NCBI RefSeq assembly: GCF_016653355.1
Contig: NZ_NHSK01000074.1
Coordinates: 8,178 to 72,177 of the forward strand
Direction of reading: 5' to 3'
DNA length: 64,000 bases
Source: Rhodoplanes elegans
Lineage (GTDB): Bacteria; Pseudomonadota; Alphaproteobacteria; Rhizobiales; Xanthobacteraceae
Below, piece by piece: positions 1 through 64,000 of the stretch; within the stretch, counting starts at the first letter, position 1, and every line of letters starts with the position of its first letter. A program made the position numbers and the translations under genes. The notes beneath the pieces are model-generated. The model searched no databases and was not told the DNA's origin. It saw only the letters and a program-made list of their open reading frames with translations.

Positions 1-24
1 GCCGGCTCTCCCCCAAGAGCCGGC
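1..24 (+). terminator. Hairpin terminator at the unit boundary (copy 1)
   Basis: A perfect 9-bp stem (GCCGGCTCT with AGAGCCGGC) closes a 6-base loop and is followed ten bases later by a CCCCTTTT tract. It would stop plus-strand transcription coming from the previous unit before it runs antisense into the integrase. An identical copy is at 63107. Confidence 0.6.
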
Positions 25-894
25 CGCACCCCTTTTATACGCTGAAAAATCAACGAAATCCATCTGTTATCCGGCACGTTCGCGTCGTTTGGTGCACGAA
101 CGGAACACGCACACGATGCAACGATCTGGGGAAATTTTGGGGAATCTGTTCACCCTTCGGGCTCGCCCGGCAGGTCGTCGACCCGGCACCACTCGTCGCG
201 CGGCACTACGTGCGCGTAGCGGGCGGCCGAGCGCGGGTCCGACCAGTTCCCCGTCGCCACCAGCCCCTGCACGTCGGCGCCGCCGTACATCCGCATCCAA
301 GTCGCCCATGTGTGCCGGAAGGTGTGGAAGTTCACCCACGCCAGCCGGTAGTCGGGCCGCGGCCGGCGCTGGCCCGTCTTGCCGCGGGGCGGCATCGGCA
401 CGTCGCACACCGCGAGCTTGGCGCGCAGGAACTGGTCCTTCAGCCGGCCGCCGTAGGCGAACTGGAACACCCGGCCGGCGCCGGTCTCGGGTCGAATGGC
501 ACGGAGCTGCGCCACCAGGTCGGCCCGGAGCTTGGCGGTGCGCGCCTCCCCGGTCTTGGTGAGCCCGACATAGGCCGTCCCACCGGCCAGGTCGATGTCC
601 TCCCACCGCAGCCGCAGCGCCTCGTTGATGCGCATCCCGGTGTAGAGCAGAAGCCGGAGGAGCAGCCCGAGCCGAGCGTCGATCTGGTCGGCCTCGCGGA
701 TGATGGCGAACGCATCCGGCTGCGTCAGGAACCGGGTAACGACCCGCCCCTTAGCGCCCTTGGGCCGGCGGATCGGGCGATCGACGCCAGCATGGCGCAG
801 CACGGCCGACAGCGGCGTGTAGAAGCACGTGTTGCGGGTCTGCGGTTGGACGGCCGGATAGAGCTCGACAGCGGCCCGGTCGATCTCGGCTTGC
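1..894. repeat. Direct repeat, copy 1 (unit end with integrase)
   Basis: These 894 bases reappear at 63107-64000, where the window ends. Read side by side I see two differences, G355 versus A63461 and G376 versus T63482, both within the integrase. The offset makes the unit 63,106 bases long. The repeat probably continues beyond the window in copy 2, so its true length is unknown. An attachment core is likely to lie near the 3' side of the integrase, but no core can be defined without the bacterial flank. Confidence 0.97.
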
Positions 895-1193
895 GTGATC
901 CCCGACAGCGGCGTGTCGCCGAACCGGTCCAGGAGCTTCAGGAGGTACTTGCGGCGCCGGCCGGCTCGGACGTAGCCCTCGACGGCGTCGGCGAACGTAG
1001 GCTCGTGGCGCGGGGCAGGCGGGGTGCTCCACTCGCCGGCCTCGATCTCGCGCTCTACCTCGCGGAGCCGCCGTTCGGCGATCCGCCGGTCAGGAGAGCC
1101 CGCACTGCGCTCGACCGCGATCCCGCGGTGTGTGCCGCGGATTTCCCAGTTCGGCGTCCGGCCGAGGCGGGGCGGGCGGAGACGGAGAGCCAT
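150..1193 (-). CDS. int: Tyrosine-type site-specific integrase
   Basis: This 347-residue integrase catalyses phage integration and, with excisionase, excision. The N-terminal part resembles the SAM-like DNA-binding region of phage integrases. The catalytic domain shows box I GMRINEALRLRWEDID with the catalytic Arg, the HTFRH motif, and the nucleophilic Tyr in AARYAHV near the C-terminus. The start at 1193 (MALRLRPPRLG) was chosen because integrases of this rhizobial-phage family begin this way; an upstream in-frame start at 1304 would only add non-homologous residues. The 5' end overlaps the putative excisionase by 139 bases in another frame. A second, near-identical copy begins at 63256. Confidence 0.95.
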   Translation of the reverse strand: MALRLRPPRLGRTPNWEIRGTHRGIAVERSAGSPDRRIAERRLREVEREIEAGEWSTPPAPRHEPTFADAVEGYVRAGRRRKYLLKLLDRFGDTPLSGITQAEIDRAAVELYPAVQPQTRNTCFYTPLSAVLRHAGVDRPIRRPKGAKGRVVTRFLTQPDAFAIIREADQIDARLGLLLRLLLYTGMRINEALRLRWEDIDLAGGTAYVGLTKTGEARTAKLRADLVAQLRAIRPETGAGRVFQFAYGGRLKDQFLRAKLAVCDVPMPPRGKTGQRRPRPDYRLAWVNFHTFRHTWATWMRMYGGADVQGLVATGNWSDPRSAARYAHVVPRDEWCRVDDLPGEPEG

Positions 1194-1372
1194 TGCATGG
1201 TCTCGGCGATGCGGTCCAGGTCTCGGGGGCTGAACAGCATAGTGCGACCCGCGCGGGTGTAGAAGGGGCGCCCGGTGTGGTCTACGGGGTGAGCCCGCAG
1301 CCACGACCGGAGCCAGCGCGGCCCCTTGCGGAACCGCTCGGCAGCCTCCCGGATGGTCAGGAGGTCGGGCAT
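1055..1372 (-). CDS. Excisionase-like helix-turn-helix protein
   Basis: A 105-residue protein whose first 50 residues (TIREAAERF then FYTRAGRTMLFSPRDLDRI) match the MerR-like winged-helix pattern of AlpA/Xis proteins, where an N-terminal helix-turn-helix is followed by a basic wing. Such proteins bend DNA and bias integrase towards excision. It sits directly upstream of the integrase, and its last 45 codons overlap the integrase start in another frame; that tail is arginine- and serine-rich and may not be functionally constrained. The start ATG at 1372 leaves three bases between this gene and the upstream gene. Confidence 0.75.
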   Translation of the reverse strand: MPDLLTIREAAERFRKGPRWLRSWLRAHPVDHTGRPFYTRAGRTMLFSPRDLDRIAETMQWLSVSARPASAGRRTGKSAAHTAGSRSSAVRALLTGGSPNGGSAR

Positions 1373-1374
1373 GG

Positions 1375-1572
1375 TCACCCTCTCTTCGGCATGCGGTTCT
1401 TGTTCCACCGGAAAAACTGCCCGAGACAGCGCCAAACCCGGCGGTTGCGCTTCAGACGGAACCTGAACCTCACCTCCAGGAACGGGCTCCCGCGCAACCG
1501 CAAGAACCCGTCGGGCACGATCTGGTGCGGGCGGCGCTTCTTCGGCAGCTCGGACCAGGACGGGCGGCGCAT
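1375..1572 (-). CDS. Small basic protein of unknown function
   Basis: A 65-residue protein, strongly basic and aromatic in its second half (repeated Arg, Lys and Trp). I do not recognise a family. Its ATG follows the upstream stop by two bases (TGACCATG), so it is probably translationally coupled, and it is followed at once by the excisionase-like gene. The charge suggests nucleic-acid binding, but that is inference only. Confidence 0.6.
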   Translation of the reverse strand: MRRPSWSELPKKRRPHQIVPDGFLRLRGSPFLEVRFRFRLKRNRRVWRCLGQFFRWNKNRMPKRG

Positions 1573-1574
1573 GG

Positions 1575-2108
1575 TCAGGCGGGCTCCATGCCGGACGGCA
1601 ACGCCTTGCGTGGCGGCGGCGCTTTCTTGGCGTACTCGCGCACGTCCTGGAATATCGGCGCCTTCGTGTCGATCCCGTGCTTCTCGATCCACGCATCGAT
1701 TGCGGCGTTGACCATGTCGGCGAGATCGCGTTCTTGATCGGCTGTGAAACTGAGGAACTCACCGTCCTCGTTCATCCGGTCTTCGTTCTGGCCGTAGAAC
1801 AGGTCATACAGTACATCAGCGTCGACATGCAGGTCGAAGTCGCCATCCTGGCACTCGGCGACGAGGCCGTAGCCATAGTCATCGAGACGCGCGAGCGCTT
1901 GTTCTTTGGAATCGCACAGATCGGTGAAGAACTCGCCGCCGACATCGGTCGTGAACCACCAGCGATAGGGCCGCTCCGCAGCGACGACGGGAGTCGCCAC
2001 TGGCGCAGCGGCAGACTCGCAGACAGCCGCAGGGGTGGCGCTGATTGCGGCAACCGCGGGAACAGCAGCGGCGACTTTCAGAACAGAGCGTCTCGAAAAT
2101 TTGGACAT
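1575..2108 (-). CDS. Protein with apparent Tat signal, function unknown
   Basis: A 177-residue protein opening with a twin-arginine motif (SRRSVLK) and a hydrophobic Ala-rich stretch ending in an AxA-like site, as in Tat-exported proteins. The remainder (from about residue 45) is acidic, with WWFTTDVGGEFFTDL and YGYGLVAE motifs, and is not membrane-like. ATG 2108 was preferred over 2114 because AGGAG lies six bases before 2108 but abuts 2114. It is unusual in an otherwise cytoplasmic early operon; it could be a periplasmic lysogeny protein. No enzyme motif is visible. Confidence 0.75.
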   Translation of the reverse strand: MSKFSRRSVLKVAAAVPAVAAISATPAAVCESAAAPVATPVVAAERPYRWWFTTDVGGEFFTDLCDSKEQALARLDDYGYGLVAECQDGDFDLHVDADVLYDLFYGQNEDRMNEDGEFLSFTADQERDLADMVNAAIDAWIEKHGIDTKAPIFQDVREYAKKAPPPRKALPSGMEPA

Positions 2109-2152
2109 CCTCATCTCCTGTTACCCGCACGCCGGCCGCGCGGGCGGGGTGG

Positions 2153-2212
2153 TCAGCCCTTCGCCTTCCACGCCCGGAGCGCGGCGATGCAGATCAGCTC
2201 GTCAATCGTCAC
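2153..2212 (-). CDS. Possible 19-residue coupled peptide
   Basis: A GTG start overlaps the stop of the upstream gene (GTGA) and is preceded by GGAGG with five-base spacing inside that gene. The peptide (VTIDELICIAALRAWKAKG) is amphipathic. The translation signals are good, but the length makes chance plausible. It fills the gap before the Tat-signal gene. Confidence 0.3.
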   Translation of the reverse strand: MTIDELICIAALRAWKAKG

Positions 2213-2460
2213 TGCCGCCTCCCCTGGACCGAAACGTCGGCCATCCCAGATGCCGACTGAAACAACTGCTGAGACGCACCCTCACATAGCGTGTTCATCA
2301 CGCCGGGATCGCCGCGGGACGCGACGGCGATGGTGAGCCCGAGTGAATGGACGAGCCGCTCGATCATGACGGCGGCGCGAGCCGGGTCTTTGCGGGCGTG
2401 GACGCACTCGCGTGAGCAAAGCTTGGAGAGCTGGTCGGAGAAGTCGGGGTCGATGGTCAT
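2209..2460 (-). CDS. Hypothetical early protein, 83 aa
   Basis: An 83-residue soluble protein starting MTIDPDFSDQLSKLC with a helical middle (ARAAVMIERLVHSLGLTI). No family recognised. The ATG at 2460 lies one base after the upstream stop, so it belongs to the coupled early operon. An in-frame extension upstream to 2547 overlaps the preceding gene and was rejected. Confidence 0.65.
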   Translation of the reverse strand: MTIDPDFSDQLSKLCSRECVHARKDPARAAVMIERLVHSLGLTIAVASRGDPGVMNTLCEGASQQLFQSASGMADVSVQGRRQ

Positions 2461-2461
2461 G

Positions 2462-2845
2462 TCACTTCTCCTCGGCCGGCGGGGCGCTACTGATGCGGTA
2501 GTGAGTCGGGAGGATTGTCGTGTCGTCTTGAAATTGAAATACATCATGTCCCGTTAGAAGCCCCCGCCAACGTTGGCCGTCCCAATACCCGTGGCCTAAC
2601 CGGAGATCACGCCAAGACTTGATCACCGCGGATTTCGGACCCCCACGACAATCGTCAAGCTTCAAATCGCGGTAGAAATACTCGACTTGACACGGCGCGG
2701 CGGGGAGATGTTCGATGGGCTCCCACGCGACCCGCTCCGCCGCATCCAGCGCATCCCTGATCAGCGTTTCGGTCACGCTCGGCGGTGCGTCGATCATGTC
2801 GCGCAGGATTTCCGCTGCCGCCTCGATCTGCTTCTCGGTCGCCAT
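2462..2845 (-). CDS. Hypothetical early protein, 127 aa
   Basis: A 127-residue protein. The N-terminal half is helical and acidic (EKQIEAAAEILRDMID); the C-terminal half carries aromatic motifs (RDLRLGHGYWDGQRW, TILPTHYR) reminiscent of DUF551-type phage proteins, an uncertain similarity. ATG 2845 has AGGA eight bases upstream; GTG 2851 would leave almost no spacing. Confidence 0.75.
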   Translation of the reverse strand: MATEKQIEAAAEILRDMIDAPPSVTETLIRDALDAAERVAWEPIEHLPAAPCQVEYFYRDLKLDDCRGGPKSAVIKSWRDLRLGHGYWDGQRWRGLLTGHDVFQFQDDTTILPTHYRISSAPPAEEK

Positions 2846-2847
2846 GG

Positions 2848-3105
2848 TCACGTTCCTTTGAACGCGTTGGTCAACACGTCGCGGCAGCGGAGCAGCCGGC
2901 GGCGTCGCTCCACCGCGCCTTCCCGAACCGTCAGCAGATCATTTAGACGGCCCGACATGTCCTTGAACACGACGTACATAGGATCGTCCGGCGACACGCC
3001 GTGCTCGTCAGGACTCTCGTCGAACGAGAGTTCCGCGACTGTCATGGAGTCCATGTCCTCGTCGTCCAGATCGGCCACCATCGTGGCCAGCATCGAGATT
3101 GCCAT
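2848..3105 (-). CDS. Hypothetical acidic early protein, 85 aa
   Basis: An 85-residue protein with an acidic N-terminal half (ADLDDEDMDSMTVAEL) and a basic C-terminal helix (EGAVERRRRLLRCRDVL). No family recognised. GAGG lies upstream of ATG 3105. It ends two bases before the next ATG in the operon. Confidence 0.65.
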   Translation of the reverse strand: MAISMLATMVADLDDEDMDSMTVAELSFDESPDEHGVSPDDPMYVVFKDMSGRLNDLLTVREGAVERRRRLLRCRDVLTNAFKGT

Positions 3106-3109
3106 CGCT

Positions 3110-3352
3110 CTACCTCTCCACCCATCCGTTGCCCTGCTCGCGCGCCGGCCCGGCGCCGCTGGTTTGCACGTTGATCGCATTGACGCGAGCACGCGGGTTC
3201 TTTGCGTTGATGAAAAACCTCGTCTCCGAACCGTCCTGATCGGTGATGCAGACAAACCATGACGAGCCCGACATGCGCTCGATCTGCACGTCAGCCCCGC
3301 GGGCCACGACCTCGTCGATGGCGCCTGCGTCGTCGTGGCGGAGGTCAGGCAT
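3110..3352 (-). CDS. Hypothetical early protein, 80 aa
   Basis: An 80-residue protein with a likely small alpha/beta fold (SSWFVCITDQDGSETRFFIN). Family unknown. Its start overlaps the upstream gene by eight bases, supporting coupling. Confidence 0.65.
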   Translation of the reverse strand: MPDLRHDDAGAIDEVVARGADVQIERMSGSSWFVCITDQDGSETRFFINAKNPRARVNAINVQTSGAGPAREQGNGWVER

Positions 3353-3536
3353 TGGACGGCTCCCGCGCCACCGTGACCGGGACGACCTTCCATCGATCGT
3401 CGTCGCCCATGATGCGCCTCGCGTTGTTGAGTCTGATCGCCTCGTCAATGTTGCCGAAGGCCGAAGCAGCCCAGACCTCGCCGAATCCATGCTCCGGGTG
3501 CCACGGCGCCCACATCTTGATGGTGGTCTCAGCCAT
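3345..3536 (-). CDS. Hypothetical early protein, 63 aa
   Basis: A 63-residue protein (MAETTIKMWAPWHPEHGFGE) with helical and basic segments and no recognisable domain. It overlaps its neighbours by eight bases on each side, consistent with a compact operon. Confidence 0.65.
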   Translation of the reverse strand: MAETTIKMWAPWHPEHGFGEVWAASAFGNIDEAIRLNNARRIMGDDDRWKVVPVTVAREPSNA

Positions 3537-3798
3537 CGGCGTTGCCCTCCATCACCTTTCGGATCGCGTCGCGTATCTCGTGCTGCCGCTTCCAGTAGCG
3601 ATCGGCCGTGTCGCGCGACACGTACCCGTCCCCGCCATACTCTCCACCGCACAGCGGGCACGGCTGCTCTTCCTCTCCGCAGACGCACAGATCGCCTCCG
3701 CAATGGCAGGCGATCTCGCCATCACCGTTGCACCGCGGGCAGAGGACGTGATCAGTCGGGATGCTGGGCTCATGGTAGTCGTCCTCGTTGTCACACAT
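3529..3798 (-). CDS. Cys-rich zinc-ribbon-like protein
   Basis: An 89-residue protein with three closely spaced Cys pairs (CPRCNGDG, CHCGGDLCVCG, CPLCGG between residues 20 and 55), a DnaJ-like Cys pattern that should bind zinc, followed by a charged helix (DRYWKRQHEIRDAIRKVM). It could mediate protein-protein or nucleic-acid contacts; the partner is unknown. Confidence 0.75.
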   Translation of the reverse strand: MCDNEDDYHEPSIPTDHVLCPRCNGDGEIACHCGGDLCVCGEEEQPCPLCGGEYGGDGYVSRDTADRYWKRQHEIRDAIRKVMEGNADG

Positions 3799-4249
3799 CG
3801 GTCTTCTCCGTGCTCTGCAGGCGGGCGATAAGGTCGCTGGCCGTGTGCAAAACAGCCGTGCGCCCACAGGTGCATGTATTGCCGCCGCGACAGAACCCGA
3901 CGTGCGCAGACCAGCGCGCGATCCATCCTTCACACGCCTCCAGAGCCTCCGCCGCCTCGGCCAGATCGCGCCTGGCGGCGTCTCGGTCGGCCTTCACCCG
4001 CGTCAGTTCGGCTTCGTACTCGGGCCACACCTCGCCGCCAGCCGCCGCGCGCGCCAGAAAGTCGGCGGTCTCGGATAGTTCGGTGTTGGTCGTGACGAAC
4101 GCAGCGCGGATGTTCTCCGGCGCCTCGTCGAGCGACGCGATAATGCCGCGGCCGGCCGTTGATGAGGCACACCAGAAGCAGCACGACGAAGAACGCCACA
4201 AGCCCAACCGTAATCGGCCAAAGCGCCACAAATGCTGCAAGGCGCTCAT
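3791..4249 (-). CDS. Coiled-coil protein, possibly frameshifted N-terminus
   Basis: A 152-residue reading frame with a strong GGAGG eight bases before ATG 4249. Residues 41-115 look genuine, with a helical acidic/basic stretch (YEAELTRVKADRDAARRDL). Residues 6-38 look unnatural (Ser/Cys/Arg-rich). In the -1 frame the same DNA encodes a clean transmembrane helix (VALWPITVGLVAFFVVLLL from GTG 4229). One base gained or lost near 4150 would join that membrane anchor to the coiled coil, giving a typical membrane-anchored phage protein. Either the frame is broken here or two genes overlap. Confidence 0.55.
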   Translation of the reverse strand: MSALQHLWRFGRLRLGLWRSSSCCFWCASSTAGRGIIASLDEAPENIRAAFVTTNTELSETADFLARAAAGGEVWPEYEAELTRVKADRDAARRDLAEAAEALEACEGWIARWSAHVGFCRGGNTCTCGRTAVLHTASDLIARLQSTEKTDV

Positions 4250-4262
4250 CGCCCGCCCCTCC

Positions 4263-4628
4263 TCAATCTCTGAGCACGACTGATCCGTCCATGCGCTTCT
4301 TCCACCGGCTATCGCGTGAGCAGGGGAAGCGTGACGGCTTTCGGATTCCCAAGTGCTTGGCCTTTCGACGCTTCGCCCGCGCGATCGTCGCGAGGTCGCC
4401 ATCCGGCCCGTAGGTCTTGGCGTCGGCGCAGGCCTTGTGCGCCGGCCGCAGCTCGCCGCGATCGTCACTGCCACCCAACCCGAGCGCCGTGGGGTGCTCG
4501 ACGATCCACCCGTCGCCAGCCTCGATCTTCCCGCCACAGCAACAGCAGACCCCGCCGGCGCGCTCGAAGATCGCCAGCCGCTCGCGAGGCGACAGCTTCC
4601 GGCGCTGCGTGGTGGAGACGTCGGTCAT
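4263..4628 (-). CDS. HNH endonuclease-like protein
   Basis: A 121-residue protein. CCCCGGK near residue 28, IVEHPTALGLGG and ELRPAHKACADAK form the HNH pattern (zinc Cys pairs, catalytic His in VEH, distal His-x-x-Cys). It probably cuts DNA as a metal-dependent endonuclease. It is embedded among recombination genes rather than next to terminase, where a second HNH gene lies (29122). Its ATG overlaps the upstream stop. Confidence 0.85.
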   Translation of the reverse strand: MTDVSTTQRRKLSPRERLAIFERAGGVCCCCGGKIEAGDGWIVEHPTALGLGGSDDRGELRPAHKACADAKTYGPDGDLATIARAKRRKAKHLGIRKPSRFPCSRDSRWKKRMDGSVVLRD

Positions 4629-5128
4629 GCGGCGTTCTCGGCTTGACTGGTGAGCGCGACGCTCGTCGTACCGATCAGGCCCGATACGATATCGAGGACC
4701 CGTTGCTTGCTTTCGTTGAACACTTTACCGCCCATCGCTCGCATCGACTGGCTCTTGGCCGTGTAGACCGACACGACTGCTTCTGACACCGTGACCACGG
4801 CGAACTCGTCCATCGGTCCGACAAACGCTGCGACACGGTGGGCCTCGGCTTTCGACGCGCAGACGATCGATCGCTCGTCGCAATACCCGGCCTTGATCAA
4901 CGCCCATTTCCGCAGCGCTTCGGGGTTGGGGAACTGGTCGGCCATGTGCTCGGGGAGGTTCCGCCACGCTTCGGTCAGGGCCGCGAAATAGAAACGATGG
5001 CTCTTGGCCGACCGCTGTTCGACCACCTCCAGATTGTACACCTCTCCGACGACGAAGTCCTGATCAGCTCGTTTCCGGAACGAGTTGAGCACAACGAATC
5101 CGTCGCCATCCCATCGGGCAGGGGTCAT
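4625..5128 (-). CDS. Conserved phage protein next to recombination genes
   Basis: A 167-residue protein. Motifs such as SHRFYFAALTEAWRNLPEH, LRKWALIKAGY and VYTAKSQSMRAMG are familiar from hypothetical proteins encoded beside exonuclease and ERF/RecT genes in rhizobial phages. No catalytic motif is evident. The position suggests a role in recombination or replication, possibly like NinB-type recombination mediators; that is inference. Confidence 0.8.
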   Translation of the reverse strand: MTPARWDGDGFVVLNSFRKRADQDFVVGEVYNLEVVEQRSAKSHRFYFAALTEAWRNLPEHMADQFPNPEALRKWALIKAGYCDERSIVCASKAEAHRVAAFVGPMDEFAVVTVSEAVVSVYTAKSQSMRAMGGKVFNESKQRVLDIVSGLIGTTSVALTSQAENAA

Positions 5129-5757
5129 GCCGCACTCCCATACATACGCTGAAGCGTTGCGATCTTCTCGTCCATCTCAGCGAGGAAATCGACGACGGCC
5201 TTCTCGATCTCGACGATCTGCTCCTCATCCCACCGAATCCGTCTCACGAACAGTTTCATGGACTCCGGCATCCGGTTGTCGAACGATACAAAGTCGCACC
5301 ATCGGCGATTGGTGCAGCGCATCTGCCACAGCATTTGCTTGACGTATTTGCTCGGGATTGAGCCGCCGATCAGAGTCTCGATGTGCGTCGCGGTGTTCGG
5401 GCACTTGATCTCCACAAGCCCGTCGTCGTCGACAAGCCCATCAGGGCTGGCGCCGGACATCCGGATGACAGGATGCGGGACGAACCCGACCTCCGCCACG
5501 GTACTGCCGGTCACGAACTCGTACGCGGCGCGTGCCTCGGCCTCAGTCTCGATCCCCCAGCGCATGGCGTCGGTGGTGAATCCCTCGGCCGGGACGCCGG
5601 TGAGCCGCTCCGAGATCAGCGTCGCCATCAGGTTCGCCCGGGACGCGCCCCACCCCGTCTTGGTGCGCGCCATCAGGTCGGCGATGCGTGATGCCGTGAC
5701 GCGGCCGGCCCTGGCAGCTTTCCATTCCTCTGAGCCCTGGACCAGATCGGCTGTCAT
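5125..5757 (-). CDS. YqaJ/lambda-exonuclease-family recombination nuclease
   Basis: A 210-residue protein. SEEWKAARAGRVTASRIADLM at the N-terminus is typical of YqaJ-type viral recombinases, and SPDGLVDDDGLVEIKCP carries the PD-(D/E)xK catalytic residues (Asp and Glu-x-Lys, about residues 110-125). It should digest one strand from DNA ends to give the single-stranded substrate for the ERF annealing protein encoded immediately upstream. ATG 5757 overlaps the ERF stop (ATGA), so the pair is coupled. Confidence 0.93.
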   Translation of the reverse strand: MTADLVQGSEEWKAARAGRVTASRIADLMARTKTGWGASRANLMATLISERLTGVPAEGFTTDAMRWGIETEAEARAAYEFVTGSTVAEVGFVPHPVIRMSGASPDGLVDDDGLVEIKCPNTATHIETLIGGSIPSKYVKQMLWQMRCTNRRWCDFVSFDNRMPESMKLFVRRIRWDEEQIVEIEKAVVDFLAEMDEKIATLQRMYGSAA

Positions 5758-6587
5758 GCGCTGGGCTCCGCAGCGCGTGCGGCTTTCGCCTTCAGTGCCG
5801 CCACGGCCTTGTCGTAACTGGCGGCCGGGATGTCTTCGATCGCCCCGATTTCGCATTTGCACGCCTTCGCCATGTACTTCAAGAACCCCGGGATGTCCGT
5901 CCCCGTGGCGACGATGCGCGTCTGAAGATCGGCCACTTGATCCTGCGTGATGGTGTCCGCCGGCTCGGCGCTCTTGGCGTCGTCGTCGGCGCTGGCCGCG
6001 AGCCCGAGCGCGGCTTTGAGCGTGTAGCGAGACAGGTACGTCACGGCGCTGGCGACCGCCTAATGGCTGTTCTTGTTGCCGGTGTCGTCACGCCCGGCGC
6101 TCAGCGTGTTCTCCTCGAAATAGCCGTCGCGGTGCGAGATGATGCACGTCACGGTCACCGGCTCGTTCACCGGAGACTGCGTGCGGAACCGGTACGAGAG
6201 GCCGTGTCGCGCTAAGATCGGGTCGACGACGCTGGCGATCCCGGCGAGGTCTTCGTGTCGGTAGTGCGTCCTCCCCTTGGTGGACGTGAAGTCGACCTCG
6301 CGGTTCTTGAAGATCACCGGGATCTCGGCCTTGGCGTTGGCGATGGCCGCGTTGAACGCCTTGCGAGCCTCGTTCGCCTCCCACCGCTCGTGCAGCGACA
6401 TCAAACGTTCCATGACGTCGATGCCGGCGCCGCGCTCGACCGCGGCCTGAAGCATCGCCATCGGCGTCATGCCGACTGGCGCCAGCGGCGTGTCTTCGTG
6501 AACGATCACCTGTCCCATCTTACTCTCCAGTGCTCCGACGACGCCGGCCGCCGCCTGCCCAATGCTGATTGCGTCGCGCTCGCTCAT
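5754..6587 (-). pseudogene. erf: ERF-family ssDNA annealing protein split by an amber codon
   Basis: ERF proteins anneal complementary single strands in phage recombination. The first 175 residues (from ATG 6587) contain the ERF core (RKAFNAAIANAKAEIPVIFK, KGRTHYRHEDLA, ISHRDGYFEEN). At 6060-6062 the frame meets TAG where homologues have Gln (NKNSH then stop then AVASAVTYLSRYTL). The same frame then runs on for 101 more codons to 5754 with clearly ERF-like sequence. A GTG at 6044 could restart but lacks a ribosome site. This is one CAG-to-TAG change, a sequencing error, or readthrough. TAG is an ordinary stop elsewhere in the phage (28122, 29121, 35009), so global recoding is unlikely. Confidence 0.88.
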
Positions 6588-7192
6588 GCCTCGCTCCCGA
6601 TGCCGAGCTTGGCCCGCACCGCGGCGATTGCGGCCAGCGTCTCGGCGTCGCCGCGCTCGATCTTGGCGTCGACCTTCCGGATCCCGTGAAGCACCGAAGT
6701 GTGATCTCTGCCGCCGAGCACGCGGCCAATCTCGGGCAGGCTGATGCCCTTCACGTCCCGCAGCATCCAGTAGGCCAGATGCCTCGCCCGGACGATCGGC
6801 GCATCCCGGCGCGGCGCCCGCAGGTCCATCGGCGAAAAGCCGTAGTGCTGGCCCACGATCTCGACGATGCGGCGATGCGTGATCATGACGTAGCGCGTCG
6901 GCACGGTGTGCGGCGACCGATACCGGACCGTGCCGTTCTCAAACCGCACCGCGACGTCGGGGTCGAACTCGACGACGTGGGTGATCGGCGCCGGGCCCGG
7001 TGTTGGCTCGGGCGCGCTCTCCGGCACCGGCACCGGGATCGCGATCAGGAACGGCCGGCGCTGTGCCTCCGGATCGGGCCGGGCGTTGGCCGACATGCGG
7101 GCGAGGCGCGCCCGGTGGTCGTTGAGCCACGTCGCCGGGTTGAACGGGCGCATCCGGACTTGGCTGGGGGCTGAGGCGTCGATCGCGGGCAT
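6584..7192 (-). CDS. DnaA C-terminal-domain replication protein
   Basis: A 202-residue protein. Residues 118-190 match the DnaA DNA-binding domain (domain IV): ITHRRIVEIVGQHYGF, RARHLAYWMLRD and the signature GRDHTSVLHGIRK. There is no AAA+ ATPase domain. A Pro-rich linker (about residues 50-75) precedes it. It may bind DnaA-box-like sites in a phage origin or compete with host DnaA. The start at 7192 is five bases after the upstream stop. Confidence 0.88.
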   Translation of the reverse strand: MPAIDASAPSQVRMRPFNPATWLNDHRARLARMSANARPDPEAQRRPFLIAIPVPVPESAPEPTPGPAPITHVVEFDPDVAVRFENGTVRYRSPHTVPTRYVMITHRRIVEIVGQHYGFSPMDLRAPRRDAPIVRARHLAYWMLRDVKGISLPEIGRVLGGRDHTSVLHGIRKVDAKIERGDAETLAAIAAVRAKLGIGSEA

Positions 7193-7197
7193 GGGCG

Positions 7198-7410
7198 TCA
7201 GTCCAGCGTGATGGTGCAGCGGCGGACGCGGTATCCGGCCTTCTTGGCGGCCCCCCACCCGGCGACCAGGTCGTCGTCGAACATCTCCGCAATGTTTCTC
7301 CGCACGTCCTTGGCGAGGCTTTCTGTCGACCATGGAAGGATGACGACGACGCCATCTTCGTCAGTGGTTGTCGCGACATACGCCAGCGTCGATGTGGATT
7401 CGCGTGCCAT
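7198..7410 (-). CDS. Hypothetical early protein, 70 aa
   Basis: A 70-residue protein (MARESTSTLAYVATTTDEDG) with probable beta strands and a helical segment (LAKDVRRNIAEMFDDDLV). Family not recognised. The ATG lies three bases after the upstream stop. Confidence 0.65.
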   Translation of the reverse strand: MARESTSTLAYVATTTDEDGVVVILPWSTESLAKDVRRNIAEMFDDDLVAGWGAAKKAGYRVRRCTITLD

Positions 7411-7412
7411 GG

Positions 7413-7664
7413 TCAAGCCGCCTCCAGCCGCCCGACGACCGTCGCGATCAGCTCGGCGACCGTCGTGTCCCCGCTCACCGCGTCGGCGCCGATCCGGACG
7501 CCGAACTCGATCTCGAGCCGCACCGCGATCTCGTCGACCTCCAGCTCGTCGGCGTGCAGCGAGTACAGCGTCCGGTCGTCGGTGATCTCGTCGGGCTCGT
7601 AGCTCACGACGCTGCACAGAACGGCGCGAACTTGGTCGGCGGCGGTCTGCTTCGGGTGGACCAT
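7413..7664 (-). CDS. Acyl-carrier-protein-like protein lacking the Ser
   Basis: An 83-residue protein, about the size of AcpP. The pattern SLHADELEVDEIAVRLEIEF follows helix II of acyl carrier proteins (L-G-A-D-S-L-D-x-V-E), and GVRIGADAVSGDTTVAEL follows helix III. The phosphopantetheine Ser is replaced by Glu, so it probably cannot carry acyl groups. It may mimic host ACP to bind an ACP-dependent enzyme; that is inference. AGGAG lies six bases before ATG 7664; an in-frame start at 7733 adds 23 unrelated residues. Confidence 0.7.
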   Translation of the reverse strand: MVHPKQTAADQVRAVLCSVVSYEPDEITDDRTLYSLHADELEVDEIAVRLEIEFGVRIGADAVSGDTTVAELIATVVGRLEAA

Positions 7665-7729
7665 GACTTGCTCCTGTCTGGTGGCAGGTTGTGCTTGATC
7701 GAGGATTCGCATCGGCGTCGTGAGGTGGC

Positions 7730-7897
7730 TCATGACGGTGCCGTCCATTCGAGAGCGATCGTCTCGCCGTCCATGTCCCACGTCGCGTCATCGACATTCG
7801 CCGGGACCGGCAGGTCTTTGTCGCGCAGCCATTCCAGGATCATCTCTTTCAGGTCCTTCTTGGCGAAGGCGTACCGGCGTGTGATCTGGCGTTCCAT
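7730..7897 (-). CDS. Hypothetical early protein, 55 aa
   Basis: A 55-residue protein with a charged N-terminal helix (MERQITRRYAFAKKDLKEM) and an acidic tail. ATG 7897 has GAGG at five-base spacing; the upstream in-frame ATG at 7915 lies inside the preceding gene without a site. Family unknown. Confidence 0.6.
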   Translation of the reverse strand: MERQITRRYAFAKKDLKEMILEWLRDKDLPVPANVDDATWDMDGETIALEWTAPS

Positions 7898-7904
7898 CTT
7901 GGCC

Positions 7905-8210
7905 TCACGCTGCATCGTTGGGATCGAACGGGTCGCACACCACCGCGCCGAGGTGCTTCGACGGCGCCGGCAGGTCGACCACCGCGTCGCGCGCGATGGT
8001 GTCGATCGCGGCGCTTGGCCGGCAACGGAGGTTGGCCGGCCACATGGCCCGTCTGGCCCGCTGCACCTGCAGCCCGAGTGCGCGGCGATGGATCAGCGCA
8101 GGGTCCGCCTCGATCGGGATCACGTCGCCGTCGTGGCGGGTGGCTGGGTCTTGGTTGCGGCGCTGGCGAGCGAACCAGTCGAGCGGCTTGCGGACGATCT
8201 GTGCGGTCAT
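7905..8210 (-). CDS. Hypothetical early protein, 101 aa
   Basis: A 101-residue protein (MTAQIVRKPLDWFARQRRNQ) with basic and hydrophobic segments and no known domain. The start could be 8210, with GGGTGA just upstream, or 8222, overlapping the previous stop; I chose 8210. Confidence 0.6.
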   Translation of the reverse strand: MTAQIVRKPLDWFARQRRNQDPATRHDGDVIPIEADPALIHRRALGLQVQRARRAMWPANLRCRPSAAIDTIARDAVVDLPAPSKHLGAVVCDPFDPNDAA

Positions 8211-8214
8211 GGTG

Positions 8215-8490
8215 TCACCCATTCATGTTCGGCAGGCATTCCATCGACACGACTTCCTTGCTGCCGAGCGAGATGCCCATTTCGCGCAGATCGCCGTACC
8301 CCTCAATGAAGGTCGTGTACTTGTCGACGAGCCCGCGGGCGTAGAGCTGAGCGATATGTTCGATGTGGCGCTCGATGGTGTCGAACGGGTAGAAGCTCGC
8401 GCGGTACTCGGCCATGAAATCCGGCGTGAACTTCTTGCGGTCGATCGTAATGCTGACCTCTTGGGTCACAGATACGGTTGTAGTGCGCAT
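8215..8490 (-). CDS. Hypothetical early protein, 91 aa
   Basis: A 91-residue protein with an N-terminal strand pattern (TTTVSVTQEVSITIDRKKF) followed by helices (FDTIERHIEHIAQLYARGLV), resembling small phage proteins of unknown role. GGAGG lies seven bases before ATG 8490. Confidence 0.7.
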   Translation of the reverse strand: MRTTTVSVTQEVSITIDRKKFTPDFMAEYRASFYPFDTIERHIEHIAQLYARGLVDKYTTFIEGYGDLREMGISLGSKEVVSMECLPNMNG

Positions 8491-8507
8491 GCGCCATCCT
8501 CCGTCGA

Positions 8508-8714
8508 TCACCAGCGCTTTGGTATTGCCACGAAAATCTTGTCTGCCCAGTCAGTCCGATCTGGCGTCTTCGCCAACAGAAAGCCTGCGCTCTCGATTGC
8601 GTCGATCGCCTCTTTTGCGACGACCTCCGCATTGTCCACGCCGACTCGCCGGTTTGACAGAAGATCGGAGACAATGCGGACCAGCTCGTCATAGTGCGGG
8701 CTCAGATTACTCAT
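8508..8714 (-). CDS. Hypothetical early protein, 68 aa
   Basis: A 68-residue helical protein (MSNLSPHYDELVRIVSDLLS). Not recognised. ATG 8714 overlaps the upstream stop. Confidence 0.65.
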   Translation of the reverse strand: MSNLSPHYDELVRIVSDLLSNRRVGVDNAEVVAKEAIDAIESAGFLLAKTPDRTDWADKIFVAIPKRW

Positions 8715-9160
8715 CGATCACCTTCGACGGCCGCCGCGATCTGGTTGAGATGCGTCCCGAGTTCTGGATGCTCATCGCGCACCAGACTCCGGATGTCGTT
8801 CGGGAGCCCGTCCCACGCATCGAGCAACGGGCCGATCAGAGGCATGACGCGAGCGGCTTGCTCCGCCCGGAGCGCAGCGCGCTCGGCCTCAGTGACAGGC
8901 TCAGTGCCGCCCTCGGCACGCGCTATCAGCGCCTCGTTCTCGCGAATCTGCCAGTCGATCGGATACGGCGGCTCAGAGTCGTAGGAGTGAAAGTGCTCGC
9001 GCAACGCCTTGAGCTTCGCCGTGTTGTTTTTCAGCTCGTTCACGGCGTCGTCGATCAGCTCGGCCGCCATGATGGGCAGAGCGGCATCGGCAGCGCGGTC
9101 GCGCCAGTCTTTGGCGTACCATCGAAGCGCTTCGGATACGGTTCTAACGATCTTGGTCAT
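8711..9160 (-). CDS. Hypothetical helical protein, 149 aa
   Basis: A 149-residue, mostly alpha-helical protein rich in Ala, Glu and Arg (VTEAERAALRAEQAARVM). It begins with a short motif (SEALRWYAKDW) seen in small phage proteins. Function unknown. Confidence 0.7.
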   Translation of the reverse strand: MTKIVRTVSEALRWYAKDWRDRAADAALPIMAAELIDDAVNELKNNTAKLKALREHFHSYDSEPPYPIDWQIRENEALIARAEGGTEPVTEAERAALRAEQAARVMPLIGPLLDAWDGLPNDIRSLVRDEHPELGTHLNQIAAAVEGDR

Positions 9161-9170
9161 GATAGGCCTC

Positions 9171-9470
9171 TTACAGTCCTATGGTCTTGGCGAACCTGTC
9201 GCGTGCGCCCCGCAGGTATGAGTACGCCTCGGCGCTCGGGAATTTCACATGCGGCTCTTTCCACACCGCATCGAACTCGGCGACAAAATGCATCCCGGCG
9301 GCGACAATCTCGACGGTTTGTTCAGGGTGCGGGAGGCGCAGTTTGGAGATAGCGCGCTCTTTCAGAGCGGTGGTCTGCGCGGCGAGGTGGGGACGGTACG
9401 GGTAGAGGGCCTCACTTTGGGCCGCGAGGACCAGATCATCGATCATTTTTTCGGCGTCATCTTTGGTCAT
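9171..9470 (-). CDS. Hypothetical early protein, 99 aa
   Basis: A 99-residue helical protein (MTKDDAEKMIDDLVLAAQSE). No family recognised. ATG 9470 lies two bases after the upstream stop; longer in-frame starts would overlap that gene. Confidence 0.65.
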   Translation of the reverse strand: MTKDDAEKMIDDLVLAAQSEALYPYRPHLAAQTTALKERAISKLRLPHPEQTVEIVAAGMHFVAEFDAVWKEPHVKFPSAEAYSYLRGARDRFAKTIGL

Positions 9471-9472
9471 CC

Positions 9473-9700
9473 TCACGTCTCCGCAGCATCGGACGTCACG
9501 ACATGGTCGTTGATAGCTCTCAACGACACGGCGAATGCGTGGTCGCATGGCTGAACGCCATACAGCCTTCCGTTCCCCCACCGCTCTGCCTTGGCGCCGC
9601 AGTCATATTCCCAGAACGCGAAATCGTCCTCTGTCTCGTCGGCGCTGTCGTGCAACCGGCTGCCACATGCCGGGCATAAATCGGGCATGATCTTCTTCAT
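9473..9700 (-). CDS. Zinc-ribbon-like small protein
   Basis: A 75-residue protein with CPACG at residues 9-13 and further Cys residues at CGAKAERW and QPCDHAF, giving a probable zinc site. Small phage proteins of this kind are common and uncharacterised. It overlaps the upstream stop by four bases. Confidence 0.7.
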   Translation of the reverse strand: MKKIMPDLCPACGSRLHDSADETEDDFAFWEYDCGAKAERWGNGRLYGVQPCDHAFAVSLRAINDHVVTSDAAET

Positions 9701-10323
9701 GCTTTCTCCAGAATATGAGTTGTTGATGCGATCGAGATCAGCACATCACGGAATGCTGGCGGCGTCGCATTCCTGATGCGCGTCTTGTCCTTTCCGCCGA
9801 CCATGGCGGTCATCCCGATGCGCCGCGCCTTCTCATAGCCGTAGCGGGCAAGCGCGGTCGGGTGCAGGCGCTGCGCGCCCTTTGACCAGTCCAGTTCGGG
9901 GAGTGTCGTGTGAGCGGCGTAGAGCCACGTCGGTTTGCGGCTCATGTGTCCGTAATGGCCTTGTTCGACATAACAGGTGTATCCGATCAGATCGCCGGCT
10001 GGCTGCCAGCCTGTGTGACGCTTGGGCCGGTCAATGCCGAAGTGCTTCCACGCATGACTGTCAGCCGGATGTTCGAGGACTCCGCCCCAGCGGCGAACCG
10101 CATAGACCGCAGCAGAGAAGCACCCACCGTCATCGCCGAGCTTGAATTGGTGTGGCTTGCGTGTGCTGCCATGCCAAAAGCGGCCCCATCGCTGACACGG
10201 CGGATGTGCGACGACCGGCCACGGTCCGGCATAGTTCCTCGCGTCGCGCTGCTCGTCCCACGGGTCGACTCCTTTGATCCCGGAGTAACAACCCCCCGCC
10301 TCGACAAACAGCGCGGCAATCAC
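9697..10323 (-). CDS. PPCQ-motif protein related to cytosine methylases
   Basis: A 208-residue protein read from GTG 10323, which overlaps the upstream stop (GTGA) and has GGAGG just upstream. VVAHPPCQRWGRF recalls the PCQ catalytic loop of C5-cytosine methyltransferases and GGVLEHPADSHAWK the following Glu motif, but the glycine-rich SAM loop and the target-recognition region are reduced. The family recurs in alphaproteobacterial phages without a confirmed activity. It may be a degenerate methylase fold or an unusual base-modifying enzyme. Confidence 0.75.
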   Translation of the reverse strand: MIAALFVEAGGCYSGIKGVDPWDEQRDARNYAGPWPVVAHPPCQRWGRFWHGSTRKPHQFKLGDDGGCFSAAVYAVRRWGGVLEHPADSHAWKHFGIDRPKRHTGWQPAGDLIGYTCYVEQGHYGHMSRKPTWLYAAHTTLPELDWSKGAQRLHPTALARYGYEKARRIGMTAMVGGKDKTRIRNATPPAFRDVLISIASTTHILEKA

Positions 10324-10574
10324 CCCACCCTCCTGATCTGCTCGCGCCCCGCCACGGTCAGCCCGAGCCGCCACAGCCTGGGCAGGCCGCGGGGCTGCAC
10401 GATCTCCGTGATCTCGACCAGGCCGAGCCGGCTGAGGCTCTGCGCGTGCGACCAGAGGATCGCGCGGGCGCCCGGCGAGATCGGCTTGAACGTCGGCTTG
10501 GTTCCCTGTCCGCGGTACGGGTGCAGCACGAGCGCGTGGAGCGCGCCGAGGTGGCGAGTGGTGAGGTCGGTCAT
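10320..10574 (-). CDS. Hypothetical protein, possibly winged helix
   Basis: An 84-residue protein. The order helix, helix, LSRLGLVEITEIV, LWRLGLTVAGREQI resembles a winged-helix domain in which the last strand reads out a basic wing. No homologue named. It is coupled to both neighbours by four-base overlaps. Confidence 0.6.
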   Translation of the reverse strand: MTDLTTRHLGALHALVLHPYRGQGTKPTFKPISPGARAILWSHAQSLSRLGLVEITEIVQPRGLPRLWRLGLTVAGREQIRRVG

Positions 10575-11251
10575 GGGGTGCGGCCCTCGGCATCCTGCGC
10601 CGCAGGCGAAATAAAATCGCGCACCCACTGCGGTAGCCGCGAAATCCGCTCGCTCGTGATCGCCGCATAATCGTAGTTGGGCTGCTTCGTATCGTCGTAG
10701 TGAAGTAGCCACAGAAACGGTTGCTCGATCCACGGGCACACGAACTCGCCGCGGTTCCGAAGCTTCATAAGATTGTGGCAGAGCGCTTCGCGCGCGTCGT
10801 GGTAGCCGACCCACACTCCGTCATTCATGTGACCGCTCGATCTGACGTTCCGCCAGTCATCGACTTTTGGCATCCAATTGTATGAGACCTTAGCCGCATT
10901 CACGGTGTTGCCGCGGAACGTGTCGAATGACAGCAGCAAGCCGTCCCGGTGGGCGAACACGAAAAAAGTCTCGATCACGCCGTTATGCGACGACGGCCAC
11001 TCGTCGGCCAGCACTTGCTCGAACCCGAGTCTGTCCAAGATCGATAGGTAGCGCGCGAGGGAGTCGCCATACGTGGTGTCGCCAACCTCATGCAGCGCAT
11101 CGCGCTTCATCTTGCTGTGCGTGCAGGCGAACAGGAGCCCGAGTGCAGCCGTCTCGTCATTGAGCGACTCCCCCATGCGCTCACCCGTCAACCCTTCGGC
11201 CGCAGCCAACGGATCAAAACTCAGCAGGTCGTCGATCTTGCTCACGCTCAC
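10571..11251 (-). CDS. Hypothetical early protein, 226 aa
   Basis: A 226-residue protein, one of the largest in this operon. There is an N-terminal acidic segment and a mixed alpha/beta core (ETFFVFAHRDGLLLSFDTF, NDGVWVGYHDAREALCHNLM). I do not recognise the family and see no catalytic signature. ATG 11251 overlaps the upstream stop. Confidence 0.7.
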   Translation of the reverse strand: MSVSKIDDLLSFDPLAAAEGLTGERMGESLNDETAALGLLFACTHSKMKRDALHEVGDTTYGDSLARYLSILDRLGFEQVLADEWPSSHNGVIETFFVFAHRDGLLLSFDTFRGNTVNAAKVSYNWMPKVDDWRNVRSSGHMNDGVWVGYHDAREALCHNLMKLRNRGEFVCPWIEQPFLWLLHYDDTKQPNYDYAAITSERISRLPQWVRDFISPAAQDAEGRTP

Positions 11252-11775
11252 CTCCCCGTCATCACGAACCGCGCCGTCTCGGCGCTGACATGCACCGTCG
11301 CGCCGACCCGCGGCTCCGACATCACGGCGAGCACCGACGGGACCCAGTGGTCGAGCCGGTACCGCCGCATCCAGCGCGCGATGAGCAGGGCCTCGCGGGC
11401 GGCCCGGAACAGCGCCGAGTCCGGGGTCCGCCGTTCCTCGGCGATGCGGCGCTCCCTGATCACGTGCCAGCGCAGCGCCTCGCAGGCCTGCGTCGCGTCG
11501 GCCACCTGTCGTCGGATCAGGAGATCGATGACGGGGCCGAACCAGATTCGCGACTGGTCGTTGTCGGGGCCGAGCCGGATCGTGCGCTCGGCCGCCAGCT
11601 TCATGTTGTTCGGCTCGCGGAACTCGGCCCGGAACGCGGCCGTAATGCCGGCCTCGTGGGCGGCGAGCGCGTCGGCGCCGGAGGCTTTGGCCTGGGCCGT
11701 GGCGACGGCGGCGACGCGCGTGAGGCGAGTACGGCGCGGAACGTGAGTGATGGGCGTGGCGATGCGGTCGAGCAT
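11248..11775 (-). CDS. Hypothetical basic protein, 175 aa
   Basis: A 175-residue, mostly helical and basic protein (RTRLTRVAAVATAQAKASG, LIRRQVADATQACEALRWH). GAGG lies six bases before ATG 11775. Unknown family; the charge may indicate DNA contact. Confidence 0.65.
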   Translation of the reverse strand: MLDRIATPITHVPRRTRLTRVAAVATAQAKASGADALAAHEAGITAAFRAEFREPNNMKLAAERTIRLGPDNDQSRIWFGPVIDLLIRRQVADATQACEALRWHVIRERRIAEERRTPDSALFRAAREALLIARWMRRYRLDHWVPSVLAVMSEPRVGATVHVSAETARFVMTGR

Positions 11776-11783
11776 GGCGGGCC

Positions 11784-11945
11784 TCACATCTTCGAAGACA
11801 GGATCAGCAACGACAGCCAGCCGGCGCCGGCACCGGAAAGGAAGCTCGGGATGTCAGCGTCCGGCGACGTCATCGCCACGGCGACGGCGAGCGCGGTCAC
11901 GAGGATCGTCGACCAGCGGAATGTGGTGGCGAGCATGGTGTTCAT
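11784..11945 (-). CDS. Small membrane protein, 53 aa
   Basis: A 53-residue protein with two hydrophobic segments (STILVTALAVAVAM and LSGAGAGWLSLLIL), so probably an inner-membrane hairpin. Too short for a classical holin and far from the lysis genes. ATG 11945 overlaps the upstream stop. Confidence 0.6.
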   Translation of the reverse strand: MNTMLATTFRWSTILVTALAVAVAMTSPDADIPSFLSGAGAGWLSLLILSSKM

Positions 11946-12202
11946 CCCCAGAACGAAACGGCCGACGCGATGATCGGCGCAGCGGGATCGGGCAGAGCGG
12001 GCGGCGGCGCGTCGGCGAAACGGTCGCAGCACTCGATCAGTTCGGCGCGCTCCGCGGCGTCGGCGTCCCAGGCGCAGATCAGCGTCAGGGCCGAAGCGCG
12101 CCAGTTCTCCCAGCGGTCGTGGTCGAGCCGGACCGACAGCGTCGGGCGGCGGGCGCCGAGCTGGACGGCGCGAGAGATGAGTCCGTGCGACGTGGTGAAC
12201 AT
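11942..12202 (-). CDS. Hypothetical early protein, 86 aa
   Basis: An 86-residue soluble protein (LSVRLDHDRWENWRASALTL, then RAELIECCDRFADAPPP) with no recognised domain, coupled to the membrane protein downstream. Confidence 0.65.
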   Translation of the reverse strand: MFTTSHGLISRAVQLGARRPTLSVRLDHDRWENWRASALTLICAWDADAAERAELIECCDRFADAPPPALPDPAAPIIASAVSFWG

Positions 12203-12210
12203 GGCGGACT

Positions 12211-12489
12211 CTAACGTCCGAGCCCGAGGACGACGTATCCCGGCTCAATGCCAAACTGCCCCCCAGTCAGCACGTATTTGATGCGCCGCCGGAGTTCGTA
12301 AGGTCGGTTGTCGCTGATGGTACGCGTGAAATTGTTACGCTCTCGATCCCACCGTTTGAGGATCAGGGTATCGCCCTTCTGAAAGCCGCGATCGTCACGG
12401 CGAACCTCAAACGTTTTTTCTCCGTTGGAGATCGCGTCCCAATAGACGTCCCAACATTTCAGATCGTGTTCGCGAGCCATCGCATTCAT
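12211..12489 (-). CDS. DUF3850/ASCH-type RNA-binding protein
   Basis: A 92-residue protein. HDLKCWDVYWDAISNGEKTF, EVRRDDRGFQKGD and the terminal GYVVLGLG match DUF3850, an ASCH/PUA-like fold expected to bind nucleic acid. It may recognise RNA in phage-infected cells; the target is unknown. Start 12489 lies within a 16-base inverted-repeat element shared with 13116-13131; the in-frame ATG 12480 is an alternative. Confidence 0.88.
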   Translation of the reverse strand: MNAMAREHDLKCWDVYWDAISNGEKTFEVRRDDRGFQKGDTLILKRWDRERNNFTRTISDNRPYELRRRIKYVLTGGQFGIEPGYVVLGLGR

Positions 12490-12508
12490 GCTTATCCGGT
12501 TGGCACAC
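12486..12508. repeat. Left arm of inverted repeat around a two-gene cassette
   Basis: Sixteen bases (TCATGCTTATCCGGTT) followed by GGCACAC are the reverse complement of AACCGGATAAGCATGA at 13116-13131 with GTGTGC just before it, separated there by three bases rather than one. The arms enclose the genes at 12528-12716 and 12713-13087. The start codon of the DUF3850 gene lies in this arm. Confidence 0.7.
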
Positions 12509-12527
12509 ACAGCCCTAGATGTTGTGG

Positions 12528-12716
12528 TCATCGCCATCGCCCAAAACTGAGTTGAAACCACGCCCATCGAATCCACCAGATCGTTTCGCCATCGGCTTTG
12601 GCAGTTTCGGTTAGGTCGCGTCGAAAGCGTGCGCTCGGCAGAAGCCAGAAACCAAAGGGGTTTAGCTCCAGAGAGATACGAGTGGCGCGCAAGGGATAAG
12701 GCAGGGGGTTTTTCAT
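12528..12716 (-). CDS. Hypothetical aromatic protein, 62 aa
   Basis: A 62-residue protein with many Trp and Phe residues (SLELNPFGFWLLPSARF, IWWIRWAWFQLSFG), a pattern seen in small rhizobial-phage proteins. It may be peripherally membrane-associated. ATG 12716 overlaps the upstream stop (ATGA), so it pairs with the zinc-binding gene. Confidence 0.65.
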   Translation of the reverse strand: MKNPLPYPLRATRISLELNPFGFWLLPSARFRRDLTETAKADGETIWWIRWAWFQLSFGRWR

Positions 12717-13087
12717 GGCTCATCCTCTTCAGGGGGTCGAAGGCTGTCGATATGCACGCCGCATCGACCGCAAATCTTCGGATCGCTCTTGCTCGCGACG
12801 TGGCCGGTGCAAGCCTCTTCGGAAAACCAAGGCCCATACAGTTCGAGAACCTCGCTCTCACCCTCCATCTTTATGACATCGCAGGGGCGGGCGGCGGTTC
12901 TGCCGGCTTCCAAGGCCGAATTGATAAATCCAAATCCGGTCGGGACTGGCGCCAACGGATGGTCGCGAAGCCATTGGCAAGAGAGACAGACGCAAGTCTT
13001 GGCCTCGTAAGATGCGGAGATCGAACGACCGCAGTCTTCGCAGGTGAAGTGCGTGGCGCCCTCTCGATCAACAAACGGGATCAACAT
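12713..13087 (-). CDS. Zinc-binding hypothetical protein, 124 aa
   Basis: A 124-residue protein with CEDCGRS near residue 17, CVCLSCQWL near residue 33 and CGRCGVHIDSLR near the C-terminus, giving two probable zinc sites around a central DVIKMEGESEVLELYGPW segment. Function unknown. It lies between the inverted-repeat arms. Confidence 0.7.
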   Translation of the reverse strand: MLIPFVDREGATHFTCEDCGRSISASYEAKTCVCLSCQWLRDHPLAPVPTGFGFINSALEAGRTAARPCDVIKMEGESEVLELYGPWFSEEACTGHVASKSDPKICGRCGVHIDSLRPPEEDEP

Positions 13088-13106
13088 CTAGTATGCCTCA
13101 GCGCTT

Positions 13107-13131
13107 GTGTGCGTTAACCGGATAAGCATGA
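13107..13131. repeat. Right arm of inverted repeat around a two-gene cassette
   Basis: GTGTGC at 13107-13112 and AACCGGATAAGCATGA at 13116-13131 mirror the arm at 12486-12508. The spacing between the two blocks differs by two bases. Confidence 0.7.
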
Positions 13132-13143
13132 TCGCATTCCTCC

Positions 13144-13407
13144 TCACAGCAGTCCGTCGCGCCGCAGCGCCGCGGCCAGATCAGCGGCCGGCGCCTGGCG
13201 CTTCGCCCGGTACGTGGCGACGTTCATTTCGTGGTTCGCCCGGAACTCCGCCGTGTCGATGCCGGCGTCCCTGATCACGCGCTTGATCCAGCCGAGCGCG
13301 GTCGGGTCGTCGATCTTGAGCGCGCAGACCAGTCCGTACAACGCGAGCCGGAGCATCACGCCGTCGGTGAGCGCGCGGCCCGGCAGCATGGGGATGGGCT
13401 CGCTCAT
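13144..13407 (-). CDS. Hypothetical early protein, 87 aa
   Basis: An 87-residue protein with helical segments (LRLALYGLVCALKIDD, AADLAAALRRDGLL). No family recognised. Confidence 0.65.
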   Translation of the reverse strand: MSEPIPMLPGRALTDGVMLRLALYGLVCALKIDDPTALGWIKRVIRDAGIDTAEFRANHEMNVATYRAKRQAPAADLAAALRRDGLL

Positions 13408-13450
13408 GACGCGGGCTTCGTGGTGCGGGCGGCGGCGAGGGCGGCGTTGA

Positions 13451-13621
13451 CTATCGTAATTGTATAACGACGCTCGGGCACAAGCCGGATGCTAGGAGCA
13501 TGCAGTCGAGCGATCTGAGCGCCTCCGTCAGCTTCTCGATCAGCGCGGCTTGGCGTTCGATATTCGCGGTCAACCGGCCGTTCTCGGCCATCAGGTCGCA
13601 GACTTCGTCGTGGTGTCCCAT
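13451..13621 (-). CDS. Small coiled-coil protein, 56 aa
   Basis: A 56-residue protein with a heptad-like helix (AENGRLTANIERQAALIEKL). ATG 13621 shares one base with the upstream stop (TAATG), so translation is coupled. Role unknown. Confidence 0.6.
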   Translation of the reverse strand: MGHHDEVCDLMAENGRLTANIERQAALIEKLTEALRSLDCMLLASGLCPSVVIQLR

Positions 13622-13797
13622 TATCCCCTCCTCACGGCCACAAACGGCCAGAACGTCCTCGCATCGGGCAGCCGGCGCCTGACCGGCGGCACATGGCTGG
13701 CGACGAGCCGCGCCGTGACGCTCGGACCGCGCCCGGCATCCCAATCGGCCCGCAGCTCGGCGAGACGGCGCGGCTGCTCCGGGAGGCGGCGGGTCAT
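13621..13797 (-). CDS. Small basic protein, 58 aa
   Basis: A 58-residue arginine-rich protein (MTRRLPEQPRRLAELRADW), probably nucleic-acid binding by charge. It is coupled at both ends to neighbouring genes. Confidence 0.6.
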   Translation of the reverse strand: MTRRLPEQPRRLAELRADWDAGRGPSVTARLVASHVPPVRRRLPDARTFWPFVAVRRG

Positions 13798-13799
13798 GA

Positions 13800-14654
13800 T
13801 CAGGACTCGCTGCCCGCGACCTCGACCGGATGACCGGACTCGTCGAGCGAGTACCAAGTCATCGGTGTGATGCCCTCGCGGCCGACGATGCCGGCCCAGA
13901 CGTGAGTAATCGCGCCGTCATCGTCACGGCGATCGAGATGCAACGCCGATCCTGCAACGCCCCGCACGCGGCCGTAGCGACCGCTCGCATGGGCGGTAGC
14001 CGTAGCGTGCATGGCCGAGGCCGCGCCCCTGTAGCCGGTGGCCGAGGCCGCGCCCCTGTCGCCGGTGGCCGAGGCCGCGCCCCTGTAGCCGGTGGCCGAG
14101 GCCGCGCCCCTGTAGCCGGTGGCCGAGGCCGCGCCCCTGTCGCCGGTGGCCGAGGCCGCGCCCCTGTAGCCGGTGGCCGAGGCCGCGCCGCTGTCGCCGG
14201 TGGCCGAGGCCGCGCCGCTGTCGCCGGTGGCCGAGGCCGCGCCGCAGTTGCCGGTGGCCGTTTCGCCCTCGATCGTTGCCCGCGACCACACATAATCCCA
14301 GGCGCGCCGCACGAGGTCGCTGATCGAGAGTTCGACGTTGATCGTGATCCGTGCCGCAGCGATCTTCGTGTCGCTGTCGTTGCCGTCCATCTCGCCGGAC
14401 AGCGTCACCTCGGCGTAGCGGTTGCTGGCTGGCGCGTAGTAGCCGAAAACGTCAAGCGGGTGTTCGCAGGCGTGGAAGCCCGAAGCGCAGGCTTCGATCT
14501 TGCCGGCGTGCTCGTAGGTCTTCCCGACCTCGTACTGATAGCCGCGGCAGCGAAGCTGCGCGTCGAAGCCCTTGAAGGCCGTGACAATATTCTCCACGGC
14601 CGGGGCGATTTCTGCGGTCGTGGCAGTCACCTCGGTCTTGCGTCTGCGAGCCAT
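13800..14654 (-). CDS. DUF7666-like protein with nine 9-residue repeats
   Basis: A 284-residue protein. The N-terminal domain (FKGFDAQLRCRGYQYEVGKTYE, ASGFHACEHPLDVFGYY) belongs to a phage family that I believe is DUF7666. Residues about 134-214 are nine copies of GAASATGxx, then a short Gly-rich link, and a C-terminal part (ITHVWAGIVGREGI, TWYSLDESG). The repeats resemble adhesin-type left-handed coils and probably form a solenoid. The function of the family is unknown; it is common in the early operons of such phages. Confidence 0.85.
   Translation of the reverse strand: MARRRKTEVTATTAEIAPAVENIVTAFKGFDAQLRCRGYQYEVGKTYEHAGKIEACASGFHACEHPLDVFGYYAPASNRYAEVTLSGEMDGNDSDTKIAAARITINVELSISDLVRRAWDYVWSRATIEGETATGNCGAASATGDSGAASATGDSGAASATGYRGAASATGDRGAASATGYRGAASATGYRGAASATGDRGAASATGYRGAASAMHATATAHASGRYGRVRGVAGSALHLDRRDDDGAITHVWAGIVGREGITPMTWYSLDESGHPVEVAGSES
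14013..14255. repeat. Nine tandem 27-base repeats
   Basis: Nine units of 27 bases (one reads GGCCGAGGCCGCGCCCCTGT plus seven bases) encode GAASATGxx in the minus-strand gene. Most variation affects the codons for the last two residues (DS, YR, DR). Such arrays expand and contract by slippage, so copy number probably varies between isolates. Confidence 0.97.
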
Positions 14655-14724
14655 GTCGGTGGCCTTTCGGAGTGATCAGGATCGGAAGGGTGAAAGCGGC
14701 AGGGTTTGAGCCCCGCCTACTGCA

Positions 14725-14955
14725 TCAGCGGTCCAGCGCGGCGCCGAGCCGCTGCGCCTCGATCCGGTCGGTCTCGACGCCGTCCCGGGCGTACCGCTCG
14801 CACGCCGCGTCGTAGGCCGCGGTCAGGTCGACACCGACGGGCACCGGCGGCGGGAACATGGGCGGGTGCTCGGCGAGCATCGCGGCGTGGCGAGCCGCGG
14901 CACGGGGCGGGACGGCGCCCGCGCTGCTAAAGCTGATGCGGTCGGTGATGGTCAT
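14725..14955 (-). CDS. Hypothetical early protein, 76 aa
   Basis: A 76-residue protein with a Pro-rich middle (EHPPMFPPPVPVGVDL) and helical ends. GGGGAG lies seven bases before ATG 14955; the upstream stop is two bases away. Unknown. Confidence 0.6.
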   Translation of the reverse strand: MTITDRISFSSAGAVPPRAAARHAAMLAEHPPMFPPPVPVGVDLTAAYDAACERYARDGVETDRIEAQRLGAALDR

Positions 14956-14957
14956 GA

Positions 14958-15146
14958 TCACTCTCCCCCCGGCGCGGCGGCAAAACGCTCGGCCGCGGTA
15001 TGGAAGGCATCGACATTCGTGATACCGAGACCGCCGAGAACATCCGCGGCGAGCAGCGCGTCTTCTCCGAACATCGTCAGGAAAAAGCGGGCAAGAACGG
15101 CGACGACCACATGGTCGTCGATGTCGATGGCTGCGTCGGTGGTCAT
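14958..15146 (-). CDS. Hypothetical early protein, 62 aa
   Basis: A 62-residue acidic and hydrophobic helical protein (DDHVVVAVLARFFLTMFGED). Possibly membrane-associated; no family recognised. Confidence 0.6.
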   Translation of the reverse strand: MTTDAAIDIDDHVVVAVLARFFLTMFGEDALLAADVLGGLGITNVDAFHTAAERFAAAPGGE

Positions 15147-15193
15147 GGTCCTCTCCTGATCAGTTCAGCAAGTGGGGGCTTTCGCCCCCGCCG

Positions 15194-15370
15194 TCACTTC
15201 AGCTCGATCAGGTCGGCGAGGAACTGAACTTCCTCGATCAGCTTCGCGCGCTCCCGGGCGTTCTTGGTGCGAGCGACCTGGGCGGCGACCCGGTCGTATC
15301 GGGACGCCAGCTCGAGGCGGGCGGCTTGTCCGTGGCGGCGGTTCAGTTCGTTGCGGCGGCGGCTGGTCAT
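15194..15370 (-). CDS. First gene of the leftward operon, 58 aa coiled coil
   Basis: A 58-residue basic helical protein (MTSRRRNELNRRHGQAARLE, ending EEVQFLADLIELK). GGGAG lies six bases before ATG 15370. It is the first cistron downstream of the operator-controlled leftward promoter, so it should be made earliest. The function is unknown; the shape suggests a small DNA-binding or anti-host factor. Confidence 0.7.
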   Translation of the reverse strand: MTSRRRNELNRRHGQAARLELASRYDRVAAQVARTKNARERAKLIEEVQFLADLIELK

Positions 15371-15403
15371 TGGTAGCTCCCGTTCCCGTGCTTCGATGGT
15401 CTA

Positions 15404-15432
15404 AATGTACACGAGGTGCACACGGATGTCCA
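15404..15432 (-). promoter_or_regulatory. Leftward early promoter
   Basis: Read on the minus strand, TGGACA (15432-15427) is separated by exactly 17 bases from TACATT (15409-15404). The same architecture drives the cro-like gene. A 17-base operator occupies most of the spacer. Transcription would begin near 15397 and serve the whole leftward operon. Confidence 0.7.
15406..15422. promoter_or_regulatory. Operator O1 (TGTACAC-N3-GTGCACA)
   Basis: An inverted repeat of two 7-base arms around three bases. Its reverse complement differs from the operator at 17020-17036 only in the central three bases. A weaker partner (TGTGCAT-N3-ATGTAAA) lies at 15440-15456, upstream of the -35 box. Confidence 0.75.
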
Positions 15433-15568
15433 GGGGGCATGTGCATGTCATGTAAAAAAATGTTCAGCAGACCTTGCCGCCGAGAGGCGGCTGGGTCATC
15501 TTTGATGCGCGTGTCGTTGCTGAAAGGCCGGGCGAAGACCTCGGCCGCAGGGCAGGCAGGCAAAAAGA

Positions 15569-15599
15569 AAGCCGGGCAGGGTGGCGACCCTCCCGGCTT
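15569..15599 (-). terminator. Terminator for leftward transcription
   Basis: A long GC-rich hairpin (AAGCCGGG-C-AGGGT pairing with ACCCT-CCCGGCTT around GGCG) is followed on the minus strand by TCTTTTTG. It would end transcripts running leftward from the repressor gene and insulate the early promoter. Confidence 0.7.
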
Positions 15600-15780
15600 C
15601 GATCGGGGGCGTGCTGAAAAGCCCCGACCGCTTGGTGTGTACGGTTTACATAGCGGCCGTTACAAAATCAAGCGTCTTCCCTTTCGGGTCAGCACAAATC
15701 GCCGGCATAGGGCGCGCACCTCGTCGTGTGTTGCGCCTCCGCCCGCGATAGAGGGCCGAACCCGCGGAGCATGACGTGGG

Positions 15781-15870
15781 GGGACGAGACCGGCGAGAGC
15801 CGGAGACGAGCGGTGCCGGCAACGGCACCTCGGAGCCCTCGATCCCACGAGGGTCCGGACCGGGCTCCGG
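15781..15870 (+). ncRNA. Candidate structured RNA with GNRA hairpins
   Basis: On the plus strand three hairpins follow each other: CCGGC-GAGA-GCCGG (15790-15803), GGTGCCG-GCAA-CGGCACC (15812-15829, extended by CGA with TCG outside) and CCCTCG-ATCCCA-CGAGGG (15836-15853), the last inside a GGAG/CTCC stem (15832-15868). The first two loops are GNRA tetraloops only when read on this strand. No promoter or terminator is defined, so the ends are uncertain and this could instead be the leader of the lipoprotein mRNA. Confidence 0.4.
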
Positions 15871-16166
15871 CTGGCGCCGACCCGGTGGGCGCGCCCGGCT
15901 GGCGGATCGGCTTGGCGATAAGCGCCCGCGTCAATGACAGACGTAAAGCCGACAGCGTGACCCCGGCTTCCCTTCCTCGACGAAGGTCGTTCGATCCGTC
16001 CGTGCTCGTGGCCTCGCCTAACTTCGGGGTTCAGAGGATGGCTTCGCCCTCGCTGGCGAAGCTATGCCCGGACCAGCAGCCTTCATCGAGGTTCAGGGGC
16101 CTTCTGAAGTTGCTTCTACCCTTACGAGAGTCTACGGTTGAGAGATCAACGCAGGGGTGGTTTATC

Positions 16167-16577
16167 ATGCGCAATGTGATTGCAATCGCTGCACTTTCGT
16201 TTTTCGTCGCGGCCGGATGCGCCGGCACGCCGACTGCGCCTCCTGTCGCAATCGCAGCCGAGCCGCCGCCGGCGCCGGTCGTCATCACGTCGAAGATGCG
16301 GTCGGCGATCGAGCGGGGCGCCAGGCAAGGCCTTAAAGACCCCGACAGCGCGCGATTCGGCGACATGAAAGCCTCCACGGGCAAGGAGGGCCTCGTCAAC
16401 GTTTGCGGTTGGCTGAACGCCAAGAACAGCTACGGCGGGTACACCGGCATGGGTCCGTTCACCGGGCAGCTTGCGGGCGAAACCTTCGTGCTGCTCGGGT
16501 CCGGGACGTTCGATTCGATCGGCGGGCGCGCTGTCTTGGAGATCTGCCGGACGCGCTATGGGCTGCCGCTCGACTAA
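16167..16577 (+). CDS. Lipoprotein in the immunity region
   Basis: A 136-residue protein with a lipoprotein signal peptide (MRNVIAIAALSFFVAAGCAG; lipobox before Cys 18) and an Ala/Pro-rich linker. The mature domain (LKDPDSARFGDMKA, VCGWLNAKNSYGGYTGMGPF) is shared with uncharacterised bacterial and prophage lipoproteins. It sits between repressor and early promoter on the opposite strand to both, as lysogenic-conversion genes do. It may alter the envelope or block superinfection; that is inference. Confidence 0.85.
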   Translation: MRNVIAIAALSFFVAAGCAGTPTAPPVAIAAEPPPAPVVITSKMRSAIERGARQGLKDPDSARFGDMKASTGKEGLVNVCGWLNAKNSYGGYTGMGPFTGQLAGETFVLLGSGTFDSIGGRAVLEICRTRYGLPLD

Positions 16578-16615
16578 TCGACACGGAGTCGGGCGATGCT
16601 GCCGTCGCGGGAGGG

Positions 16616-16951
16616 TCAGTGCTTGTCGTCCAGCACGGCCCGGGCGTGGCGGGCGATCTGCCGGCGCTGATCGGGTTCGGCTGACGAGAGCAGCATGTCG
16701 AGCTCATCCGGCTCGTCGGGATGCCGGGTCAGCAGCGTGATCGGGTCGGTGCCGTACACCGCGGCGAGCGCCTCGAGCAAGTCGCCTGTGTAATCCTGCA
16801 CGCCACGCTCGATTCTGGACAAGCTGGCGTGGCTGTAGTCGATCTTGGCGCCGACCTCCTCAAGGGTCATCTCGCGCTTTTCCCGCCACTCTCGCAGGTA
16901 GTTCCTGCGGCGGCAGACCCTTCGCCTCTTTGCACTAACCATCTTTGCCAT
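16616..16951 (-). CDS. CI-like repressor, short form
   Basis: A 111-residue XRE-family protein. The helix-turn-helix is MTLEEVGAKIDYSHASLSRIE (about residues 28-48). The C-terminal part (TRHPDEPDELDMLLSSAEPD) is acidic and lacks the S24 peptidase residues, so RecA-stimulated self-cleavage is not expected and induction must work differently. ATG 16951 is the first base of operator O3, and the matching promoter would start transcription there, giving a leaderless, self-regulated mRNA. ATG 16942 is an alternative start. Confidence 0.85.
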   Translation of the reverse strand: MAKMVSAKRRRVCRRRNYLREWREKREMTLEEVGAKIDYSHASLSRIERGVQDYTGDLLEALAAVYGTDPITLLTRHPDEPDELDMLLSSAEPDQRRQIARHARAVLDDKH

Positions 16952-16967
16952 GTGCACATGATGCACC
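16951..16967. promoter_or_regulatory. Operator O3 over the repressor promoter
   Basis: TGTGCAC-N3-ATGCACC, a slightly degenerate copy of the 17-base operator. On the minus strand it covers a weak -10 (CATCAT, 16963-16958) whose -35 (TGGATT, 16986-16981) is 17 bases upstream, as well as the repressor start codon. Binding should shut off repressor synthesis. Confidence 0.65.
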
Positions 16968-17009
16968 GGCCATCCCTGTGAATCCATGTCGCTGGGTGCA
17001 CAAGGGGGC

Positions 17010-17038
17010 TGGACGATCATGTGCACAGGGTGTACATT
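17010..17038 (+). promoter_or_regulatory. Rightward promoter of the cro-like gene
   Basis: TGGACG (17010-17015), 17 bases, then TACATT (17033-17038), nearly identical to the leftward promoter. The expected transcription start falls on or next to the A of the cro ATG (17046), and there is no ribosome-binding site, so the mRNA is probably leaderless. Confidence 0.7.
17020..17036. promoter_or_regulatory. Operator O2 (TGTGCAC-N3-GTGTACA)
   Basis: A perfect-arm relative of O1, in the same position relative to the -35 and -10 boxes. A lone half site (GTGCACA, 16996-17002) lies between O2 and O3. Confidence 0.75.
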
Positions 17039-17045
17039 ACGCGAC

Positions 17046-17267
17046 ATGACGAAGACCTCGAAGCCCAAGACGAAACTCGCGGCCTGGATGAAGGACAACG
17101 GCATTACGGATGCCGACCTCGCCGAAATGGTCGGTACGTCCCGCGAGCAGATCAACCGCGTCCGAAATGGCGTGAGCTCCCCGTCGTGGGGGCTTGCGGC
17201 CAAGCTGAAGGCCGCGACACGAGGCGTCATCACGGCTGACGACTTTCTGCCGGACGCCGCGGCATGA
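17046..17267 (+). CDS. Cro-like XRE regulator
   Basis: A 73-residue protein consisting of a single helix-turn-helix domain (ITDADLAEMVGTSREQINRV, then SSPSWGLAAKLKAAT). It is divergent from the repressor gene and should bind the same operators, tipping the switch to lytic growth as Cro does in lambda. Its start codon lies ten bases after operator O2 with no Shine-Dalgarno sequence. Confidence 0.85.
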   Translation: MTKTSKPKTKLAAWMKDNGITDADLAEMVGTSREQINRVRNGVSSPSWGLAAKLKAATRGVITADDFLPDAAA

Positions 17268-17272
17268 CGCTT

Positions 17273-17485
17273 TCAGTTGCACCCGCCGCGCGCCGGCATC
17301 CGCAGCACGCCAGCCGGCGCCACGATGCGCGCCACCACCACGCGTTCGCGGGTGCGGCCGTCCAGGCTGGTCTGCTCCGTGTAGAGCGTGAGCCGCTCGT
17401 TCGGCCCGATCTGTTCGATGGCGCCGATGCCGTCCGCATACACGTCCGGAATGGGCGTGATCTCGACCAAATGCGTCCTGCTCAT
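17273..17485 (-). CDS. Conserved phage protein, 70 aa
   Basis: A 70-residue beta-rich protein (MSRTHLVEITPIPDVYADGI, NERLTLYTEQ, RERVVVARIVAPAG). I have seen similar hypothetical proteins in rhizobial prophages. It is convergent with the cro-like gene, five bases after its stop, and has its own upstream region at 17486-17560. Confidence 0.7.
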   Translation of the reverse strand: MSRTHLVEITPIPDVYADGIGAIEQIGPNERLTLYTEQTSLDGRTRERVVVARIVAPAGVLRMPARGGCN

Positions 17486-17611
17486 CGCAATCCCCTGGCG
17501 CGCTCTTCTGTCGGCGCGCGGGAATTGTGTGCGCGGATCGCTGTTTCATCAACCTGAACTGGTAAACGATCATCTGATTAGCTCCCGGCTTGGTTAAGGC
17601 GAGCATCTGAC

Positions 17612-17625
17612 GATCTGATCAGATC
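17612..17625. promoter_or_regulatory. Perfect 14-base palindrome (GATCTGATCAGATC)
   Basis: This palindrome lies in the 200-base gap ahead of the rightward operon, and a related segment (GATCATCTGATTAG) occurs about 45 bases upstream. It contains three GATC sites. It is a plausible operator or methylation-sensitive site; no binding protein is known. Confidence 0.45.
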
Positions 17626-17682
17626 ATCGGTTGTTGCGTGAAACCTCGTAAGCGTCTGTCCGTAGGAAAAACGGGTGATAGC

Positions 17683-17946
17683 ATGAGCATTGACACGCAA
17701 GCAGACCAGCGCCGCCACACGCACCCGGCGCCGCCGCGGATGCCGCCGGACGTGGAGCCGATCACACAGCCGCTCGTCTTCACACATCGCCCTCTGTCGG
17801 ATGTTGAGGTCGCCGTGCTCCGCACGATGCGACCGGCGGGCGATCTCTACGTCCACGAGCCCGACCTCTCCCTCCACGTCATCAGCATGGCCCTCGCCGC
17901 GATCTCCGGCGCGCTGGTGGGATTCGTCATCAGGGGGCTGCTGTGA
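17683..17946 (+). CDS. Membrane-anchored small protein, 87 aa
   Basis: An 87-residue protein with a His/Pro-rich soluble N-terminal part and one C-terminal transmembrane helix (ISMALAAISGALVGFVIRGL). First gene of the rightward operon. A GTG at 17638 could extend it by 15 residues. Unknown function. Confidence 0.65.
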   Translation: MSIDTQADQRRHTHPAPPRMPPDVEPITQPLVFTHRPLSDVEVAVLRTMRPAGDLYVHEPDLSLHVISMALAAISGALVGFVIRGLL

Positions 17947-18068
17947 GCCCGGACCTGCACTCCACGCGCGTCCGCCCCGAGTTGGCCGGCTCCGCCCTCA
18001 TCGTGCTGCTCGGCTTCATCGTCGCGGCGGCGCTGATCACGATCCTTGTGCTGGTGGTGGTGTCATGA
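17943..18068 (+). CDS. Single-pass membrane peptide, 41 aa
   Basis: GTG 17943 overlaps the preceding stop (GTGA). The peptide has one long hydrophobic helix (LAGSALIVLLGFIVAAALIT). Its stop overlaps the next ATG. Its place in a run of overlapping genes supports it despite the length. Confidence 0.6.
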   Translation: MSPDLHSTRVRPELAGSALIVLLGFIVAAALITILVLVVVS

Positions 18069-18265
18069 CCCAGCACCGCACCGAAACCGACCGCCTCGTT
18101 GCGATGTGCTCGCCCGTGGTGGCGGACGCGCGGCGGACCCGGATCGCGCTCGACGCTCTCGCTGCGCACATCGAGTGCAGAACCGCCGTGCTGCGGGAGA
18201 TGCGGCGCGAGGCCGCGATCGGCGCGCGCGTCGCCGAGCTGAAGCGCATCTCCGGAGCGAGCTGA
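18065..18265 (+). CDS. Hypothetical helical protein, 66 aa
   Basis: A 66-residue basic helical protein (MTQHRTETDRLVAMCSPVVA), coupled by ATGA overlap to the membrane peptide upstream and by TGATG to the gene downstream. Unknown. Confidence 0.65.
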   Translation: MTQHRTETDRLVAMCSPVVADARRTRIALDALAAHIECRTAVLREMRREAAIGARVAELKRISGAS

Positions 18266-18456
18266 TGAACGACGTCCGCCCTTGGCACACCGAAGTCGGC
18301 ACCACCCTCGTCACGATCCCAGCCGTCCTGCTCGGCAGCACGTGGCTGCTCATCAACCTCGCGGTCTGGCTCGCCTGGAGCGCCAGCCTCTTCGTCTCCG
18401 CGCCGCTCGCCGCCGTGTGCCGCGCGGTCGCTGCGGATGTGGCGGGGCCGCGATGA
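18265..18456 (+). CDS. Membrane protein, 63 aa
   Basis: A 63-residue protein with one or two hydrophobic helices (LVTIPAVLLGSTWLLINLAV, WLAWSASLFVSAPLAAVC). Together with 17683 and 17943 it makes a cluster of three tiny membrane proteins expressed first from the rightward side. Confidence 0.65.
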   Translation: MNDVRPWHTEVGTTLVTIPAVLLGSTWLLINLAVWLAWSASLFVSAPLAAVCRAVAADVAGPR

Positions 18457-18908
18457 GCACTCTTCGCGCGCGCCGTCGAGCACGTGATGTGGCCCCGCGG
18501 GCTTGCCTGCACCTGTGCTGCAATAGGCATGAGGACGGGTCCTTTGCGGGGCGCGTGTCGGCGATCGAGGTCGCCCGCCGGGGCGAGTCCGTTGCGCTGG
18601 AACACTGGTCCCGCGGCGTTCGTCTGACGCTCGACGACGGCGGCCTGCGGCTTCTGCGCCGTCGGTGTGTCGTGCTCGACAGCAAGCAGTGGGTCGGGAA
18701 CTGGTCCTGGAACCTCTACGTCGTCCCGGTCGCGGACGTCGCAGCCGTGATCGAGGCAGCCATGTCGGCCGGGTTCACGTGCGAGTCGGCAACCGGCGAG
18801 CACGCGATTCACCTGAGTGAGCTGCTCGACGCGCGCCGAGCCGGGCCGTGGGCCGGGTCGTCGGCTGAGATCGAGATTGCCCTCGCGGCTTTCGGTGAGT
18901 GCGCCTGA
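18453..18908 (+). CDS. Hypothetical protein, 151 aa
   Basis: A 151-residue soluble protein with basic N-terminus, a beta-rich middle (LTLDDGGLRLLRRRCVVLD) and NWSWNLYVVPVADVAAVIEA. Family not recognised. Its ATG overlaps the preceding stop. Confidence 0.65.
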   Translation: MSTLRARRRARDVAPRACLHLCCNRHEDGSFAGRVSAIEVARRGESVALEHWSRGVRLTLDDGGLRLLRRRCVVLDSKQWVGNWSWNLYVVPVADVAAVIEAAMSAGFTCESATGEHAIHLSELLDARRAGPWAGSSAEIEIALAAFGECA

Positions 18909-18909
18909 C

Positions 18910-19242
18910 ATGCAGATCCCCACGCGCACCCGTTCCTCCCGGTGCTCCATCCCCCGCGGGGCCACTGGCGCCGGCTCGCTGCTCCGTGTGAGCGCGGCCG
19001 GCGCCTCTTTCATCACGAGGTTCGCGCCGGCTTCGGCCGTGCGCCTCAAGACCCTGGCATCGCCACCGACGCCGATCGATGCGGTGGCGTTTGCGATCCC
19101 GCTGGCAGACCGGGTGGGGCACGTCTGCATGGTGGGGAGCCGGGCCGCGGACGCCTCGCGGCCCGGCTCCTTACGCCCTGCGACCCGGTACGCGAGACCG
19201 GTCCGGACCGCGGCGGCGAACGTGATTTGCTCATTGGTTTGA
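18910..19242 (+). CDS. Doubtful reading frame, 110 aa
   Basis: A frame with GC-rich third positions follows the previous stop by one base (MQIPTRTRSSRCSIPRGATG). There is no good ribosome site, the composition is odd, and the DNA contains an exceptional 14-bp hairpin (19136-19170) and another (CGCCACCG with CGGTGGCG near 19066-19089). It may instead be a structured untranslated stretch. Confidence 0.35.
   Translation: MQIPTRTRSSRCSIPRGATGAGSLLRVSAAGASFITRFAPASAVRLKTLASPPTPIDAVAFAIPLADRVGHVCMVGSRAADASRPGSLRPATRYARPVRTAAANVICSLV
19136..19170. other. Perfect 14-bp inverted repeat
   Basis: GGAGCCGGGCCGCG pairs with CGCGGCCCGGCTCC around a 7-base loop. No T-tract follows on either strand. It may be a factor-assisted terminator or attenuator between the membrane-protein cluster and the ParB/GcrA genes. 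Confidence 0.6.
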
Positions 19243-19254
19243 ACGGTGATCGTC

Positions 19255-19659
19255 ATGACCACATCGTCCTCTGCGACCGCGGTTAAGGCAAATGGGCGGG
19301 GGTACAGCTCGGCTGTCATTCGCAGCCAACCTGGCACCGCTCAGTCGATTTTGTCGAAGTTCTTCAACGAAAGGATTGGTCGGCAGCGGAAACCGTGGGC
19401 GCTGCTCTGCGTGTGGCTCGGGATCGACGAACACACCGCCAAACACAGGCTCGCCGAGCGCCGGGATTTTTCCCCAGATGACATCGTGACCGCGCTTCGC
19501 GGCGAACTCGGCGGCGACCTTCTAGCCGCGATCATGGGCGACTCCAAGGCGGCTTGGTACGCCAAATACAAACGCACGCTCGACATTGCCAACCTCAGGA
19601 AGTTGCAAGCCGAGCACCAACGACTGCTCGAAAAGTTGGAACAGGACGCTGCCGAATGA
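19255..19659 (+). CDS. Conserved phage protein, 134 aa
   Basis: A 134-residue protein. Residues 37-100 resemble a helix-turn-helix region (KPWALLCVWLGIDEHTAKHR, FSPDDIVTALRGELGGDLL) followed by a coiled coil (LRKLQAEHQRLLEKLEQD). It may be a small DNA-binding regulator. ATG 19255 chosen over GTG 19246. Confidence 0.65.
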   Translation: MTTSSSATAVKANGRGYSSAVIRSQPGTAQSILSKFFNERIGRQRKPWALLCVWLGIDEHTAKHRLAERRDFSPDDIVTALRGELGGDLLAAIMGDSKAAWYAKYKRTLDIANLRKLQAEHQRLLEKLEQDAAE

Positions 19660-19841
19660 ACGGGTTTTTGTCTGATCTCTGCATTTGGCAGTCCACACGA
19701 CTGCTGATCCGCTCGCGCCAATGGTCCGAGTGGGCGCGGATGCTCAATCACTCCGATCGGCTGACGGCCGTGCGGAGACTTTACGAGGCTCATTGGCGCG
19801 AACGCGCAGTTGCAGGGCTACAGCCGAGCCGTCGCGATTAG
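19656..19841 (+). CDS. Hypothetical protein, 61 aa
   Basis: A 61-residue basic aromatic protein (MNGFLSDLCIWQSTRLLIRS), overlapping the preceding stop by four bases. Unknown. Confidence 0.6.
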   Translation: MNGFLSDLCIWQSTRLLIRSRQWSEWARMLNHSDRLTAVRRLYEAHWRERAVAGLQPSRRD

Positions 19842-19907
19842 GCGCTGAGAACGCGCCGCAGGCTCCACCTCCGGCCTGCAGAGATCGCGTCACAGGAGGA
19901 AGAGAGG

Positions 19908-20879
19908 GTGGAAATGTTGGACCGTCTATTTGGAACTGCCGAGCCGATGGCGCCGCGTGCGCCGGTCAAGACAGGCATGGGTGACCCGGACGTGCTGTCG
20001 TCCATGAAGGACACTGGGGACGCCCGCAAGCGTCTGCGCTGGTGGTGCCAGGAGGCGAACAAGGAGCCACAGGCGCACTTCTTGACTATCGACCCCTCGA
20101 TGGCGTGCGCCATGATGGAGCGGAACCAGGACGACGAATGGCGCAATCGCCCGTCGAGCGAGAAGGGCGTGCGCCGCTACGTCCGCGCCATGAAGACTGG
20201 GTGGAAGCTCACAGGCGAGACGATCGTGTTCGGCCGCAGCGGGCGTCTGCTCAACGGTCAGCACCGCCTCAAGGCGTGCATGGACTCCGGGGCGACGTTC
20301 CCGTGTCTCGTCGCGTTCGGGATCGACGACAACGCCTTCACGTTCATGGACAGTGGCATCAAGCGGACCGCCGGGCACATCTTCGCGATCGACGGGGTGC
20401 CGAACGCTGCCGGTGCCTCGGCTGCGGCTCGTCTTCTCTACGGCTACGACAAAGAACGGGATTGGGGCGGGAACGCGCCGGACGTCGACAGCGACCCGCT
20501 GCTTGCCTTTTACCACGAGAACGAAGGACTGGCCGAAAGCGTGAACGTCGGCCAGCGTCTGTATCACACCCGCCTGATGGTCATCAGTTGGGCGTCGTTC
20601 CTGCATTACGTGATGACGCGCAAGAGCCGGTCCGAGGCCAACGACTTCTTCGAGAAGCTGATCACCGGCATTGGGCTCACCAGTAAGAACGACCCGGTGT
20701 GGAAACTTCGGAACAAGCTCGAAACCAACGCGCGGTCCGACAGCGCCAGTCTCAGCCTACCGCACATCGGCGCGTTTACAGTCCAGGCGTGGAACGCCGT
20801 CCGGACGGGGTCATCTCGTGACCTGTTCCGTTGGCGCGGCGAGCAGGCCCCCAACCAGTCCTTCCCGCGAGTGGTGTGA
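19908..20879 (+). CDS. ParB/Srx-fold-like protein, 323 aa
   Basis: A 323-residue protein. LTGETIVFGRSGRLLNGQHR resembles the GxxR/GQHR loop of ParB-type nuclease-fold domains, followed by a long helical region. Such proteins in phages are thought to bind DNA or act as nucleases; the activity here is unproven. GTG 19908 has AGGAGG eight bases upstream, so it is preferred over ATG 19914. It is followed by a second ParB-like gene. Confidence 0.75.
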   Translation: MEMLDRLFGTAEPMAPRAPVKTGMGDPDVLSSMKDTGDARKRLRWWCQEANKEPQAHFLTIDPSMACAMMERNQDDEWRNRPSSEKGVRRYVRAMKTGWKLTGETIVFGRSGRLLNGQHRLKACMDSGATFPCLVAFGIDDNAFTFMDSGIKRTAGHIFAIDGVPNAAGASAAARLLYGYDKERDWGGNAPDVDSDPLLAFYHENEGLAESVNVGQRLYHTRLMVISWASFLHYVMTRKSRSEANDFFEKLITGIGLTSKNDPVWKLRNKLETNARSDSASLSLPHIGAFTVQAWNAVRTGSSRDLFRWRGEQAPNQSFPRVV

Positions 20880-20883
20880 CGTC

Positions 20884-21681
20884 ATGAAGCTGGACAACAT
20901 CGAAGTCTCGGCGGTCATCGTGCCGCCGGGTCGGCGGGAGCCAAACATGGCACGGGTCCGCGAGATCGCGGAAAGCATCCGCCGTGTCGGGTTGCTCCAG
21001 CCGATCGTCGTGCGCGAGCAGGCGCACGGCTACAAGCTAATCGCCGGGCGCCATCGGCTCGCGGCGGTCACTCTCTTGGAAGAGCCGTTCATTGACGCCT
21101 TCTTGTTCAAAGGAGACGACATCGGCCAACGGCTAGCCGAGATCACGGAGAACCTGCACCGAGCGGACCTGACGGCGCTTGAACGCGACGAGCAACTAGC
21201 CGAGTGGATTAGGCTAACTGAGGCGCAGCAAGTTCAATCGTTCCAATCTGAAACGATTGAAAGCAAGCGAGTAGACGGCAAGGGGCATCGGCAAGAGGGC
21301 GGCGTTAATGCTGCCGCCCGCGACCTCGGCGTCAGCAAGGCAGACGCCCACCGCGCCATGAAGGTGTCGACCTTGTCAGAGTCGGCTAAGCAGGCCGCTC
21401 GCGACGTCGGACTCGACAACAACCGCACGGCGCTGCTGAAGGCGGCGGCGGTGCCGGTCGATCGTCAGGCCGAAGCGATCAGGCAAGAAGCCGAGGCGCG
21501 CAAGAAAGACAACAAGGCCCGCAACGAGATCATCCGCGACGACCACACGGAAGAATTCGCCGAATGGCTATATCAGCACGGCGGGCAGGAGCTCCCGTCG
21601 CTGATCTCGTGGCTTGAAGTCTGCAAGCCGAAAGAAGTGATCGAGGCATTGCGGCGCATTTCACGAGGGGCCGCCGCATGA
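20884..21681 (+). CDS. ParB-like DNA-binding protein
   Basis: A 265-residue protein. The N-terminal ParB/Srx domain has LQPIVVREQAHGYKLIAGRH and RLAAVTLL, then ENLHRADLTALERDEQLAEW, and a helix-turn-helix (AARDLGVSKADAHRAMKV) at about residues 145-165. This is the ParB layout. No partner parA gene is present, so a partition role is unlikely; transcriptional or replication control is more plausible. Confidence 0.88.
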   Translation: MKLDNIEVSAVIVPPGRREPNMARVREIAESIRRVGLLQPIVVREQAHGYKLIAGRHRLAAVTLLEEPFIDAFLFKGDDIGQRLAEITENLHRADLTALERDEQLAEWIRLTEAQQVQSFQSETIESKRVDGKGHRQEGGVNAAARDLGVSKADAHRAMKVSTLSESAKQAARDVGLDNNRTALLKAAAVPVDRQAEAIRQEAEARKKDNKARNEIIRDDHTEEFAEWLYQHGGQELPSLISWLEVCKPKEVIEALRRISRGAAA

Positions 21682-22256
21682 CCGGCACCTCGTCCTACGA
21701 CACCCTGAGCCCCGGCTGGACCGACGAGCGCGTGGCAGAGCTGCGCCAGCTGTGGGCTGACGGACTATCGGCCTCTCAGATCGCGGTCGAGCTTGGCGGC
21801 GCGACGCGGAACGCCATTCTAGGCAAGGTCAACCGGATGAAGCTTGAAGCGCGAGGCCGCGGCCACATCGTCAAGCCGCGCGGCGAGCCTCGCCCCAAGC
21901 CCGACAAGCGCAGCCACGCCCGGAAGCCCGACACGGATAAGCGCGCCCCGGTCCGCCGTCCGCCCGTGATCGAGCCCGACGACACCCCACTGAGAGCCGC
22001 GCCGATCGAGTGCGTGGTCCCGCTGCTCGACCTGACCGAAGGCATGTGCCGCTACCCGTCCGGCGACGGTGCCGACATCCGGTTCTGCGGCGCCCCGAAG
22101 GCGCGCGGCTCGTGGTGCGCGACGCATGCCGCGCTCGTGTACGTGCCGCTGCACCGCCGGCCGGAGGGCGTCGACTACCGGGTGAAGCGGGGCGACGCGA
22201 TGAATGCGATCCGCTGGCGGCAAGGTCGCGGCACGACGCAATACGCGGCTGAGTGA
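21678..22256 (+). CDS. gcrA: GcrA-family cell-cycle regulator
   Basis: A 192-residue protein. WTDERVAELRQLWADGLSAS and QIAVELGGATRNAILGKVNR are the conserved GcrA N-terminal helix-turn-helix; the C-terminal domain shows MCRYPSGDGADIRFCGAPKA and a CATHAALVY zinc-like end, as in host GcrA. GcrA works with sigma-70 RNA polymerase at promoters near GANTC methylation sites in alphaproteobacteria. A phage copy could redirect host cell-cycle transcription or activate phage promoters. It overlaps the ParB-like stop by four bases. Confidence 0.93.
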   Translation: MTGTSSYDTLSPGWTDERVAELRQLWADGLSASQIAVELGGATRNAILGKVNRMKLEARGRGHIVKPRGEPRPKPDKRSHARKPDTDKRAPVRRPPVIEPDDTPLRAAPIECVVPLLDLTEGMCRYPSGDGADIRFCGAPKARGSWCATHAALVYVPLHRRPEGVDYRVKRGDAMNAIRWRQGRGTTQYAAE

Positions 22257-22280
22257 TCACGACAACCGAAAGGCACCAGC

Positions 22281-22910
22281 ATGGACAAGGAAATGCACGC
22301 TTTGGCCGAGCGGTGGGCCAACCTGGAAGACCAGCGGAAGCAGATCGCCGACGACATCAAGGATCTGCGCGCCGAAGCCGAGGGCCGAGGCTACGACCCG
22401 AAGCTGCTCGCCAAGACCGTGCGCATCATGCGCATGGAGGCCGACAAGCGCGCCAAGGAACTGGACCAGCACCAGTTATTCGATGTGTACCTCGCCGGCT
22501 GCGGCCTGATCGCGAGCGCTCCGGTCGGCCGAGCCGTGGAGCGCGCGGCGAAGAGCACCAAGCCGCGCCGCGCCACCCCAGACCACGACTCCGACGGAGT
22601 CATCCACGAGCCGGCGAGCCACGACGAGGCGGCCTGCACGCTCGACACGGAGGAGGGCGACAAGGCCGACGACTTGGACCCGGCTGGCCGCGATTGGGAG
22701 CCGCCGCCGGCCGATAACGAGGTCAGGGAGGCGACTGCCGCCGCGAACGAACTCGCTCGCCTGCTACGTGAAGACGGCGCGACTGGTTCGCTGAGCTTCC
22801 GCGACGAAGACGGGACCGAGCGCGACATCACGCCAGCCGTGATCGCTGCGGTCGGCCGGTCCGCGATCGACGACGGCCTCGACATCCCGGCCAACCTGCG
22901 GCGGTTCTGA
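22281..22910 (+). CDS. GapR-like (DUF2312) protein with long acidic tail
   Basis: A 209-residue protein. Residues 1-75 (ALAERWANLEDQRKQIADDI, KDLRAEAEGRGYDPKLLAKT, VRIMRMEADKRAK) match GapR/DUF2312, which encircles overtwisted AT-rich DNA and stimulates topoisomerases. Host GapR is about 90 residues; here a 130-residue acidic extension follows (AACTLDTEEGDKADDLD). It lies directly after gcrA. Confidence 0.87.
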   Translation: MDKEMHALAERWANLEDQRKQIADDIKDLRAEAEGRGYDPKLLAKTVRIMRMEADKRAKELDQHQLFDVYLAGCGLIASAPVGRAVERAAKSTKPRRATPDHDSDGVIHEPASHDEAACTLDTEEGDKADDLDPAGRDWEPPPADNEVREATAAANELARLLREDGATGSLSFRDEDGTERDITPAVIAAVGRSAIDDGLDIPANLRRF

Positions 22911-23287
22911 TGACCGCGATCGTCCTCGACCTTCCGATTCCGCCCCTCGTGAACCGCACCCGTCGCATCGACTGGTCGGCGCACCGTTTGGTCAAGGCGT
23001 GGCGCCGCACCGCCGACGGCCTGATGCTCGTCGCACGCTGTCGCAAGGTCGATCCGATCAGGCTCGCCGCGCCGCTCGACAGGTTCGAAGTCGAGATCAT
23101 GCTCTCGTCCGAGCACACCAAGGGCGACCTCGACTCGGTGATCAAGACGACCATCGACTACCTCAAGCACGCCGGCCTGATCGTCGACGACGCGCAGAAG
23201 CATCTCCGCCGGCTGACCGTGGGTTGGACATGCTCCGAATACGCGAGCGAGGGCATGCGCGTCACAGTGCGGGAGGTGATTTCCTGA
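22910..23287 (+). CDS. rusA: RusA-family Holliday junction resolvase
   Basis: A 125-residue protein, the usual RusA length. TKGDLDSVIKTTIDYLKHAG with LIVDDAQKH carries the catalytic Asp residues. It resolves four-way junctions formed during phage recombination and replication. Start and stop overlap the neighbouring genes. Confidence 0.92.
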   Translation: MTAIVLDLPIPPLVNRTRRIDWSAHRLVKAWRRTADGLMLVARCRKVDPIRLAAPLDRFEVEIMLSSEHTKGDLDSVIKTTIDYLKHAGLIVDDAQKHLRRLTVGWTCSEYASEGMRVTVREVIS

Positions 23288-24180
23288 TGCTCGACCACAG
23301 TTGTCAGGTTCAGAGAGCCCCGCTATCCGAGCGCGGAGACGACTTCTATGCCACCCCGCCGGTCGCGGTCGAGGCGCTGTTGCAGGTCGAGCGGTTGCCG
23401 CGCCTGATCTGGGAACCAGCATGCGGCGACGGCGCGATTGTCAACGTGCTCCGCGCGGCCGGATATGACGTGGCCGCCACGGACTTGGTCGACCGCGGTT
23501 GTCCGGACAGCGCGGCCGGCATCGACTTTCTGATGGAACACCGCGCGCCCGCGGGCGTCCAATGCATCGTGACCAATCCGCCGTTCAAGCTGGCGGAAGA
23601 GTTCGTCGTCAAGGCGCTCGATCTCTGCCCGCGCGTCATCATGCTTCTGCGCCTCGCCTTCCTGGAGTCAGAGCGGCGGTCGTCAATTCTGGACTGTGGC
23701 CGGCTGGCGCGCGTGCATTGTTTCTCGCGCCGCATCCCGATGATGCACCGCGGCGGGTACGAGGGAAAAAAGATTGGCAACAGCGGCATGGCGTTCGCGT
23801 GGTTTGTCTGGAATCGCGACCATCGCGGGCCGACCGAAGCCATGAGCCGGATGAACATTGAGCAGCGCGATTTGATTATCGCTCTGGCGAAGGCCGGCAC
23901 GCCACCAATCGAGATCGTGCGCAAGCTGGCCGACTGCTACCAGCGCGTCGGGCTGGAGACGGTCAGAAACGTCATTACCTATGAGCGAAGCAGGGGGCGG
24001 CTGATTCCCCGCTGCACCCGCCGCGGCGCTCCGATTGTCATGCCAGACGTCAAGGCCAGCCTGAGAGAGCACGCTACTCGACGCCGGATGACGGTCCGGG
24101 CGCTCGCGCGGGAGATCATCACGACTGTGGTTGCGTCCGGGATGGTTGATGCCGTGCTCGACGACGGGGTGCAGCCATGA
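23287..24180 (+). CDS. DNA adenine methyltransferase with C-terminal HTH
   Basis: A 297-residue protein. Motif I is WEPACGDGAI and motif IV is TNPPF, so this is a class I amino-methyltransferase, probably N6-adenine. The methylase part covers about residues 1-185. The C-terminal 110 residues add a predicted helix-turn-helix (MNIEQRDLIIALAKAGTPPI) and a short Arc/RHH-like end (RMTVRALAREIITTVV), which could confer specificity or autoregulation. Its target is unknown; adjacency to gcrA makes GANTC worth testing. Confidence 0.85.
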   Translation: MLDHSCQVQRAPLSERGDDFYATPPVAVEALLQVERLPRLIWEPACGDGAIVNVLRAAGYDVAATDLVDRGCPDSAAGIDFLMEHRAPAGVQCIVTNPPFKLAEEFVVKALDLCPRVIMLLRLAFLESERRSSILDCGRLARVHCFSRRIPMMHRGGYEGKKIGNSGMAFAWFVWNRDHRGPTEAMSRMNIEQRDLIIALAKAGTPPIEIVRKLADCYQRVGLETVRNVITYERSRGRLIPRCTRRGAPIVMPDVKASLREHATRRRMTVRALAREIITTVVASGMVDAVLDDGVQP

Positions 24181-26441
24181 CGCCTCAATCCCGCGACCCG
24201 CTGCACCGGGAGATCGCCGCGCTTCGTGAGCAGGTCGAGGGGCTGCAAGCGGGGATCGATCGGCTTCGGCAGATCAATGCAGTCGACCCGTTCGAGCCGC
24301 CGATCCCATGGGCGCAGACGCAGGCTGCGATTGATCGCCGATACATGCGGCTTTTGATCAAACGCGCCAAACTCAGCCGCGCCTACCGGGACGTCCTACA
24401 GACAATCGTGAACCTCTGGTTCCGCAACCGGAGCAACGGCGGGGTCATCCATCCCGGCAGGTCCAAGATCGCAAAGATGGCCCGGGTCTCGGTTCCGACC
24501 GTCACCCGAGCACTGTCGGAATTCCGCGAAAGGTCGTTCATCAAGGCGACGGCGTACCAAGATGGGGGAGCAAGGGTGACCCGTTATCTGGTCGACCTGA
24601 ACGCCATCCGAGACGCGCTTACGCCGCCCCATCTCATCCCCGTGACGGTTCCGGGCACGCTCGGCAAGATCGTTGATCTGAGAGAGCGCGATCTGCCGAA
24701 AGAATACGACGAACCAATCGGTTACGATGCATGGCTAGCCGATACCGACTATCACTGTAACCCGGATCAAAATGATCCACGGATAATAGACTCTCCTAGA
24801 GATGAATTCGACCAGCGCTCTCCCGAGCCGATAGGCACGGAAGGCCCCGGCCAAGAAGAGACCGGGCAGGATGTCCGGCTCCCTGGTTCCAATGTCATCC
24901 CGTTTCGCCCGTGGTCGTCCATCTTTTGGCTAGGGTCATCTTCGATGCTCACGGCTTCGTCGCCACGTCAGCTCCGCCCGCATCAGCAGTCCGCAATCGA
25001 CATGCTTCGGGACTCGCTTCGCGCCGGGAACAAGCGAGTGATCCTTCAAGCGCCCACAGGATTCGGCAAGACGATCACGGCCGTAAAGATCATCGGCGCT
25101 TCTCTGGCTAAGGGGCACAGGGTGCTGTTCACGGTGCCGAGGCTGTCTCTGGTCAATCAGGCGATTGCCGATTTCGAGCGGGACGGTCTGTCTCATGTCG
25201 GCGCGATGCAGTCCGACCACCCGCGAACCGACGACAGTGCTCCGGTTCAGGTCGCCACGGTCCAGACGCTCAAGCGTCGGCTGCGCAATGGCAACATGGA
25301 CGAGAATTTCGGGTTGGTGATCGTCGACGAATGCCACGAGGATTTCACGGTCATTCGCGAAATGATGGCCCGCTGGCCGACGCGAGTGTTCGTCGGTCTC
25401 TCTGCGACGCCATGGACGATCGGGCTCGGCAGGCACTGGCAAGACCTGCGTATTGCCGCGACGATCGGATCGCTGATCGAGGCGGGCTACCTGTCGAAGT
25501 TCGTAGCGTTCGCCCCGGACAAGCCGGACTTGAGCAAGGTCCGAACGGTTGCTGGGGACTATGCCGAAAACGACCTTGAGCAGGTGATGAGCGAAAACAA
25601 GCTCGTCGGCCACGTCGTGCAGACGTGGCTTGAGAAGGGGGGAAACCGGCCGACGCTGGTGTTCGGCGTGAATTGTAGTCACGCCAAGGTTTTGCAGGAA
25701 CAGTTTCTGAGAGCCGGGGTGTCGGCGGGATACTGTGACGCACACACCGACATCGTGGCGCGCGAGCATTTGAAGCGCCAATTCATCAGCGGCGAGATCA
25801 AGGTTGTCTGCTCAGTCCGGACGCTCACCACAGGCGTCGACTGGCCGGTGTCGTGCATCGTGGACGCCGCCCCGACCAAATCCGAAATGCTCCATGTGCA
25901 GCGCATCGGCCGTGGGCTCAGGATCAACCCAGGCACCGAAGACCTCGTGATCTTGGACCACGCCGGGAATTCGCTCCGGCTCGGGCTCGTGACCGATATC
26001 CACCACGCGGTGCTCGACAAGGGTGAGGGCGGGAAGGCGAAGGCGCGGCGGAAAGCGGAAAAGCTCCCGAGGGAATGCAGCGCGTGCGGCGCGCTCCACA
26101 CTGGCCGGGTCTGCCCTGAGTGTGGACACGAGAGCCGGCGCCCGTGTGAGGTCGAGACGGTTGACGGCCGCTTGGTCGAGATCACCGGTCGGGCGAAGGC
26201 GCCAACCCAAGCCGAGAAACAACGGTTCTGGAGCATGGCGCTCGACATGGACGACCATCGGAAGCGTGGCGGAAAGCTGGCTCTCGGGCTCTACAAGTCG
26301 AAATTCGGTGTGTGGCCCCGCGGCTTGCTCGACGTGCGGATCCCGTTCGACGGCGCGTTCCAGCGCTACGAGCAGAGCCGGAGAATTAGGTGGGCAAAGA
26401 AGATGGAGTCTGAGCGTCGTGCTGTTGGGGGCGTTCGATGA
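24177..26441 (+). CDS. Winged-helix protein fused to SF2 helicase
   Basis: A 754-residue protein. Residues 1-245 form a coiled start and a winged-helix region (KIAKMARVSVPTVTRALSEF) typical of phage replication initiator-type proteins. Residues 262-700 are a DEAD/DEAH-family helicase: APTGFGKT (Walker A), VIVDECHED (motif II), SATPW (motif III) and RIGRGLRI (motif VI), then a four-Cys zinc ribbon (CSACGALHTGRVCPECG). In related phages the two parts are separate genes. An ATG at 24945 with AGGG nearby could start the helicase alone, so both a fusion and an internal start are possible. Confidence 0.88.
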   Translation: MTPQSRDPLHREIAALREQVEGLQAGIDRLRQINAVDPFEPPIPWAQTQAAIDRRYMRLLIKRAKLSRAYRDVLQTIVNLWFRNRSNGGVIHPGRSKIAKMARVSVPTVTRALSEFRERSFIKATAYQDGGARVTRYLVDLNAIRDALTPPHLIPVTVPGTLGKIVDLRERDLPKEYDEPIGYDAWLADTDYHCNPDQNDPRIIDSPRDEFDQRSPEPIGTEGPGQEETGQDVRLPGSNVIPFRPWSSIFWLGSSSMLTASSPRQLRPHQQSAIDMLRDSLRAGNKRVILQAPTGFGKTITAVKIIGASLAKGHRVLFTVPRLSLVNQAIADFERDGLSHVGAMQSDHPRTDDSAPVQVATVQTLKRRLRNGNMDENFGLVIVDECHEDFTVIREMMARWPTRVFVGLSATPWTIGLGRHWQDLRIAATIGSLIEAGYLSKFVAFAPDKPDLSKVRTVAGDYAENDLEQVMSENKLVGHVVQTWLEKGGNRPTLVFGVNCSHAKVLQEQFLRAGVSAGYCDAHTDIVAREHLKRQFISGEIKVVCSVRTLTTGVDWPVSCIVDAAPTKSEMLHVQRIGRGLRINPGTEDLVILDHAGNSLRLGLVTDIHHAVLDKGEGGKAKARRKAEKLPRECSACGALHTGRVCPECGHESRRPCEVETVDGRLVEITGRAKAPTQAEKQRFWSMALDMDDHRKRGGKLALGLYKSKFGVWPRGLLDVRIPFDGAFQRYEQSRRIRWAKKMESERRAVGGVR

Positions 26442-27166
26442 AGGACCAGACGAAACTCGAAACGCGCCTCGGGCATGGCGTTTGTGGGGTTTATTCGATC
26501 GCAACGCCAACGGGAAAAGAGTACATCGGCTCAAGTGTTGACGTTCGCCGGCGGTGGTATGAACATCATTGGCGAATGAAGAACGGGAGGTCGAGCAGCC
26601 CTCAGTTGAGCAGGGCGTATGGGAAATATGGCTTGTTGTTGAAATTCTCCGTTCTGGAGGAATGCGACCCAGGCGAACTGAGGCGTCGTGAACAGTGGCA
26701 TATAGACACACGAAAGCCTGCTCTGAATGCGTCTGATAATGCTTATTGTGCCGCGTTGTGGGCGGCCAAGAAGGGGGCGCAATTATCAGCGGGTGCTCAA
26801 GCGCGCCGCTGCGCCGTTGAAGATAGCATGGGCCGCCTGTACGAAAGTATTACATTTGCGGCAAAGACTATGGGTTGCTCGCAAGCGATGATGGCTCGGC
26901 GGATAGCCCACCATGATCCGTTTCCATGTGGGCTCCGATTTAGACGAATCGGTGAGATTTGGAAGCCGCTTCGCCCATCTCCTGAGGTGCGGAAGCGTGA
27001 TGCCATAATCAAATCTCAGATTGAGCGACGCGCGGCTGGTAAGCTGGTCCACAGTGAGAAGGCGAAACTTGAGAAGAGCCTACGGACTAAGGGGGTTCCG
27101 TGGAGTCAGGAGCGACGGGCTAAGTTCTACGCCAAGAGCATGCTGAAGCAGCGTGGTGCCGCCTGA
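26438..27166 (+). CDS. GIY-YIG homing endonuclease
   Basis: A 242-residue protein. GVYSIATPTGKEYIGSSVD is the GIY-YIG motif pair, with RRRWYEHH holding the catalytic Arg and REQWHID the metal-binding Glu region. The C-terminal half has modular DNA-binding motifs (FAAKTMGCSQAMMARRI) as in free-standing homing nucleases such as SegA or MobE. It is wedged between helicase and primase with four-base overlaps, and its DNA is visibly richer in A and T than its neighbours, suggesting recent arrival. Confidence 0.9.
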   Translation: MKDQTKLETRLGHGVCGVYSIATPTGKEYIGSSVDVRRRWYEHHWRMKNGRSSSPQLSRAYGKYGLLLKFSVLEECDPGELRRREQWHIDTRKPALNASDNAYCAALWAAKKGAQLSAGAQARRCAVEDSMGRLYESITFAAKTMGCSQAMMARRIAHHDPFPCGLRFRRIGEIWKPLRPSPEVRKRDAIIKSQIERRAAGKLVHSEKAKLEKSLRTKGVPWSQERRAKFYAKSMLKQRGAA

Positions 27167-28122
27167 TGGCGTTTCACGAGAAGACAGCCCTGGCGGCGAC
27201 CGGGAAGTGGCGCGGCATCCTGCTCAGCTTCGGCGTTCCGGAGCGCGCCCTGTCAGGCAAACACGGCCCGTGCCCGATCTGCGGCGGGACTGACCGGTTC
27301 CGGTACGACGACAAGGACCGTCGGGGCACCTGGATATGCGGCCAGTGCGGGGCAGGCGATGGGATGAAGTTGGCGATCGAGTTTACCGGCAAGCCATTTT
27401 CCGAGGTCGCGGCCCGCATCGACGAGATGCTCGGCAACCTAAAGCCGGATTCGACGCTGCCGAAGGTCGACTTGACGGACGAGCAGCGCATCAAGGCTCT
27501 GAGGGCCATTTGGGTTGAGACCCGTCCTGTGACCCCGGGCGATCTGGTGCATCGCTATTTCGATGCGCGCGGGATTGAGGAGCGGGTCGTCTATCCGAGG
27601 GCTCTTCGGTTCGGCGAGCGCCTCAGGGACGGGGATGGTGGTGTCCGACCAGCTTTGGTCGCCATGGTCGGGTTGTTCGGAGTGCCGAAGTTTGTGTCGA
27701 TGCATCGGACGTTTTTGCGGCCGGACGGACTCGCTAAGGCCGAAATGCCATCGCCTCGCAAGCTGATGCCCGGGAGCCTCCCGGATGGTGCCTGCGTCAT
27801 GCTGAGCGACTACACCCACGGCCCCCTTGGGATCGCCGAGGGGATCGAGACTGCACTGAGCGCCAGCATCCTGTACGAAATGCCGGTGTGGGCTGCGATC
27901 AATTCGGCTCTCATGGCGAAATGGCACCCGCCACCAGCGTGCGATGAGGTCGCCATTTTCGGGGACAACGACCCGAAATACGGCGGTCAGTATGCGGCCT
28001 ATTCGCTCGCCCACCGTCTCGCCGTCAAGAATATCGAGGTGTCAGTGCATATCCCCCCGATCGTCGGGCAGGACTGGAATGACGTCCTTATGGCGTCCCG
28101 GGGCCTGTCAGGCGGTGCCTAG
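27166..28122 (+). CDS. Primase with zinc ribbon and Toprim domain
   Basis: A 318-residue protein. CPICGGTDRFRYDD with WICGQCGAGDG forms the N-terminal zinc ribbon that reads the priming site. The Toprim domain shows GIAEGIETALSAS and IFGDND, the acidic metal ligands. It should synthesise RNA primers for phage replication, working with the helicase encoded two genes upstream. It ends with TAG. Confidence 0.9.
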   Translation: MAFHEKTALAATGKWRGILLSFGVPERALSGKHGPCPICGGTDRFRYDDKDRRGTWICGQCGAGDGMKLAIEFTGKPFSEVAARIDEMLGNLKPDSTLPKVDLTDEQRIKALRAIWVETRPVTPGDLVHRYFDARGIEERVVYPRALRFGERLRDGDGGVRPALVAMVGLFGVPKFVSMHRTFLRPDGLAKAEMPSPRKLMPGSLPDGACVMLSDYTHGPLGIAEGIETALSASILYEMPVWAAINSALMAKWHPPPACDEVAIFGDNDPKYGGQYAAYSLAHRLAVKNIEVSVHIPPIVGQDWNDVLMASRGLSGGA

Positions 28123-28139
28123 CAGAAAGGGCAAGCGGC

Positions 28140-28709
28140 ATGACCCTCACCGTCCACAACGCACCAGAGCGGCCGTCTCAGCCCGCTGTCGCGGCCGGGG
28201 CTTACCCGTACTGGCTCATCGCCCTGATCGAGCCGCAGCACGAAAAGCGGGCGCGTGACTGGCTATGGGAGTCCGCCGAGATCCCGAGCTATCTGCCGGT
28301 CGAGCGGGTGACGCAGGTGCGGCGAGGCCGAAAGGTCGATGTCGAAAACCTGATGATCCGGGGCTACCTGTTCGTGCCGGCGCTGTACGCCAACCATGCC
28401 CAGATCCAGCGTGACGAGGTCCGCGGCATCCGAGGTCAATGGCGTTACGCCAGCGGCGCGCTGAAGCTGGTGCCTGACGCCGCGCTCAACCCGATTCGGA
28501 CGATCGAGGCCAACCTCAACGACCCGGCGTGGCTCGCCGGCAAACCGCGCAAGTATCGAGCGGGGCAGGCCGTTCGGCTGATCGATGGCGCGTGGCGCGG
28601 GCTGATTGCCACGGTCGACTCGCTTCGGGATGGGCAGAGGATCGTGGTGGACATCGGCGGGGTGCTCGGGCACGTCGAGCTTGGGGAGGAGCACGTAACC
28701 CCGGCCTGA
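28140..28709 (+). CDS. NusG-family transcription factor
   Basis: A 189-residue NusG paralogue. An NGN domain (YWLIALIEPQHEKRARDWLW, SYLPVERVTQ, NLMIRGYLFVP) is followed by a KOW domain (AGQAVRLIDGAWRGLIATVD). Specialised NusG proteins such as RfaH or LoaP make RNA polymerase ignore terminators on selected operons. As the last gene before the late block, it is a good candidate for the late-gene antiterminator, replacing a lambda Q-type factor. Confidence 0.9.
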   Translation: MTLTVHNAPERPSQPAVAAGAYPYWLIALIEPQHEKRARDWLWESAEIPSYLPVERVTQVRRGRKVDVENLMIRGYLFVPALYANHAQIQRDEVRGIRGQWRYASGALKLVPDAALNPIRTIEANLNDPAWLAGKPRKYRAGQAVRLIDGAWRGLIATVDSLRDGQRIVVDIGGVLGHVELGEEHVTPA

Positions 28710-28938
28710 TCCGCTTGACAAATCAACATGAGTCTGCATTACCTGCATGCAGCGTAGCGTGACCGCCCCGGCAATGCCCTGAGAGATGGGCGAGGACCGC
28801 GCACTTGGGCAACGGTCCAGGCTCAGGACACCGTTCTGAGTCGGCGTGCTGCTGCATCCACCGAAATCGCGAGACGAGATGCCCAGGCCACCGGCCATGC
28901 CGGATGAGGCACGGGCATCCGGTCCCATAGGACCCGAC
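28710..28938 (+). promoter_or_regulatory. Possible late promoter and hairpin-rich leader
   Basis: A perfect TTGACA lies at 28715-28720. No good -10 follows (CATTAC or ATTACC at 16-17 bases), so any promoter may need an activator. The next 200 bases lack a gene and hold CTGCAT/ATGCAG (28734-28751) and CTCAG/CTGAG (28822-28840) hairpins. The position between the NusG gene and the first late gene suits an antitermination leader. Confidence 0.45.
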
Positions 28939-29121
28939 ATGACCGTCACCCTCGTGCTGTGGCTGATCGTCGGTGGTGTCGACATCGCCGGACCGGGCAT
29001 CCGCATGCCGGACCTCGCTACATGCCAGGCGCAGGCCGAGAAGTTCATGGCGATTGCGCCCCCCGATGAGGCGCAAGCCTACGGTGCGGCGTGTCTGATC
29101 ACCCTTGGGAGCCGCAGCTAG
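28939..29121 (+). CDS. Small membrane or exported protein, 60 aa
   Basis: A 60-residue protein with an N-terminal hydrophobic segment (MTVTLVLWLIVGGVDIAGPG) and a short helical tail with two Cys residues (ATCQAQAEKF, GAACLIT). AGGA lies six bases before ATG 28939. Small proteins of this type often precede terminase genes; the role is unknown. Confidence 0.65.
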   Translation: MTVTLVLWLIVGGVDIAGPGIRMPDLATCQAQAEKFMAIAPPDEAQAYGAACLITLGSRS

Positions 29122-29412
29122 GTGGCTCGCCTATCAGCCCGACAGCGTGGCTACTCGACCGCGTGGGACAAGGCCAGGGCTGGCTTCCTGCGCGATCATC
29201 CCTGGTGCGCGATATGCCTCAAAGCAGGCCGCTACACCCAGGCAACAGTGGTTGACCACATCAAGCCGCATCGCGGAGATCAATCTCTGTTTTGGGATAG
29301 GTCGAACTGGCAAGCCTTGGACGCGACATGCCATTCGAGTGCGAAGCAGAAGGCGGAGAAAAGCGGCAAGCCTGTGAGGGTGACCGGGGTAGACGGGTGG
29401 CCGATCGATTGA
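29122..29412 (+). CDS. HNH endonuclease of the packaging module
   Basis: A 96-residue HNH nuclease. CAICLKAG, VVDHIKPHRGDQSLFWD and NWQALDATCHSSAKQ make the full HNH pattern. In many cos-type HK97-like phages an HNH protein encoded just before TerS and TerL is needed for specific genome cutting. GTG 29122 follows the previous TAG directly. Confidence 0.92.
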   Translation: MARLSARQRGYSTAWDKARAGFLRDHPWCAICLKAGRYTQATVVDHIKPHRGDQSLFWDRSNWQALDATCHSSAKQKAEKSGKPVRVTGVDGWPID

Positions 29413-29506
29413 CCCCTACCCGGGTCTGGATCTTGGGGGAAATAGGGGCAGGACCGCGCCGGTAGTTGACTTTTCATAACCGGCCCCAAAAAAGGTTCCA
29501 TAACAC

Positions 29507-29914
29507 ATGACGCCTCGCGGACGGAAATCTGCCGCCTCGCTTGAGGTTCTTCCGGCGAAAATTGAGGCTGTTCAACGACCTGACGCGCCATACGACCTGA
29601 CGGACGAGCAGGCGGCGGAGTGGTGGGCGGTCGTCAATCGGATGCCGGCGGACTGGTTTCCGCGCGAGACGCACGGGATGCTGACCGCGTATTGCCGGCA
29701 CGTTGTGGCGGCGCGCCGGGTGGCGCAACTGATCGAGCAGGCCGAAAAAGCCGACCCGTTCGACGTCGCGAACTACAACACGCTGTTGATCATGCAGGAG
29801 CGCGAGGGCCGGGCGCTGTCGTCGCTCGCCACCCGGATGCGTCTTTCTCAGCAGGCCACGTTTGACAAGAAAAAGTCCAAACCGATCCAAGGCAAGAAGC
29901 CTTGGGAGGCCTGA
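29507..29914 (+). CDS. terS: Terminase small subunit (P27 type)
   Basis: A 135-residue protein with basic N-terminus and helical DNA-binding core (LTDEQAAEWWAVVNRMPADW), then CRHVVAARRVAQLIEQAEK, as in P27-family small terminases. It recognises the packaging site and loads TerL. The 94-base gap upstream (29413-29506) holds no gene and may contain cos. Confidence 0.88.
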   Translation: MTPRGRKSAASLEVLPAKIEAVQRPDAPYDLTDEQAAEWWAVVNRMPADWFPRETHGMLTAYCRHVVAARRVAQLIEQAEKADPFDVANYNTLLIMQEREGRALSSLATRMRLSQQATFDKKKSKPIQGKKPWEA

Positions 29915-31424
29915 GACCCGCGCTGAGCGGAACATCCGGTGGATCGAGGAATTTTGCCGAATTCCAGAAGGGCGCGACGTCGGCAAGCCGGTTCGGCTCA
30001 GGCCATGGCAGCGCGACGAGATTCGTAAGATCTACGACAACCCGGCCGGCACGCGCCGGGCGATCCTGAGCTTCGGGCGGAAGAACGCCAAGACGACGCT
30101 GTCGGCGTTCCTCTTGCTTCTCCACCTGTGCGGCCCGGAGGCGCGGCCGAACTCGCAACTGTTCTCGGCGGCGCAATCCAGGGATCAGGCCGCGCTGCTG
30201 TTCGCGCTGGCTGCGAAGATTGTCCGCATGTCGCCGGACCTCTTGGGCGTGGTAACGCCACGCGACACGGCAAAGCAATTGTACTGTTCCGATCTCGGGA
30301 CGCTATACCGAGCGCTGTCGGCAGAGGCCAGCACGGCATACGGGCTCAGCCCGGTGTTCATCGTCCACGACGAGCTTGGCCAGGTGAAGGGGCCGCGTTC
30401 CGAACTCTACGAGGCGCTGGAGACAGCAACCGGGGCGCAGGACAGTCCGCTATCGATCATCATCTCGACACAAGCGCCGACTGATTCAGACCTGTTGTCG
30501 CTTCTGATTGATGATGCGATGGCTGGGCACGACCCGCGGGTCACGGTCTCACTCTATACGGCGCCGCAAGAGGACGACCCGTTCGTCGAGGCGACCATCC
30601 GAAAGGCCAACCCGGCGTTCGGAGACTTCCTGAACGCCACCGAAGTCCTGGCGATGGCGGCTGACGCCAAGCGGATGCCGAGCCGCGAGTCGGAGTACCG
30701 CAACCTCGTCCTCAACCAGCGCGTCGAAGCGGCGTCACCGTTCGTTTCTCGTGCCCTGTGGCAGTCCTGTGGCGCCGACCCGTTGTCGATCGAAGACGTT
30801 GAGGTGTACGGCGGACTGGACCTCTCAGCGGTCAACGATCTGACAGCGCTGGTCCTGATTGGAAAGGTCTCCGGGGTTTGGCAAGTCCACCCCACGTTCT
30901 GGCTCCCCCGTGACGGGCTGGCAGACAAATCAAGGACTGATCGCGTCCCCTATGATCTGTGGGAGCGGCAGGGTCAGCTTTGCACCGCGCCTGGGCGATC
31001 GATCGACTATGAGTTTGTGGCGAGCATTTTGCGCGAACAATGCCGAGCGCTCGACATTCGCAAGATCGCGTTCGACCGTTGGAACTTCAAGCACCTCAAA
31101 CCGTGGCTGCTTCAAGCCGGGTTCACAGAGGACGAGATCGCGGAACGGTTCGTCGAGTTCGGGCAGGGCTTCCAGTCGATGAGCCCGGCGCTGCGCGACC
31201 TCGAAAGTGAGATCTTGAACGGCCGGATCGCACACGGCAACCACCCGGTTCTTGCGATGTGTGCGGCGAACGCCGTGGTGCAGACAGACCCGAGCGGGAA
31301 TCGCAAGTTGGCGAAGAACAAGAGCAGCGGGCGGATCGACGGCATGGTTGCTCTTACCATGGCAATGGGCGCGGCGCCGTCGGAAGACGAATCCGCCCCC
31401 CGCCCCTTCATCACCTTCCTCTGA
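29862..31424 (+). CDS. terL: Terminase large subunit
   Basis: A packaging ATPase and nuclease of up to 520 residues. LSFGRKNAKTT is the Walker A-like motif and FIVHDELGQ the Walker B; the C-terminal nuclease includes GLDLSAVNDLTALVLI. The family core starts at NIRWIEEFCRIPEGRD. No ATG or GTG precedes the core, so translation probably begins at TTG 29862, overlapping terS by 53 bases, or at another non-standard codon. Confidence 0.93.
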   Translation: MTRKSPNRSKARSLGRPETRAERNIRWIEEFCRIPEGRDVGKPVRLRPWQRDEIRKIYDNPAGTRRAILSFGRKNAKTTLSAFLLLLHLCGPEARPNSQLFSAAQSRDQAALLFALAAKIVRMSPDLLGVVTPRDTAKQLYCSDLGTLYRALSAEASTAYGLSPVFIVHDELGQVKGPRSELYEALETATGAQDSPLSIIISTQAPTDSDLLSLLIDDAMAGHDPRVTVSLYTAPQEDDPFVEATIRKANPAFGDFLNATEVLAMAADAKRMPSRESEYRNLVLNQRVEAASPFVSRALWQSCGADPLSIEDVEVYGGLDLSAVNDLTALVLIGKVSGVWQVHPTFWLPRDGLADKSRTDRVPYDLWERQGQLCTAPGRSIDYEFVASILREQCRALDIRKIAFDRWNFKHLKPWLLQAGFTEDEIAERFVEFGQGFQSMSPALRDLESEILNGRIAHGNHPVLAMCAANAVVQTDPSGNRKLAKNKSSGRIDGMVALTMAMGAAPSEDESAPRPFITFL

Positions 31425-31436
31425 GGCATCGGTCGT

Positions 31437-33614
31437 ATGAGCTGGAGGAAGTGGCTGTTCTGGAAGACTCCGACCGAGGTCAAAGCGGTCGAGTTTTCGC
31501 CGGAACTGCTCTCCGCGATCCTGACCGGGTCGTGGGGCGGCCCGGCCAAGTCCGGCGCCTCGGTGTCGACCGGCTCGGCCCTGCAGGTGGCGGCGTGGTG
31601 GCGCGGCATCAACGTGATCGCCGACGGCATCCGCCAACTGCCGGTCGAGATCTACCGCGAGCTGCCGGACGGCCGCGGCTCGGAGCCGGCCAAGGACCAC
31701 CCGCTCTACGACGTTCTGCGGCACAAGCCGAACCAGCACCAGAGCGCGGCCGACTTCTGGGGCACGGTGCTGCTGCACGCCGCCGGCGCCGGCCGGTCGG
31801 TGAGCTACAAGAACACGGTCGCCGGGCAGGTCCGTGAGCTCATCCCGGTCCGGCCGGACTGGGCGCATGTCGAGACGCTGGCCGACATGAGTCTGCGCTA
31901 CCGCGTGACGTTCGAGAACTCGCGCAGCGCGACGCTCGAGCAGAACGAGGTGTTCCATCTCCGCGGCCCGAGCTGGGACGGCGTGGACGGGCTCAACCCG
32001 GTCGACCTCGGTCGCGAGGCGCTCGGCCTCGCCATGGCGACCGAAGAAAGCCATGCGAGGTTCCACGCCAACGGCGCGCGGCCCAGCGGCGCGCTGGTCG
32101 CGGACAAGGCGGCGAAGGCACTTGACCCTGCGGAGATCGACCGGCTCCGCGCGATGTTCGAGGAGAAGTACGTCGGCACGGCCAATGCCGGGAAGCCGAT
32201 GATCCTGCAGGGCGGGCTCGACTGGAAGCAGATGCAGATGACGGGCGTCGACGCCCAGCATCTCGAAACCCGCAAGCACCAGGTCGCCGAGATCGCCCGC
32301 GTGCTCCGGCTGTGGCCGATCATGCTCGGGCTCGGCGGCGACGAGAGCCCGACGTTCGCGAGCGCCCTGGAGTTCATGCGGGCGCACGTCCGGTTCAGCC
32401 TGCAGCCGTGGCTCACGTCTATCAAGGGGGCGATCGAGTGCCAGCTTCTGACGCCTGAGGAGAGGCGCGAAGGCTACCACGTCAAGATCGACACGGCCGA
32501 ACTGCTCCGCGGGTCACCGCAAGAGCGCGCCGAGGCCTACAAGGCCGCGCTCGGGACGAACTCGTCGCCGGGTTGGGTGTCGATCAACGAGGTCCGCGAG
32601 GACGACGGGTGGAATCCGCTTGAGGGTGACCAGTTTTCGCGCCCGTGGACGCCGAAAGACTACGGCATGGACGGCGGAACCGCTGACGATCAGGGCGCGC
32701 TAGCTGATGGCGAGTTCTACGACGAGAACGGCGACCCGGTCGAGCCCGATCAGATCGTGAAGGTCGACGGCGAATGGTACGAGATCAAGCGGAAGGTTAG
32801 CAAGAAACCGGCCGGTGGCGCGCGACCGGACTTTCGCGAGGAGCTGCACCGCCGGGACCGCGGCGGACGGTTCGCGCCGAAGCCCGATGCCAACCGCGGC
32901 GCCGCGCCGTCTCGTGATTATTCCAGCTATACCATGGACGACGGCGCGCTCCGGGCCGGGCGCGACGCTGGGATCTGGACCGACGAGGCCGACGCGAAGC
33001 GGCTGGTCGACAAGATGATGTCCGGGGTGCCGGTGGGTGAGCGGCTGCAGGTGACCGTGACGCGCATGCCGTCCGGCGACATCTTCGTCCGCGGGCAATC
33101 GGCCGGCGCGCGCGTCGAGCGCAGCTTTACGCGCGACGTCGAGTACGAGGCCGAGACGGGCCGCGTCGGTTACAAGGCCCGACACGAGCTGTTCTCGCTC
33201 GCGCCGAGCTATCAAGGCGGCGGGCACGCCAAGAAGATGCTCCGCGACGCGATCGACGAGTATCGGGCTCGCGGAATCACGGCGATCGAAGCGCAAGCGA
33301 ACATCGACAAGGGCGGGTACGTGTGGGCGCGCCTCGGTTTCCGGCCACAGGCGCGAGCGACGAGGTTGATCAGGTCGGACACGCTCGATCACGTCGCGAA
33401 GTCGACGAAGCTCTCCGCTGCGCACAAGAAAATCATCACGGACATCGTGAACAACAGCAGCGACGACGACCTGATGTTCAACCTCGCCGCAGCGCGCGGC
33501 CCGCGCGGCAAGAAGATCGGGTACAGCCTGCTCGCCGGCTCAAACTGGTTCGGACGGCTCGACCTCACAAACGCAAAGGCCTACCGACGCGCCGTAAGGG
33601 CTTTGGCGTCCTGA
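31437..33614 (+). CDS. HK97-type portal protein with C-terminal extension
   Basis: A 725-residue protein. Residues 1-420 are an HK97-family portal (ALQVAAWWRGINVIADGIRQ, NEVFHLRGPSWDGVDGLNP, GLGGDESPTFASALEFMRAH). A further 300 residues include a GNAT-like segment (APSYQGGGHAKKMLRDAIDE, ANIDKGGYVWARLGF) otherwise seen at the end of head-associated proteins. The portal forms the packaging and ejection channel; the extension may sit inside the capsid. HK97 portals are usually near 400 residues, so this is a large fusion. Confidence 0.9.
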   Translation: MSWRKWLFWKTPTEVKAVEFSPELLSAILTGSWGGPAKSGASVSTGSALQVAAWWRGINVIADGIRQLPVEIYRELPDGRGSEPAKDHPLYDVLRHKPNQHQSAADFWGTVLLHAAGAGRSVSYKNTVAGQVRELIPVRPDWAHVETLADMSLRYRVTFENSRSATLEQNEVFHLRGPSWDGVDGLNPVDLGREALGLAMATEESHARFHANGARPSGALVADKAAKALDPAEIDRLRAMFEEKYVGTANAGKPMILQGGLDWKQMQMTGVDAQHLETRKHQVAEIARVLRLWPIMLGLGGDESPTFASALEFMRAHVRFSLQPWLTSIKGAIECQLLTPEERREGYHVKIDTAELLRGSPQERAEAYKAALGTNSSPGWVSINEVREDDGWNPLEGDQFSRPWTPKDYGMDGGTADDQGALADGEFYDENGDPVEPDQIVKVDGEWYEIKRKVSKKPAGGARPDFREELHRRDRGGRFAPKPDANRGAAPSRDYSSYTMDDGALRAGRDAGIWTDEADAKRLVDKMMSGVPVGERLQVTVTRMPSGDIFVRGQSAGARVERSFTRDVEYEAETGRVGYKARHELFSLAPSYQGGGHAKKMLRDAIDEYRARGITAIEAQANIDKGGYVWARLGFRPQARATRLIRSDTLDHVAKSTKLSAAHKKIITDIVNNSSDDDLMFNLAAARGPRGKKIGYSLLAGSNWFGRLDLTNAKAYRRAVRALAS

Positions 33615-33805
33615 TCAATCTGATCTGGCGTTGTCTTGGTCTGCACCATCAGCGTCAGCAGCATGGAGACGGGCTTCGGAACAGGGTACTCACCGGAAAG
33701 CCACCGCCTGACCTGCCGTCCGTTGCCGTGGCCTAGAAAGCGACCGGCGGACTCTTGGGAAAGCCTGAGTTTGTTGAGGGCGGCGCGTAGCTGAGACGGG
33801 GTCAT
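33581..33805 (-). CDS. XRE-like regulator of a late-region cassette
   Basis: A 74-residue helix-turn-helix protein (RLSQESAGRFLGHGNGRQVR, RWLSGEYPVPKP) of the type that binds as a dimer. It lies antisense inside the late block, overlapping the portal stop by 34 bases, and follows a small gene transcribed from its own sigma-70-like promoter. It probably represses that promoter. Confidence 0.75.
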   Translation of the reverse strand: MTPSQLRAALNKLRLSQESAGRFLGHGNGRQVRRWLSGEYPVPKPVSMLLTLMVQTKTTPDQIDQDAKALTARR

Positions 33806-33807
33806 GG

Positions 33808-34035
33808 TCAGCCCCGCATCTTCGCCTGCCGTTGGTTCGGGGTCAGCGCAAACCACCGGCGATTGATCTCGGCAGAAATCAGGTCGAGATTGCGCTGAGC
33901 CATGGCGCGGGTCTGGGGCCGGCTGGTGGTGTCGGCGACGTCCTGGAGCCGGAGCTGCTCGGCTCCGAGTTGTTCGGTGGCCCATGTCCGGTACTCGGCG
34001 CGGGCGGCGGCGGCGGTGTTGAGGTTGGTGGTCAC
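33808..34035 (-). CDS. Small helical protein paired with XRE regulator
   Basis: A 75-residue protein (ARAEYRTWATEQLGAEQLRL, INRRWFALTPNQRQAKM). GTG 34035 has GGAGG eight bases upstream. The two-gene order (small protein, then XRE regulator) recalls toxin-antitoxin loci, but no toxin fold is recognised. Confidence 0.7.
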   Translation of the reverse strand: MTTNLNTAAAARAEYRTWATEQLGAEQLRLQDVADTTSRPQTRAMAQRNLDLISAEINRRWFALTPNQRQAKMRG

Positions 34036-34062
34036 TGGTTTCCCCTCCGTTTCAATATCTGA

Positions 34063-34091
34063 ACTATAGCGGACAACTCGTCCTAGGTCAA
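34063..34091 (-). promoter_or_regulatory. Strong promoter of the antisense cassette
   Basis: On the minus strand TTGACC (34091-34086), 17 bases, TATAGT (34068-34063): one of the best sigma-70 matches in the window. An imperfect inverted repeat (GTTCA-N5-TGAAAC, about 34046-34061) just downstream could be the site for the cassette regulator. It should be active in the lysogen. Confidence 0.75.
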
Positions 34092-34099
34092 GCGGTCCT

Positions 34100-34270
34100 A
34101 TGAAAGATTCCGTGGTCTACGACTTTTCCGGTTTTGCTCCGGCTGATGCGACCGACGGCACGGAAGAACTCCTGCCGGACGGCGATCTCGACGACCTCGA
34201 CGATGACGAGGCGCTGGTCGGGTTGCTGAAAGATGCCATCGCCGCCGGGGCGGCTGGCGAGAAGGACTAA
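34100..34270 (+). CDS. Acidic head-module peptide, 56 aa
   Basis: A 56-residue, very acidic protein (GDLDDLDDDEALVGLLKDAI) starting immediately beyond the antisense promoter and ending four bases before the protease gene. Similar small acidic frames often precede prohead proteases. Function unknown. Confidence 0.6.
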   Translation: MKDSVVYDFSGFAPADATDGTEELLPDGDLDDLDDDEALVGLLKDAIAAGAAGEKD

Positions 34271-34274
34271 CGCA

Positions 34275-35009
34275 ATGGACATCCACGTCCTCGGCGCATC
34301 GCTCGAAATCAAGTTCATGGACGGCGGCGACTGCGCGCCCGGCACGTTCGAGGGCCTGGGAGCGGTTTTCGGCAACGTCGACAGCGTCGGGGATCTGATC
34401 GAGCCCGGCGCGTTTTCCAAATCGCTCTACGCCTGCAAGGCCTGCGGCAAGTACCCGCCGATGCGCAAGATGCACGGCATGGGCGCGTCGAGCCTCGACC
34501 CGATCGGGGTCTGGGATCACATGGAGGAGGACAGCCGCGGCCTGATTGTCAAGGGCCGGCTCGTTGGGCTCGACACCGAGCAGGGCAAATGGAACTACGC
34601 GCAGCTCCGCGAAGGCGCGCTGAAGGGCCTCTCGATCGGCTACCGCGTGTCGCCGAATGGCTCGCGCCGCGGCTCCGGCAAGATGGGCGAGCCAGCCCGC
34701 TACCTGAAACAGATCGACCTCAAGGAGGTCAGCCTCGTCGACATGCCGGCGAACGCGCTGGCCACGGTCACGGCGATGAAGAGCCTGTACGGCGCCGCCG
34801 CCGACATCAGTTTCGATCCTCGCGAGATGGAGGGCGCCCTGCGTGATGCCGGGCTCTCGCGCGCCGACGCCGTCAAGGGCGTGGCGGTCTTCCGCACCTA
34901 CCTCCGGCGTGATGCCGGGGATGCCGATCCTGCCCTTCGTGACGAAGCGGCCGCGGCTGAGCTGGTCACTGCCATCAAGGCGGCGGCCGATCGCCTCCGG
35001 GCCCTGTAG
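34275..35009 (+). CDS. HK97-family prohead protease
   Basis: A 244-residue serine protease. FEGLGAVFGNVDSVGDLIEP, the catalytic His region MRKMHGMG and the Ser region LKGLSIGY match HK97 gp4. It cleaves the capsid N-terminal delta domain during maturation. ATG 34275 fits the family start. It ends with TAG, 25 bases before the capsid gene. Confidence 0.93.
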   Translation: MDIHVLGASLEIKFMDGGDCAPGTFEGLGAVFGNVDSVGDLIEPGAFSKSLYACKACGKYPPMRKMHGMGASSLDPIGVWDHMEEDSRGLIVKGRLVGLDTEQGKWNYAQLREGALKGLSIGYRVSPNGSRRGSGKMGEPARYLKQIDLKEVSLVDMPANALATVTAMKSLYGAAADISFDPREMEGALRDAGLSRADAVKGVAVFRTYLRRDAGDADPALRDEAAAAELVTAIKAAADRLRAL

Positions 35010-35034
35010 CCCGACCGCACGAAGGACCATCATC

Positions 35035-36297
35035 ATGGAAGACGCGAAGCAGGCCATCGACGGCCTGATGACGGCGTTCGAGGAGTTCAAGTCCACGAAC
35101 GACGCCCGTCTGAAGGAGATCGAGAAGAAGGGCACGGCCGACCCGGTCGTGACCGACAAGCTCAGCAAGATCGAGAACACGATCGCTGGCTTCGAGGGCA
35201 TCAACCAGCGGCTCACCCAGGCCGAGGCGCAGAAGAAGGCGCTCGACGACCTGAAGAGCCAGTTCGACGCGATCGAGCTGAAGGTCGGGCGCATCGTCGG
35301 CAAGCCGCGCGACGAGGGCGAGAAGAAGGGGCGGGTCGAGACTTGGCTGCGCGCCGCTTGGCGGGCTCATGCCGTCGGCAAGACCAACCTCTCGGCCGAT
35401 GAGGCCAAGGCCCTCGACGCGGTCGAGACCGAGATGAAGGCCCTCAACGTCGGCACCGACACAGCCGGCGGATTCCTCGCGCCCACCGAGTATGTGCGCG
35501 AGATCATCAAGGGCATCACCGATGTCAGTCCGGTTCGCAGTCTCGTCCGGGTGCGCCCAACGGCGAACAAGGCCATCCAGATCCCGGCTCGCCGCGGTCA
35601 GTTCGCCGCGCAGCGCGTCGGCGAGCAGGGCACGCGCACCGAGACGACCGGTCTCACCTACGGTCTGGAGGAGATCACCGCGCCGGAGATGTACGCGCTG
35701 GTCGACATCTCCCGGCAGATGATCGACGACGCGGCCTTCGATATGGAGGGCGAGATCCGGATGGAGGCCGAGGAGCAGTTCGCCGTGAAGGAGGGCGCCG
35801 AGTTCGTCTCCGGCACCGGCGTCGGCCAGCTCGAAGGCATCCTGTCGAATTCGTCCGTCGCCGAGACCAACTCCGGCGCCGCGACGGCGATCGCCGCGGA
35901 CGGCATGATCAATCTCTTCCACGGCATCAAGACGGCCTACACGCGGAATGCCACTTGGGTCCTCAACCGGACCACGCTGGGCTCGGTTCGGAAGCTCAAG
36001 GACACGACGAACCAGTACCTGTGGCAGCCCGGCGTCGCCAACGGCGTCCCGAACTCGATCCTGGGCGCGCCCTATGTCGAGGTGCCGGACATGCCGAACG
36101 AGGCGGCGAACGCCTACCCGGTGGCGTTCGGCGACTTCCGGCGCGCCTACACGCTGGTAGATCGCATCGTGATGGAACTGCTGCGTGACCCCTACACGCA
36201 GGCCACCAGCGGCAACATCCGCTTCCAGTTCTGGAAGCGGGTCGGCGGCAAGGTCACGCTCGCCGAGGCGATTCGGAAAATGAAGTGTTCGACCTGA
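35035..36297 (+). CDS. HK97-family major capsid protein
   Basis: A 420-residue protein. The first 110 residues are a coiled-coil scaffolding (delta) domain (KSTNDARLKEIEKKG) expected to be cut off by the protease. The fold then follows HK97: NVGTDTAGGFLAPTEYVREI, SPVRSLVRVRPTANKAIQIP and the C-terminal DPYTQATSGNIRFQFWKRVG. It builds the icosahedral shell. Confidence 0.95.
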   Translation: MEDAKQAIDGLMTAFEEFKSTNDARLKEIEKKGTADPVVTDKLSKIENTIAGFEGINQRLTQAEAQKKALDDLKSQFDAIELKVGRIVGKPRDEGEKKGRVETWLRAAWRAHAVGKTNLSADEAKALDAVETEMKALNVGTDTAGGFLAPTEYVREIIKGITDVSPVRSLVRVRPTANKAIQIPARRGQFAAQRVGEQGTRTETTGLTYGLEEITAPEMYALVDISRQMIDDAAFDMEGEIRMEAEEQFAVKEGAEFVSGTGVGQLEGILSNSSVAETNSGAATAIAADGMINLFHGIKTAYTRNATWVLNRTTLGSVRKLKDTTNQYLWQPGVANGVPNSILGAPYVEVPDMPNEAANAYPVAFGDFRRAYTLVDRIVMELLRDPYTQATSGNIRFQFWKRVGGKVTLAEAIRKMKCST

Positions 36298-36370
36298 CGA
36301 AGGTCCGGCGCCGTCGGCCCCGGCCGGCGGCGTTCACCTCTCCCGCAATCAGAACTGAGGACAGATCGTC

Positions 36371-36793
36371 ATGGACGACCTCTACAGCTCCCTCAAGGTG
36401 ACCCGTGTCATCCCGCCCGTCGCGGTCGGCACCACGGGCACCGGCCAGACCGGCAAGATCATTGATCGGCAGGGCTACGTCGGCCCGGTCCTGTTCACCG
36501 TCGGCTACGGAGCCATCACGTCGAGCACCGCGGTGTTCACGGTAACGGTGAAGGAGGGCGATGTCACCGGCACGCTCACCTCCGTGGCCGACACCGACCT
36601 GATCGGCACCGAGTCCGCGGCCGGCCTCGCCGCCGGCGCCCGCACGTCGAACTCGACCAAGCTGGTCACCAAGAAGATCGCCTACAAGGGCGCCAAGCGG
36701 TACGTGCAGTGCAACGTGAAGAGCACTGCCACGGCCGGCACCCCGGTGCACGTCGACGCGTTCCAGCGCGCCGCGTCCGCCCCGGCGAGCTGA
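36371..36793 (+). CDS. Probable head decoration or accessory protein
   Basis: A 140-residue Gly/Thr-rich, beta-strand-rich protein (GPVLFTVGYGAITSSTAVFT). The position right after the capsid and the composition suggest an outer capsid or head-completion protein. No precise family recognised. A strong hairpin follows. Confidence 0.65.
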   Translation: MDDLYSSLKVTRVIPPVAVGTTGTGQTGKIIDRQGYVGPVLFTVGYGAITSSTAVFTVTVKEGDVTGTLTSVADTDLIGTESAAGLAAGARTSNSTKLVTKKIAYKGAKRYVQCNVKSTATAGTPVHVDAFQRAASAPAS

Positions 36794-36805
36794 TCACGAC
36801 ACTTG

Positions 36806-36836
36806 CCCCGGGCCGGCCCCGAACTCCGGCCCGGGG
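36806..36836 (+). terminator. Hairpin after the capsid genes
   Basis: An 11-bp perfect stem (CCCCGGGCCGG with CCGGCCCGGGG, 9-base loop) is followed by TTCCTC. It could lower transcription of downstream genes relative to the capsid, or stabilise the capsid mRNA 3' end. Confidence 0.55.
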
Positions 36837-36870
36837 TTCCTCAGCGTCTCCGAACAGCGCAGGACACGAG

Positions 36871-38244
36871 ATGAGCCTCGACAACGGCGAGCGCCAGGTC
36901 GCGCCGACCATCGACGGAATCCGGGCCGACCACGTCGCCCGCTACAGGTGGGCCGCCGAGCGGCTGCCGGCCGGCTCCCGCGTGCTCGACGCGGGCTGCG
37001 GCATCGGATACGGCGCCCGCATCCTGGCCGAGGCCGGCCACAAGGTCGTGGCGCTGGACCGCAGCGCCGAGGCGCTCGCCTACGGCCGCGAGCACTACGA
37101 CCACGAGGGCATCGCCTGGCGCACCGGCGACCTGTCCGACCTCGGCGTGCTGCCCATGCTCGACGCCGTGGTCTGCTTCGAGGCGATGGAGCACCTCGCC
37201 GAGCCGATCGCGTTCCTGCGTGAGGCCCGCCGGGTTGCGCCGCGGCTCCTGCTCTCCGTTCCGAACGAGCTCGGCATGCCGTTCGGCCGCCGCGGCTACG
37301 CCTTCCACCACCGGCACTACACGCCGGACCAGCTCGGATGGCACCTCGCTCGGGCCGGATTTGAGCCGAGCCTCTGCGGGTGGCAGGCGGACGCGGTCTC
37401 GCCAGTCATGGAAGAGTGGACGAGCACCGAGAGCTACCCGCGAACCCTAGTGGTCGACGCCAAGCGCGTCGCCCCGGCGCTGAACCTCGGCCCGGAGCCG
37501 GCCACGCCAGAGCGCGCCCCGCGCCACGTCGTCATCCTCGGGCTCGGCCCGTCGCTGGAGACCTTCGTCGACCTCGTGAAGCGCATGGGCGGCGCCTCGG
37601 CGCTCTGCGACGAGGTCTGGGGCATCAACGCGGTCGGCGACGTCATCGCGTGCGACAAAATTTTCCACCTTGACGACGTAAGGATCCAACAGGCGCGCGC
37701 CGAGGCATCTCCGACTAGCAACATCGCCGCGATGCTGCGCTGGATGAAGCGCCATCCCGGCCCGATCTACACCAGCCGGACCCATCCCGACTTCCCCGGC
37801 CTCGTCGAGTACCCGCTTCAGGACGTGCTCAACTCGATCGGGTTCGCCTACCTCAACAGCACCGCGGCCTACGCCGTGGCCTACGCGATTCACATCGGCG
37901 TACAGGAGATCGGCCTGTTCGGCCTGGACTTCAGCTACGCCAACAGCCACCAGGCCGAGAAGGGCCGCGGCTGCGTCGAGTTCCTGCTCGGCATCGCACA
38001 CGCCCGCGGCATCCGGATCGGGTTCCCCGAGACCACCACGCTGATGGACGCGTGCGCACCGAACGACGAGCGGCTCTACGGCTACGACACGGTCCACGTC
38101 GACCTCGCAGGCGGCGGCGACGAACCGATCACCGTGGCGCTCCGCGAGCGTGAGACGATCGCGACGGCGGCCGAGATCGAGGCCCGCTACGACCACGCCC
38201 GGCCCACCGTGCCGGCCGAGATGCTCGCCAAGGCCGCGGGCTGA
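36871..38244 (+). CDS. Methyltransferase fused to a DUF115-like domain
   Basis: A 457-residue two-domain protein. Residues 25-190 are a SAM-dependent methyltransferase (VLDAGCGIGYGARILAEAG, DAVVCFEAMEHLAEP, LLLSVPNELG). Residues 215-430 resemble DUF115/MptE-like sugar-transfer or pterin enzymes (VVILGLGPSLETFVDLVK, DEVWGINAVGDV, AYAIHIGVQEIGLFGLDFSY). Lying between capsid and connector genes, it may modify the virion or host surface sugars. There is no Trp-rich DNA-methylase motif, so DNA is an unlikely substrate. Confidence 0.82.
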   Translation: MSLDNGERQVAPTIDGIRADHVARYRWAAERLPAGSRVLDAGCGIGYGARILAEAGHKVVALDRSAEALAYGREHYDHEGIAWRTGDLSDLGVLPMLDAVVCFEAMEHLAEPIAFLREARRVAPRLLLSVPNELGMPFGRRGYAFHHRHYTPDQLGWHLARAGFEPSLCGWQADAVSPVMEEWTSTESYPRTLVVDAKRVAPALNLGPEPATPERAPRHVVILGLGPSLETFVDLVKRMGGASALCDEVWGINAVGDVIACDKIFHLDDVRIQQARAEASPTSNIAAMLRWMKRHPGPIYTSRTHPDFPGLVEYPLQDVLNSIGFAYLNSTAAYAVAYAIHIGVQEIGLFGLDFSYANSHQAEKGRGCVEFLLGIAHARGIRIGFPETTTLMDACAPNDERLYGYDTVHVDLAGGGDEPITVALRERETIATAAEIEARYDHARPTVPAEMLAKAAG

Positions 38245-38259
38245 CGACAGGAGATCTAC

Positions 38260-38526
38260 ATGGCGGCTGCGCAACTGATCGCGACCGGGGACACGGCGAC
38301 GAGCTCGTCCGACCAGACGGTCGCCGATGGCTCGACGCTGACCGTGGCGCTCAAAGGCGTCACGGGGTCTCAGGCCCGCGTCCTGATCGAGCTGAAGGAC
38401 GACGGCGGCACCTACAACGTGGTTGGCGAACTGAACTCGCTGCAGCCCGCCACTGTGATCGCGGCGCCCGGCGTCTACCGCCTCACCCGCGTCGCCGGCG
38501 CGACCTGCGGGGTCTACAGTGGGTAG
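38260..38526 (+). CDS. Small virion-like protein, 88 aa
   Basis: An 88-residue Thr/Val-rich beta protein (SDQTVADGSTLTVALKGVTG) ending GVYRLTRVAGATCGVYSG, similar in style to small Ig-like head-surface proteins. It overlaps the SGNH hydrolase start by eight bases. Confidence 0.6.
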   Translation: MAAAQLIATGDTATSSSDQTVADGSTLTVALKGVTGSQARVLIELKDDGGTYNVVGELNSLQPATVIAAPGVYRLTRVAGATCGVYSG

Positions 38527-39742
38527 CCCGCTCCGTCCGGTGCTGCGGCCTCTGTTGAGGAGCCCGCTGCGCGATCCGCTCACCACGGGACAGGGTGTGC
38601 GGGTGACCCCCACGTTGCGAAACGTGGCCACGCGGTGCGCGATTCCGAACGTTCTGAGCACGACACTCAAGTATGCGAACGCGCGCCGCGCGCACTACGC
38701 TCGGGACGCGATTGCGTCGTTGCAGATCGTCATCCCGAATTTCTACGTCAAGGCGACTGCCGCGACCGGAGAGGCTGGGACCGGCGGCACCGCGACCGTG
38801 TCGGCGAGCATCGAGTATCCGCTCGGAACGCGCACACAGGTGCTGTTCTCCGGGGTCGCGACAGGTTCGATCCCGAACAACAGTTACATCGTTTCCGACG
38901 CGGTTGCTGTGTCGATTCCGAAGGATGCTCTATTTTACGTCTGGCTGCATTGGGAGAATGCGTCTGGGTTCCCTTATAGGAATTACACCGGTAACAATCC
39001 TGGCGTGTTCGCGAGCGACGGCTACGAGTATTCGGCCTCGTCGCTCGCGGACAAGACGATGAGCGGGACGATCGCCAACAATTCTCCAACCAACACCAAT
39101 GTATTCGGCTGCTGCGCGATTATTGCGATGTCGAAGCGGCCGGCGGTGCTGCTGATCGGCGATAGCCGATGCCTCGGTACGCGGGACTCCAATGTCGCAG
39201 GGTTCGGCGACCTCGGTGAGGTGGAGAAGAGCATCGGCCCGTCGCTCGCGGTTGCGAATTACGGAATTTCGTCGCTCACGGCGCAGGGGTGGAACAACTC
39301 GCACGCGAACCAAGTCGCGTTGGCCCAGTATTTTCAGAACATCGTCATTCAGATTGGGGTCAACGATCTGTACAGCGGCGCATCGGCCGCAACTCTCATC
39401 ACCAGAAACACGACGATCGCCGGAAACTTCACGGGAAAACGCATTTTCTATACGACGATCCCGCCAGAGACGACGTCGACGGACAACTGGGCGACGGAAG
39501 TAAATCAGACGCCGGTGTCGGTTGAGAACGACACACAGCGGAAATCTTACAACGCCTCGGTTCGGGCCGGGTTGTCCGGAGCGTACGGCTATTTCGAAAT
39601 CGCCGATGTGGTCGAAAGCGCACGGGATAGTGGCATATGGAAAGCTGGCTACACGCCTGATGGTGTGCACGAAAACGCAACGGCGACGGCCGCGATCAAG
39701 GCGAGCGGTAACATCAACGCGACGGTTTTCGCGGCTACCTGA
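38519..39742 (+). CDS. SGNH/GDSL hydrolase, probably virion-associated
   Basis: A 407-residue protein. The SGNH blocks are LLIGDSRCLG (Ser), QIGVNDLY (Asn) and DGVHEN (Asp/His) in a C-terminal esterase domain (about residues 205-400). The N-terminal 200 residues are beta-rich and may attach it to the particle. Such esterases remove acetyl groups from surface polysaccharide. GTG 38519 start. Its GC content looks somewhat lower than the head genes around it. Confidence 0.88.
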   Translation: MGSPLRPVLRPLLRSPLRDPLTTGQGVRVTPTLRNVATRCAIPNVLSTTLKYANARRAHYARDAIASLQIVIPNFYVKATAATGEAGTGGTATVSASIEYPLGTRTQVLFSGVATGSIPNNSYIVSDAVAVSIPKDALFYVWLHWENASGFPYRNYTGNNPGVFASDGYEYSASSLADKTMSGTIANNSPTNTNVFGCCAIIAMSKRPAVLLIGDSRCLGTRDSNVAGFGDLGEVEKSIGPSLAVANYGISSLTAQGWNNSHANQVALAQYFQNIVIQIGVNDLYSGASAATLITRNTTIAGNFTGKRIFYTTIPPETTSTDNWATEVNQTPVSVENDTQRKSYNASVRAGLSGAYGYFEIADVVESARDSGIWKAGYTPDGVHENATATAAIKASGNINATVFAAT

Positions 39743-39786
39743 CCCACCCACACCCCAATCTCAGTTGTGCCCCATCGCGAGGCAAG

Positions 39787-40002
39787 ATGAAACTCACCAT
39801 CCTGAAACCCTTCCCCTACGCCGCAGACCACATCAACGCCGTGATGGTCGAGCCCGGAGAGGCCGAGATCGCGGACGACGTGGCTACCGGACTGATCGTC
39901 GAGGGCTACGCGCGCGACCCTGCCAAGCCGCAGCCGATCCCGATGCAGCAGGTGCCGGTCGACAAGCCGGCGGCGCCCGCCGCCGAGAAGCGCAAGGCCT
40001 GA
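39787..40002 (+). CDS. Small head-module protein, 71 aa
   Basis: A 71-residue protein (MKLTILKPFPYAADHINAVM) with a Pro/Ala-rich C-terminus. Proteins of this size and composition often precede the gp6-type connector. It ends two bases before that gene. Confidence 0.65.
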   Translation: MKLTILKPFPYAADHINAVMVEPGEAEIADDVATGLIVEGYARDPAKPQPIPMQQVPVDKPAAPAAEKRKA

Positions 40003-40004
40003 CC

Positions 40005-40646
40005 ATGCTCGTCGTCACCACCGCGGCGGCCCGGACCGATCTCACGACGCTGGAGCGGGTCAAATCCGACCTCCGGATCGAGGGCTCGGCCGAGGACGCC
40101 TACCTCCGCGGCCAGATCGCGGTGGCGACCGACCTGATCACGCGGCACCTCGGCGTTGTGCCGGCCGGCCGGTCCCGCACGCTCGGGCGCGAGACCTTGG
40201 TCGAGACGCTCCGCCCGGACCGCAGCCGCGAGCTCCTGCTCCTGTCGCGCACCCCCATCGTGTCGATCGCGTCGGTGGTCGAGGCTGACGAGACGGTGGA
40301 CGCCGCGGAATACGAGATCGAGGACGCCGCGGCCGGTATGGTGCGCCGGCTCGACGCCGACGGCGATCCCGCGCTCTGGGCGACCGGCCGGATCGTGGTG
40401 ACATACACGGCGGGGTGGCTGATGCCTGGCGATGCCAGCGCCGACCTGCCTGCCGCGATCGAGGCGGCCGCGATCGAGCTCGTCGGCTCGTTCCGCTCGG
40501 CGCGCGGCCGCGACCCGCTGGTGCGCTCCGAGAGCGTGCCGGGGCTCGGCGACACCTCGTATTGGATCCAGTCACCCATGGAGGCGGGCGAGCTGCCGCC
40601 GTCCGTCGCGACCAAGCTCGCCCCGTATCGGAGGATCGCGCTGTGA
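40005..40646 (+). CDS. Head-tail connector (gp6-like)
   Basis: A 213-residue protein. The helical N-terminal region (VKSDLRIEGSAEDAYLRGQI, AVATDLITRHLG) and the later TYTAGWL and LPAAIEAAAIELVGS elements follow the gp6/gp15-type connector family, which forms a ring beneath the portal. ATG 40005. Confidence 0.85.
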   Translation: MLVVTTAAARTDLTTLERVKSDLRIEGSAEDAYLRGQIAVATDLITRHLGVVPAGRSRTLGRETLVETLRPDRSRELLLLSRTPIVSIASVVEADETVDAAEYEIEDAAAGMVRRLDADGDPALWATGRIVVTYTAGWLMPGDASADLPAAIEAAAIELVGSFRSARGRDPLVRSESVPGLGDTSYWIQSPMEAGELPPSVATKLAPYRRIAL

Positions 40647-41083
40647 TCAGCCCGCTCAACCTCGGCGACTCCGTCATCGGCGCAGCCACGGCGGCCGCGG
40701 GCGAGGTCATCACGTCTTCGGCCGACATCAACGGCGCGACGCAGGCCTACCTGGAGATCGAGGACGACGTCTCCGCGGTCCTGCTGTCGGTCAACTTCAC
40801 GTACGGGTCTGGCGGGAGCACCCTGAAGGTCATCGTCGAGACCAGCGTCGACGGTGGCACGACCTGGACCGAGGTCTATCGCGCGGCCTTCACCACGGCG
40901 AGCGGCCAGCGCCTCGTCAACCTGTCGGCACTGACCCCGGTGAGCCCCTACACCCCGGCCGCGCTCAGCGACGATGCGGTCAAGGACGGCATCATCGGCC
41001 CGCGCTGGCGGGCTCGCAAGATCGTGAGCGGGACCTACGCGGGGAATTCGAGCCTGTCGGTTCGGATGGTGCCGCGGCGATGA
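40643..41083 (+). CDS. Hypothetical head-tail region protein, 146 aa
   Basis: A 146-residue beta-rich protein (YLEIEDDVSAVLLSVNFTYG, TLKVIVETSVDGGTTW). GTG 40643 overlaps the connector stop (GTGA) and has GGAGG upstream. Possibly a minor structural protein; family not recognised. Confidence 0.7.
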   Translation: MISPLNLGDSVIGAATAAAGEVITSSADINGATQAYLEIEDDVSAVLLSVNFTYGSGGSTLKVIVETSVDGGTTWTEVYRAAFTTASGQRLVNLSALTPVSPYTPAALSDDAVKDGIIGPRWRARKIVSGTYAGNSSLSVRMVPRR

Positions 41084-41439
41084 GCCCGGAGGCGGCCCGC
41101 GCGATGTACGCGCGCCTGATGCAGGGCGGCCAGACCGTCACCATCAGGCGTCGGACCGGCGCCGGGTCGAACCCGCCAACCTTCGAGTTTGCGGTCCGCG
41201 GCCGGCATTCCGGCTTCGACCCGGCTTCGTTGGTCGGCGGCATCGTCCAGGGCGACAGTCAGGTGATCATCCTCGCGGAGGATCTTGCCGGCGTCGGGTT
41301 CGCACTACCGTTCCGGACGACCTATGACGCCGTGATTATCGACGGGCAAAGCTACAGCATCAAAGCGCCAGTGCCGCGCCGGGCGAGCGACGGGACGATC
41401 GTGGCGTACGAACTGCAAGTCACGGGTGGTGGGAAGTAA
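41080..41439 (+). CDS. Head-tail joining protein
   Basis: A 119-residue protein. GGQTVTIRRRTGAGSN, AVRGRHSGFDP and SYSIKAPVPRRASDGTIVAY fit the small beta-barrel head-completion proteins of siphoviruses. ATG overlaps the preceding stop. It is followed by a foreign cassette before the tail genes resume at 43733. Confidence 0.7.
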   Translation: MSPEAARAMYARLMQGGQTVTIRRRTGAGSNPPTFEFAVRGRHSGFDPASLVGGIVQGDSQVIILAEDLAGVGFALPFRTTYDAVIIDGQSYSIKAPVPRRASDGTIVAYELQVTGGGK

Positions 41440-41443
41440 TGGC

Positions 41444-41686
41444 TCACTCCCGCATCCTGACCCCAGCCCCACCGGTGCGGGTGTCGCCGGGGTCGAGGAA
41501 GACAACGCCGCCGCGTTCCAGGGCGCCCTGGATAGCGGCAAGGATCGTGGCGCGGACCGGCGGGACGTCGTCGGTCTGCTCGGTACGGGAAACGGTGGCG
41601 TAGGAGACCGACGCGGCCTCGGCGAGCTGGGATGATGTCCACCCCAACAACGCCCGTGCCGCCCGAATTTGCTTCCCCGTGAGCAT
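41444..41686 (-). CDS. XRE regulator inside the late block
   Basis: An 80-residue helix-turn-helix regulator (MLTGKQIRAARALLGWTSSQ, LAEAASVSYATVSR) of a family common in rhizobia. It is antisense to the late genes. Its promoter (-35 TTGTCC 41724-41719, -10 TACAAG 41701-41696) would give an mRNA with a leader of only about three bases. It likely controls itself and the divergent plus-strand gene pair. Confidence 0.8.
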   Translation of the reverse strand: MLTGKQIRAARALLGWTSSQLAEAASVSYATVSRTEQTDDVPPVRATILAAIQGALERGGVVFLDPGDTRTGGAGVRMRE

Positions 41687-41731
41687 CGCGGGCGGCTTGT
41701 ACAGCGCGGCGTGGTGCCGGACAACAGCGGA

Positions 41732-41761
41732 ATTCCTCGGCATTTCTCGGCCTTTCTCGGC
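41732..41761. repeat. Three tandem 10-base repeats (operator-like)
   Basis: ATTCCTCGGC, ATTTCTCGGC and CTTTCTCGGC follow each other without gaps between the XRE promoter and the divergent promoter (TTGCAA 41791-41796, 16 bases, TATCTT 41813-41818). One-turn spacing would put bound regulator on one face of the helix. Confidence 0.7.
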
Positions 41762-41867
41762 AGAAGTGCGACGTTACGTAAAAAATGCGCTTGCAACGTA
41801 GCTGAAAGGCGATATCTTGTCACTACCGAGCACGATCGCTCATCAGCACGTCGAGGGTAGAGCGCAG

Positions 41868-42677
41868 ATGCAAACCACTATGGCTGCAGCCATGAAGAGC
41901 ACACCGGCCGGCCGGCTGATGGTCGCCGACGTCAATCTCCGGATCGCGGTCGAGAACGCGCTTCGCGCGCGCCGCGGCAGCGTCGATCAGGCGCTCGACC
42001 TGTTCCTGCGCACCAACGGGCGCGAGGCGCTCCACGATTATTTCGAGCTTGTCGCCGCCGACATGGCCGGCGCTGCTCTGCCGGGCGGGGGCCATATGTC
42101 GATTGGCTCCCAAAGAACTCGTGCCCTCGCCCGGCGACCGAATGACGACGACGCTGGCCAATGTTTCGGTGCCAACCACTCGGCGAGTGCCGGCGCGTCG
42201 TCACCCTCTGACGGACGGACCGACCATACCTGCGGTGTAGCCCACGTTGCGCCTGTCGGTTCTCCGTCTCTCTCTGACGGCGGTGCGGGCCAGCTCCGCA
42301 TTGGCGCCCATTCACCTCGTGCCCGCGCCCCGTCACCCCTTCGCGAGCGGGCGGACCAAAGCCGCATTGTCACCCAGTCGCCGGGTGTCCGCCCCGCTCG
42401 CGATCCCTCTCCGACCCAACTTCGCGCCGTCGACGCGGTGAAGGGCGCCGCCGCAGATGCGATCTGGCGGGTGAAGAAGACCAGTGACGGCCGCGCGTGG
42501 GGCGAGATCGGGTATCACGAGCTGGCCGGGCTGGCGCGCGACGGCGGCATCGCCAAGGCGCTGATCGACCACATCGGCGCGGTCAACGACAAGCAACGGT
42601 TCGCGCCGCTCCCGACGCTGGTCTCGGCCGGCACATTCGAAACGCTCTGCCGCAACGCGGAGCGGGCCAATGTCTGA
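41868..42677 (+). CDS. Cassette protein A, 269 aa
   Basis: A 269-residue protein. The N-terminal region (LRIAVENALRARRGSVDQAL, NGREALHDYFELVAADMAG) and C-terminal region (WGEIGYHELAGLARDGGIAK) are conserved in rhizobial prophages; the middle 120 residues are low-complexity Ser/Pro/Arg-rich. Function unknown. It may start at ATG 41868 or, without a ribosome site, at TTG 41817. It overlaps the next gene by eight bases. Confidence 0.75.
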   Translation: MQTTMAAAMKSTPAGRLMVADVNLRIAVENALRARRGSVDQALDLFLRTNGREALHDYFELVAADMAGAALPGGGHMSIGSQRTRALARRPNDDDAGQCFGANHSASAGASSPSDGRTDHTCGVAHVAPVGSPSLSDGGAGQLRIGAHSPRARAPSPLRERADQSRIVTQSPGVRPARDPSPTQLRAVDAVKGAAADAIWRVKKTSDGRAWGEIGYHELAGLARDGGIAKALIDHIGAVNDKQRFAPLPTLVSAGTFETLCRNAERANV

Positions 42678-43566
42678 GGAGATCATCGCTCAGATCCGCG
42701 CGTGGCACCGGGAGCGGTGTTATGCCATGGAGCAGCGCAAGCGTTCCAACGCCGCGCTCGGCGCCTACCTGCGGACCGCGCTGGGCTGGCGCAAGGACGC
42801 GCCGGCCGAAGAGCGGAAGGCGATCGAGGCGTTGGCCAAAGATCTGATCATCTGCGGCAAGCTGGGTGCCAAGGCCGCGGCACTGAAGACGCCGAAGCAG
42901 AACCATCATGAACTGGCCGGGTCACCAGAGTACAAGCGGTTCGCCAAGATCATCAGCGCCTCGATCAAGGCGCGAGCGCCGTGGGACGCGATCGAGTCCG
43001 AGTCGGTTAAAGCTTTGGAGGTTCTTGCCGAGCAGTTGCCCGTGTGGGCGGCGTTCGGCGCAGAGATTCGCGGATTCGGTCTGAAGTCGCTGGCGACGAT
43101 CGTCGGAGAGGCCGGTGACCTGTCGAACTACGCCACGGTCGCGAAGCTGTGGAAGCGGATGGGCGTCGGGGTCGTCAACGGCAAGCGGCAAGGTGGCCTC
43201 GCCAAGTCGGCCAGCAAGGACGAGTGGATCGAGCACGGCTACAACCGGCAGCGCCGGTCGCGCATGTGGAACGTCGGCAAGGCGCTGATCTATGCCGGCG
43301 GCGAGTACGCGGACCTGTATCGCGCACGGAAGGAAGTCGAGCGGCAGAAGGCGGCCGACGAAGGGCTGACCGTCGCGCCGGCCGGGTCGATCCCAAAGAA
43401 ACGGGCGGCTGAGTTCCGCTCGCTCGGACACATCGAAAAGCGCGCTCAGCGCGTGATGGAGAAAGAGCTTCTGAAACGCCTGTGGAAGGCGTGGCGGCGG
43501 GCCAGCATCCAGGTGAACCCCGAGGAGAGAATGCCCGCCTCCGAAATTCTGATCGCGGCCGAATAG
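42670..43566 (+). CDS. Cassette protein B with IS110-like HhH domain
   Basis: A 298-residue protein. FGAEIRGFGLKSLATIVGEA with GDLSNYATVAKLWKRMGVG matches the helix-hairpin-helix of the C-terminal domain of IS110/IS116 transposases, and HGYNRQRRSRMWNVGKALIY continues that domain. The DEDD catalytic domain of IS110 is absent, so it is not an active transposase but probably a structure-specific DNA-binding protein. It and protein A form the plus-strand part of the cassette. Confidence 0.82.
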   Translation: MSEEIIAQIRAWHRERCYAMEQRKRSNAALGAYLRTALGWRKDAPAEERKAIEALAKDLIICGKLGAKAAALKTPKQNHHELAGSPEYKRFAKIISASIKARAPWDAIESESVKALEVLAEQLPVWAAFGAEIRGFGLKSLATIVGEAGDLSNYATVAKLWKRMGVGVVNGKRQGGLAKSASKDEWIEHGYNRQRRSRMWNVGKALIYAGGEYADLYRARKEVERQKAADEGLTVAPAGSIPKKRAAEFRSLGHIEKRAQRVMEKELLKRLWKAWRRASIQVNPEERMPASEILIAAE

Positions 43567-43732
43567 CCGCGCGCGGCGGACCATTGCTGAATTGCAAACC
43601 ACTGGTGCGGTGTCCGCCGCACTAATTCGGCGAAAGCCGAACGCCAGACCAAATCACCTTTGAATCCCAGAGACCGAGTGTCTGGCAAGCGGGTCGCAGC
43701 GATGCGGCCCGCGCACCTATGGAAGGTAGGCA

Positions 43733-44410
43733 ATGGCGCTGTCGGCCAAGATCGAGGCACTCGACCGCGACGTTGAACTGATCATTCAGTCCGACCTCTC
43801 GCCGGCGGCGCGCAGCCGCGTGCTGGCGCAGTTCGCACGGGAGCAGATCGGGATCGCGAGCGAGCAGAACCGCCGCGCTCTGGGCTCTGTCCCGCCGTTC
43901 ACGACGTTCGTTGACGGGTCGGAAAGTGCCGCACTCGATCGGGTTCGCCCGGATGGCGTGATCTCGGTCGAGTACGAGTTGTTCGTCGATGTCCTGCGCT
44001 TCATCGCCGACGAGTTGGTCAAGACCTCGCCGAAACTCACCGGCCGCTACTCGAAGAGCCACATCCTGATGGCCGATGGCGACGAGATCGAGCTGACGGA
44101 CGACCTGCCGGACGCTGCCGAGTTTGCGTTCGTGTCGACGATGCCGTACAGCCGAAAACTTGAAAAAGGCTTGTCGCGGCAAGCACCTGATGGAATTTAC
44201 GAAGTGCTCGCCGCCAAGGCCAAGCGCAGGTTCTCCAACATCGCCACAATCCGCTTCGGCTTCCGATCGGTGCTCGGCGCCTCGGCGCTGAACACCTGGG
44301 CAGGCCGGACCCGCATGCGGCCGAACCGCACCAACAAGCAGTCGGCCCGCGCGTTCGGCGACTGGCTCCGCCGGCAGCCGGCTATCGTCGTCACGTTCAG
44401 GAACCGATAG
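43733..44410 (+). CDS. Minor tail or tail-completion protein
   Basis: A 225-residue protein in the place where HK97 gp10-type tail-completion proteins are encoded. It contains ASEQNRRALGSVPPFTTFVD and a terminal WLRRQPAIVVTFRNR. The 166-base gap before it holds a 9-bp inverted repeat (GCGGCGGAC with GTCCGCCGC, about 43571-43618). Probably at the head-tail junction. Confidence 0.7.
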   Translation: MALSAKIEALDRDVELIIQSDLSPAARSRVLAQFAREQIGIASEQNRRALGSVPPFTTFVDGSESAALDRVRPDGVISVEYELFVDVLRFIADELVKTSPKLTGRYSKSHILMADGDEIELTDDLPDAAEFAFVSTMPYSRKLEKGLSRQAPDGIYEVLAAKAKRRFSNIATIRFGFRSVLGASALNTWAGRTRMRPNRTNKQSARAFGDWLRRQPAIVVTFRNR

Positions 44411-44414
44411 CAGC

Positions 44415-44852
44415 ATGGCCGCCGACGCCGTTTACGACGCGATCCGGGCCTACCTGGAGGGCACCGAGAGCACGCCGCCGGCGTGGACCGCGACCCGGAT
44501 CCGCTGGGAAAACGAGGACTTCGTCAAGCCCGAGCCGCCGTCGCCGTGGATCGCTGTGGCACTCACCGGCGTGGTCTACGGCCAGCAAAGCATCGGCGCC
44601 GCGACTCAGGCGGATAACCGCTGGGACGAGGACGGGACGCTGTGGATCTCGGTGTTCGCCCCGGTCGGCCAGGGCGTGAGCGAGATCCGCGCGCTGTGCA
44701 AGCAGCTCGCGGACCTGTTCCGCGGGACGACTCTGCTCGGTGGTGCTTTGGAGTTTATGGACGCCGCGATCGGCACGAATGGGCCGGCTGCGGAAGAGGG
44801 GAATTGGTTCGAGCTGCTGGTCGCGATTGACTGGCGACGAATGGAGGCGTGA
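44415..44852 (+). CDS. Tail terminator-like protein
   Basis: A 145-residue protein (VYDAIRAYLEGTESTPPAWT, RWDEDGTLWISVFAPVGQG) matching the size, order and beta-alpha style of DUF4128-type tail terminators, which cap the tail tube before joining to the head. Confidence 0.78.
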   Translation: MAADAVYDAIRAYLEGTESTPPAWTATRIRWENEDFVKPEPPSPWIAVALTGVVYGQQSIGAATQADNRWDEDGTLWISVFAPVGQGVSEIRALCKQLADLFRGTTLLGGALEFMDAAIGTNGPAAEEGNWFELLVAIDWRRMEA

Positions 44853-45023
44853 TCACTTCGTCTTCATGAACGCTTCGACGGCCTCGGCCAGTGCAACAAG
44901 ATCGACCTTCCCGTCGATCCCAAATTCGCGCGGGTCGTCGCAGTCGTACAGGTACGGGCCACCGCTGAACAGTGGGCCTGATTGCCGTTCAAGCTCGGCG
45001 ATGATCGCGTCGAGGAGTGTCAT
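44853..45023 (-). CDS. Antisense small acidic protein, 56 aa
   Basis: A 56-residue protein (MTLLDAIIAELERQSGPLFS, YDCDDPREFG) with AGGAGG six bases before ATG 45023. It abuts the tail terminator stop. A TACTCT -10-like box lies at about 45047-45052. A third antisense insertion in the late block; function unknown. Confidence 0.65.
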   Translation of the reverse strand: MTLLDAIIAELERQSGPLFSGGPYLYDCDDPREFGIDGKVDLVALAEAVEAFMKTK

Positions 45024-45189
45024 TTCGGCCTCCTGTGAGGCGGAGAGAGTACCAAAATCCGGCCGCTTCGGCGAGCCGTAACGCCCTAACTGGCGCCTTG
45101 GGCAAGCGTCATCCGCGCCGTCGTGAGACGCCGCAACACCGCCGCCGTCGTGATGACGCCGGCTTCCTCCCTTTGATGGAGCCCAAACT

Positions 45190-46653
45190 ATGACGTCGAG
45201 CAATCGTACGAGGGTGGCCGTCTGTCGTGAGTCGACGGTCGGGACGACGCCCAACACCCCGCGCATGCGCACGATGCGCATCACCGGCGAGTCGCTGTCG
45301 TTCACGCCGGAGTACGTCGACAGCGACGAGGTCCGCTCGGACCGCATGCTCGGCGACCCGATCAAGGTGATGCAGGCCAGCCAGGGCGGGCTCAATTTCG
45401 AGCTGAGCTACCCGGAGGACAACACCCCGTTGTCCGAGGTGATCCGGTCGGCGCTGTTCGCCACCTGGACCAACACGCCGACCTTCGACAACGACGGCAC
45501 AGCCGACAGCGTGTGCACCCAGGTCACGGACTCCACCGACACCTTCACGGTCGCGTCGGGCGGCGCCGCGGCCGTCGCCGGACATCTGATCCGGACGACG
45601 GGGTTCACCAACGCGGCGAACAACGGGATCTTCAAGGTCGGGTCATCGACCGGGACGACCATCGTGGTCGCTGGCACGCCCACGCTCACCGACGAGGCGG
45701 CCCCGCCCGCCGCCGCGAAGATCAAGGTGGTCGGGTTCCAGGGCGCGTCCGGCGACATCACGGCGACCAGCACCGGGCTCGGATCGACGCTGCTCGATTT
45801 CACGACGCTCGGCCTCGCGGTCGGCCAGTGGATCAAGATCGGCGGCACAGCGACGGGCGACAAGTTCGCGACGGCTGCGTGCAACGGCTTCGCCCGCGTC
45901 ACCGCGATCGCGGCACACGCCCTGACCTGTGACAACCTGCCGAGCGGATGGACCACGGATTCCGGCGCCTCGAAGACGATCAAGGTCTGGTTCGGCGACC
46001 AGATCAAAAACGGAACCACCGTCTCGTCGATGACGATCGAGAAGGGGTTCATGGGCCAGACCACGCCGACCTACATCTACAACACAGGCATGGTCGCCAA
46101 CACGCTGGAACTGACGTTCCAGAGCCGGCAGAAGATCACGGGCTCGGTGAACTTCATGGGCATGGGCGGCGGACAGGACACAACGTCGCTCGATTCATCG
46201 CCCGACGCCGAGACGACGAATTCCGTGATGGCCTGCCACGCCAACGTCGGCCGGCTCGCCGAGAACGGGTCGACCCTCACCGATCCGAACTGGGCGCGCT
46301 CGTTCTCGCTCAACGTCAACAACAACATCGAGATGAAGGACGCCGTCGACTCGACGTCGCCGGTCGGGCACCGCGAGGGCGAGTGCACCGTGACCGGCAA
46401 CATCACGACGTACTTCGGCTCGAACTCGCTGCTGGCCAAGCTCTACGCGGGCACCGCGACCAGCATCAACGTCAGGGCCGCAAAGGACAGCCAAGCCATC
46501 ATCCTCCAGGTGCCGCGCGCCACGCTGCGCTCTGGCGTCCCGGCAGCGGGCGGGAAGAACCAGAACGTGGAGCTGTCGAGCGATTTCCAGGCGTCGAAGG
46601 ACACGCTCACGTCGGCGCACGTCATCATCGACCGCATTCCCTACTACGAGTGA
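45190..46653 (+). CDS. Major tail tube protein
   Basis: A 487-residue protein. The N-terminal RITGESLSFTPEYVDSDEVR and SQGGLNFELSYPEDNTPLSE, and the C-terminal NVELSSDFQASKDTLTSAHV, match phage tail tube proteins. A Thr/Gly-rich insertion (about residues 100-250) resembles surface domains. Two hairpins follow its stop, in keeping with high expression. Confidence 0.88.
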   Translation: MTSSNRTRVAVCRESTVGTTPNTPRMRTMRITGESLSFTPEYVDSDEVRSDRMLGDPIKVMQASQGGLNFELSYPEDNTPLSEVIRSALFATWTNTPTFDNDGTADSVCTQVTDSTDTFTVASGGAAAVAGHLIRTTGFTNAANNGIFKVGSSTGTTIVVAGTPTLTDEAAPPAAAKIKVVGFQGASGDITATSTGLGSTLLDFTTLGLAVGQWIKIGGTATGDKFATAACNGFARVTAIAAHALTCDNLPSGWTTDSGASKTIKVWFGDQIKNGTTVSSMTIEKGFMGQTTPTYIYNTGMVANTLELTFQSRQKITGSVNFMGMGGGQDTTSLDSSPDAETTNSVMACHANVGRLAENGSTLTDPNWARSFSLNVNNNIEMKDAVDSTSPVGHREGECTVTGNITTYFGSNSLLAKLYAGTATSINVRAAKDSQAIILQVPRATLRSGVPAAGGKNQNVELSSDFQASKDTLTSAHVIIDRIPYYE

Positions 46654-46659
46654 CCCGTT

Positions 46660-46710
46660 CCGCGGCCCGAACGCCGCGGCCCCGCTTCGTGGTGGTCTCC
46701 TCCCACGAAG
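46660..46710 (+). terminator. Paired hairpins after the tail tube gene
   Basis: CCGCGGC pairs with GCCGCGG (46660-46679), then CTTCGTGG with CCACGAAG (46685-46710). There is no T-tract. They may protect the tube mRNA or reduce read-through into chaperone genes. Confidence 0.5.
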
Positions 46711-46774
46711 ACCCTGCGCGCAGAGGCGGGCGGCGGGTTCGGCCGCCGTCCGCCACCTCCCGAACGAGGACAAA

Positions 46775-46984
46775 ATGGCGACACACGAACAAAGGCGCGT
46801 CGCTCGTCGAATGGTCGACGCAATCGCCGAAGTGAACGCTGCGCTGGCTGAGGCGGCGAGCGTCGATCTGCATGTGGAATTCACGCCTGCTGTGGTCGGC
46901 CGCATCTCCGGGATCAAGCTCACGTGTTGCGAATCCCGCGAGCGCGTCGACCCGCTTCCCCCTTCCGAACACGGTGACGACTGA
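46775..46984 (+). CDS. Small tail-module protein, 69 aa
   Basis: A 69-residue protein (EQRRVARRMVDAIAEVNAAL) with a helical start, encoded between tube and chaperones. Unknown. Its stop touches the next ATG. Confidence 0.6.
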   Translation: MATHEQRRVARRMVDAIAEVNAALAEAASVDLHVEFTPAVVGRISGIKLTCCESRERVDPLPPSEHGDD

Positions 46985-47415
46985 TGGACCTCTCCCAGAT
47001 CAAGACCAACTCGGCCCTCATCGAGCAGGGCGAGTGGATCGGCGACCTCCCCGAACTCGGCGACGTCGCGTTCCGGGTCCGCGGGCTCGGCAACGCTGAC
47101 TATCGCGCCCTGCAGCACAAGCTGATCAACGAGATCCCGGCGCGTCTGCGCCGCAAGGGGCTCGGCGCCGACGACCAGGACCGGATCCAGACCGAGTGCC
47201 TGATCGAGACCGTGCTCACCGACTGGCGCGGCCTCACCTCCGGCGGCGCGCCGCTCCCCTATAGCCGCGAGAAGGCCCGCGAGCTGCTGACCGATCCCGA
47301 CTTCCGCCGTCTGCGTGACGCCGTGTTCGCCGCGGCGTCGATGGTCGGCGAGGACGTGGCGGCGGCCGACGAGGCGCTGGAAAAAAACTCCGAGACGTCT
47401 TCCGCTGGCGCCTGA
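46984..47415 (+). CDS. Tail assembly chaperone, short form (G-like)
   Basis: A 143-residue protein (GDVAFRVRGLGNADYRALQH, CLIETVLTDWRGL) in the lambda-G position before the tape measure. Such chaperones coat the tape measure during tail assembly. The heptamer AAAAAAC at 47382-47388 lies near the 3' end in the zero frame, so a fraction of ribosomes should shift to make the longer G-T form. Confidence 0.83.
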   Translation: MDLSQIKTNSALIEQGEWIGDLPELGDVAFRVRGLGNADYRALQHKLINEIPARLRRKGLGADDQDRIQTECLIETVLTDWRGLTSGGAPLPYSREKARELLTDPDFRRLRDAVFAAASMVGEDVAAADEALEKNSETSSAGA

Positions 47416-47756
47416 CGCACCAGGCCGGCGCGGTCCTGCTCGCGGACTGCGCCGCGGAAGGCGACGAAGAAGCGGCCCGGGCCTTGGAGCAGATCCCGGA
47501 CGAGCCCGAGCCGCTCCCCGGCGCCGAGCTCTATCTCTCAGCGTTCCACGACCTCTCCGGAGATCGACAGTACGGCGCGATGGGCGGGGCCGGTCCGATC
47601 CCATGGCTCGCGCTCGACCGATGGGCCGGGCGCGCCGGGCTCGACGGCGACGACTTCGACCGGTTGGTCCGCATGGTCCGGGCGGTCGACGCAGAGTGGC
47701 TCGCCGATCAGGCAGAGCGGGCCGAGGCGGAACGGCAGCGGCAGAAGCGGGACTAA
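47382..47756 (+). CDS. Frameshifted T domain of tail chaperone (-1)
   Basis: The zero-frame codons ...A AAA AAC form the canonical slippery heptamer A-AAA-AAC (47382-47388). After a -1 slip the frame continues KLRDVFRWRLTHQAGAVLLA and ends at 47756, giving a fusion of about 257 residues (135 from the G-like gene plus 122). The T part (LYLSAFHDLSGDRQYGAMGG) has no good start of its own; a later ATG at 47484 lacks context. This matches the lambda G/GT system. Confidence 0.85.
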   Translation, partial: KKLRDVFRWRLTHQAGAVLLADCAAEGDEEAARALEQIPDEPEPLPGAELYLSAFHDLSGDRQYGAMGGAGPIPWLALDRWAGRAGLDGDDFDRLVRMVRAVDAEWLADQAERAEAERQRQKRD

Positions 47757-47762
47757 GGCGAC

Positions 47763-50546
47763 ATGGAACTGAACGCGGTCAGGACGTTGCGGGTGGTCGG
47801 CCGGTCCGAAGGCGTGGACCGCGTCGCCTCGGACTTGCGGGATGTCGCAGATGCGCAACAGGCCGTCGCGGTGTCGTCGGACACCATGACGCGCCGGCAG
47901 ACCTCGGCGGCGCGGTCGTTTGCGGCGATGAACGCGCAGGTCGACCCGGCGGTAAAGGCTCAGCAGGCATTCGAGCGCGCGCAGCGCATTGCCGACCGGG
48001 CGCTACAACAGGCAGTCATCACGCAGAACGAGCACGCGCGCGTGATGGAGCAGGCGCGCCGCCGTTATCTCGACATCGTGCCGGCGAACGAAAATCTCGC
48101 TCGCTCGACCGGACTTGCCGCGCACGAGATGACCAATCTCGGGCGACAGACCGCCGACGTGTTCACCATGTTGGCGATGGGCCAGTCGCCGTTCATGACG
48201 CTGGTCAGCCAGGGGCCGCAGGTCATCGACATCTTCAAGTCGACGAAGGGCTCGATGGCCGGATTCGGCCAGCAAATCGCAGCCCTCGTCACGCCTGCTC
48301 GGTTCGCGGCCGGCGCGGTTCTTGCGATCGGCACCGCGGCTGCGATGGCGGCGATGCAGTACGCCGACGCGCAGCGCGAGATGAAGATGGCGCTACTCGG
48401 CGCCGGCAGTGCGTCGGGGGCGACCGTGTCGGAACTCAACGACATCGCCACCACGCGCTCCGGTCTCACCGGCTACTCGATATCCGAGGCGCGTGCGCTC
48501 GCGACCGAACTCGTCAAGACGGGGAAGATCGGTTCGGCAGCGATCGGCGAAATCGTGTCGATCGGCCACGGGCTCGAAAAGTTCCTCGGCGTCTCCGGCC
48601 CGGAAGCGGCCAAGATGATGGCCGAGTCGTTCGCTGATCCGGTCAAGGGCGCGCAGTCGCTGAACGAGCGCATCGGATTCCTTGACGCCAAGACCCTGCA
48701 CTACATCCAGACGCTGACGGAACAGGGCGACCGGCAGCGGGCGATCGCGACGCTCACCGACGCGCTCAGGCCGAAGATCGAGGCGGCAGAGGCGAGCACG
48801 TCGAAGTGGGCGCGGGCATGGAACGCCGTCGCGAATGCCGCCCCCGATGCGTATGACGCGATGGGGCGCGGCGTCGATCGCATCGTCTCCGGCCCGTCGA
48901 CGCAAGAGCAGATCAGCCTCAAGACGATCGAAATGCTCGACGTGCAGCGTCGCGCGATGGAGATGGCGCGCAACCCGGCCTCCAGCTTCTTCATGTCGAA
49001 GGACCCGGCAGCCGGAGCGCAAGCGCGTGTCGCGCAGCTGCAGGCCGAGATTGACGCTCTCCTGAAAGTCGCCGAGGCGGAGCGCAAGGCGTCGGAGGAG
49101 AGCCAGTCGCGGGCGCGGTCGCTGTCCGTGCAACCGATCATCAGCGCGCTGACCCAGGAGGTGCAGCAGCGCGAGGAGTTGGAAAACAAGATCAAGGCTC
49201 TCGCGACGGCGATGGCGGATCCGAGGTTCGCCGAGTTCACCAAGAACATCGATCAGGCCGCGCTTGCCATGCAGCGTGCGCAGGGCGCTGTGGACACGCT
49301 GCTGTCTCCGATGGAGCGCGTGGCCGCGCAGACGAGGCTCGGCATCGACACGGCCAACGCGCGCGGCCCGAACGCGCAGGCCAACATCGCGGCGCGCCAG
49401 AAGGCGCTCGAACTCGCCGGGCAAGAGCTGACGACCGCCGAGCGCGCGGCTCAGATCGAGGGCGCGCGGCTCGTGTCGCTGGAGCAGTCGAATCGCGCCA
49501 TCGCGGATGCGGTCAACGCCAGGACGCTGTCTGCTCAGCAGAGCGTGGAAACCGCGCGGCTTGAACTCGACCTCGTCGGCAAATCGGCAGCAGAGCAAGA
49601 GAAGATGCGTGGAGCCTTGCAGATCAGGCATCAGCTTGAGCAAGAGGCGCTGCAGACCTACGGGAATAGAGACGCCTACGACAAGGCTCACCTCGCGTCT
49701 CTGCTCCGGCAGAACGAGGCCACCGCGGAGTACAAGCGGCAGACCGCTGTTGCCCAGATCAACGACCAAATCAGGTTTGACCGCGAGACCGCGTTTCTGT
49801 CGTCGGAAGACGTCCAGATCGCGCAACAGCTCAAGTCGATCTACCCCGACGTCGCGGCGGCTCTGAACAGCTCCGAGGCCGCGGCGATCCGATTCAACAA
49901 TTCCATGAAGTCGATCGGCGATGCGGGGCGCGAGGCGTTCGGATCGATCGCGCAGGCGATGGCGGATGGTAAGATCACGGCCGACGAGTTCTCATCGGTC
50001 CTGACGTCGCTCCAGTCTCGCCTGATCCAGATGGCAGCCAACAAGGTGTGGGACGGAATTTTCGGGACAGCCGCCGGTGCAGCTACAGGCGGCGCGGCGG
50101 GAGGCGGCATGTTCTCGTGGATCTCTGGCCTGTTCGGCTCGGCCAACGGCAACGTGTTCGCCGGCGGCAACATCATCCCGTTCGAACGCGGCGGCATCGT
50201 CGACAGGATGCAATATTTCCCGCTCGCGAACGGCGGGATCGCGTCGATTGCCGAAGGCAATAAGCCCGAGGTCGTGATGCCGTTGCGACGCACGCCGGAC
50301 GGCCGGATGGGTGTGGCTGCGACGGGTGTGGGGGGTGGCGGGTCAACGAACTTTACATTCAACGTCGTCAACAACTCGTCGGCGCAGGTCCGCGTCGAGG
50401 AGGAGTCGGACGGCCGCGGCGGCCGCAAGCCACGCATCGTGATCGACGAGATGGTCGCCGGGTCGATGCGCCCGGGCGGCGCCGGGAACCGGTCGGTGCT
50501 CGGCGCGCTCGGCGCACGCCAGCGGCCGCGGCGAATGGGGGCCTGA
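47763..50546 (+). CDS. Tape measure protein
   Basis: A 927-residue protein, about 140 nm of tail at the usual ratio. The N-terminal region has coiled coils and TMP-like MTNLGRQTADVFTMLAMGQ. A hydrophobic stretch follows (FAAGAVLAIGTAAAMAAM), and the C-terminus has the GGIVDRMQYFPLANGGIASI and AEGNKPEVVMPLRR motif shared by many tape measures. It sets tail length and takes part in DNA ejection. Confidence 0.92.
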   Translation: MELNAVRTLRVVGRSEGVDRVASDLRDVADAQQAVAVSSDTMTRRQTSAARSFAAMNAQVDPAVKAQQAFERAQRIADRALQQAVITQNEHARVMEQARRRYLDIVPANENLARSTGLAAHEMTNLGRQTADVFTMLAMGQSPFMTLVSQGPQVIDIFKSTKGSMAGFGQQIAALVTPARFAAGAVLAIGTAAAMAAMQYADAQREMKMALLGAGSASGATVSELNDIATTRSGLTGYSISEARALATELVKTGKIGSAAIGEIVSIGHGLEKFLGVSGPEAAKMMAESFADPVKGAQSLNERIGFLDAKTLHYIQTLTEQGDRQRAIATLTDALRPKIEAAEASTSKWARAWNAVANAAPDAYDAMGRGVDRIVSGPSTQEQISLKTIEMLDVQRRAMEMARNPASSFFMSKDPAAGAQARVAQLQAEIDALLKVAEAERKASEESQSRARSLSVQPIISALTQEVQQREELENKIKALATAMADPRFAEFTKNIDQAALAMQRAQGAVDTLLSPMERVAAQTRLGIDTANARGPNAQANIAARQKALELAGQELTTAERAAQIEGARLVSLEQSNRAIADAVNARTLSAQQSVETARLELDLVGKSAAEQEKMRGALQIRHQLEQEALQTYGNRDAYDKAHLASLLRQNEATAEYKRQTAVAQINDQIRFDRETAFLSSEDVQIAQQLKSIYPDVAAALNSSEAAAIRFNNSMKSIGDAGREAFGSIAQAMADGKITADEFSSVLTSLQSRLIQMAANKVWDGIFGTAAGAATGGAAGGGMFSWISGLFGSANGNVFAGGNIIPFERGGIVDRMQYFPLANGGIASIAEGNKPEVVMPLRRTPDGRMGVAATGVGGGGSTNFTFNVVNNSSAQVRVEEESDGRGGRKPRIVIDEMVAGSMRPGGAGNRSVLGALGARQRPRRMGA

Positions 50547-50548
50547 TC

Positions 50549-50980
50549 ATGGCGGTCGCGGTCTGGCCGGGCGAACTCCCGGAGTACGTGCTGGTCGACG
50601 GGTTCTCGCTGACGCAGCCGGACGGCCGGCTGCGCACACCGACCGACACCGGGCCTGGCAAGACGCGCCTCAAGAACAGCGCGGCGATGACGCCAGTCGC
50701 GGCGCAGGTTTACCTCAAAGGGCCGAACGACATGGCCAGGTTCCGCCGGTTCTGGGCCGAGGATCTGGCCGGCGGCGTGCTGCCTTTCGTGGTCCGCGAT
50801 CCGCGTCACGATGGTGCGCTGCTCGGCGACGAGGACGGGCTCGTCCTGGCCGACGAGGACGGCGCGCCGATCGAGGTCTCGGCCTATTGGCTGGCCGAGT
50901 TCGACGCGGCGCCGGCCGAGTCGCAGGTCGCGGGCTACTTCTCGCGGCTGTCGTTCACGTTGCTCGTGTTCCCGGGGTGA
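50549..50980 (+). CDS. Minor tail protein after tape measure
   Basis: A 143-residue protein (LPEYVLVDGFSLTQPDGRLR, MARFRRFWAEDLAGGVLPFV) of a family found between tape measure and DUF1833 genes in rhizobial siphoviruses, probably part of the tail tip. Confidence 0.75.
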   Translation: MAVAVWPGELPEYVLVDGFSLTQPDGRLRTPTDTGPGKTRLKNSAAMTPVAAQVYLKGPNDMARFRRFWAEDLAGGVLPFVVRDPRHDGALLGDEDGLVLADEDGAPIEVSAYWLAEFDAAPAESQVAGYFSRLSFTLLVFPG

Positions 50981-50990
50981 TGGTGAGCCT

Positions 50991-51425
50991 TCAGCTCGTG
51001 GGCGAGCGGGGCGGGCGCACGGGGCTGTGCGGCGTGACCGGGGCGGAACGCTGCGCCGGGACGAGGCGGGCCGCCACAGGATTCGGCGTGTGGTCGAGCA
51101 TTGCGCCGGAGTTGCCGTCGGCGAGCGCGCCGATCACGCCGCCGACGATGATGTTGCCGGCGCCCGCGACCGCACCGCCGGCGCCGACCTCGGACTTCAC
51201 GGCGATGGTCTGCGGCTCGAATCCGGACTTCTCGAACGTGACGCTGAATTCGAACTTTCGCGGCAGCGGCATCTCGCACGGCGTGACGCAGGACAGGCCG
51301 TTCGAGAGCCGCGCCAGCGCGCCCTCCGGCTCAGACACGAACCGCACCTGTTCGTCGGTGCCACGAACCATGGTGGCGCAGCCGGCGCACATCAGCGCGG
51401 CCAGCATGACTGGCAATACACGCAT
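50991..51425 (-). CDS. Antisense lipoprotein in the tail block
   Basis: A 144-residue lipoprotein. The signal peptide MRVLPVMLAALMCAGCATM contains a lipobox ending at Cys 16. The mature part has PEGA-like turns (FVSEPEGALARLSNGLSCVT, FEFSVTFEKSGFEPQTIAVK) and a Gly/Ala-rich helix (VGAGGAVAGAGNIIVGGVIG). GGAGG precedes ATG 51425. It is the second lipoprotein of the phage and a probable lysogenic-conversion or exclusion gene. Confidence 0.83.
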   Translation of the reverse strand: MRVLPVMLAALMCAGCATMVRGTDEQVRFVSEPEGALARLSNGLSCVTPCEMPLPRKFEFSVTFEKSGFEPQTIAVKSEVGAGGAVAGAGNIIVGGVIGALADGNSGAMLDHTPNPVAARLVPAQRSAPVTPHSPVRPPRSPTS

Positions 51426-51495
51426 GATCCCCTCCCGTGTAGACGCTGGACGCTACGACCGGCGCGAGCGCGGCACAATCGGGAGGCGGTAGCCC

Positions 51496-52020
51496 GTGCC
51501 GAATGAGATCCCGAGTGTTGTAAAACAGCAACTAAACGCCGAGCGGTCGACGACCGACTACGCCGTGCTGGTGACGATCGACGACGACACGCTTTCGGCG
51601 CCGCTCCGGTACACCGACAAGGCGGTGACGCGGCTGTCGAGCGACCCGATCCGCTACGGTCTGGTGTCGGCCGGCGAGACCTACGTGCACGCGCTGCTCG
51701 GCAGCGTGCTCCCGGACGACACGAGCGAAAACGCGCAGTCGACGACGATCACCATCGACAACGTCGTCGAGGACGTGTGGTCGTCGATCCGCGGGTTGAC
51801 CGCCGACGCCACGGTCTCGGTCGCGCTGGTGATGATCGCCATGCCGGACGAGCAGTTCCTCGCCTACACCGGACTGCGGGTCGTGGACCGCTCGGTCAAG
51901 TACGAGGCGATCACGCTCGAAGTGTCCCGCCACGCCAACCGCTCGGGCGCTGCCGATCTGCTCTACCCGCTCAGCGGGGAACGGCAGACGAAGCGCAAGG
52001 CGCCGGGGCTTTTTAGGTGA
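51496..52020 (+). CDS. DUF1833-family tail protein
   Basis: A 174-residue protein (YAVLVTIDDDTLSAPLRYTD, EVSRHANRSGAADLLYPLSG) matching DUF1833, a tail-tip family. It ends KRKAPGLFR. GTG 51496. The DNA encoding KAPG-x-FR and stop occurs a second time at 52159-52181. Confidence 0.85.
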   Translation: MPNEIPSVVKQQLNAERSTTDYAVLVTIDDDTLSAPLRYTDKAVTRLSSDPIRYGLVSAGETYVHALLGSVLPDDTSENAQSTTITIDNVVEDVWSSIRGLTADATVSVALVMIAMPDEQFLAYTGLRVVDRSVKYEAITLEVSRHANRSGAADLLYPLSGERQTKRKAPGLFR

Positions 52021-52193
52021 GAGGCCCCGCGGCTTCGCGTCTCGGCCACGCGGTCCACCGAGACGGGCTCCGTACTGCCGCAATGAGCGCGCGCGAAGCC
52101 GCGAGACGACCCACCAATACAACAACGGCGAGCTGAATGAAACCCCCACCCGATCGTAAGGCGCCGGGGTTTTTTCGCTGAAGGAGAGTCACT
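52021..52193. other. Gap with duplicated gene end and inverted repeat
   Basis: The gap contains CGCGGCTTCGCG (52028-52039) and its mirror CGCGAAGCCGCG (about 52091-52102). It also carries a second copy of AAGGCGCCGGGG plus a T-run, first seen at the end of the DUF1833 gene. A 14-codon frame (MKPPPDRKAPGFFR) ends in the second copy. No standard gene is evident. Confidence 0.55.
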
Positions 52194-52445
52194 ATGGATC
52201 GTCGATCGTTCTTCCGGTTCGTCGGACTGGCGGCGCCGGCTGCGGCAACAGCACTGCTGCCGCAGCGAGGGTATGCGACGGGTGGCGTCGTAGGTCCGGG
52301 TGTGCGCCCGTTTATCCCAGGTGCCGGGCGGATTTGCGAGGCCGGGCCCGAGGCCGTGATGCCGCTGCGGATGACGATCGAGAACCGCGTCGGCGCGGCG
52401 ATCATCATCTCAGCGATCGGCGGCAAGCGTGAAGCCGGTCACTGA
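52194..52445 (+). CDS. Tat-signal protein resembling a tape-measure tail end
   Basis: An 83-residue protein. The first 28 residues (MDRRSFFRFVGLAAPAAATA) form a twin-arginine signal. The rest (YATGGVVGPGVRPFIPGAGR, EAGPEAVMPLR) matches the extreme C-terminus of tape measure proteins. AAGGAG lies upstream of ATG 52194. Such a stand-alone fragment with an export signal is unusual; it may be a processed tail-tip factor or a remnant. Confidence 0.7.
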   Translation: MDRRSFFRFVGLAAPAAATALLPQRGYATGGVVGPGVRPFIPGAGRICEAGPEAVMPLRMTIENRVGAAIIISAIGGKREAGH

Positions 52446-52854
52446 TCGCCACTGGTCGGCCGCGTGGCTCGGCATCCCGTACCTGGAGGCCGGGCTCACG
52501 CGGGCCGGCGCCTCGTGCTGGGGTCTGGTCCGGCTCGTCTACGACCACGAGCTCGGCATTACGCTGCCGAGCTATGCTGGCGCGCCGTGCGAGGCGGAGC
52601 GGGCCGAGATCGCCGGGGCGCTCGCCGGTGACGCTGCGGCCTGGCCGTGGCGCGAGGTGCCCGTGGACCGGGCCGAGCCGTTCGATCTGATGCTGTTCCG
52701 CTACGGCCTGACCGAGTCCCACGTCGGGCTGGTCGCATGGCCCGGGCATCACCTGCACGTCATGACCGGCATCACCAGCCGGATCGAGGCCTACCGTCGC
52801 GCGCCGTGGGACGGGCTGGTGTCGCGAGTGCTGAGGCACGTGAATGTCGGCTGA
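52429..52854 (+). CDS. NlpC/P60-type tail peptidase
   Basis: A 141-residue protein. ASCWGLVRLVYDHELGI holds the catalytic Cys and ESHVGLVAW the His, with HLHVMTG following, as in tail-associated NlpC/P60 endopeptidases of GTA-like phages. It probably opens peptidoglycan during DNA entry. It starts at GTG 52429 inside the previous gene and overlaps the tip gene by eleven bases. Confidence 0.88.
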   Translation: MKPVTDRHWSAAWLGIPYLEAGLTRAGASCWGLVRLVYDHELGITLPSYAGAPCEAERAEIAGALAGDAAAWPWREVPVDRAEPFDLMLFRYGLTESHVGLVAWPGHHLHVMTGITSRIEAYRRAPWDGLVSRVLRHVNVG

Positions 52855-55513
52855 TCTCCTCACCACGACGCGGCCGGCGCCGTTGCCTGACCTCGGGCTG
52901 GTGCGCGCCCGCGTGCTGCCCGACTTCGGGCCATCCGATCGCGCCGTCGACTGGGTGGCGCCACTCGGCGCCAGCGTGCTCGACATGGTGCTCGGCACGC
53001 TGCCCGGCCTGCCGCCGGCGATGTACGACCGGTTGCGGGTCACGATCGGCGAGCACGTGATCCCGGTCGAGCGCTGGGGCCGGGTGCGGCCGCGGCCCGG
53101 CGTCGTCGTGCTGATCCGGGCGATGCCGGGGGCGACGGACTATTTCCGCTCGGCGCTGTTCCTGGCTGTGGCCGTCGCGTCGATCGCGACCGGTCAGTTC
53201 TACGGCGTGGCGGCCGCAAACGCTGCCCTAGGCGCTGCCGGATTGACTGGTTTCACGGCGACGGCTGCGACCGTGAACCTTGCGACGTCGTTGATTTCCG
53301 CCACCGCGTTGTTCGGCGGAACTTTGTTGGTCAACGCGCTCGTTCCGGTCCGCGGCGCGGATCAGTCGAAGGACGACCGCGCCGTCTACTCGATCAACGG
53401 ATTCCAAAACAGGCCGAATGCCAATGGGCCGGTTCCGCAATTGTGGGGTCGCGTGCGCGTTGCGCCGCCCTACGCCATGTTGCCCTACGGCGAGGTGGTC
53501 GGGCGGCAGCGCTGGATCCGTGCCGCCTTCCTGCTCGGTCAAGGCCGGATGGATTTATCGGCTGCTGCGCCGGCGATCGGCACCACGGCGCTGTCGAAAA
53601 TCGACTCCGGCGACTATCAGATCACGTTGCGTGAGGGCACAACAGGCGACGATCAGCTCGTCTACTGCACATCTCAGGTGATCGAAGAGAATCTCAACAT
53701 TCAGGTTCGGTACGACGAGGGGGCGCAGATTCGAACGACCGCGACCGAGGTCACGGCAGTCGAAGTCGAGATCTTCTTTCCGGGCGGGTTGTTTCACGTC
53801 AAGAACGACGGTTCCTACATTGCGTGGACCGCAACCGCCGTCGTCGAGACGCGCGAGGTGGGCGCAACAGAATGGAATACGCTCGGAACGGTCTCGGCTA
53901 CGGCAATGGAGCGTCGGCCGTTCTGGGCAGCGCAATATTTTGCGCTCCCGTCGCGTGGTACGTATGAAATCAAGGTGACGCGCTACGCCGTCGACGATGG
54001 GTCGTCGTCGCAACAGACGGCGTGGTCGTGGTCCGCGCTGCGCTCGTTCCGACCGGAATATCCGCTCGCCTTCGACGCGCCGATGGCGGTGGCCGAGCTG
54101 CGCATGCGCGCCTCAGGCCGGCTGAACGGCACCCTCGACAATTTCAACCTGCTCGCGACCCGCATCGTCCCAGACTGGACCGGCAGTGCGTGGGTGACGC
54201 AGGCGACCCGCAACCCGGCCTCGATCGCGCGCGCCGCGCTGCAAGGACCGCAAAACGTCTGGCCGGAACCGGACGAGGCACTCGATCTCGATGCATTCCA
54301 GGACTGGGCCGAGTTCTGCGACAGCGAAGGTCTGGAGTTCAACGCCTACCAGGTCGACGAGATCACGCGGGACGATTTCCTCACCGACGTCGCCTCTGCG
54401 GGCCGCGCCATCGTGATCCGGCGCGGCTCGGTCTGGACGGTCTCGATCGACCGTGAAAGGACGACCTTCTACGACCTGATCAGCCCGCGCAACTCGTGGG
54501 ACTTGACCGAGACCGACACACCGCCGAATTTCCCCGATGCCTTCGCGATCGACTTTCTGGACGAGACCAACAACTACGCGCCGAGCCGTCGCGTGGTGCG
54601 CTGGCCCGGCTTCGTCGGCGATCCTGTCGTGATCGAAGAATTGCGGTTGCCAGGTAAGACGCACCCCGACGAGATCTGGATCGAGGCGCGGCGACGGCAA
54701 TACGAGGCAATCTATCGGCGCCGGTCGTGGACCGTGTCGCAGGATGCAGAGCACCTGATCCTGACCCGCGGCGACGCCGCTATCCTGGTGCATCCGGTGA
54801 TCGACCGGAGGCAGACCGGCGGGCGTGTCATTGGCGTCGACTCCGGCGTCGTCTATGTCGACGAAGTGGTGTCGGTCGAGGCCGGGCTCGTTTATCGCGT
54901 TGCGTTCCGGGCCGCAAACGGCACCATCACGGATCGGCTGCTCTCGACGCCGGATACAGGGGAGACGCGGCGGCTGGTGCTGGCCGACGCCGGCACGGAT
55001 CCGGCGGTTGGTGACCTCGCCACGGTCTACACCACGGCCTCGCCGGCGATCGAGGTCATCGTCCAGAAGATCGAGCGCGGCGACAATCACACGGCCGTGC
55101 TGACGCTGGTCCCGCACGCGCCGGAGATTTTCACGTCGACCGCGGCCGAGGTGCCGCCAGCGTGGGATCCGGCGATCGGAGACACGATCGGCGATTCGCT
55201 GATCCCAGCGCCGGCGACGCCTGTGATCACGTCGATGGTCTCGACCGTCGATGAAATCTCCTGGTTCTTCTCGGCAGGCGACGCGACCCCGGTGCTGCAG
55301 TATCAGCTCCGCCACCGCGAGCAGGGGACCAGCACTTGGACGACTGCGACGGCGCTCGGCGGTTCCGACTCCATCACGCTCGACAGCTCACCATACGGCT
55401 CTGCCGACGTCGTCGAGTTCGCGATCCGCGCCGTCGGCGTCAACAGCCTCACGTCGAGCTGGTCGGCGACCTACGAGCACACCGTCCCCGGCACCACCTT
55501 CGCAGAGGCATGA
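52844..55513 (+). CDS. Tail tip / host specificity protein (J-like)
   Basis: An 889-residue protein. The N-terminal LPDFGPSDRAVDWVAPLGAS and SALFLAVAVASIATGQFYGV (hydrophobic, about residues 100-165), then SINGFQNRPNANGPVPQLWG, match TipJ-type proteins. The central SDAEHLILTRGD-like and IDRRQTGGRVIGVD segments form the tip barrel, and an FnIII-like domain (PATPVITSMVSTVDEISWFF) ends it. It organises the tail tip and contacts the receptor. Confidence 0.9.
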   Translation: MSADLLTTTRPAPLPDLGLVRARVLPDFGPSDRAVDWVAPLGASVLDMVLGTLPGLPPAMYDRLRVTIGEHVIPVERWGRVRPRPGVVVLIRAMPGATDYFRSALFLAVAVASIATGQFYGVAAANAALGAAGLTGFTATAATVNLATSLISATALFGGTLLVNALVPVRGADQSKDDRAVYSINGFQNRPNANGPVPQLWGRVRVAPPYAMLPYGEVVGRQRWIRAAFLLGQGRMDLSAAAPAIGTTALSKIDSGDYQITLREGTTGDDQLVYCTSQVIEENLNIQVRYDEGAQIRTTATEVTAVEVEIFFPGGLFHVKNDGSYIAWTATAVVETREVGATEWNTLGTVSATAMERRPFWAAQYFALPSRGTYEIKVTRYAVDDGSSSQQTAWSWSALRSFRPEYPLAFDAPMAVAELRMRASGRLNGTLDNFNLLATRIVPDWTGSAWVTQATRNPASIARAALQGPQNVWPEPDEALDLDAFQDWAEFCDSEGLEFNAYQVDEITRDDFLTDVASAGRAIVIRRGSVWTVSIDRERTTFYDLISPRNSWDLTETDTPPNFPDAFAIDFLDETNNYAPSRRVVRWPGFVGDPVVIEELRLPGKTHPDEIWIEARRRQYEAIYRRRSWTVSQDAEHLILTRGDAAILVHPVIDRRQTGGRVIGVDSGVVYVDEVVSVEAGLVYRVAFRAANGTITDRLLSTPDTGETRRLVLADAGTDPAVGDLATVYTTASPAIEVIVQKIERGDNHTAVLTLVPHAPEIFTSTAAEVPPAWDPAIGDTIGDSLIPAPATPVITSMVSTVDEISWFFSAGDATPVLQYQLRHREQGTSTWTTATALGGSDSITLDSSPYGSADVVEFAIRAVGVNSLTSSWSATYEHTVPGTTFAEA

Positions 55514-55514
55514 C

Positions 55515-56201
55515 ATGACTGATCCGATTCGATTGCCGAACAAGCCCATCGGCTCCGTGCCAGCGTTCACGATCGGACTGCAGGACGAGGGCGGCGGAAA
55601 CTACAGCGTCAAGAAATTCCCATCGCTCACCACCAATCCCGGGCTCACCTATTCATCCCGCGCAGCACTGTACGCCGCCACGAAGCCGGCGAACACGCAA
55701 GCCTGGGTCAATGGCGACAGCATCCCGGCCTACAACGGAGTGTACGAGAGCACTGGATCGGGGTGGGTGCGAAAGAGCGACCTCCCGATCCCGTTCATCA
55801 TCGCCGTGGACGCCGGAGCCGGCACGCCGAACGCCATCCTCGCGACGGCTGCCTACCCGATCGGCGAAAGCAACCTCGTGCTGCTCAACATCTACGAGAC
55901 GAACACGGGGTCGCCTGTGACGGTGTCCTTTGACGGCGGCGGCACGACACTCACGATCAAGACCAATACGGGCAACGACGTCGCAACCGGTGGACTGGTC
56001 GCCGGCATGCACGTGCTCGGAAAGCAAGTCGGCGCGACGTTCCGGATCGTCACCGATCAAGTGTCCGCCGCGATCATAGCGTCGGCAGAAGCAGCGGAGG
56101 CGGCTGCGGTCGCAGCCAGAGATGCCGCGGTCGCGGCAGCGAGCGAGGCAGTCGCCGCGACGAAGTTCGACCCCCTTCTTTCCATCCAGATTCACGGCTG
56201 A
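55515..56201 (+). CDS. Tail fibre-like protein with Ala-rich helix
   Basis: A 228-residue protein, beta-rich in its centre (SNLVLLNIYETNTGSPVTVS) and ending in an Ala-rich coiled segment (IIASAEAAEAAAVAARDAAV) typical of trimeric fibre stalks. It probably links tip and tailspike. Confidence 0.75.
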   Translation: MTDPIRLPNKPIGSVPAFTIGLQDEGGGNYSVKKFPSLTTNPGLTYSSRAALYAATKPANTQAWVNGDSIPAYNGVYESTGSGWVRKSDLPIPFIIAVDAGAGTPNAILATAAYPIGESNLVLLNIYETNTGSPVTVSFDGGGTTLTIKTNTGNDVATGGLVAGMHVLGKQVGATFRIVTDQVSAAIIASAEAAEAAAVAARDAAVAAASEAVAATKFDPLLSIQIHG

Positions 56202-56213
56202 CAGGAGAGCATG

Positions 56214-56600
56214 ATGTCGACGACGGCCAATTACGCATCGACCCCGCGGTGTGGTGCCGCTCAAGTCTCAGCGGCCAATACCAATCTCGACGGATCCGGG
56301 ACGGTCGTCATGATCCTGACGGCAGGGTCATCGGGAAGCAGGATCGACAGAATCGACATCAAGGCCGTGGTGACGACGTCGGCAGGTATGATTCGACTGT
56401 TCGTGCACGACGGTACGAATTACAGGCTGTGGAAAGAGGTCCCCGTTTCTGCGGTGGAGAAGTCCGCGTCGGTCCCGGCATTCGGAACCACCATCGACAT
56501 GTCGCACCAACCGCTCGTTCTTCCGTCGGGCTACTCGCTTCGTGCCGCGACCGAAAAGGCCGAGGCTTTCAACATCATCGCGACGGGCGGAGACTTCTGA
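56214..56600 (+). CDS. Small fibre-associated protein, 128 aa
   Basis: A 128-residue Ala/Ser/Thr-rich beta protein (GTVVMILTAGSSGSRIDRID) resembling tail or fibre adaptor proteins of rhizobial phages. AGGAG lies six bases before ATG 56214, so this start is preferred over 56211. It ends one base into the tailspike ATG. Confidence 0.7.
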   Translation: MSTTANYASTPRCGAAQVSAANTNLDGSGTVVMILTAGSSGSRIDRIDIKAVVTTSAGMIRLFVHDGTNYRLWKEVPVSAVEKSASVPAFGTTIDMSHQPLVLPSGYSLRAATEKAEAFNIIATGGDF

Positions 56601-57571
56601 TGCACGCGGGACTATATGGTCGTATCGACAGGCTGCGGGCTCCGGCGTCGCCTCCGATCATTCGCAACCGGTTCGACCCGATCTATGCACATCGGGATTT
56701 CGGAATCGGAAACGGAAACGGTGCCGAGCCGGAGGATGCGGCGTTACAGAAGCTCTTCGACGACGGCGCAGGCCGGGTGATCGTGTTCGAAGGGCCTCTG
56801 TTGACGGTGTTCCACACTCGTCCTCTGTATGTGAGATCGAACACCCGGATCATCGGTAACGGCGCGACGATCAAGGCTCACCCCGTCGCGGATATCAATT
56901 GCACCGGCATCCATCTGACGTCGGAAACTTGGCTTGGTTCCGGCCCATCCAACGTCATAATTCAAGATTTGCGATATGACGGTAACGCGGTTTCACGTCG
57001 CGCTGCCGGCGTTCTGCTGCCATATCTCGGTGTCGGACAATTCGGGCAGGCGGCTGCATTCTACCTCATCAACGCCGAGAACTGCATCATCGACGCATGT
57101 TCGGTGATAAATGCCGTTTCTGATTGTTTTTATATGGGTGGCACTGTATCAGACGGCAGTTCCACCAATTCCCATTTTCGCAACTGCTATGCGAAGAATA
57201 GCAGCAGAAACGGTTTTTCGTTTGTCGGTACGCAAAATTGCACAGCGTCCGGGTGCGTGTCCAAGGACCACAATTACGGAAATAGCAATAGCAATATATC
57301 GTGCGGGTTCGATGTCGAGCCGGACGGCGCGGCGACGGCTAACTACGGCTTGATCTTGTCCGGATGCATTGCGACAGATTGCACGACGGCTGGTTTTGCA
57401 TGTAACAATTCTGCTTATAATTATTCTGTTACATGGGCGTATCCTTACACAAGGTCGTGCGCGGTAGGATTTCATCGTGCCAGCGCTGGCGGAACAAAGA
57501 TATTCGCTGCTCAATACAATTTCAACACTACGAACTTTGATGGCATCACGGAAAAGATTTCAGGCTTCTGA
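56600..57571 (+). CDS. Right-handed beta-helix tailspike
   Basis: A 323-residue protein. After a 45-residue linker, repeats such as VRSNTRIIGNGATIKAHP, INAENCIIDACSVINAVSDC and NCTASGCVSKDHNYGN show the Asn/Gly/Cys ladder of pectate-lyase-like beta-helices. Tailspikes of this type bind and often cleave surface polysaccharide; catalytic residues cannot be assigned. The coding DNA is visibly A+T-richer and uses rarer codons than the tail genes upstream, which fits exchange of receptor-binding genes. Confidence 0.85.
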   Translation: MHAGLYGRIDRLRAPASPPIIRNRFDPIYAHRDFGIGNGNGAEPEDAALQKLFDDGAGRVIVFEGPLLTVFHTRPLYVRSNTRIIGNGATIKAHPVADINCTGIHLTSETWLGSGPSNVIIQDLRYDGNAVSRRAAGVLLPYLGVGQFGQAAAFYLINAENCIIDACSVINAVSDCFYMGGTVSDGSSTNSHFRNCYAKNSSRNGFSFVGTQNCTASGCVSKDHNYGNSNSNISCGFDVEPDGAATANYGLILSGCIATDCTTAGFACNNSAYNYSVTWAYPYTRSCAVGFHRASAGGTKIFAAQYNFNTTNFDGITEKISGF

Positions 57572-57601
57572 ACGTCCGCGCTGGTGACAAGCTGAAACCC
57601 G

Positions 57602-57622
57602 CGCCCGGCCGGCTGCCGGGCG
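57602..57622 (+). terminator. Hairpin between tailspike and lysis genes
   Basis: CGCCCGGC and GCCGGGCG form an 8-bp stem with a 5-base loop; no T-tract follows. It may attenuate transcription into lysis genes. Confidence 0.45.
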
Positions 57623-57648
57623 ATCCCCTGAATCAACGGAGAACCGCC

Positions 57649-58878
57649 ATGCCGACCTGGCGTGTCGCGCGCGCGTTGCTCGCGCTGCGTGACCAAATCG
57701 ACGCCGCGCGCCCGCGGCGGAACAAGAGCCACGACGGGACGATCGGAGACACGTCGCACGCGGCGCGCGCGAGCGACCACAATCCGAACGCGGCCGGCGT
57801 CGTCACGGCGATTGACATCACCCACGACCCGTCCGGCGGCGTCGACACCTACGCGCTCGCCGACTGGCTGCGGAAGCGGCGCGACCCGCGCATCAAATAC
57901 CTGATCTCGAACGGCCGGATCTGCTCGTCCACGGTCTCGCCCTGGACGTGGCGGCCGTACAGCGGCTCGAGCAAGCACGACAAGCACCTGCACATCTCCG
58001 TGTCGGCCGACCCGGCGCGCTACGACGATCCGGCGCCGTGGGACCTGTCGATCGGCGCCGCGGCCCCGGCCCGGCCGGCTGCCGCCGCCGACATCCGGTC
58101 TCGCATGGGCAAGGCGATCCTTGACTTCGAGGCGCGGCGCGACGCCAAGGGCCGCCTCGCCGTCTACCGGCTGCCTGCCGGCGACGGCGGTGGAACCTAC
58201 GAGGTGGCCGGCATTAACGACCGCTATCACCCGGCCGAGGCCGCCGCGCTCAAGGCGCTGATCGAGGCCGGTCGGCACGCCGAGGCCGAGCAACGCGCGA
58301 TCGGCTACGTGCTCGCCTACACGTCCGGCGTCGCCGGCTGGCACCCGGACCCGGGCGTCGAGTTCTTCCTCCGCGACACGGCATTCAACCGGGGCCCGAC
58401 CGGCGCCGCGCGGATCCTGCAGCGTGCGGTCCGCGTCACGCAGGACGGCGTCGTCGGTCAGACCACTCGGTCCGCCGCGGCCGCGATGCCGCCGGCGGCC
58501 CTCCTTGATGCGCTGCGCGCGGCCCGAGAGGGCTACGAGCGCGACGTGGTCGGCTACCGCGCGCAGTTCTGGCGCGGGCTCACCAACCGCTGGGACAACG
58601 CACTGACGACCGCCAAGGCGTTCTCGGCCGAGTCCGGGTCGGGCCGAGGCGCGGCCAGTGCGGCGGCCGGCACCGCGGCGGCTGGGGCGGCTGCGGGCGC
58701 CGCCGCCGGCGTCGAGCAGGGCTGGGGCGCCACGGAGTGGACGCTGTTCGCCTTCGCCGCGCTGTTCGTCATCGGCCTCGGCGTCATCGCCTGGCACGTC
58801 TGGCGGCAGCGCCGGCGCACGGCGGCCGCCATGCCGGCCGAGCCGGTGTCCACCGATCTCGACACCACGGAGGAGTAG
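57649..58878 (+). CDS. Two-domain endolysin with membrane anchor
   Basis: A 409-residue protein. Residues 1-130 (HAARASDHNPNAAGVVTAID, KHDKHLHISV) show the His/Asp pattern of M15-like peptidases. Residues 145-300 resemble GH108 muramidases with a PG-binding end (AYTSGVAGWHPDPGVEFFLR, FNRGPTGAARILQRAVRVTQ), although the usual catalytic Glu position is uncertain. A transmembrane helix (FAFAALFVIGLGVIAWHVW, about residues 363-382) ends it. Two wall-cutting domains plus a C-terminal anchor is unusual and may hold the enzyme at the membrane until lysis. Confidence 0.82.
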   Translation: MPTWRVARALLALRDQIDAARPRRNKSHDGTIGDTSHAARASDHNPNAAGVVTAIDITHDPSGGVDTYALADWLRKRRDPRIKYLISNGRICSSTVSPWTWRPYSGSSKHDKHLHISVSADPARYDDPAPWDLSIGAAAPARPAAAADIRSRMGKAILDFEARRDAKGRLAVYRLPAGDGGGTYEVAGINDRYHPAEAAALKALIEAGRHAEAEQRAIGYVLAYTSGVAGWHPDPGVEFFLRDTAFNRGPTGAARILQRAVRVTQDGVVGQTTRSAAAAMPPAALLDALRAAREGYERDVVGYRAQFWRGLTNRWDNALTTAKAFSAESGSGRGAASAAAGTAAAGAAAGAAAGVEQGWGATEWTLFAFAALFVIGLGVIAWHVWRQRRRTAAAMPAEPVSTDLDTTEE

Positions 58879-58881
58879 TCC

Positions 58882-59499
58882 ATGGACTGGAAAGACCTCG
58901 GGGGGCAGCTCGCGCGAGCCGGCGCCCCCATCATCGGCGGGGCGCTCGGCGGGCCGCTCGGTGGCATGCTGGGCGGCGTGGTCGGCAACGTGCTGGCCGA
59001 CGCGCTCGGCACCGACGCAACCCCGGAGGCGGTCGGCAAGGCGATCGCCACGGCGACGCCGGCCGAAGTGGCAGAGAAGCTCGCGGCGGCCGACGCCGAG
59101 GCGCACGCCCGTTGGCCGGCTCTCGCCGAGATCGCCAAGGCCGAGCACGAGGCGCGGGCCCGCGGCATCGAATCCGTCAACGAGACGATCCGGGCCGAGG
59201 TGCAGGCGGCGGCCGCGCGGCCGGACGGCTGGTGGTCGTCCTGGCGGACGATCCTCGCCTACGAGCTCGCGGTCGAATGCCCGGTCTGGGCCGCCCTGAT
59301 GATCTGGGCGACCGTGACGGGCCGTGTCGCCGACGTGGTCGCGCTGTCCGGCCTGCTCACCACTTGGTGGGGCGCCCGCTTCGGCCTGCTCGGCGTGCAC
59401 GTCTGGACCGGCTCGCACGAGCGCCTCACCGCCATCACGGGCCAGCCGGCGCCGTCCGTCGTGGGCGAGATCGTCAAAGCCGTGAAGGGCAAGAGGTGA
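58882..59499 (+). CDS. Holin (3TM family)
   Basis: A 205-residue protein with a Gly-rich hydrophobic N-terminus (APIIGGALGGPLGGMLGGVV), a long helical middle, and two C-terminal hydrophobic helices (LAVECPVWAALMIWATV, ALSGLLTTWWGARFGL), the layout of 3TM phage holins. It sits three bases after the endolysin gene and should permeabilise or depolarise the inner membrane. Confidence 0.83.
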   Translation: MDWKDLGGQLARAGAPIIGGALGGPLGGMLGGVVGNVLADALGTDATPEAVGKAIATATPAEVAEKLAAADAEAHARWPALAEIAKAEHEARARGIESVNETIRAEVQAAAARPDGWWSSWRTILAYELAVECPVWAALMIWATVTGRVADVVALSGLLTTWWGARFGLLGVHVWTGSHERLTAITGQPAPSVVGEIVKAVKGKR

Positions 59500-59503
59500 C
59501 ACC

Positions 59504-59647
59504 ATGATCTGGATGTTCGCCGCCGTCTCCATCTACCTGATGATCGGCTGCATGGTCGCAGTCCTGATAAGCCGCAGCTCCTGTCCGCACGGTGCGGCGT
59601 GGTCAGTCATTCTATGGCCGCTGTGGCTGTTCCCGCGATCTAGCTGA
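59504..59647 (+). CDS. Membrane peptide of the lysis module, 47 aa
   Basis: A 47-residue protein with two hydrophobic helices (MIWMFAAVSIYLMIGCMVAV, WSVILWPLWLF). It starts four bases after the holin stop. It could be an antiholin or accessory holin. Confidence 0.6.
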   Translation: MIWMFAAVSIYLMIGCMVAVLISRSSCPHGAAWSVILWPLWLFPRSS

Positions 59648-59655
59648 GAGAGAGC

Positions 59656-59790
59656 ATGATCAAGATCGATACACTCATGCGCCCCGGCCAGCACGTCCCG
59701 GGCGTCACCCCTGTGCGCCTACCGCCGGCACCTGTCTCGCGGAACGAGCCGAGCCAGACCGCCACGACCGATGTGACGCGGCAAAAGTAG
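59656..59790 (+). CDS. Possible 44-residue lysis-region protein
   Basis: ATG 59656 is preceded by GAGAGAGAG and ends with TAG. The protein (MIKIDTLMRPGQHVPGVTPV) is Pro-rich and soluble. The signals are modest; it may be real because it follows in a tightly packed module. Confidence 0.4.
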   Translation: MIKIDTLMRPGQHVPGVTPVRLPPAPVSRNEPSQTATTDVTRQK

Positions 59791-59872
59791 CCCCACCTCT
59801 CGGCTCGCGTCCGCGCGCCGCTCTCCCCTGTGTGCAATGTGCGTCGCCGGCCCGGCATATGGGTGCCCCCGA

Positions 59873-60181
59873 ATGGATGACATGGAAATGGCCGAACCCT
59901 GCCCAGAGCCGCGGCGCCCTTGCCCTTTCGACGGCGAGGCCCGCGAGCGGATCGCCGTGCTCGAAGCCGAGGCTCGACACACACGGGAGACGCTCGATCG
60001 GATCGCGGCCCACGTCGAGCGGATCGACGACAAGGTCGAGAAGGTGAGCAACGAGTTCCTCGCGGCGATCTCGGGCGCCAAGAGCGGATGGTGGGTGCTG
60101 GTCCAGGTCGGTGGGCTGGCGTCGATGTTCGTCGCCGGGCTCTGGTATCTGGTCAGCAAGATTCCGTGGTCGAAGCTGTAG
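59873..60181 (+). CDS. XhlA-like lysis accessory protein
   Basis: A 102-residue protein with a coiled coil (AVLEAEARHTRETLDRIAAH, VERIDDKVEKVSNEFL) and a C-terminal transmembrane helix (VLVQVGGLASMFVAGLWYLV), the layout of hemolysin XhlA family members that assist lysis. Start 59873 is uncertain, since two more in-frame ATGs follow at once. Its stop is adjacent to the tRNA gene on the other strand. Confidence 0.75.
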   Translation: MDDMEMAEPCPEPRRPCPFDGEARERIAVLEAEARHTRETLDRIAAHVERIDDKVEKVSNEFLAAISGAKSGWWVLVQVGGLASMFVAGLWYLVSKIPWSKL

Positions 60182-60256
60182 TGGCAAGCGCGGCAGGATT
60201 CGAACCTGCGCCCGCCGACGTCAAAGGTCGGTGCTCTACCGTTGAGCTACGCGCCT
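60182..60256 (-). tRNA. tRNA-Gln (anticodon TTG)
   Basis: A complete 75-nt tRNA including encoded CCA. It has a 7-bp acceptor (AGGCGCG with CGCGCTT, one G-U pair), D stem GCTC/GAGC, anticodon stem CCGAC/GTCGG with loop CTTTGAC (anticodon TTG), a 5-base variable loop, and T arm GCAGG-TTCGAAT-CCTGC. It reads CAA and by wobble CAG. It is not next to the integrase, so it is phage cargo rather than an attachment site remnant. Confidence 0.96.
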
Positions 60257-60266
60257 GTGGAATTGG

Positions 60267-60356
60267 TCAGGGAATTAGAAATCGCCCAACCACGACGCCG
60301 AGAACGTAGAATCCGAACAACGTCGCCCACATCCGAACCGGCGATATCGTGATCAT
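60267..60356 (-). CDS. Membrane peptide, 29 aa
   Basis: A 29-residue single-pass peptide (RMWATLFGFYVLGVVVGRFL) with AGGAGAGG before ATG 60356. It ends eleven bases before the tRNA, with which it is probably cotranscribed. Confidence 0.5.
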   Translation of the reverse strand: MITISPVRMWATLFGFYVLGVVVGRFLIP

Positions 60357-60394
60357 CTTCCTCTCCTCCTGCTGCCCGCGCTCGCGGGCGGGGG

Positions 60395-60679
60395 TCACGT
60401 CCGTCGTTGCTGCTCCAACCGGATTAGAAGCCGGTCGATGCTATCCCGCAGCGCGTTGGCTGCTGTCTCGGTCGCCCACCAATCGCGGCGGCTCAGCCCG
60501 GCATGGAGCGCCTGCACGTGTCGCTGGCGGATATCTGCAATTATCGAGGAAACCGGGTATGGGTCGCCGAGGAACGTGTCGTTGAGGCCGTTCTGCGCCT
60601 CGCCATCAACGCCGGGGACCGTGACGCCGCGCAGCCGCTCGTTCTCCGCCCGCAACCGCTCGATCTGGTCGCGCTGCAT
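60395..60679 (-). CDS. Hypothetical coiled-coil protein, 94 aa
   Basis: A 94-residue protein with a coiled N-terminus (DQIERLRAENERLRG) and a helical C-terminus (TETAANALRDSIDRLLIRLE). Unknown. It overlaps the gene upstream in another frame. Confidence 0.65.
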   Translation of the reverse strand: MQRDQIERLRAENERLRGVTVPGVDGEAQNGLNDTFLGDPYPVSSIIADIRQRHVQALHAGLSRRDWWATETAANALRDSIDRLLIRLEQQRRT

Positions 60680-60762
60680 TCTGATGTGCCCTGGTAGTCA
60701 CGGCACTGCTCGTGGCCGGGGTCGCACATCGGGTGATCGGGTTCGTCGTCGTCATCGCTCAT
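60541..60762 (-). CDS. Possible Cys-rich protein overlapping its neighbour
   Basis: ATG 60762 has AGGAG ten bases upstream. The first 30 residues (MSDDDDEPDHPMCDPGHEQC) look like a zinc-binding phage protein, but the following residues overlap the 94-residue gene out of frame and look random. The gene may be frameshifted or carry an unconstrained tail. Confidence 0.4.
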   Translation of the reverse strand: MSDDDDEPDHPMCDPGHEQCRDYQGTSECSATRSSGCGRRTSGCAASRSPALMARRRTASTTRSSATHTRFPR

Positions 60763-60780
60763 CTTGATGAGGCTCCTGCG

Positions 60781-60942
60781 TCAGATTGCGTCGGGATCGA
60801 TTTCATCCGGGGCATCGCACTGACGGCACTGCTCCGGCTCGTACTCGTCAAGTTCTTCCTCGGTGCAATGGAACGCAGCCTTCAGCAGATTGCCGCACAC
60901 GTTGCACCACACCCCGTCGTCGTTCCTGCTCCACCAGTCCAT
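60781..60942 (-). CDS. Zinc-finger protein, 53 aa
   Basis: A 53-residue acidic protein with CNVCGN at residues 13-18, then FHCTEEELDEY and CRQCDAPDE, giving a four-Cys zinc site. Small proteins like this are common in alphaproteobacterial phages. ATG 60942. Confidence 0.65.
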   Translation of the reverse strand: MDWWSRNDDGVWCNVCGNLLKAAFHCTEEELDEYEPEQCRQCDAPDEIDPDAI

Positions 60943-60975
60943 CCCTCATCCTCCATGCGCCAGCGGCGCTGGTGG

Positions 60976-61224
60976 TCAGTTCTCCGGCCCGTAGTCGTCG
61001 CAGTAGTAGTCCAGGACAACGTCATAGATCGCGTTGATTTCAGCACCGGTCAGCGGCGGCTTGAACTCGTCACCGGTCAGCACGGTGTTGAGCGGGACAC
61101 CGTGCTGGTCCGCGGTGCGCTGCTCGTTCGTCGCCAGCCACCACGTGTCCGGGCCGCCGTCGGCCCACAGTTCGAAGGATGCACCGCGTAACTGGAACTC
61201 TTCGTTCAAGCATCGCTCGGCCAT
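60976..61224 (-). CDS. Hypothetical acidic protein, 82 aa
   Basis: An 82-residue acidic protein (RGASFELWADGGPDTWWLAT, AIYDVVLDYYCDDYG). It is the first gene of the short leftward accessory operon that ends with the tRNA, and is divergent from the CopG-like gene. Unknown. Confidence 0.65.
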   Translation of the reverse strand: MAERCLNEEFQLRGASFELWADGGPDTWWLATNEQRTADQHGVPLNTVLTGDEFKPPLTGAEINAIYDVVLDYYCDDYGPEN

Positions 61225-61236
61225 GTCGTTCCCCTC

Positions 61237-61265
61237 TTGACAGTCTCAAATAAACGTACCATAGA
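61237..61265 (+). promoter_or_regulatory. Rightward accessory promoter
   Basis: A perfect TTGACA (61237-61242), 17 bases, CATAGA (61260-61265). The expected start is at or beside the ATG at 61272, and no ribosome site precedes that ATG, so the mRNA is probably leaderless. Confidence 0.65.
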
Positions 61266-61271
61266 AATGCG

Positions 61272-61454
61272 ATGGGACGCAAGCCGAAGAAGACAGAATT
61301 ACGAGCCCAGGCGGTGAGCATCACGCTCGCCCCCGGTCAGCGTGACAAGATCGACGCCGTCGTGGAACGGGGCGAGGTCTCGTCACGATCGGAGTTCATC
61401 CGCCGCGCGGTCGAGGTCGCGCTCAAGCGGGCGGAGAAGAGGAGAGAGGGATGA
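61272..61454 (+). CDS. Ribbon-helix-helix regulator
   Basis: A 60-residue protein. The strand AVSITLAPGQRDKIDAVV and helix SRSEFIRRAVEVALKRA are the CopG/Arc ribbon-helix-helix fold. It probably represses its own operon and perhaps the divergent one. Likely leaderless mRNA. Confidence 0.82.
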   Translation: MGRKPKKTELRAQAVSITLAPGQRDKIDAVVERGEVSSRSEFIRRAVEVALKRAEKRREG

Positions 61455-61645
61455 CGGAAAAGTGGCTGATCTACATCGTCGGGTACGGGTACTTCGAGTT
61501 TGAAGGAACCGAGGAGCAGGCCGAGCAGAAGCGACGCGACAAGGCGTCGTGGGAGCGCGCCAACGGCTACAAGTGCCGAATGAGCGATGCCGCCGCGGTC
61601 GAGAAGCTCAAGGCGCGTGCCGTTCGCGATTGTGAGGTGGTCTAA
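61451..61645 (+). CDS. Hypothetical protein, 64 aa
   Basis: A 64-residue protein (MTEKWLIYIVGYGYFEFEGT) with a charged helical centre. It overlaps the regulator stop by four bases, so the two may act as a pair. Confidence 0.65.
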   Translation: MTEKWLIYIVGYGYFEFEGTEEQAEQKRRDKASWERANGYKCRMSDAAAVEKLKARAVRDCEVV

Positions 61646-61709
61646 CCGCCCCGCCCGCGCTGGCGGCAGGGTGAGGAGGAGCGCCGGAGGAGCCGGCGAA
61701 GGAGGGGTG

Positions 61710-61877
61710 ATGCCGACGTGCATCGTGGATGATGCGTTGCGGCTCTTCAACGAGACGCGGGCGTCGATCGGACTTGCGCCAGTCGATCGACTCCCCAATA
61801 GGCGACGCGGCGTTTGGTGCGAGAAAGCGATGTGGGCGAGTGTCGCCCGCCGCCGGCAGGCCGACCAGCACCCGTAG
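61710..61877 (+). CDS. Hypothetical protein, 55 aa
   Basis: A 55-residue protein (VDDALRLFNETRASIGLAPV) with a basic tail. AGGAGG precedes ATG 61710. Unknown. Confidence 0.55.
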   Translation: MPTCIVDDALRLFNETRASIGLAPVDRLPNRRRGVWCEKAMWASVARRRQADQHP

Positions 61878-61891
61878 AGGGAGGAGAGGGG

Positions 61892-62128
61892 ATGGAACTG
61901 CCACTGCAAGCGCAACAGCGGTTGTGCCGGCCGCGTCCGAAGCGCCATCTTCCCCTGAGATACGCCAAGCCGTACCCGATCGTGCTTGACGACATTCGCC
62001 GCTACAGGCTGCGGCGCCTCCCGATCGTGCGGTCGTATCGTGGGAGTTTCCTCGCTGCGTGGTTTCTTTCCTGGAATCGGAGGCGGGCCCGAAAACGTCC
62101 CCCAGCAAAATCAACGGCGAGCCGTTAA
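61892..62128 (+). CDS. Basic hypothetical protein, 78 aa
   Basis: A 78-residue arginine-rich protein (QRLCRPRPKRHLPLRYAKPY) with GGAGG upstream of ATG 61892. It may bind nucleic acid. Confidence 0.5.
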   Translation: MELPLQAQQRLCRPRPKRHLPLRYAKPYPIVLDDIRRYRLRRLPIVRSYRGSFLAAWFLSWNRRRARKRPPAKSTASR

Positions 62129-62141
62129 TCACTTCCTAACC

Positions 62142-62354
62142 ATGACCCGCTGCGTCCACTACGTCGGCTTCCGTGACGACGCCTATCTCCGGGCCCGGCG
62201 CGTGTTCGGCGGGCCCGCCTTCATTCACAAATGGTGGGATCGCCGCGCCGCCCGCGAGATCGGCCCCGACGACCTCGTGGTATTCGCCACCGGAGAGCAC
62301 GATCAGCCGCCCCGGCCGTGGAACGCGCCGGACGTCGAGGAGGACAGGGGATGA
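62142..62354 (+). CDS. Hypothetical protein, 70 aa
   Basis: A 70-residue protein (CVHYVGFRDDAYLRARRVFG, FIHKWWDRRAARE, DLVVFATGEHDQ) of a small family seen in rhizobial prophages. It overlaps the next gene by four bases. Confidence 0.65.
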   Translation: MTRCVHYVGFRDDAYLRARRVFGGPAFIHKWWDRRAAREIGPDDLVVFATGEHDQPPRPWNAPDVEEDRG

Positions 62355-62587
62355 GCGAAGTGTGCGACATGCGCCACGCGAAGCTGATGCAGGAGCTTCG
62401 CCAGTCTGGCGTTACGATCGAGGACATCGCCCGGGCGTGGGCGTCGATCGACGGGAAGCGAGACGCCTTTGACGCAGAGAAGGGCAAGAGCGTGTCCGAT
62501 GACATCACCGGCCACTATCTCGGCTATCTTTCAGAGGCCGAGGAGCTTGTGACCAGGGCCGCTAAGTACGCGCGCGAGCGGCGCTGA
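62351..62587 (+). CDS. Hypothetical protein, 78 aa
   Basis: A 78-residue helical protein (GVTIEDIARAWASIDGKRDA) with a possible helix-turn-helix at residues 20-40. Last gene of the accessory operon. Unknown. Confidence 0.6.
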   Translation: MSEVCDMRHAKLMQELRQSGVTIEDIARAWASIDGKRDAFDAEKGKSVSDDITGHYLGYLSEAEELVTRAAKYARERR

Positions 62588-62636
62588 GTTGGGGCGGCGC
62601 GCTGGACCATCGAGGAGGGACGAGGGACAACGACCC

Positions 62637-63080
62637 TCAGCGCCCCTCTCGCCTGGAGAGGAATGCCTTGGCGATGTCTGCGAACACCTCCTCGCCCCAG
62701 TCCGACAATGCGGCGTTGATGCTGGCGAGCACGATCCGGCAGTTGCTCTGAACGTACCCGCGGGCCGGGACGATGCGGTCGATCGACGGGGCGTAGGGAT
62801 CCCAATTCGTCGCCCTCTTCACTTCTTTGAAGAACGGAATACCGGTGACGGCGCACCGCAATCCGTTTCGCTCGACCTCGGCCAACGCCCAATCGAGCGT
62901 CAAGTCGCTCTCCACAGCTTTCGAAACTTTCCGACACTTGGCCGCGGCCACCCTGACCCGTAGGGCGCCCTCGATCCGCTGACGCAGGCTGCGTTCGATC
63001 GTGTGTGCCGCGGCGGTCACCTTGCGCGCGCGGCTTCTGGCGCGGCGGGGAAAATCCGGGGAATGGGCAACCGTCGTCAT
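62637..63080 (-). CDS. HNH-like endonuclease beside the integrase end
   Basis: A 147-residue basic protein. CAVTGIPF, SIDRIVPARGYVQSNCRIVL and ASINAALSDWG follow the pattern of degenerate HNH nucleases (Cys, Asp-Arg, Asn) found in phages. It lies 26 bases from the unit boundary and is convergent with the accessory operon. It could be a homing-type nuclease acting near the attachment region. Confidence 0.8.
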   Translation of the reverse strand: MTTVAHSPDFPRRARSRARKVTAAAHTIERSLRQRIEGALRVRVAAAKCRKVSKAVESDLTLDWALAEVERNGLRCAVTGIPFFKEVKRATNWDPYAPSIDRIVPARGYVQSNCRIVLASINAALSDWGEEVFADIAKAFLSRREGR

Positions 63081-63106
63081 TTATCCCTCTGATATTGCTT
63101 ATCGTT

Positions 63107-63130
63107 GCCGGCTCTCCCCCAAGAGCCGGC
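63107..63130 (+). terminator. Hairpin terminator at the unit boundary (copy 2)
   Basis: Identical to bases 1-24: a 9-bp stem followed by CCCCTTTT. It would end the rightward accessory transcript before the second integrase. Confidence 0.6.
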
Positions 63131-63255
63131 CGCACCCCTTTTATACGCTGAAAAATCAACGAAATCCATCTGTTATCCGGCACGTTCGCGTCGTTTGGTG
63201 CACGAACGGAACACGCACACGATGCAACGATCTGGGGAAATTTTGGGGAATCTGT

Positions 63256-64000
63256 TCACCCTTCGGGCTCGCCCGGCAGGTCGTCGACCCGGCACCACTC
63301 GTCGCGCGGCACTACGTGCGCGTAGCGGGCGGCCGAGCGCGGGTCCGACCAGTTCCCCGTCGCCACCAGCCCCTGCACGTCGGCGCCGCCGTACATCCGC
63401 ATCCAAGTCGCCCATGTGTGCCGGAAGGTGTGGAAGTTCACCCACGCCAGCCGGTAGTCGAGCCGCGGCCGGCGCTGGCCCTTCTTGCCGCGGGGCGGCA
63501 TCGGCACGTCGCACACCGCGAGCTTGGCGCGCAGGAACTGGTCCTTCAGCCGGCCGCCGTAGGCGAACTGGAACACCCGGCCGGCGCCGGTCTCGGGTCG
63601 AATGGCACGGAGCTGCGCCACCAGGTCGGCCCGGAGCTTGGCGGTGCGCGCCTCCCCGGTCTTGGTGAGCCCGACATAGGCCGTCCCACCGGCCAGGTCG
63701 ATGTCCTCCCACCGCAGCCGCAGCGCCTCGTTGATGCGCATCCCGGTGTAGAGCAGAAGCCGGAGGAGCAGCCCGAGCCGAGCGTCGATCTGGTCGGCCT
63801 CGCGGATGATGGCGAACGCATCCGGCTGCGTCAGGAACCGGGTAACGACCCGCCCCTTAGCGCCCTTGGGCCGGCGGATCGGGCGATCGACGCCAGCATG
63901 GCGCAGCACGGCCGACAGCGGCGTGTAGAAGCACGTGTTGCGGGTCTGCGGTTGGACGGCCGGATAGAGCTCGACAGCGGCCCGGTCGATCTCGGCTTGC
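63256..64000 (-). CDS. int: Second integrase copy, truncated by window end
   Basis: The C-terminal 247 codons of a second integrase, including the RHTW motif and the catalytic Tyr. It differs from copy 1 by Thr-to-Lys (PPRGKTGQ versus PPRGKKGQ) and Pro-to-Leu (RRPRPDYR versus RRPRLDYR). Both changes are in one short basic loop before HTFRHT. The 5' part lies outside the window. Confidence 0.95.
   Translation of the reverse strand, partial: QAEIDRAAVELYPAVQPQTRNTCFYTPLSAVLRHAGVDRPIRRPKGAKGRVVTRFLTQPDAFAIIREADQIDARLGLLLRLLLYTGMRINEALRLRWEDIDLAGGTAYVGLTKTGEARTAKLRADLVAQLRAIRPETGAGRVFQFAYGGRLKDQFLRAKLAVCDVPMPPRGKKGQRRPRLDYRLAWVNFHTFRHTWATWMRMYGGADVQGLVATGNWSDPRSAARYAHVVPRDEWCRVDDLPGEPEG

Follow-up and report, generated by a model that had tools for sequence, protein, structure and literature searches.

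A predicted lambda-like immunity region in a Rhodoplanes elegans prophage, with an operator pitch shared by related phages

INTRODUCTION

How phage repressors switch specificity without breaking the switch that they operate is an old question. In phage lambda, the cI and cro genes are divergent, three OR sites and three OL sites (the latter at the leftward promoter) serve as 17-bp operators, and the OR sites are 23 to 24 bp apart. CI activates its own promoter from OR2, which lies at about -42 of that promoter; the cI mRNA is leaderless; and CI has a cleavable C-terminal domain. The locus described here, from Rhodoplanes elegans, has a predicted lambda-like layout that recurs in other phages, also with other operator sequences. 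An initial annotation of the window (the whole 64,000-nucleotide stretch of DNA analyzed) had placed one 17-base operator at three promoters with identical geometry and read the three sites as a complete, compact immunity switch. One layout that carries several operator sequences, each paired with its recognition helix, would make specificity rules and the role of spacing testable on natural variants, and the immunity groups of many uncultured phages would become readable from sequence.

RESULTS

A prophage-like element carries divergent repressor and cro genes

The window covers a 63,106-bp element once and 894 bp of it again. The element is present as two tandem copies within a 218-kb scaffold; 2 positions differ between the copies across the 63,142 bp compared. 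Judged by its genes for integrase, RecE-like exonuclease, terminase, portal, tape measure, and endolysin, which accompany ParB-like and helicase genes, the element is a lambda-like prophage. The integrase lies close to one end, and att-like cores flank the element inside the bacterial scaffold. The immunity region, at 15.2 to 17.3 kb, runs in the order leftward promoter/OL, lipoprotein-like open reading frame (ORF), repressor, OR, and Cro, and its scanned neighbors are phage-type genes. The repressor and cro genes are divergent, with predicted operators between them and at the leftward promoter (Table 1).

Table 1. Predicted features of the immunity region (positions in the window)
Feature	Position	Strand	Basis or remark
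First leftward ORF	15194-15370	-	58 aa, without family match
Leftward promoter -10 box TACATT	15404-15409	-	Sequence
OL1 operator TGTACACGAGGTGCACA	15406-15422		Perfect motif match; motif-model rank 1
Leftward promoter -35 box TGGACA, 17-bp spacer	15427-15432	-	Sequence
OL2 operator TGTGCATGTCATGTAAA	15440-15456		Motif-model rank 3; 34 bp from OL1; pair kept in relatives
Lipoprotein-like ORF	16167-16577	+	
Repressor gene	16616-16951	-	111 aa, XRE-type helix-turn-helix (HTH) plus two C-terminal helices
OR3 operator TGTGCACATGATGCACC	16951-16967		2 mismatches; motif-model rank 4; register kept in 20 of 22 loci
Repressor promoter -10-like CATCAT	16958-16963	-	Sequence, alignment
Repressor promoter -35-like TGGATT, 17-bp spacer	16981-16986	-	Sequence, alignment
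OR2, half-degenerate operator ATGTCGCTGGGTGCACA	16986-17002		Motif-model rank 68; right half-site regularly placed in relatives
cro promoter -35 box TGGACG, 17-bp spacer	17010-17015	+	Sequence
OR1 operator TGTGCACAGGGTGTACA	17020-17036		Perfect motif match; motif-model rank 2
cro promoter -10 box TACATT	17033-17038	+	Sequence
cro gene	17046-17267	+	73 aa, HTH protein; predicted leaderless mRNA

The operator motif is rare in the genome and ranks the same sites first

Sites of the type TGTRCAC-N3-GTGYACA had been reported at 15406, 16951, and 17020. All three are present, the first and last as perfect matches and the one at 16951 with two mismatches. The possibility that the three 17-mers are functionless chance palindromes draws on the ordinary motif count in the window. 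Allowing up to three mismatches gives 7 matches where 4.14 are expected, a count that is reached in 19 of 100 shuffles; matched this loosely, the motif does not exceed chance in the window. In the 6.54-Mb genome at up to one mismatch, however, the motif occurs only at the two perfect sites, in both tandem copies. A looser motif at the same tolerance found the four strong sites of each copy and four scattered places, and its reversed control pattern gave 7 matches.

A motif model was trained on 125 sites of 42 loci from other phages, with this phage left out. Its top four sites in the window were 15406, 17020, 15440, and 16951, at 23.0, 22.75, 20.7, and 19.6 bits, and the fifth-ranked site scored 11.2 bits. 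The ranking of 15440 identifies it as OL2. Midway between OR3 and OR1, the site at 16986 scored 0.26 bits, its right half perfect and its left half lost. Two more sites, 15440-15456 and the half-degenerate 16986-17002, had been missed in the initial annotation. Since the training sites were themselves chosen by spacing, the spacing evidence given below rests on motif counts and on three of the four motif-free searches (all but the one with fixed geometry) rather than on the model. Spacing and promoter registers are also conserved, and the chance reading, to which we give practically no credence, is already contradicted by the genome-wide and family data.

Operators overlap the promoters in two different geometries

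The strong sites are two in OL and two in OR, where OR3 and OR1 are clear and OR2 is a half-site. OL1 and OL2 are 34 bp apart, as are OR2 and OR1, and OR3 and OR2 are 35 bp apart. The boxes of the proposed leftward and cro promoters, TGGACA-17-TACATT (minus strand) and TGGACG-17-TACATT, are present, but the operator does not exactly fill the spacers as had been described: it begins 4 bp past the -35 box and runs into the -10 box, whose first four bases, TACA, are also the last four of the operator. The site at the repressor gene covers the CATCAT -10-like hexamer as proposed, but it includes only the first base of the start codon (A, 16951), and the geometry there is unlike that at the other two promoters; the three are not identical. 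Measured from the predicted repressor start, the center of OR2 lies 43 bp upstream. This puts the site directly ahead of the repressor -35 box and near the position that lambda CI uses for activation.

Spacing and registers are conserved in related phages

Repressor homologues were found, besides that of the source genome, in 16 of 391 genomes of its family, 19 of 397 of its order, and 2 added by a class-wide search among 385, as well as in 8 phage records and at 80 viral-contig loci; the named matches include Nitrobacter winogradskyi, Pseudolabrys, and Kaistia. Merging near-duplicates reduced 123 loci with a placeable gene to 107 unique ones, our own included. An alignment was required: single-sequence repressor scans of genome contigs and viral contigs returned no relatives. 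The exact promoter-plus-operator pattern had no match in viral contigs, and a plasmid search at E 1e-6 gave no match. Because the alignment that fetched the relatives included four proteins from known motif-bearing loci (L015, L017, L024, and L034), the fraction of relatives that carry arrays is inflated; the spacings are less affected.

At up to one mismatch, TGTRCRY-N3-RYGYACA occurs 131 times in the 107 loci (own included), compared with 1.2 times in shuffles. The only spacings between 12 and 120 bp seen at least twice at this tolerance are 33, 34, 35, 68, 69, and 70 bp; at up to two mismatches, spacings of 16, 36, 78, 81, and 88 bp also appear, two or three times each. Pairs of motif sites are present in 42 of the 106 other loci, and 64 have no array of the motif. 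Of the three named phage loci examined, PBC5 (L033) and RHph_I1_23 (L035) are without the motif at up to two mismatches.

Registers were counted in the 22 loci, our own among them, that have a scored OR pair. The repressor ATG begins on the last base of OR3 in 20 of them (the exceptions are L051 and L078), and a TTGAC-like box (at least 4 of 5 matches) stands 10 to 11 bp before OR1 in 21. Such a box stands at that distance before OL1 in 32 of 34 loci. The best OR2 right half-site lies 34 to 35 bp from OR1 in 19 of the 22, and by this measure OR2 is a regularly placed yet half-degenerate site. A Cro ORF follows OR1 in every locus except L067 (21/22), starting 7 to 12 bp past OR1 in 20; in L062 a GTG at 3 bp was taken as the start, and an ATG lies at 9 bp. 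From these site-to-start distances and those between -10 box and ATG, leaderless mRNAs are predicted for both repressor and cro.

Taken together, sites, spacing, and registers in other phages strongly support a predicted immunity switch in which the leftward, repressor, and cro promoters share a single type of operator. As first described the switch was incomplete, since OL2 (15440) and the weak OR2 (16986) belong to it as well, and the conserved 33- to 36-bp pitch is more telling than the switch in that first form.

The pitch recurs with unrelated operator sequences

Four motif-free searches were run for operator pairs or arrays. With no fixed motif or spacing, 25 short spacings were obtained, of which 17 were 33 to 35 bp. 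When the best palindrome pair of each locus was taken, it was spaced 33 to 36 bp in 10 of the 11 motif-family loci that had a pair (42 examined) and in 10 of 15 among the other loci (64 examined); shuffling produced 0.2 and 1.4 pairs per round, respectively, and none at 33 to 36 bp in 10 rounds. A four-site search with fixed geometry succeeded at 20 of 106 loci, own included (one of the 107 was dropped for too short a flank), and in 1 of 530 shuffled sets. The weakest five of these 20 (L101, L047, L015, L105, and L124) each hold at least one chance-looking pair.

Among 26 previously unused loci, the pair was spaced 34 to 35 bp in 6 of the 8 that had one, although three of the six (L164, L170, and L172) are near-copies with nearly identical sites; shuffles yielded 0.1 pairs per round and none at 33 to 36 bp. 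On the same 26 loci the motif model found 33- to 36-bp pairs in 6 and 67- to 71-bp pairs in 2, along with other spacings (78 bp, for example, three times), and shuffles gave no pairs in either range. The operator types recovered differ widely in sequence and include GTCACA, GTTGCC, CTTTC, and AATCAC.

These data bear on an alternative in which the operators are real but each dimer binds alone, the 33- to 36-bp pitch being set by promoter positions and not by contact. Promoter boxes and the repressor start codon constrain where OR1 and OR3 lie, and this alone could fix the 68- to 70-bp distance between the two. OL2 and OR2, by contrast, lie outside any -10/-35 spacer and yet keep 33 to 36 bp from their neighbor, with several unrelated operator sequences. 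The restriction-modification controller C.Csp231I also argues against this account. There, two palindromes with an 18-bp spacer stand 33 bp apart center to center, and binding of the second dimer depends on the length of the spacer, not its sequence, which is explained by DNA looping back (PMC4321490). We consider independent binding unlikely. The commonness of the pitch, seen beside the spacer-length dependence of C.Csp231I, suggests by analogy that adjacent dimers may touch one another.

Operator sequence follows the repressor recognition helix

Across 41 loci, operator similarity correlated with similarity of the repressor recognition helix at r = 0.59 and with that of the rest of the HTH domain at 0.26, a contrast carried by a small number of loci with another type of operator (7 of the 8 hand-entered ones). 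The partial correlations were 0.55 and -0.09, respectively, and none of 999 permutations reached 0.55. The 41 loci are 34 of the motif family and 9 added by hand, minus L040, whose operator was mistyped, and L106, which has gaps. Non-motif loci with 33- to 36-bp pairs entered from two motif-free searches (4 of 10 and 4 of 6); L170 and L172, which nearly duplicate L164, were omitted, and one of these eight, L179, shares the motif type of the family. In the motif family, a Ser at residue 43 of the helix is associated with A at half-site base 4 (mean 0.575, n = 15, versus 0.196, n = 14; p = 4e-4; 29 of 43 rows parsable). The sequence comparison thus indicates that the operator follows the recognition helix rather than the remaining HTH domain.

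This pattern is also what speaks against Cro or a host factor, rather than the repressor, as the main reader of the sites. Cro is an HTH protein whose gene stands close behind OR1, and in phage PY54, Cro binds a single site adjoining the repressor gene (PMC4488713). But the operator tracks the repressor recognition helix, down to residue 43 in the motif family, and within this genome the sites are restricted to the prophage, which counts against a host factor. We regard this possibility as very unlikely. Because the pitch recurs with unrelated operators and the operator tracks the recognition helix, the layout is conserved while the predicted specificity changes.

DISCUSSION

A model for the switch

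Our preferred reading, held with good confidence, is of an immunity region from a lambda-like temperate phage, with five places at which the 111-aa repressor binds as a dimer, all of one 17-bp palindromic operator type. We infer from the arrangement of sites how operator binding, cooperativity, activation from OR2, start sites, the part of Cro, and looping would fit together. Repressor on OL1 and OR1, across the -35 and -10 boxes, would block RNA polymerase at the leftward and cro promoters, and in that way early lytic genes would stay off. A dimer on the weak OR2 could contact polymerase and stimulate the repressor promoter, in the way lambda CI acts from its own OR2. Since OR3 sits on the -10 box and start codon of the repressor gene, filling it, whether with surplus repressor or, after induction, with Cro, would switch the repressor off. 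Neighboring dimers may touch as the DNA between them is folded back, and the two C-terminal helices perhaps make the contact.

Looping between OL and OR is suggestive only, and the phasing data are unconvincing. OL1-OR1 distances gave no signal at a helical period of 10.5 bp. A period scan of the first 19 loci, three of which were picked differently or not at all by a second site choice, returned 10.32 bp (0.0005 of jittered sets were as strong); this period and phase gave p = 0.055 on a second set of 20 loci, and all 39, with the scan, p = 0.005.

Relation to known systems

We regard the switch as a variant of the kind found in lambda and N15, with sites spaced much as in C.Csp231I (33 bp). 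At 34 to 35 bp, the pitch in OR is about one helical turn more than in lambda, and two OL sites were found here as against lambda's three. The telomere phages N15, phiKO2, and PY54 have a switch (immB) with a divergent repressor and cro, as here, and for PY54 leaderless cI and cro mRNAs have been mapped (PMC4488713). Their operator sequence differs, however, and their prophages are linear plasmids, whereas the present element has an integrase and att-like cores at its ends. C.Csp231I, like the repressor here, is a small HTH protein with extra C-terminal helices, and its 33-bp pitch is close to the 33 to 36 bp of the phage family and the 34 bp between OL1 and OL2; C.Csp231I serves a restriction-modification operon with two sites of the sequence CTAAG-N5-CTTAG, whereas the genes scanned around this repressor are phage-type. 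In the literature covered (titles and abstract openings, subscription journals lying mostly outside it), we found no description of the operator family, of a 33- to 36-bp pitch in phages, of the OR3 start-codon register, or of operator exchange on one layout.

More broadly, temperate phages of Hyphomicrobiales and their relatives may share one chassis: five operators at a 33- to 36-bp pitch, leaderless repressor and cro mRNAs, and a short repressor that lacks a cleavage domain and bends the DNA back on itself as dimers. Joint change of recognition helix and operator, with pitch and promoter registers unaltered, would then give rise to new immunity types, and OL and OR might loop across the repressor gene. 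We see this as an even prospect.

The repressor protein and induction

The predicted repressor structure (mean pLDDT 85.5, low at both ends) consists of a five-helix HTH and two more helices at 83-90 and 93-109. A Pfam search of the 111-aa protein at E up to 1 returned HTH families and one weak DUF2524 line, with no cleavage (S24) domain, a difference from lambda CI. Because no such domain was found, prophage induction would probably not proceed via RecA-stimulated self-cleavage, which raises the question of how a prophage is induced when its repressor is without a recognizable cleavage domain.

Little was drawn from fold and structure searches because they returned mainly the HTH domain. Compared with the C.Csp231I structure, the repressor gave Z 9.4 and an rmsd of 5.9 over 87 residues, a match that is weak beyond the HTH. 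A profile of 45 repressors against PDB matched 3lfp (C.Csp231I) over positions 16-101 (E = 0.0021); stronger profile matches cover mainly the HTH. The same profile matched 5d4z, a Salmonella temperate phage repressor, weakly over positions 16-105 (E = 0.0043), and both of these matches extend past the HTH. We take 5d4z to be the repressor of Salmonella phage SPC32H; this Salmonella repressor is controlled by an antirepressor.

Tandem prophage copies

The lambda-like prophage is present as two tandem copies that differ from each other at 2 positions. A 24-bp att-like core lies at each junction, and a scaffold gap of 100 N precedes copy 1. Either the strain is a double lysogen with its prophages in tandem, or the arrangement is an artefact of the assembly.

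Features of the prophage and its contig
Feature	Position	Strand	Remarks
Tandem prophage copies, junctions and gap	contig positions 7951, 8178, 71284, 134390		covers window 1-64000 and rest of contig
Repeat-bearing leftward ORF	13800-14654	minus	matches phrog_4433, family of unknown function
Small lipoprotein-like ORF	16167-16577	plus	matches phrog_2320, family of unknown function
tRNA-Gln, anticodon ttg	60182-60256	minus	within prophage

Immunity region and leftward transcript

Among relatives carrying a homologous repressor gene, 34 loci were scored against shuffles for a stem of at least 6 bp near the 5′ end of the predicted leftward transcript. Such a short hairpin, downstream of the leftward operator OL1, was found at 17 loci (for example, L105, L077, and L051), versus 2.25 expected. 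A GGAG-like ribosome site lies on its 3′ arm in many loci. Compared by eye, the first leftward genes of the relatives are apparently unrelated. In the R. elegans prophage, no stem of at least 6 bp was found near the 5′ end of this predicted transcript.

In another relative, L197, all three operator sites between the repressor and cro genes (OR1 to OR3) score well; they are spaced 35 and 34 bp apart and, counted from the repressor start, lie at 29 to 98 bp. Its middle site, OR2, differs from the half-degenerate OR2 that is usual.

OL and the repressor gene flank the lipoprotein-like ORF, which is convergent with that gene; a possible role in lysogenic conversion or exclusion is a guess. Weaker matches of the phrog_4433 ORF are tail-fibre-like, and it contains an in-frame tandem repeat (14012-14260; 9.2 copies of a 27-bp unit).
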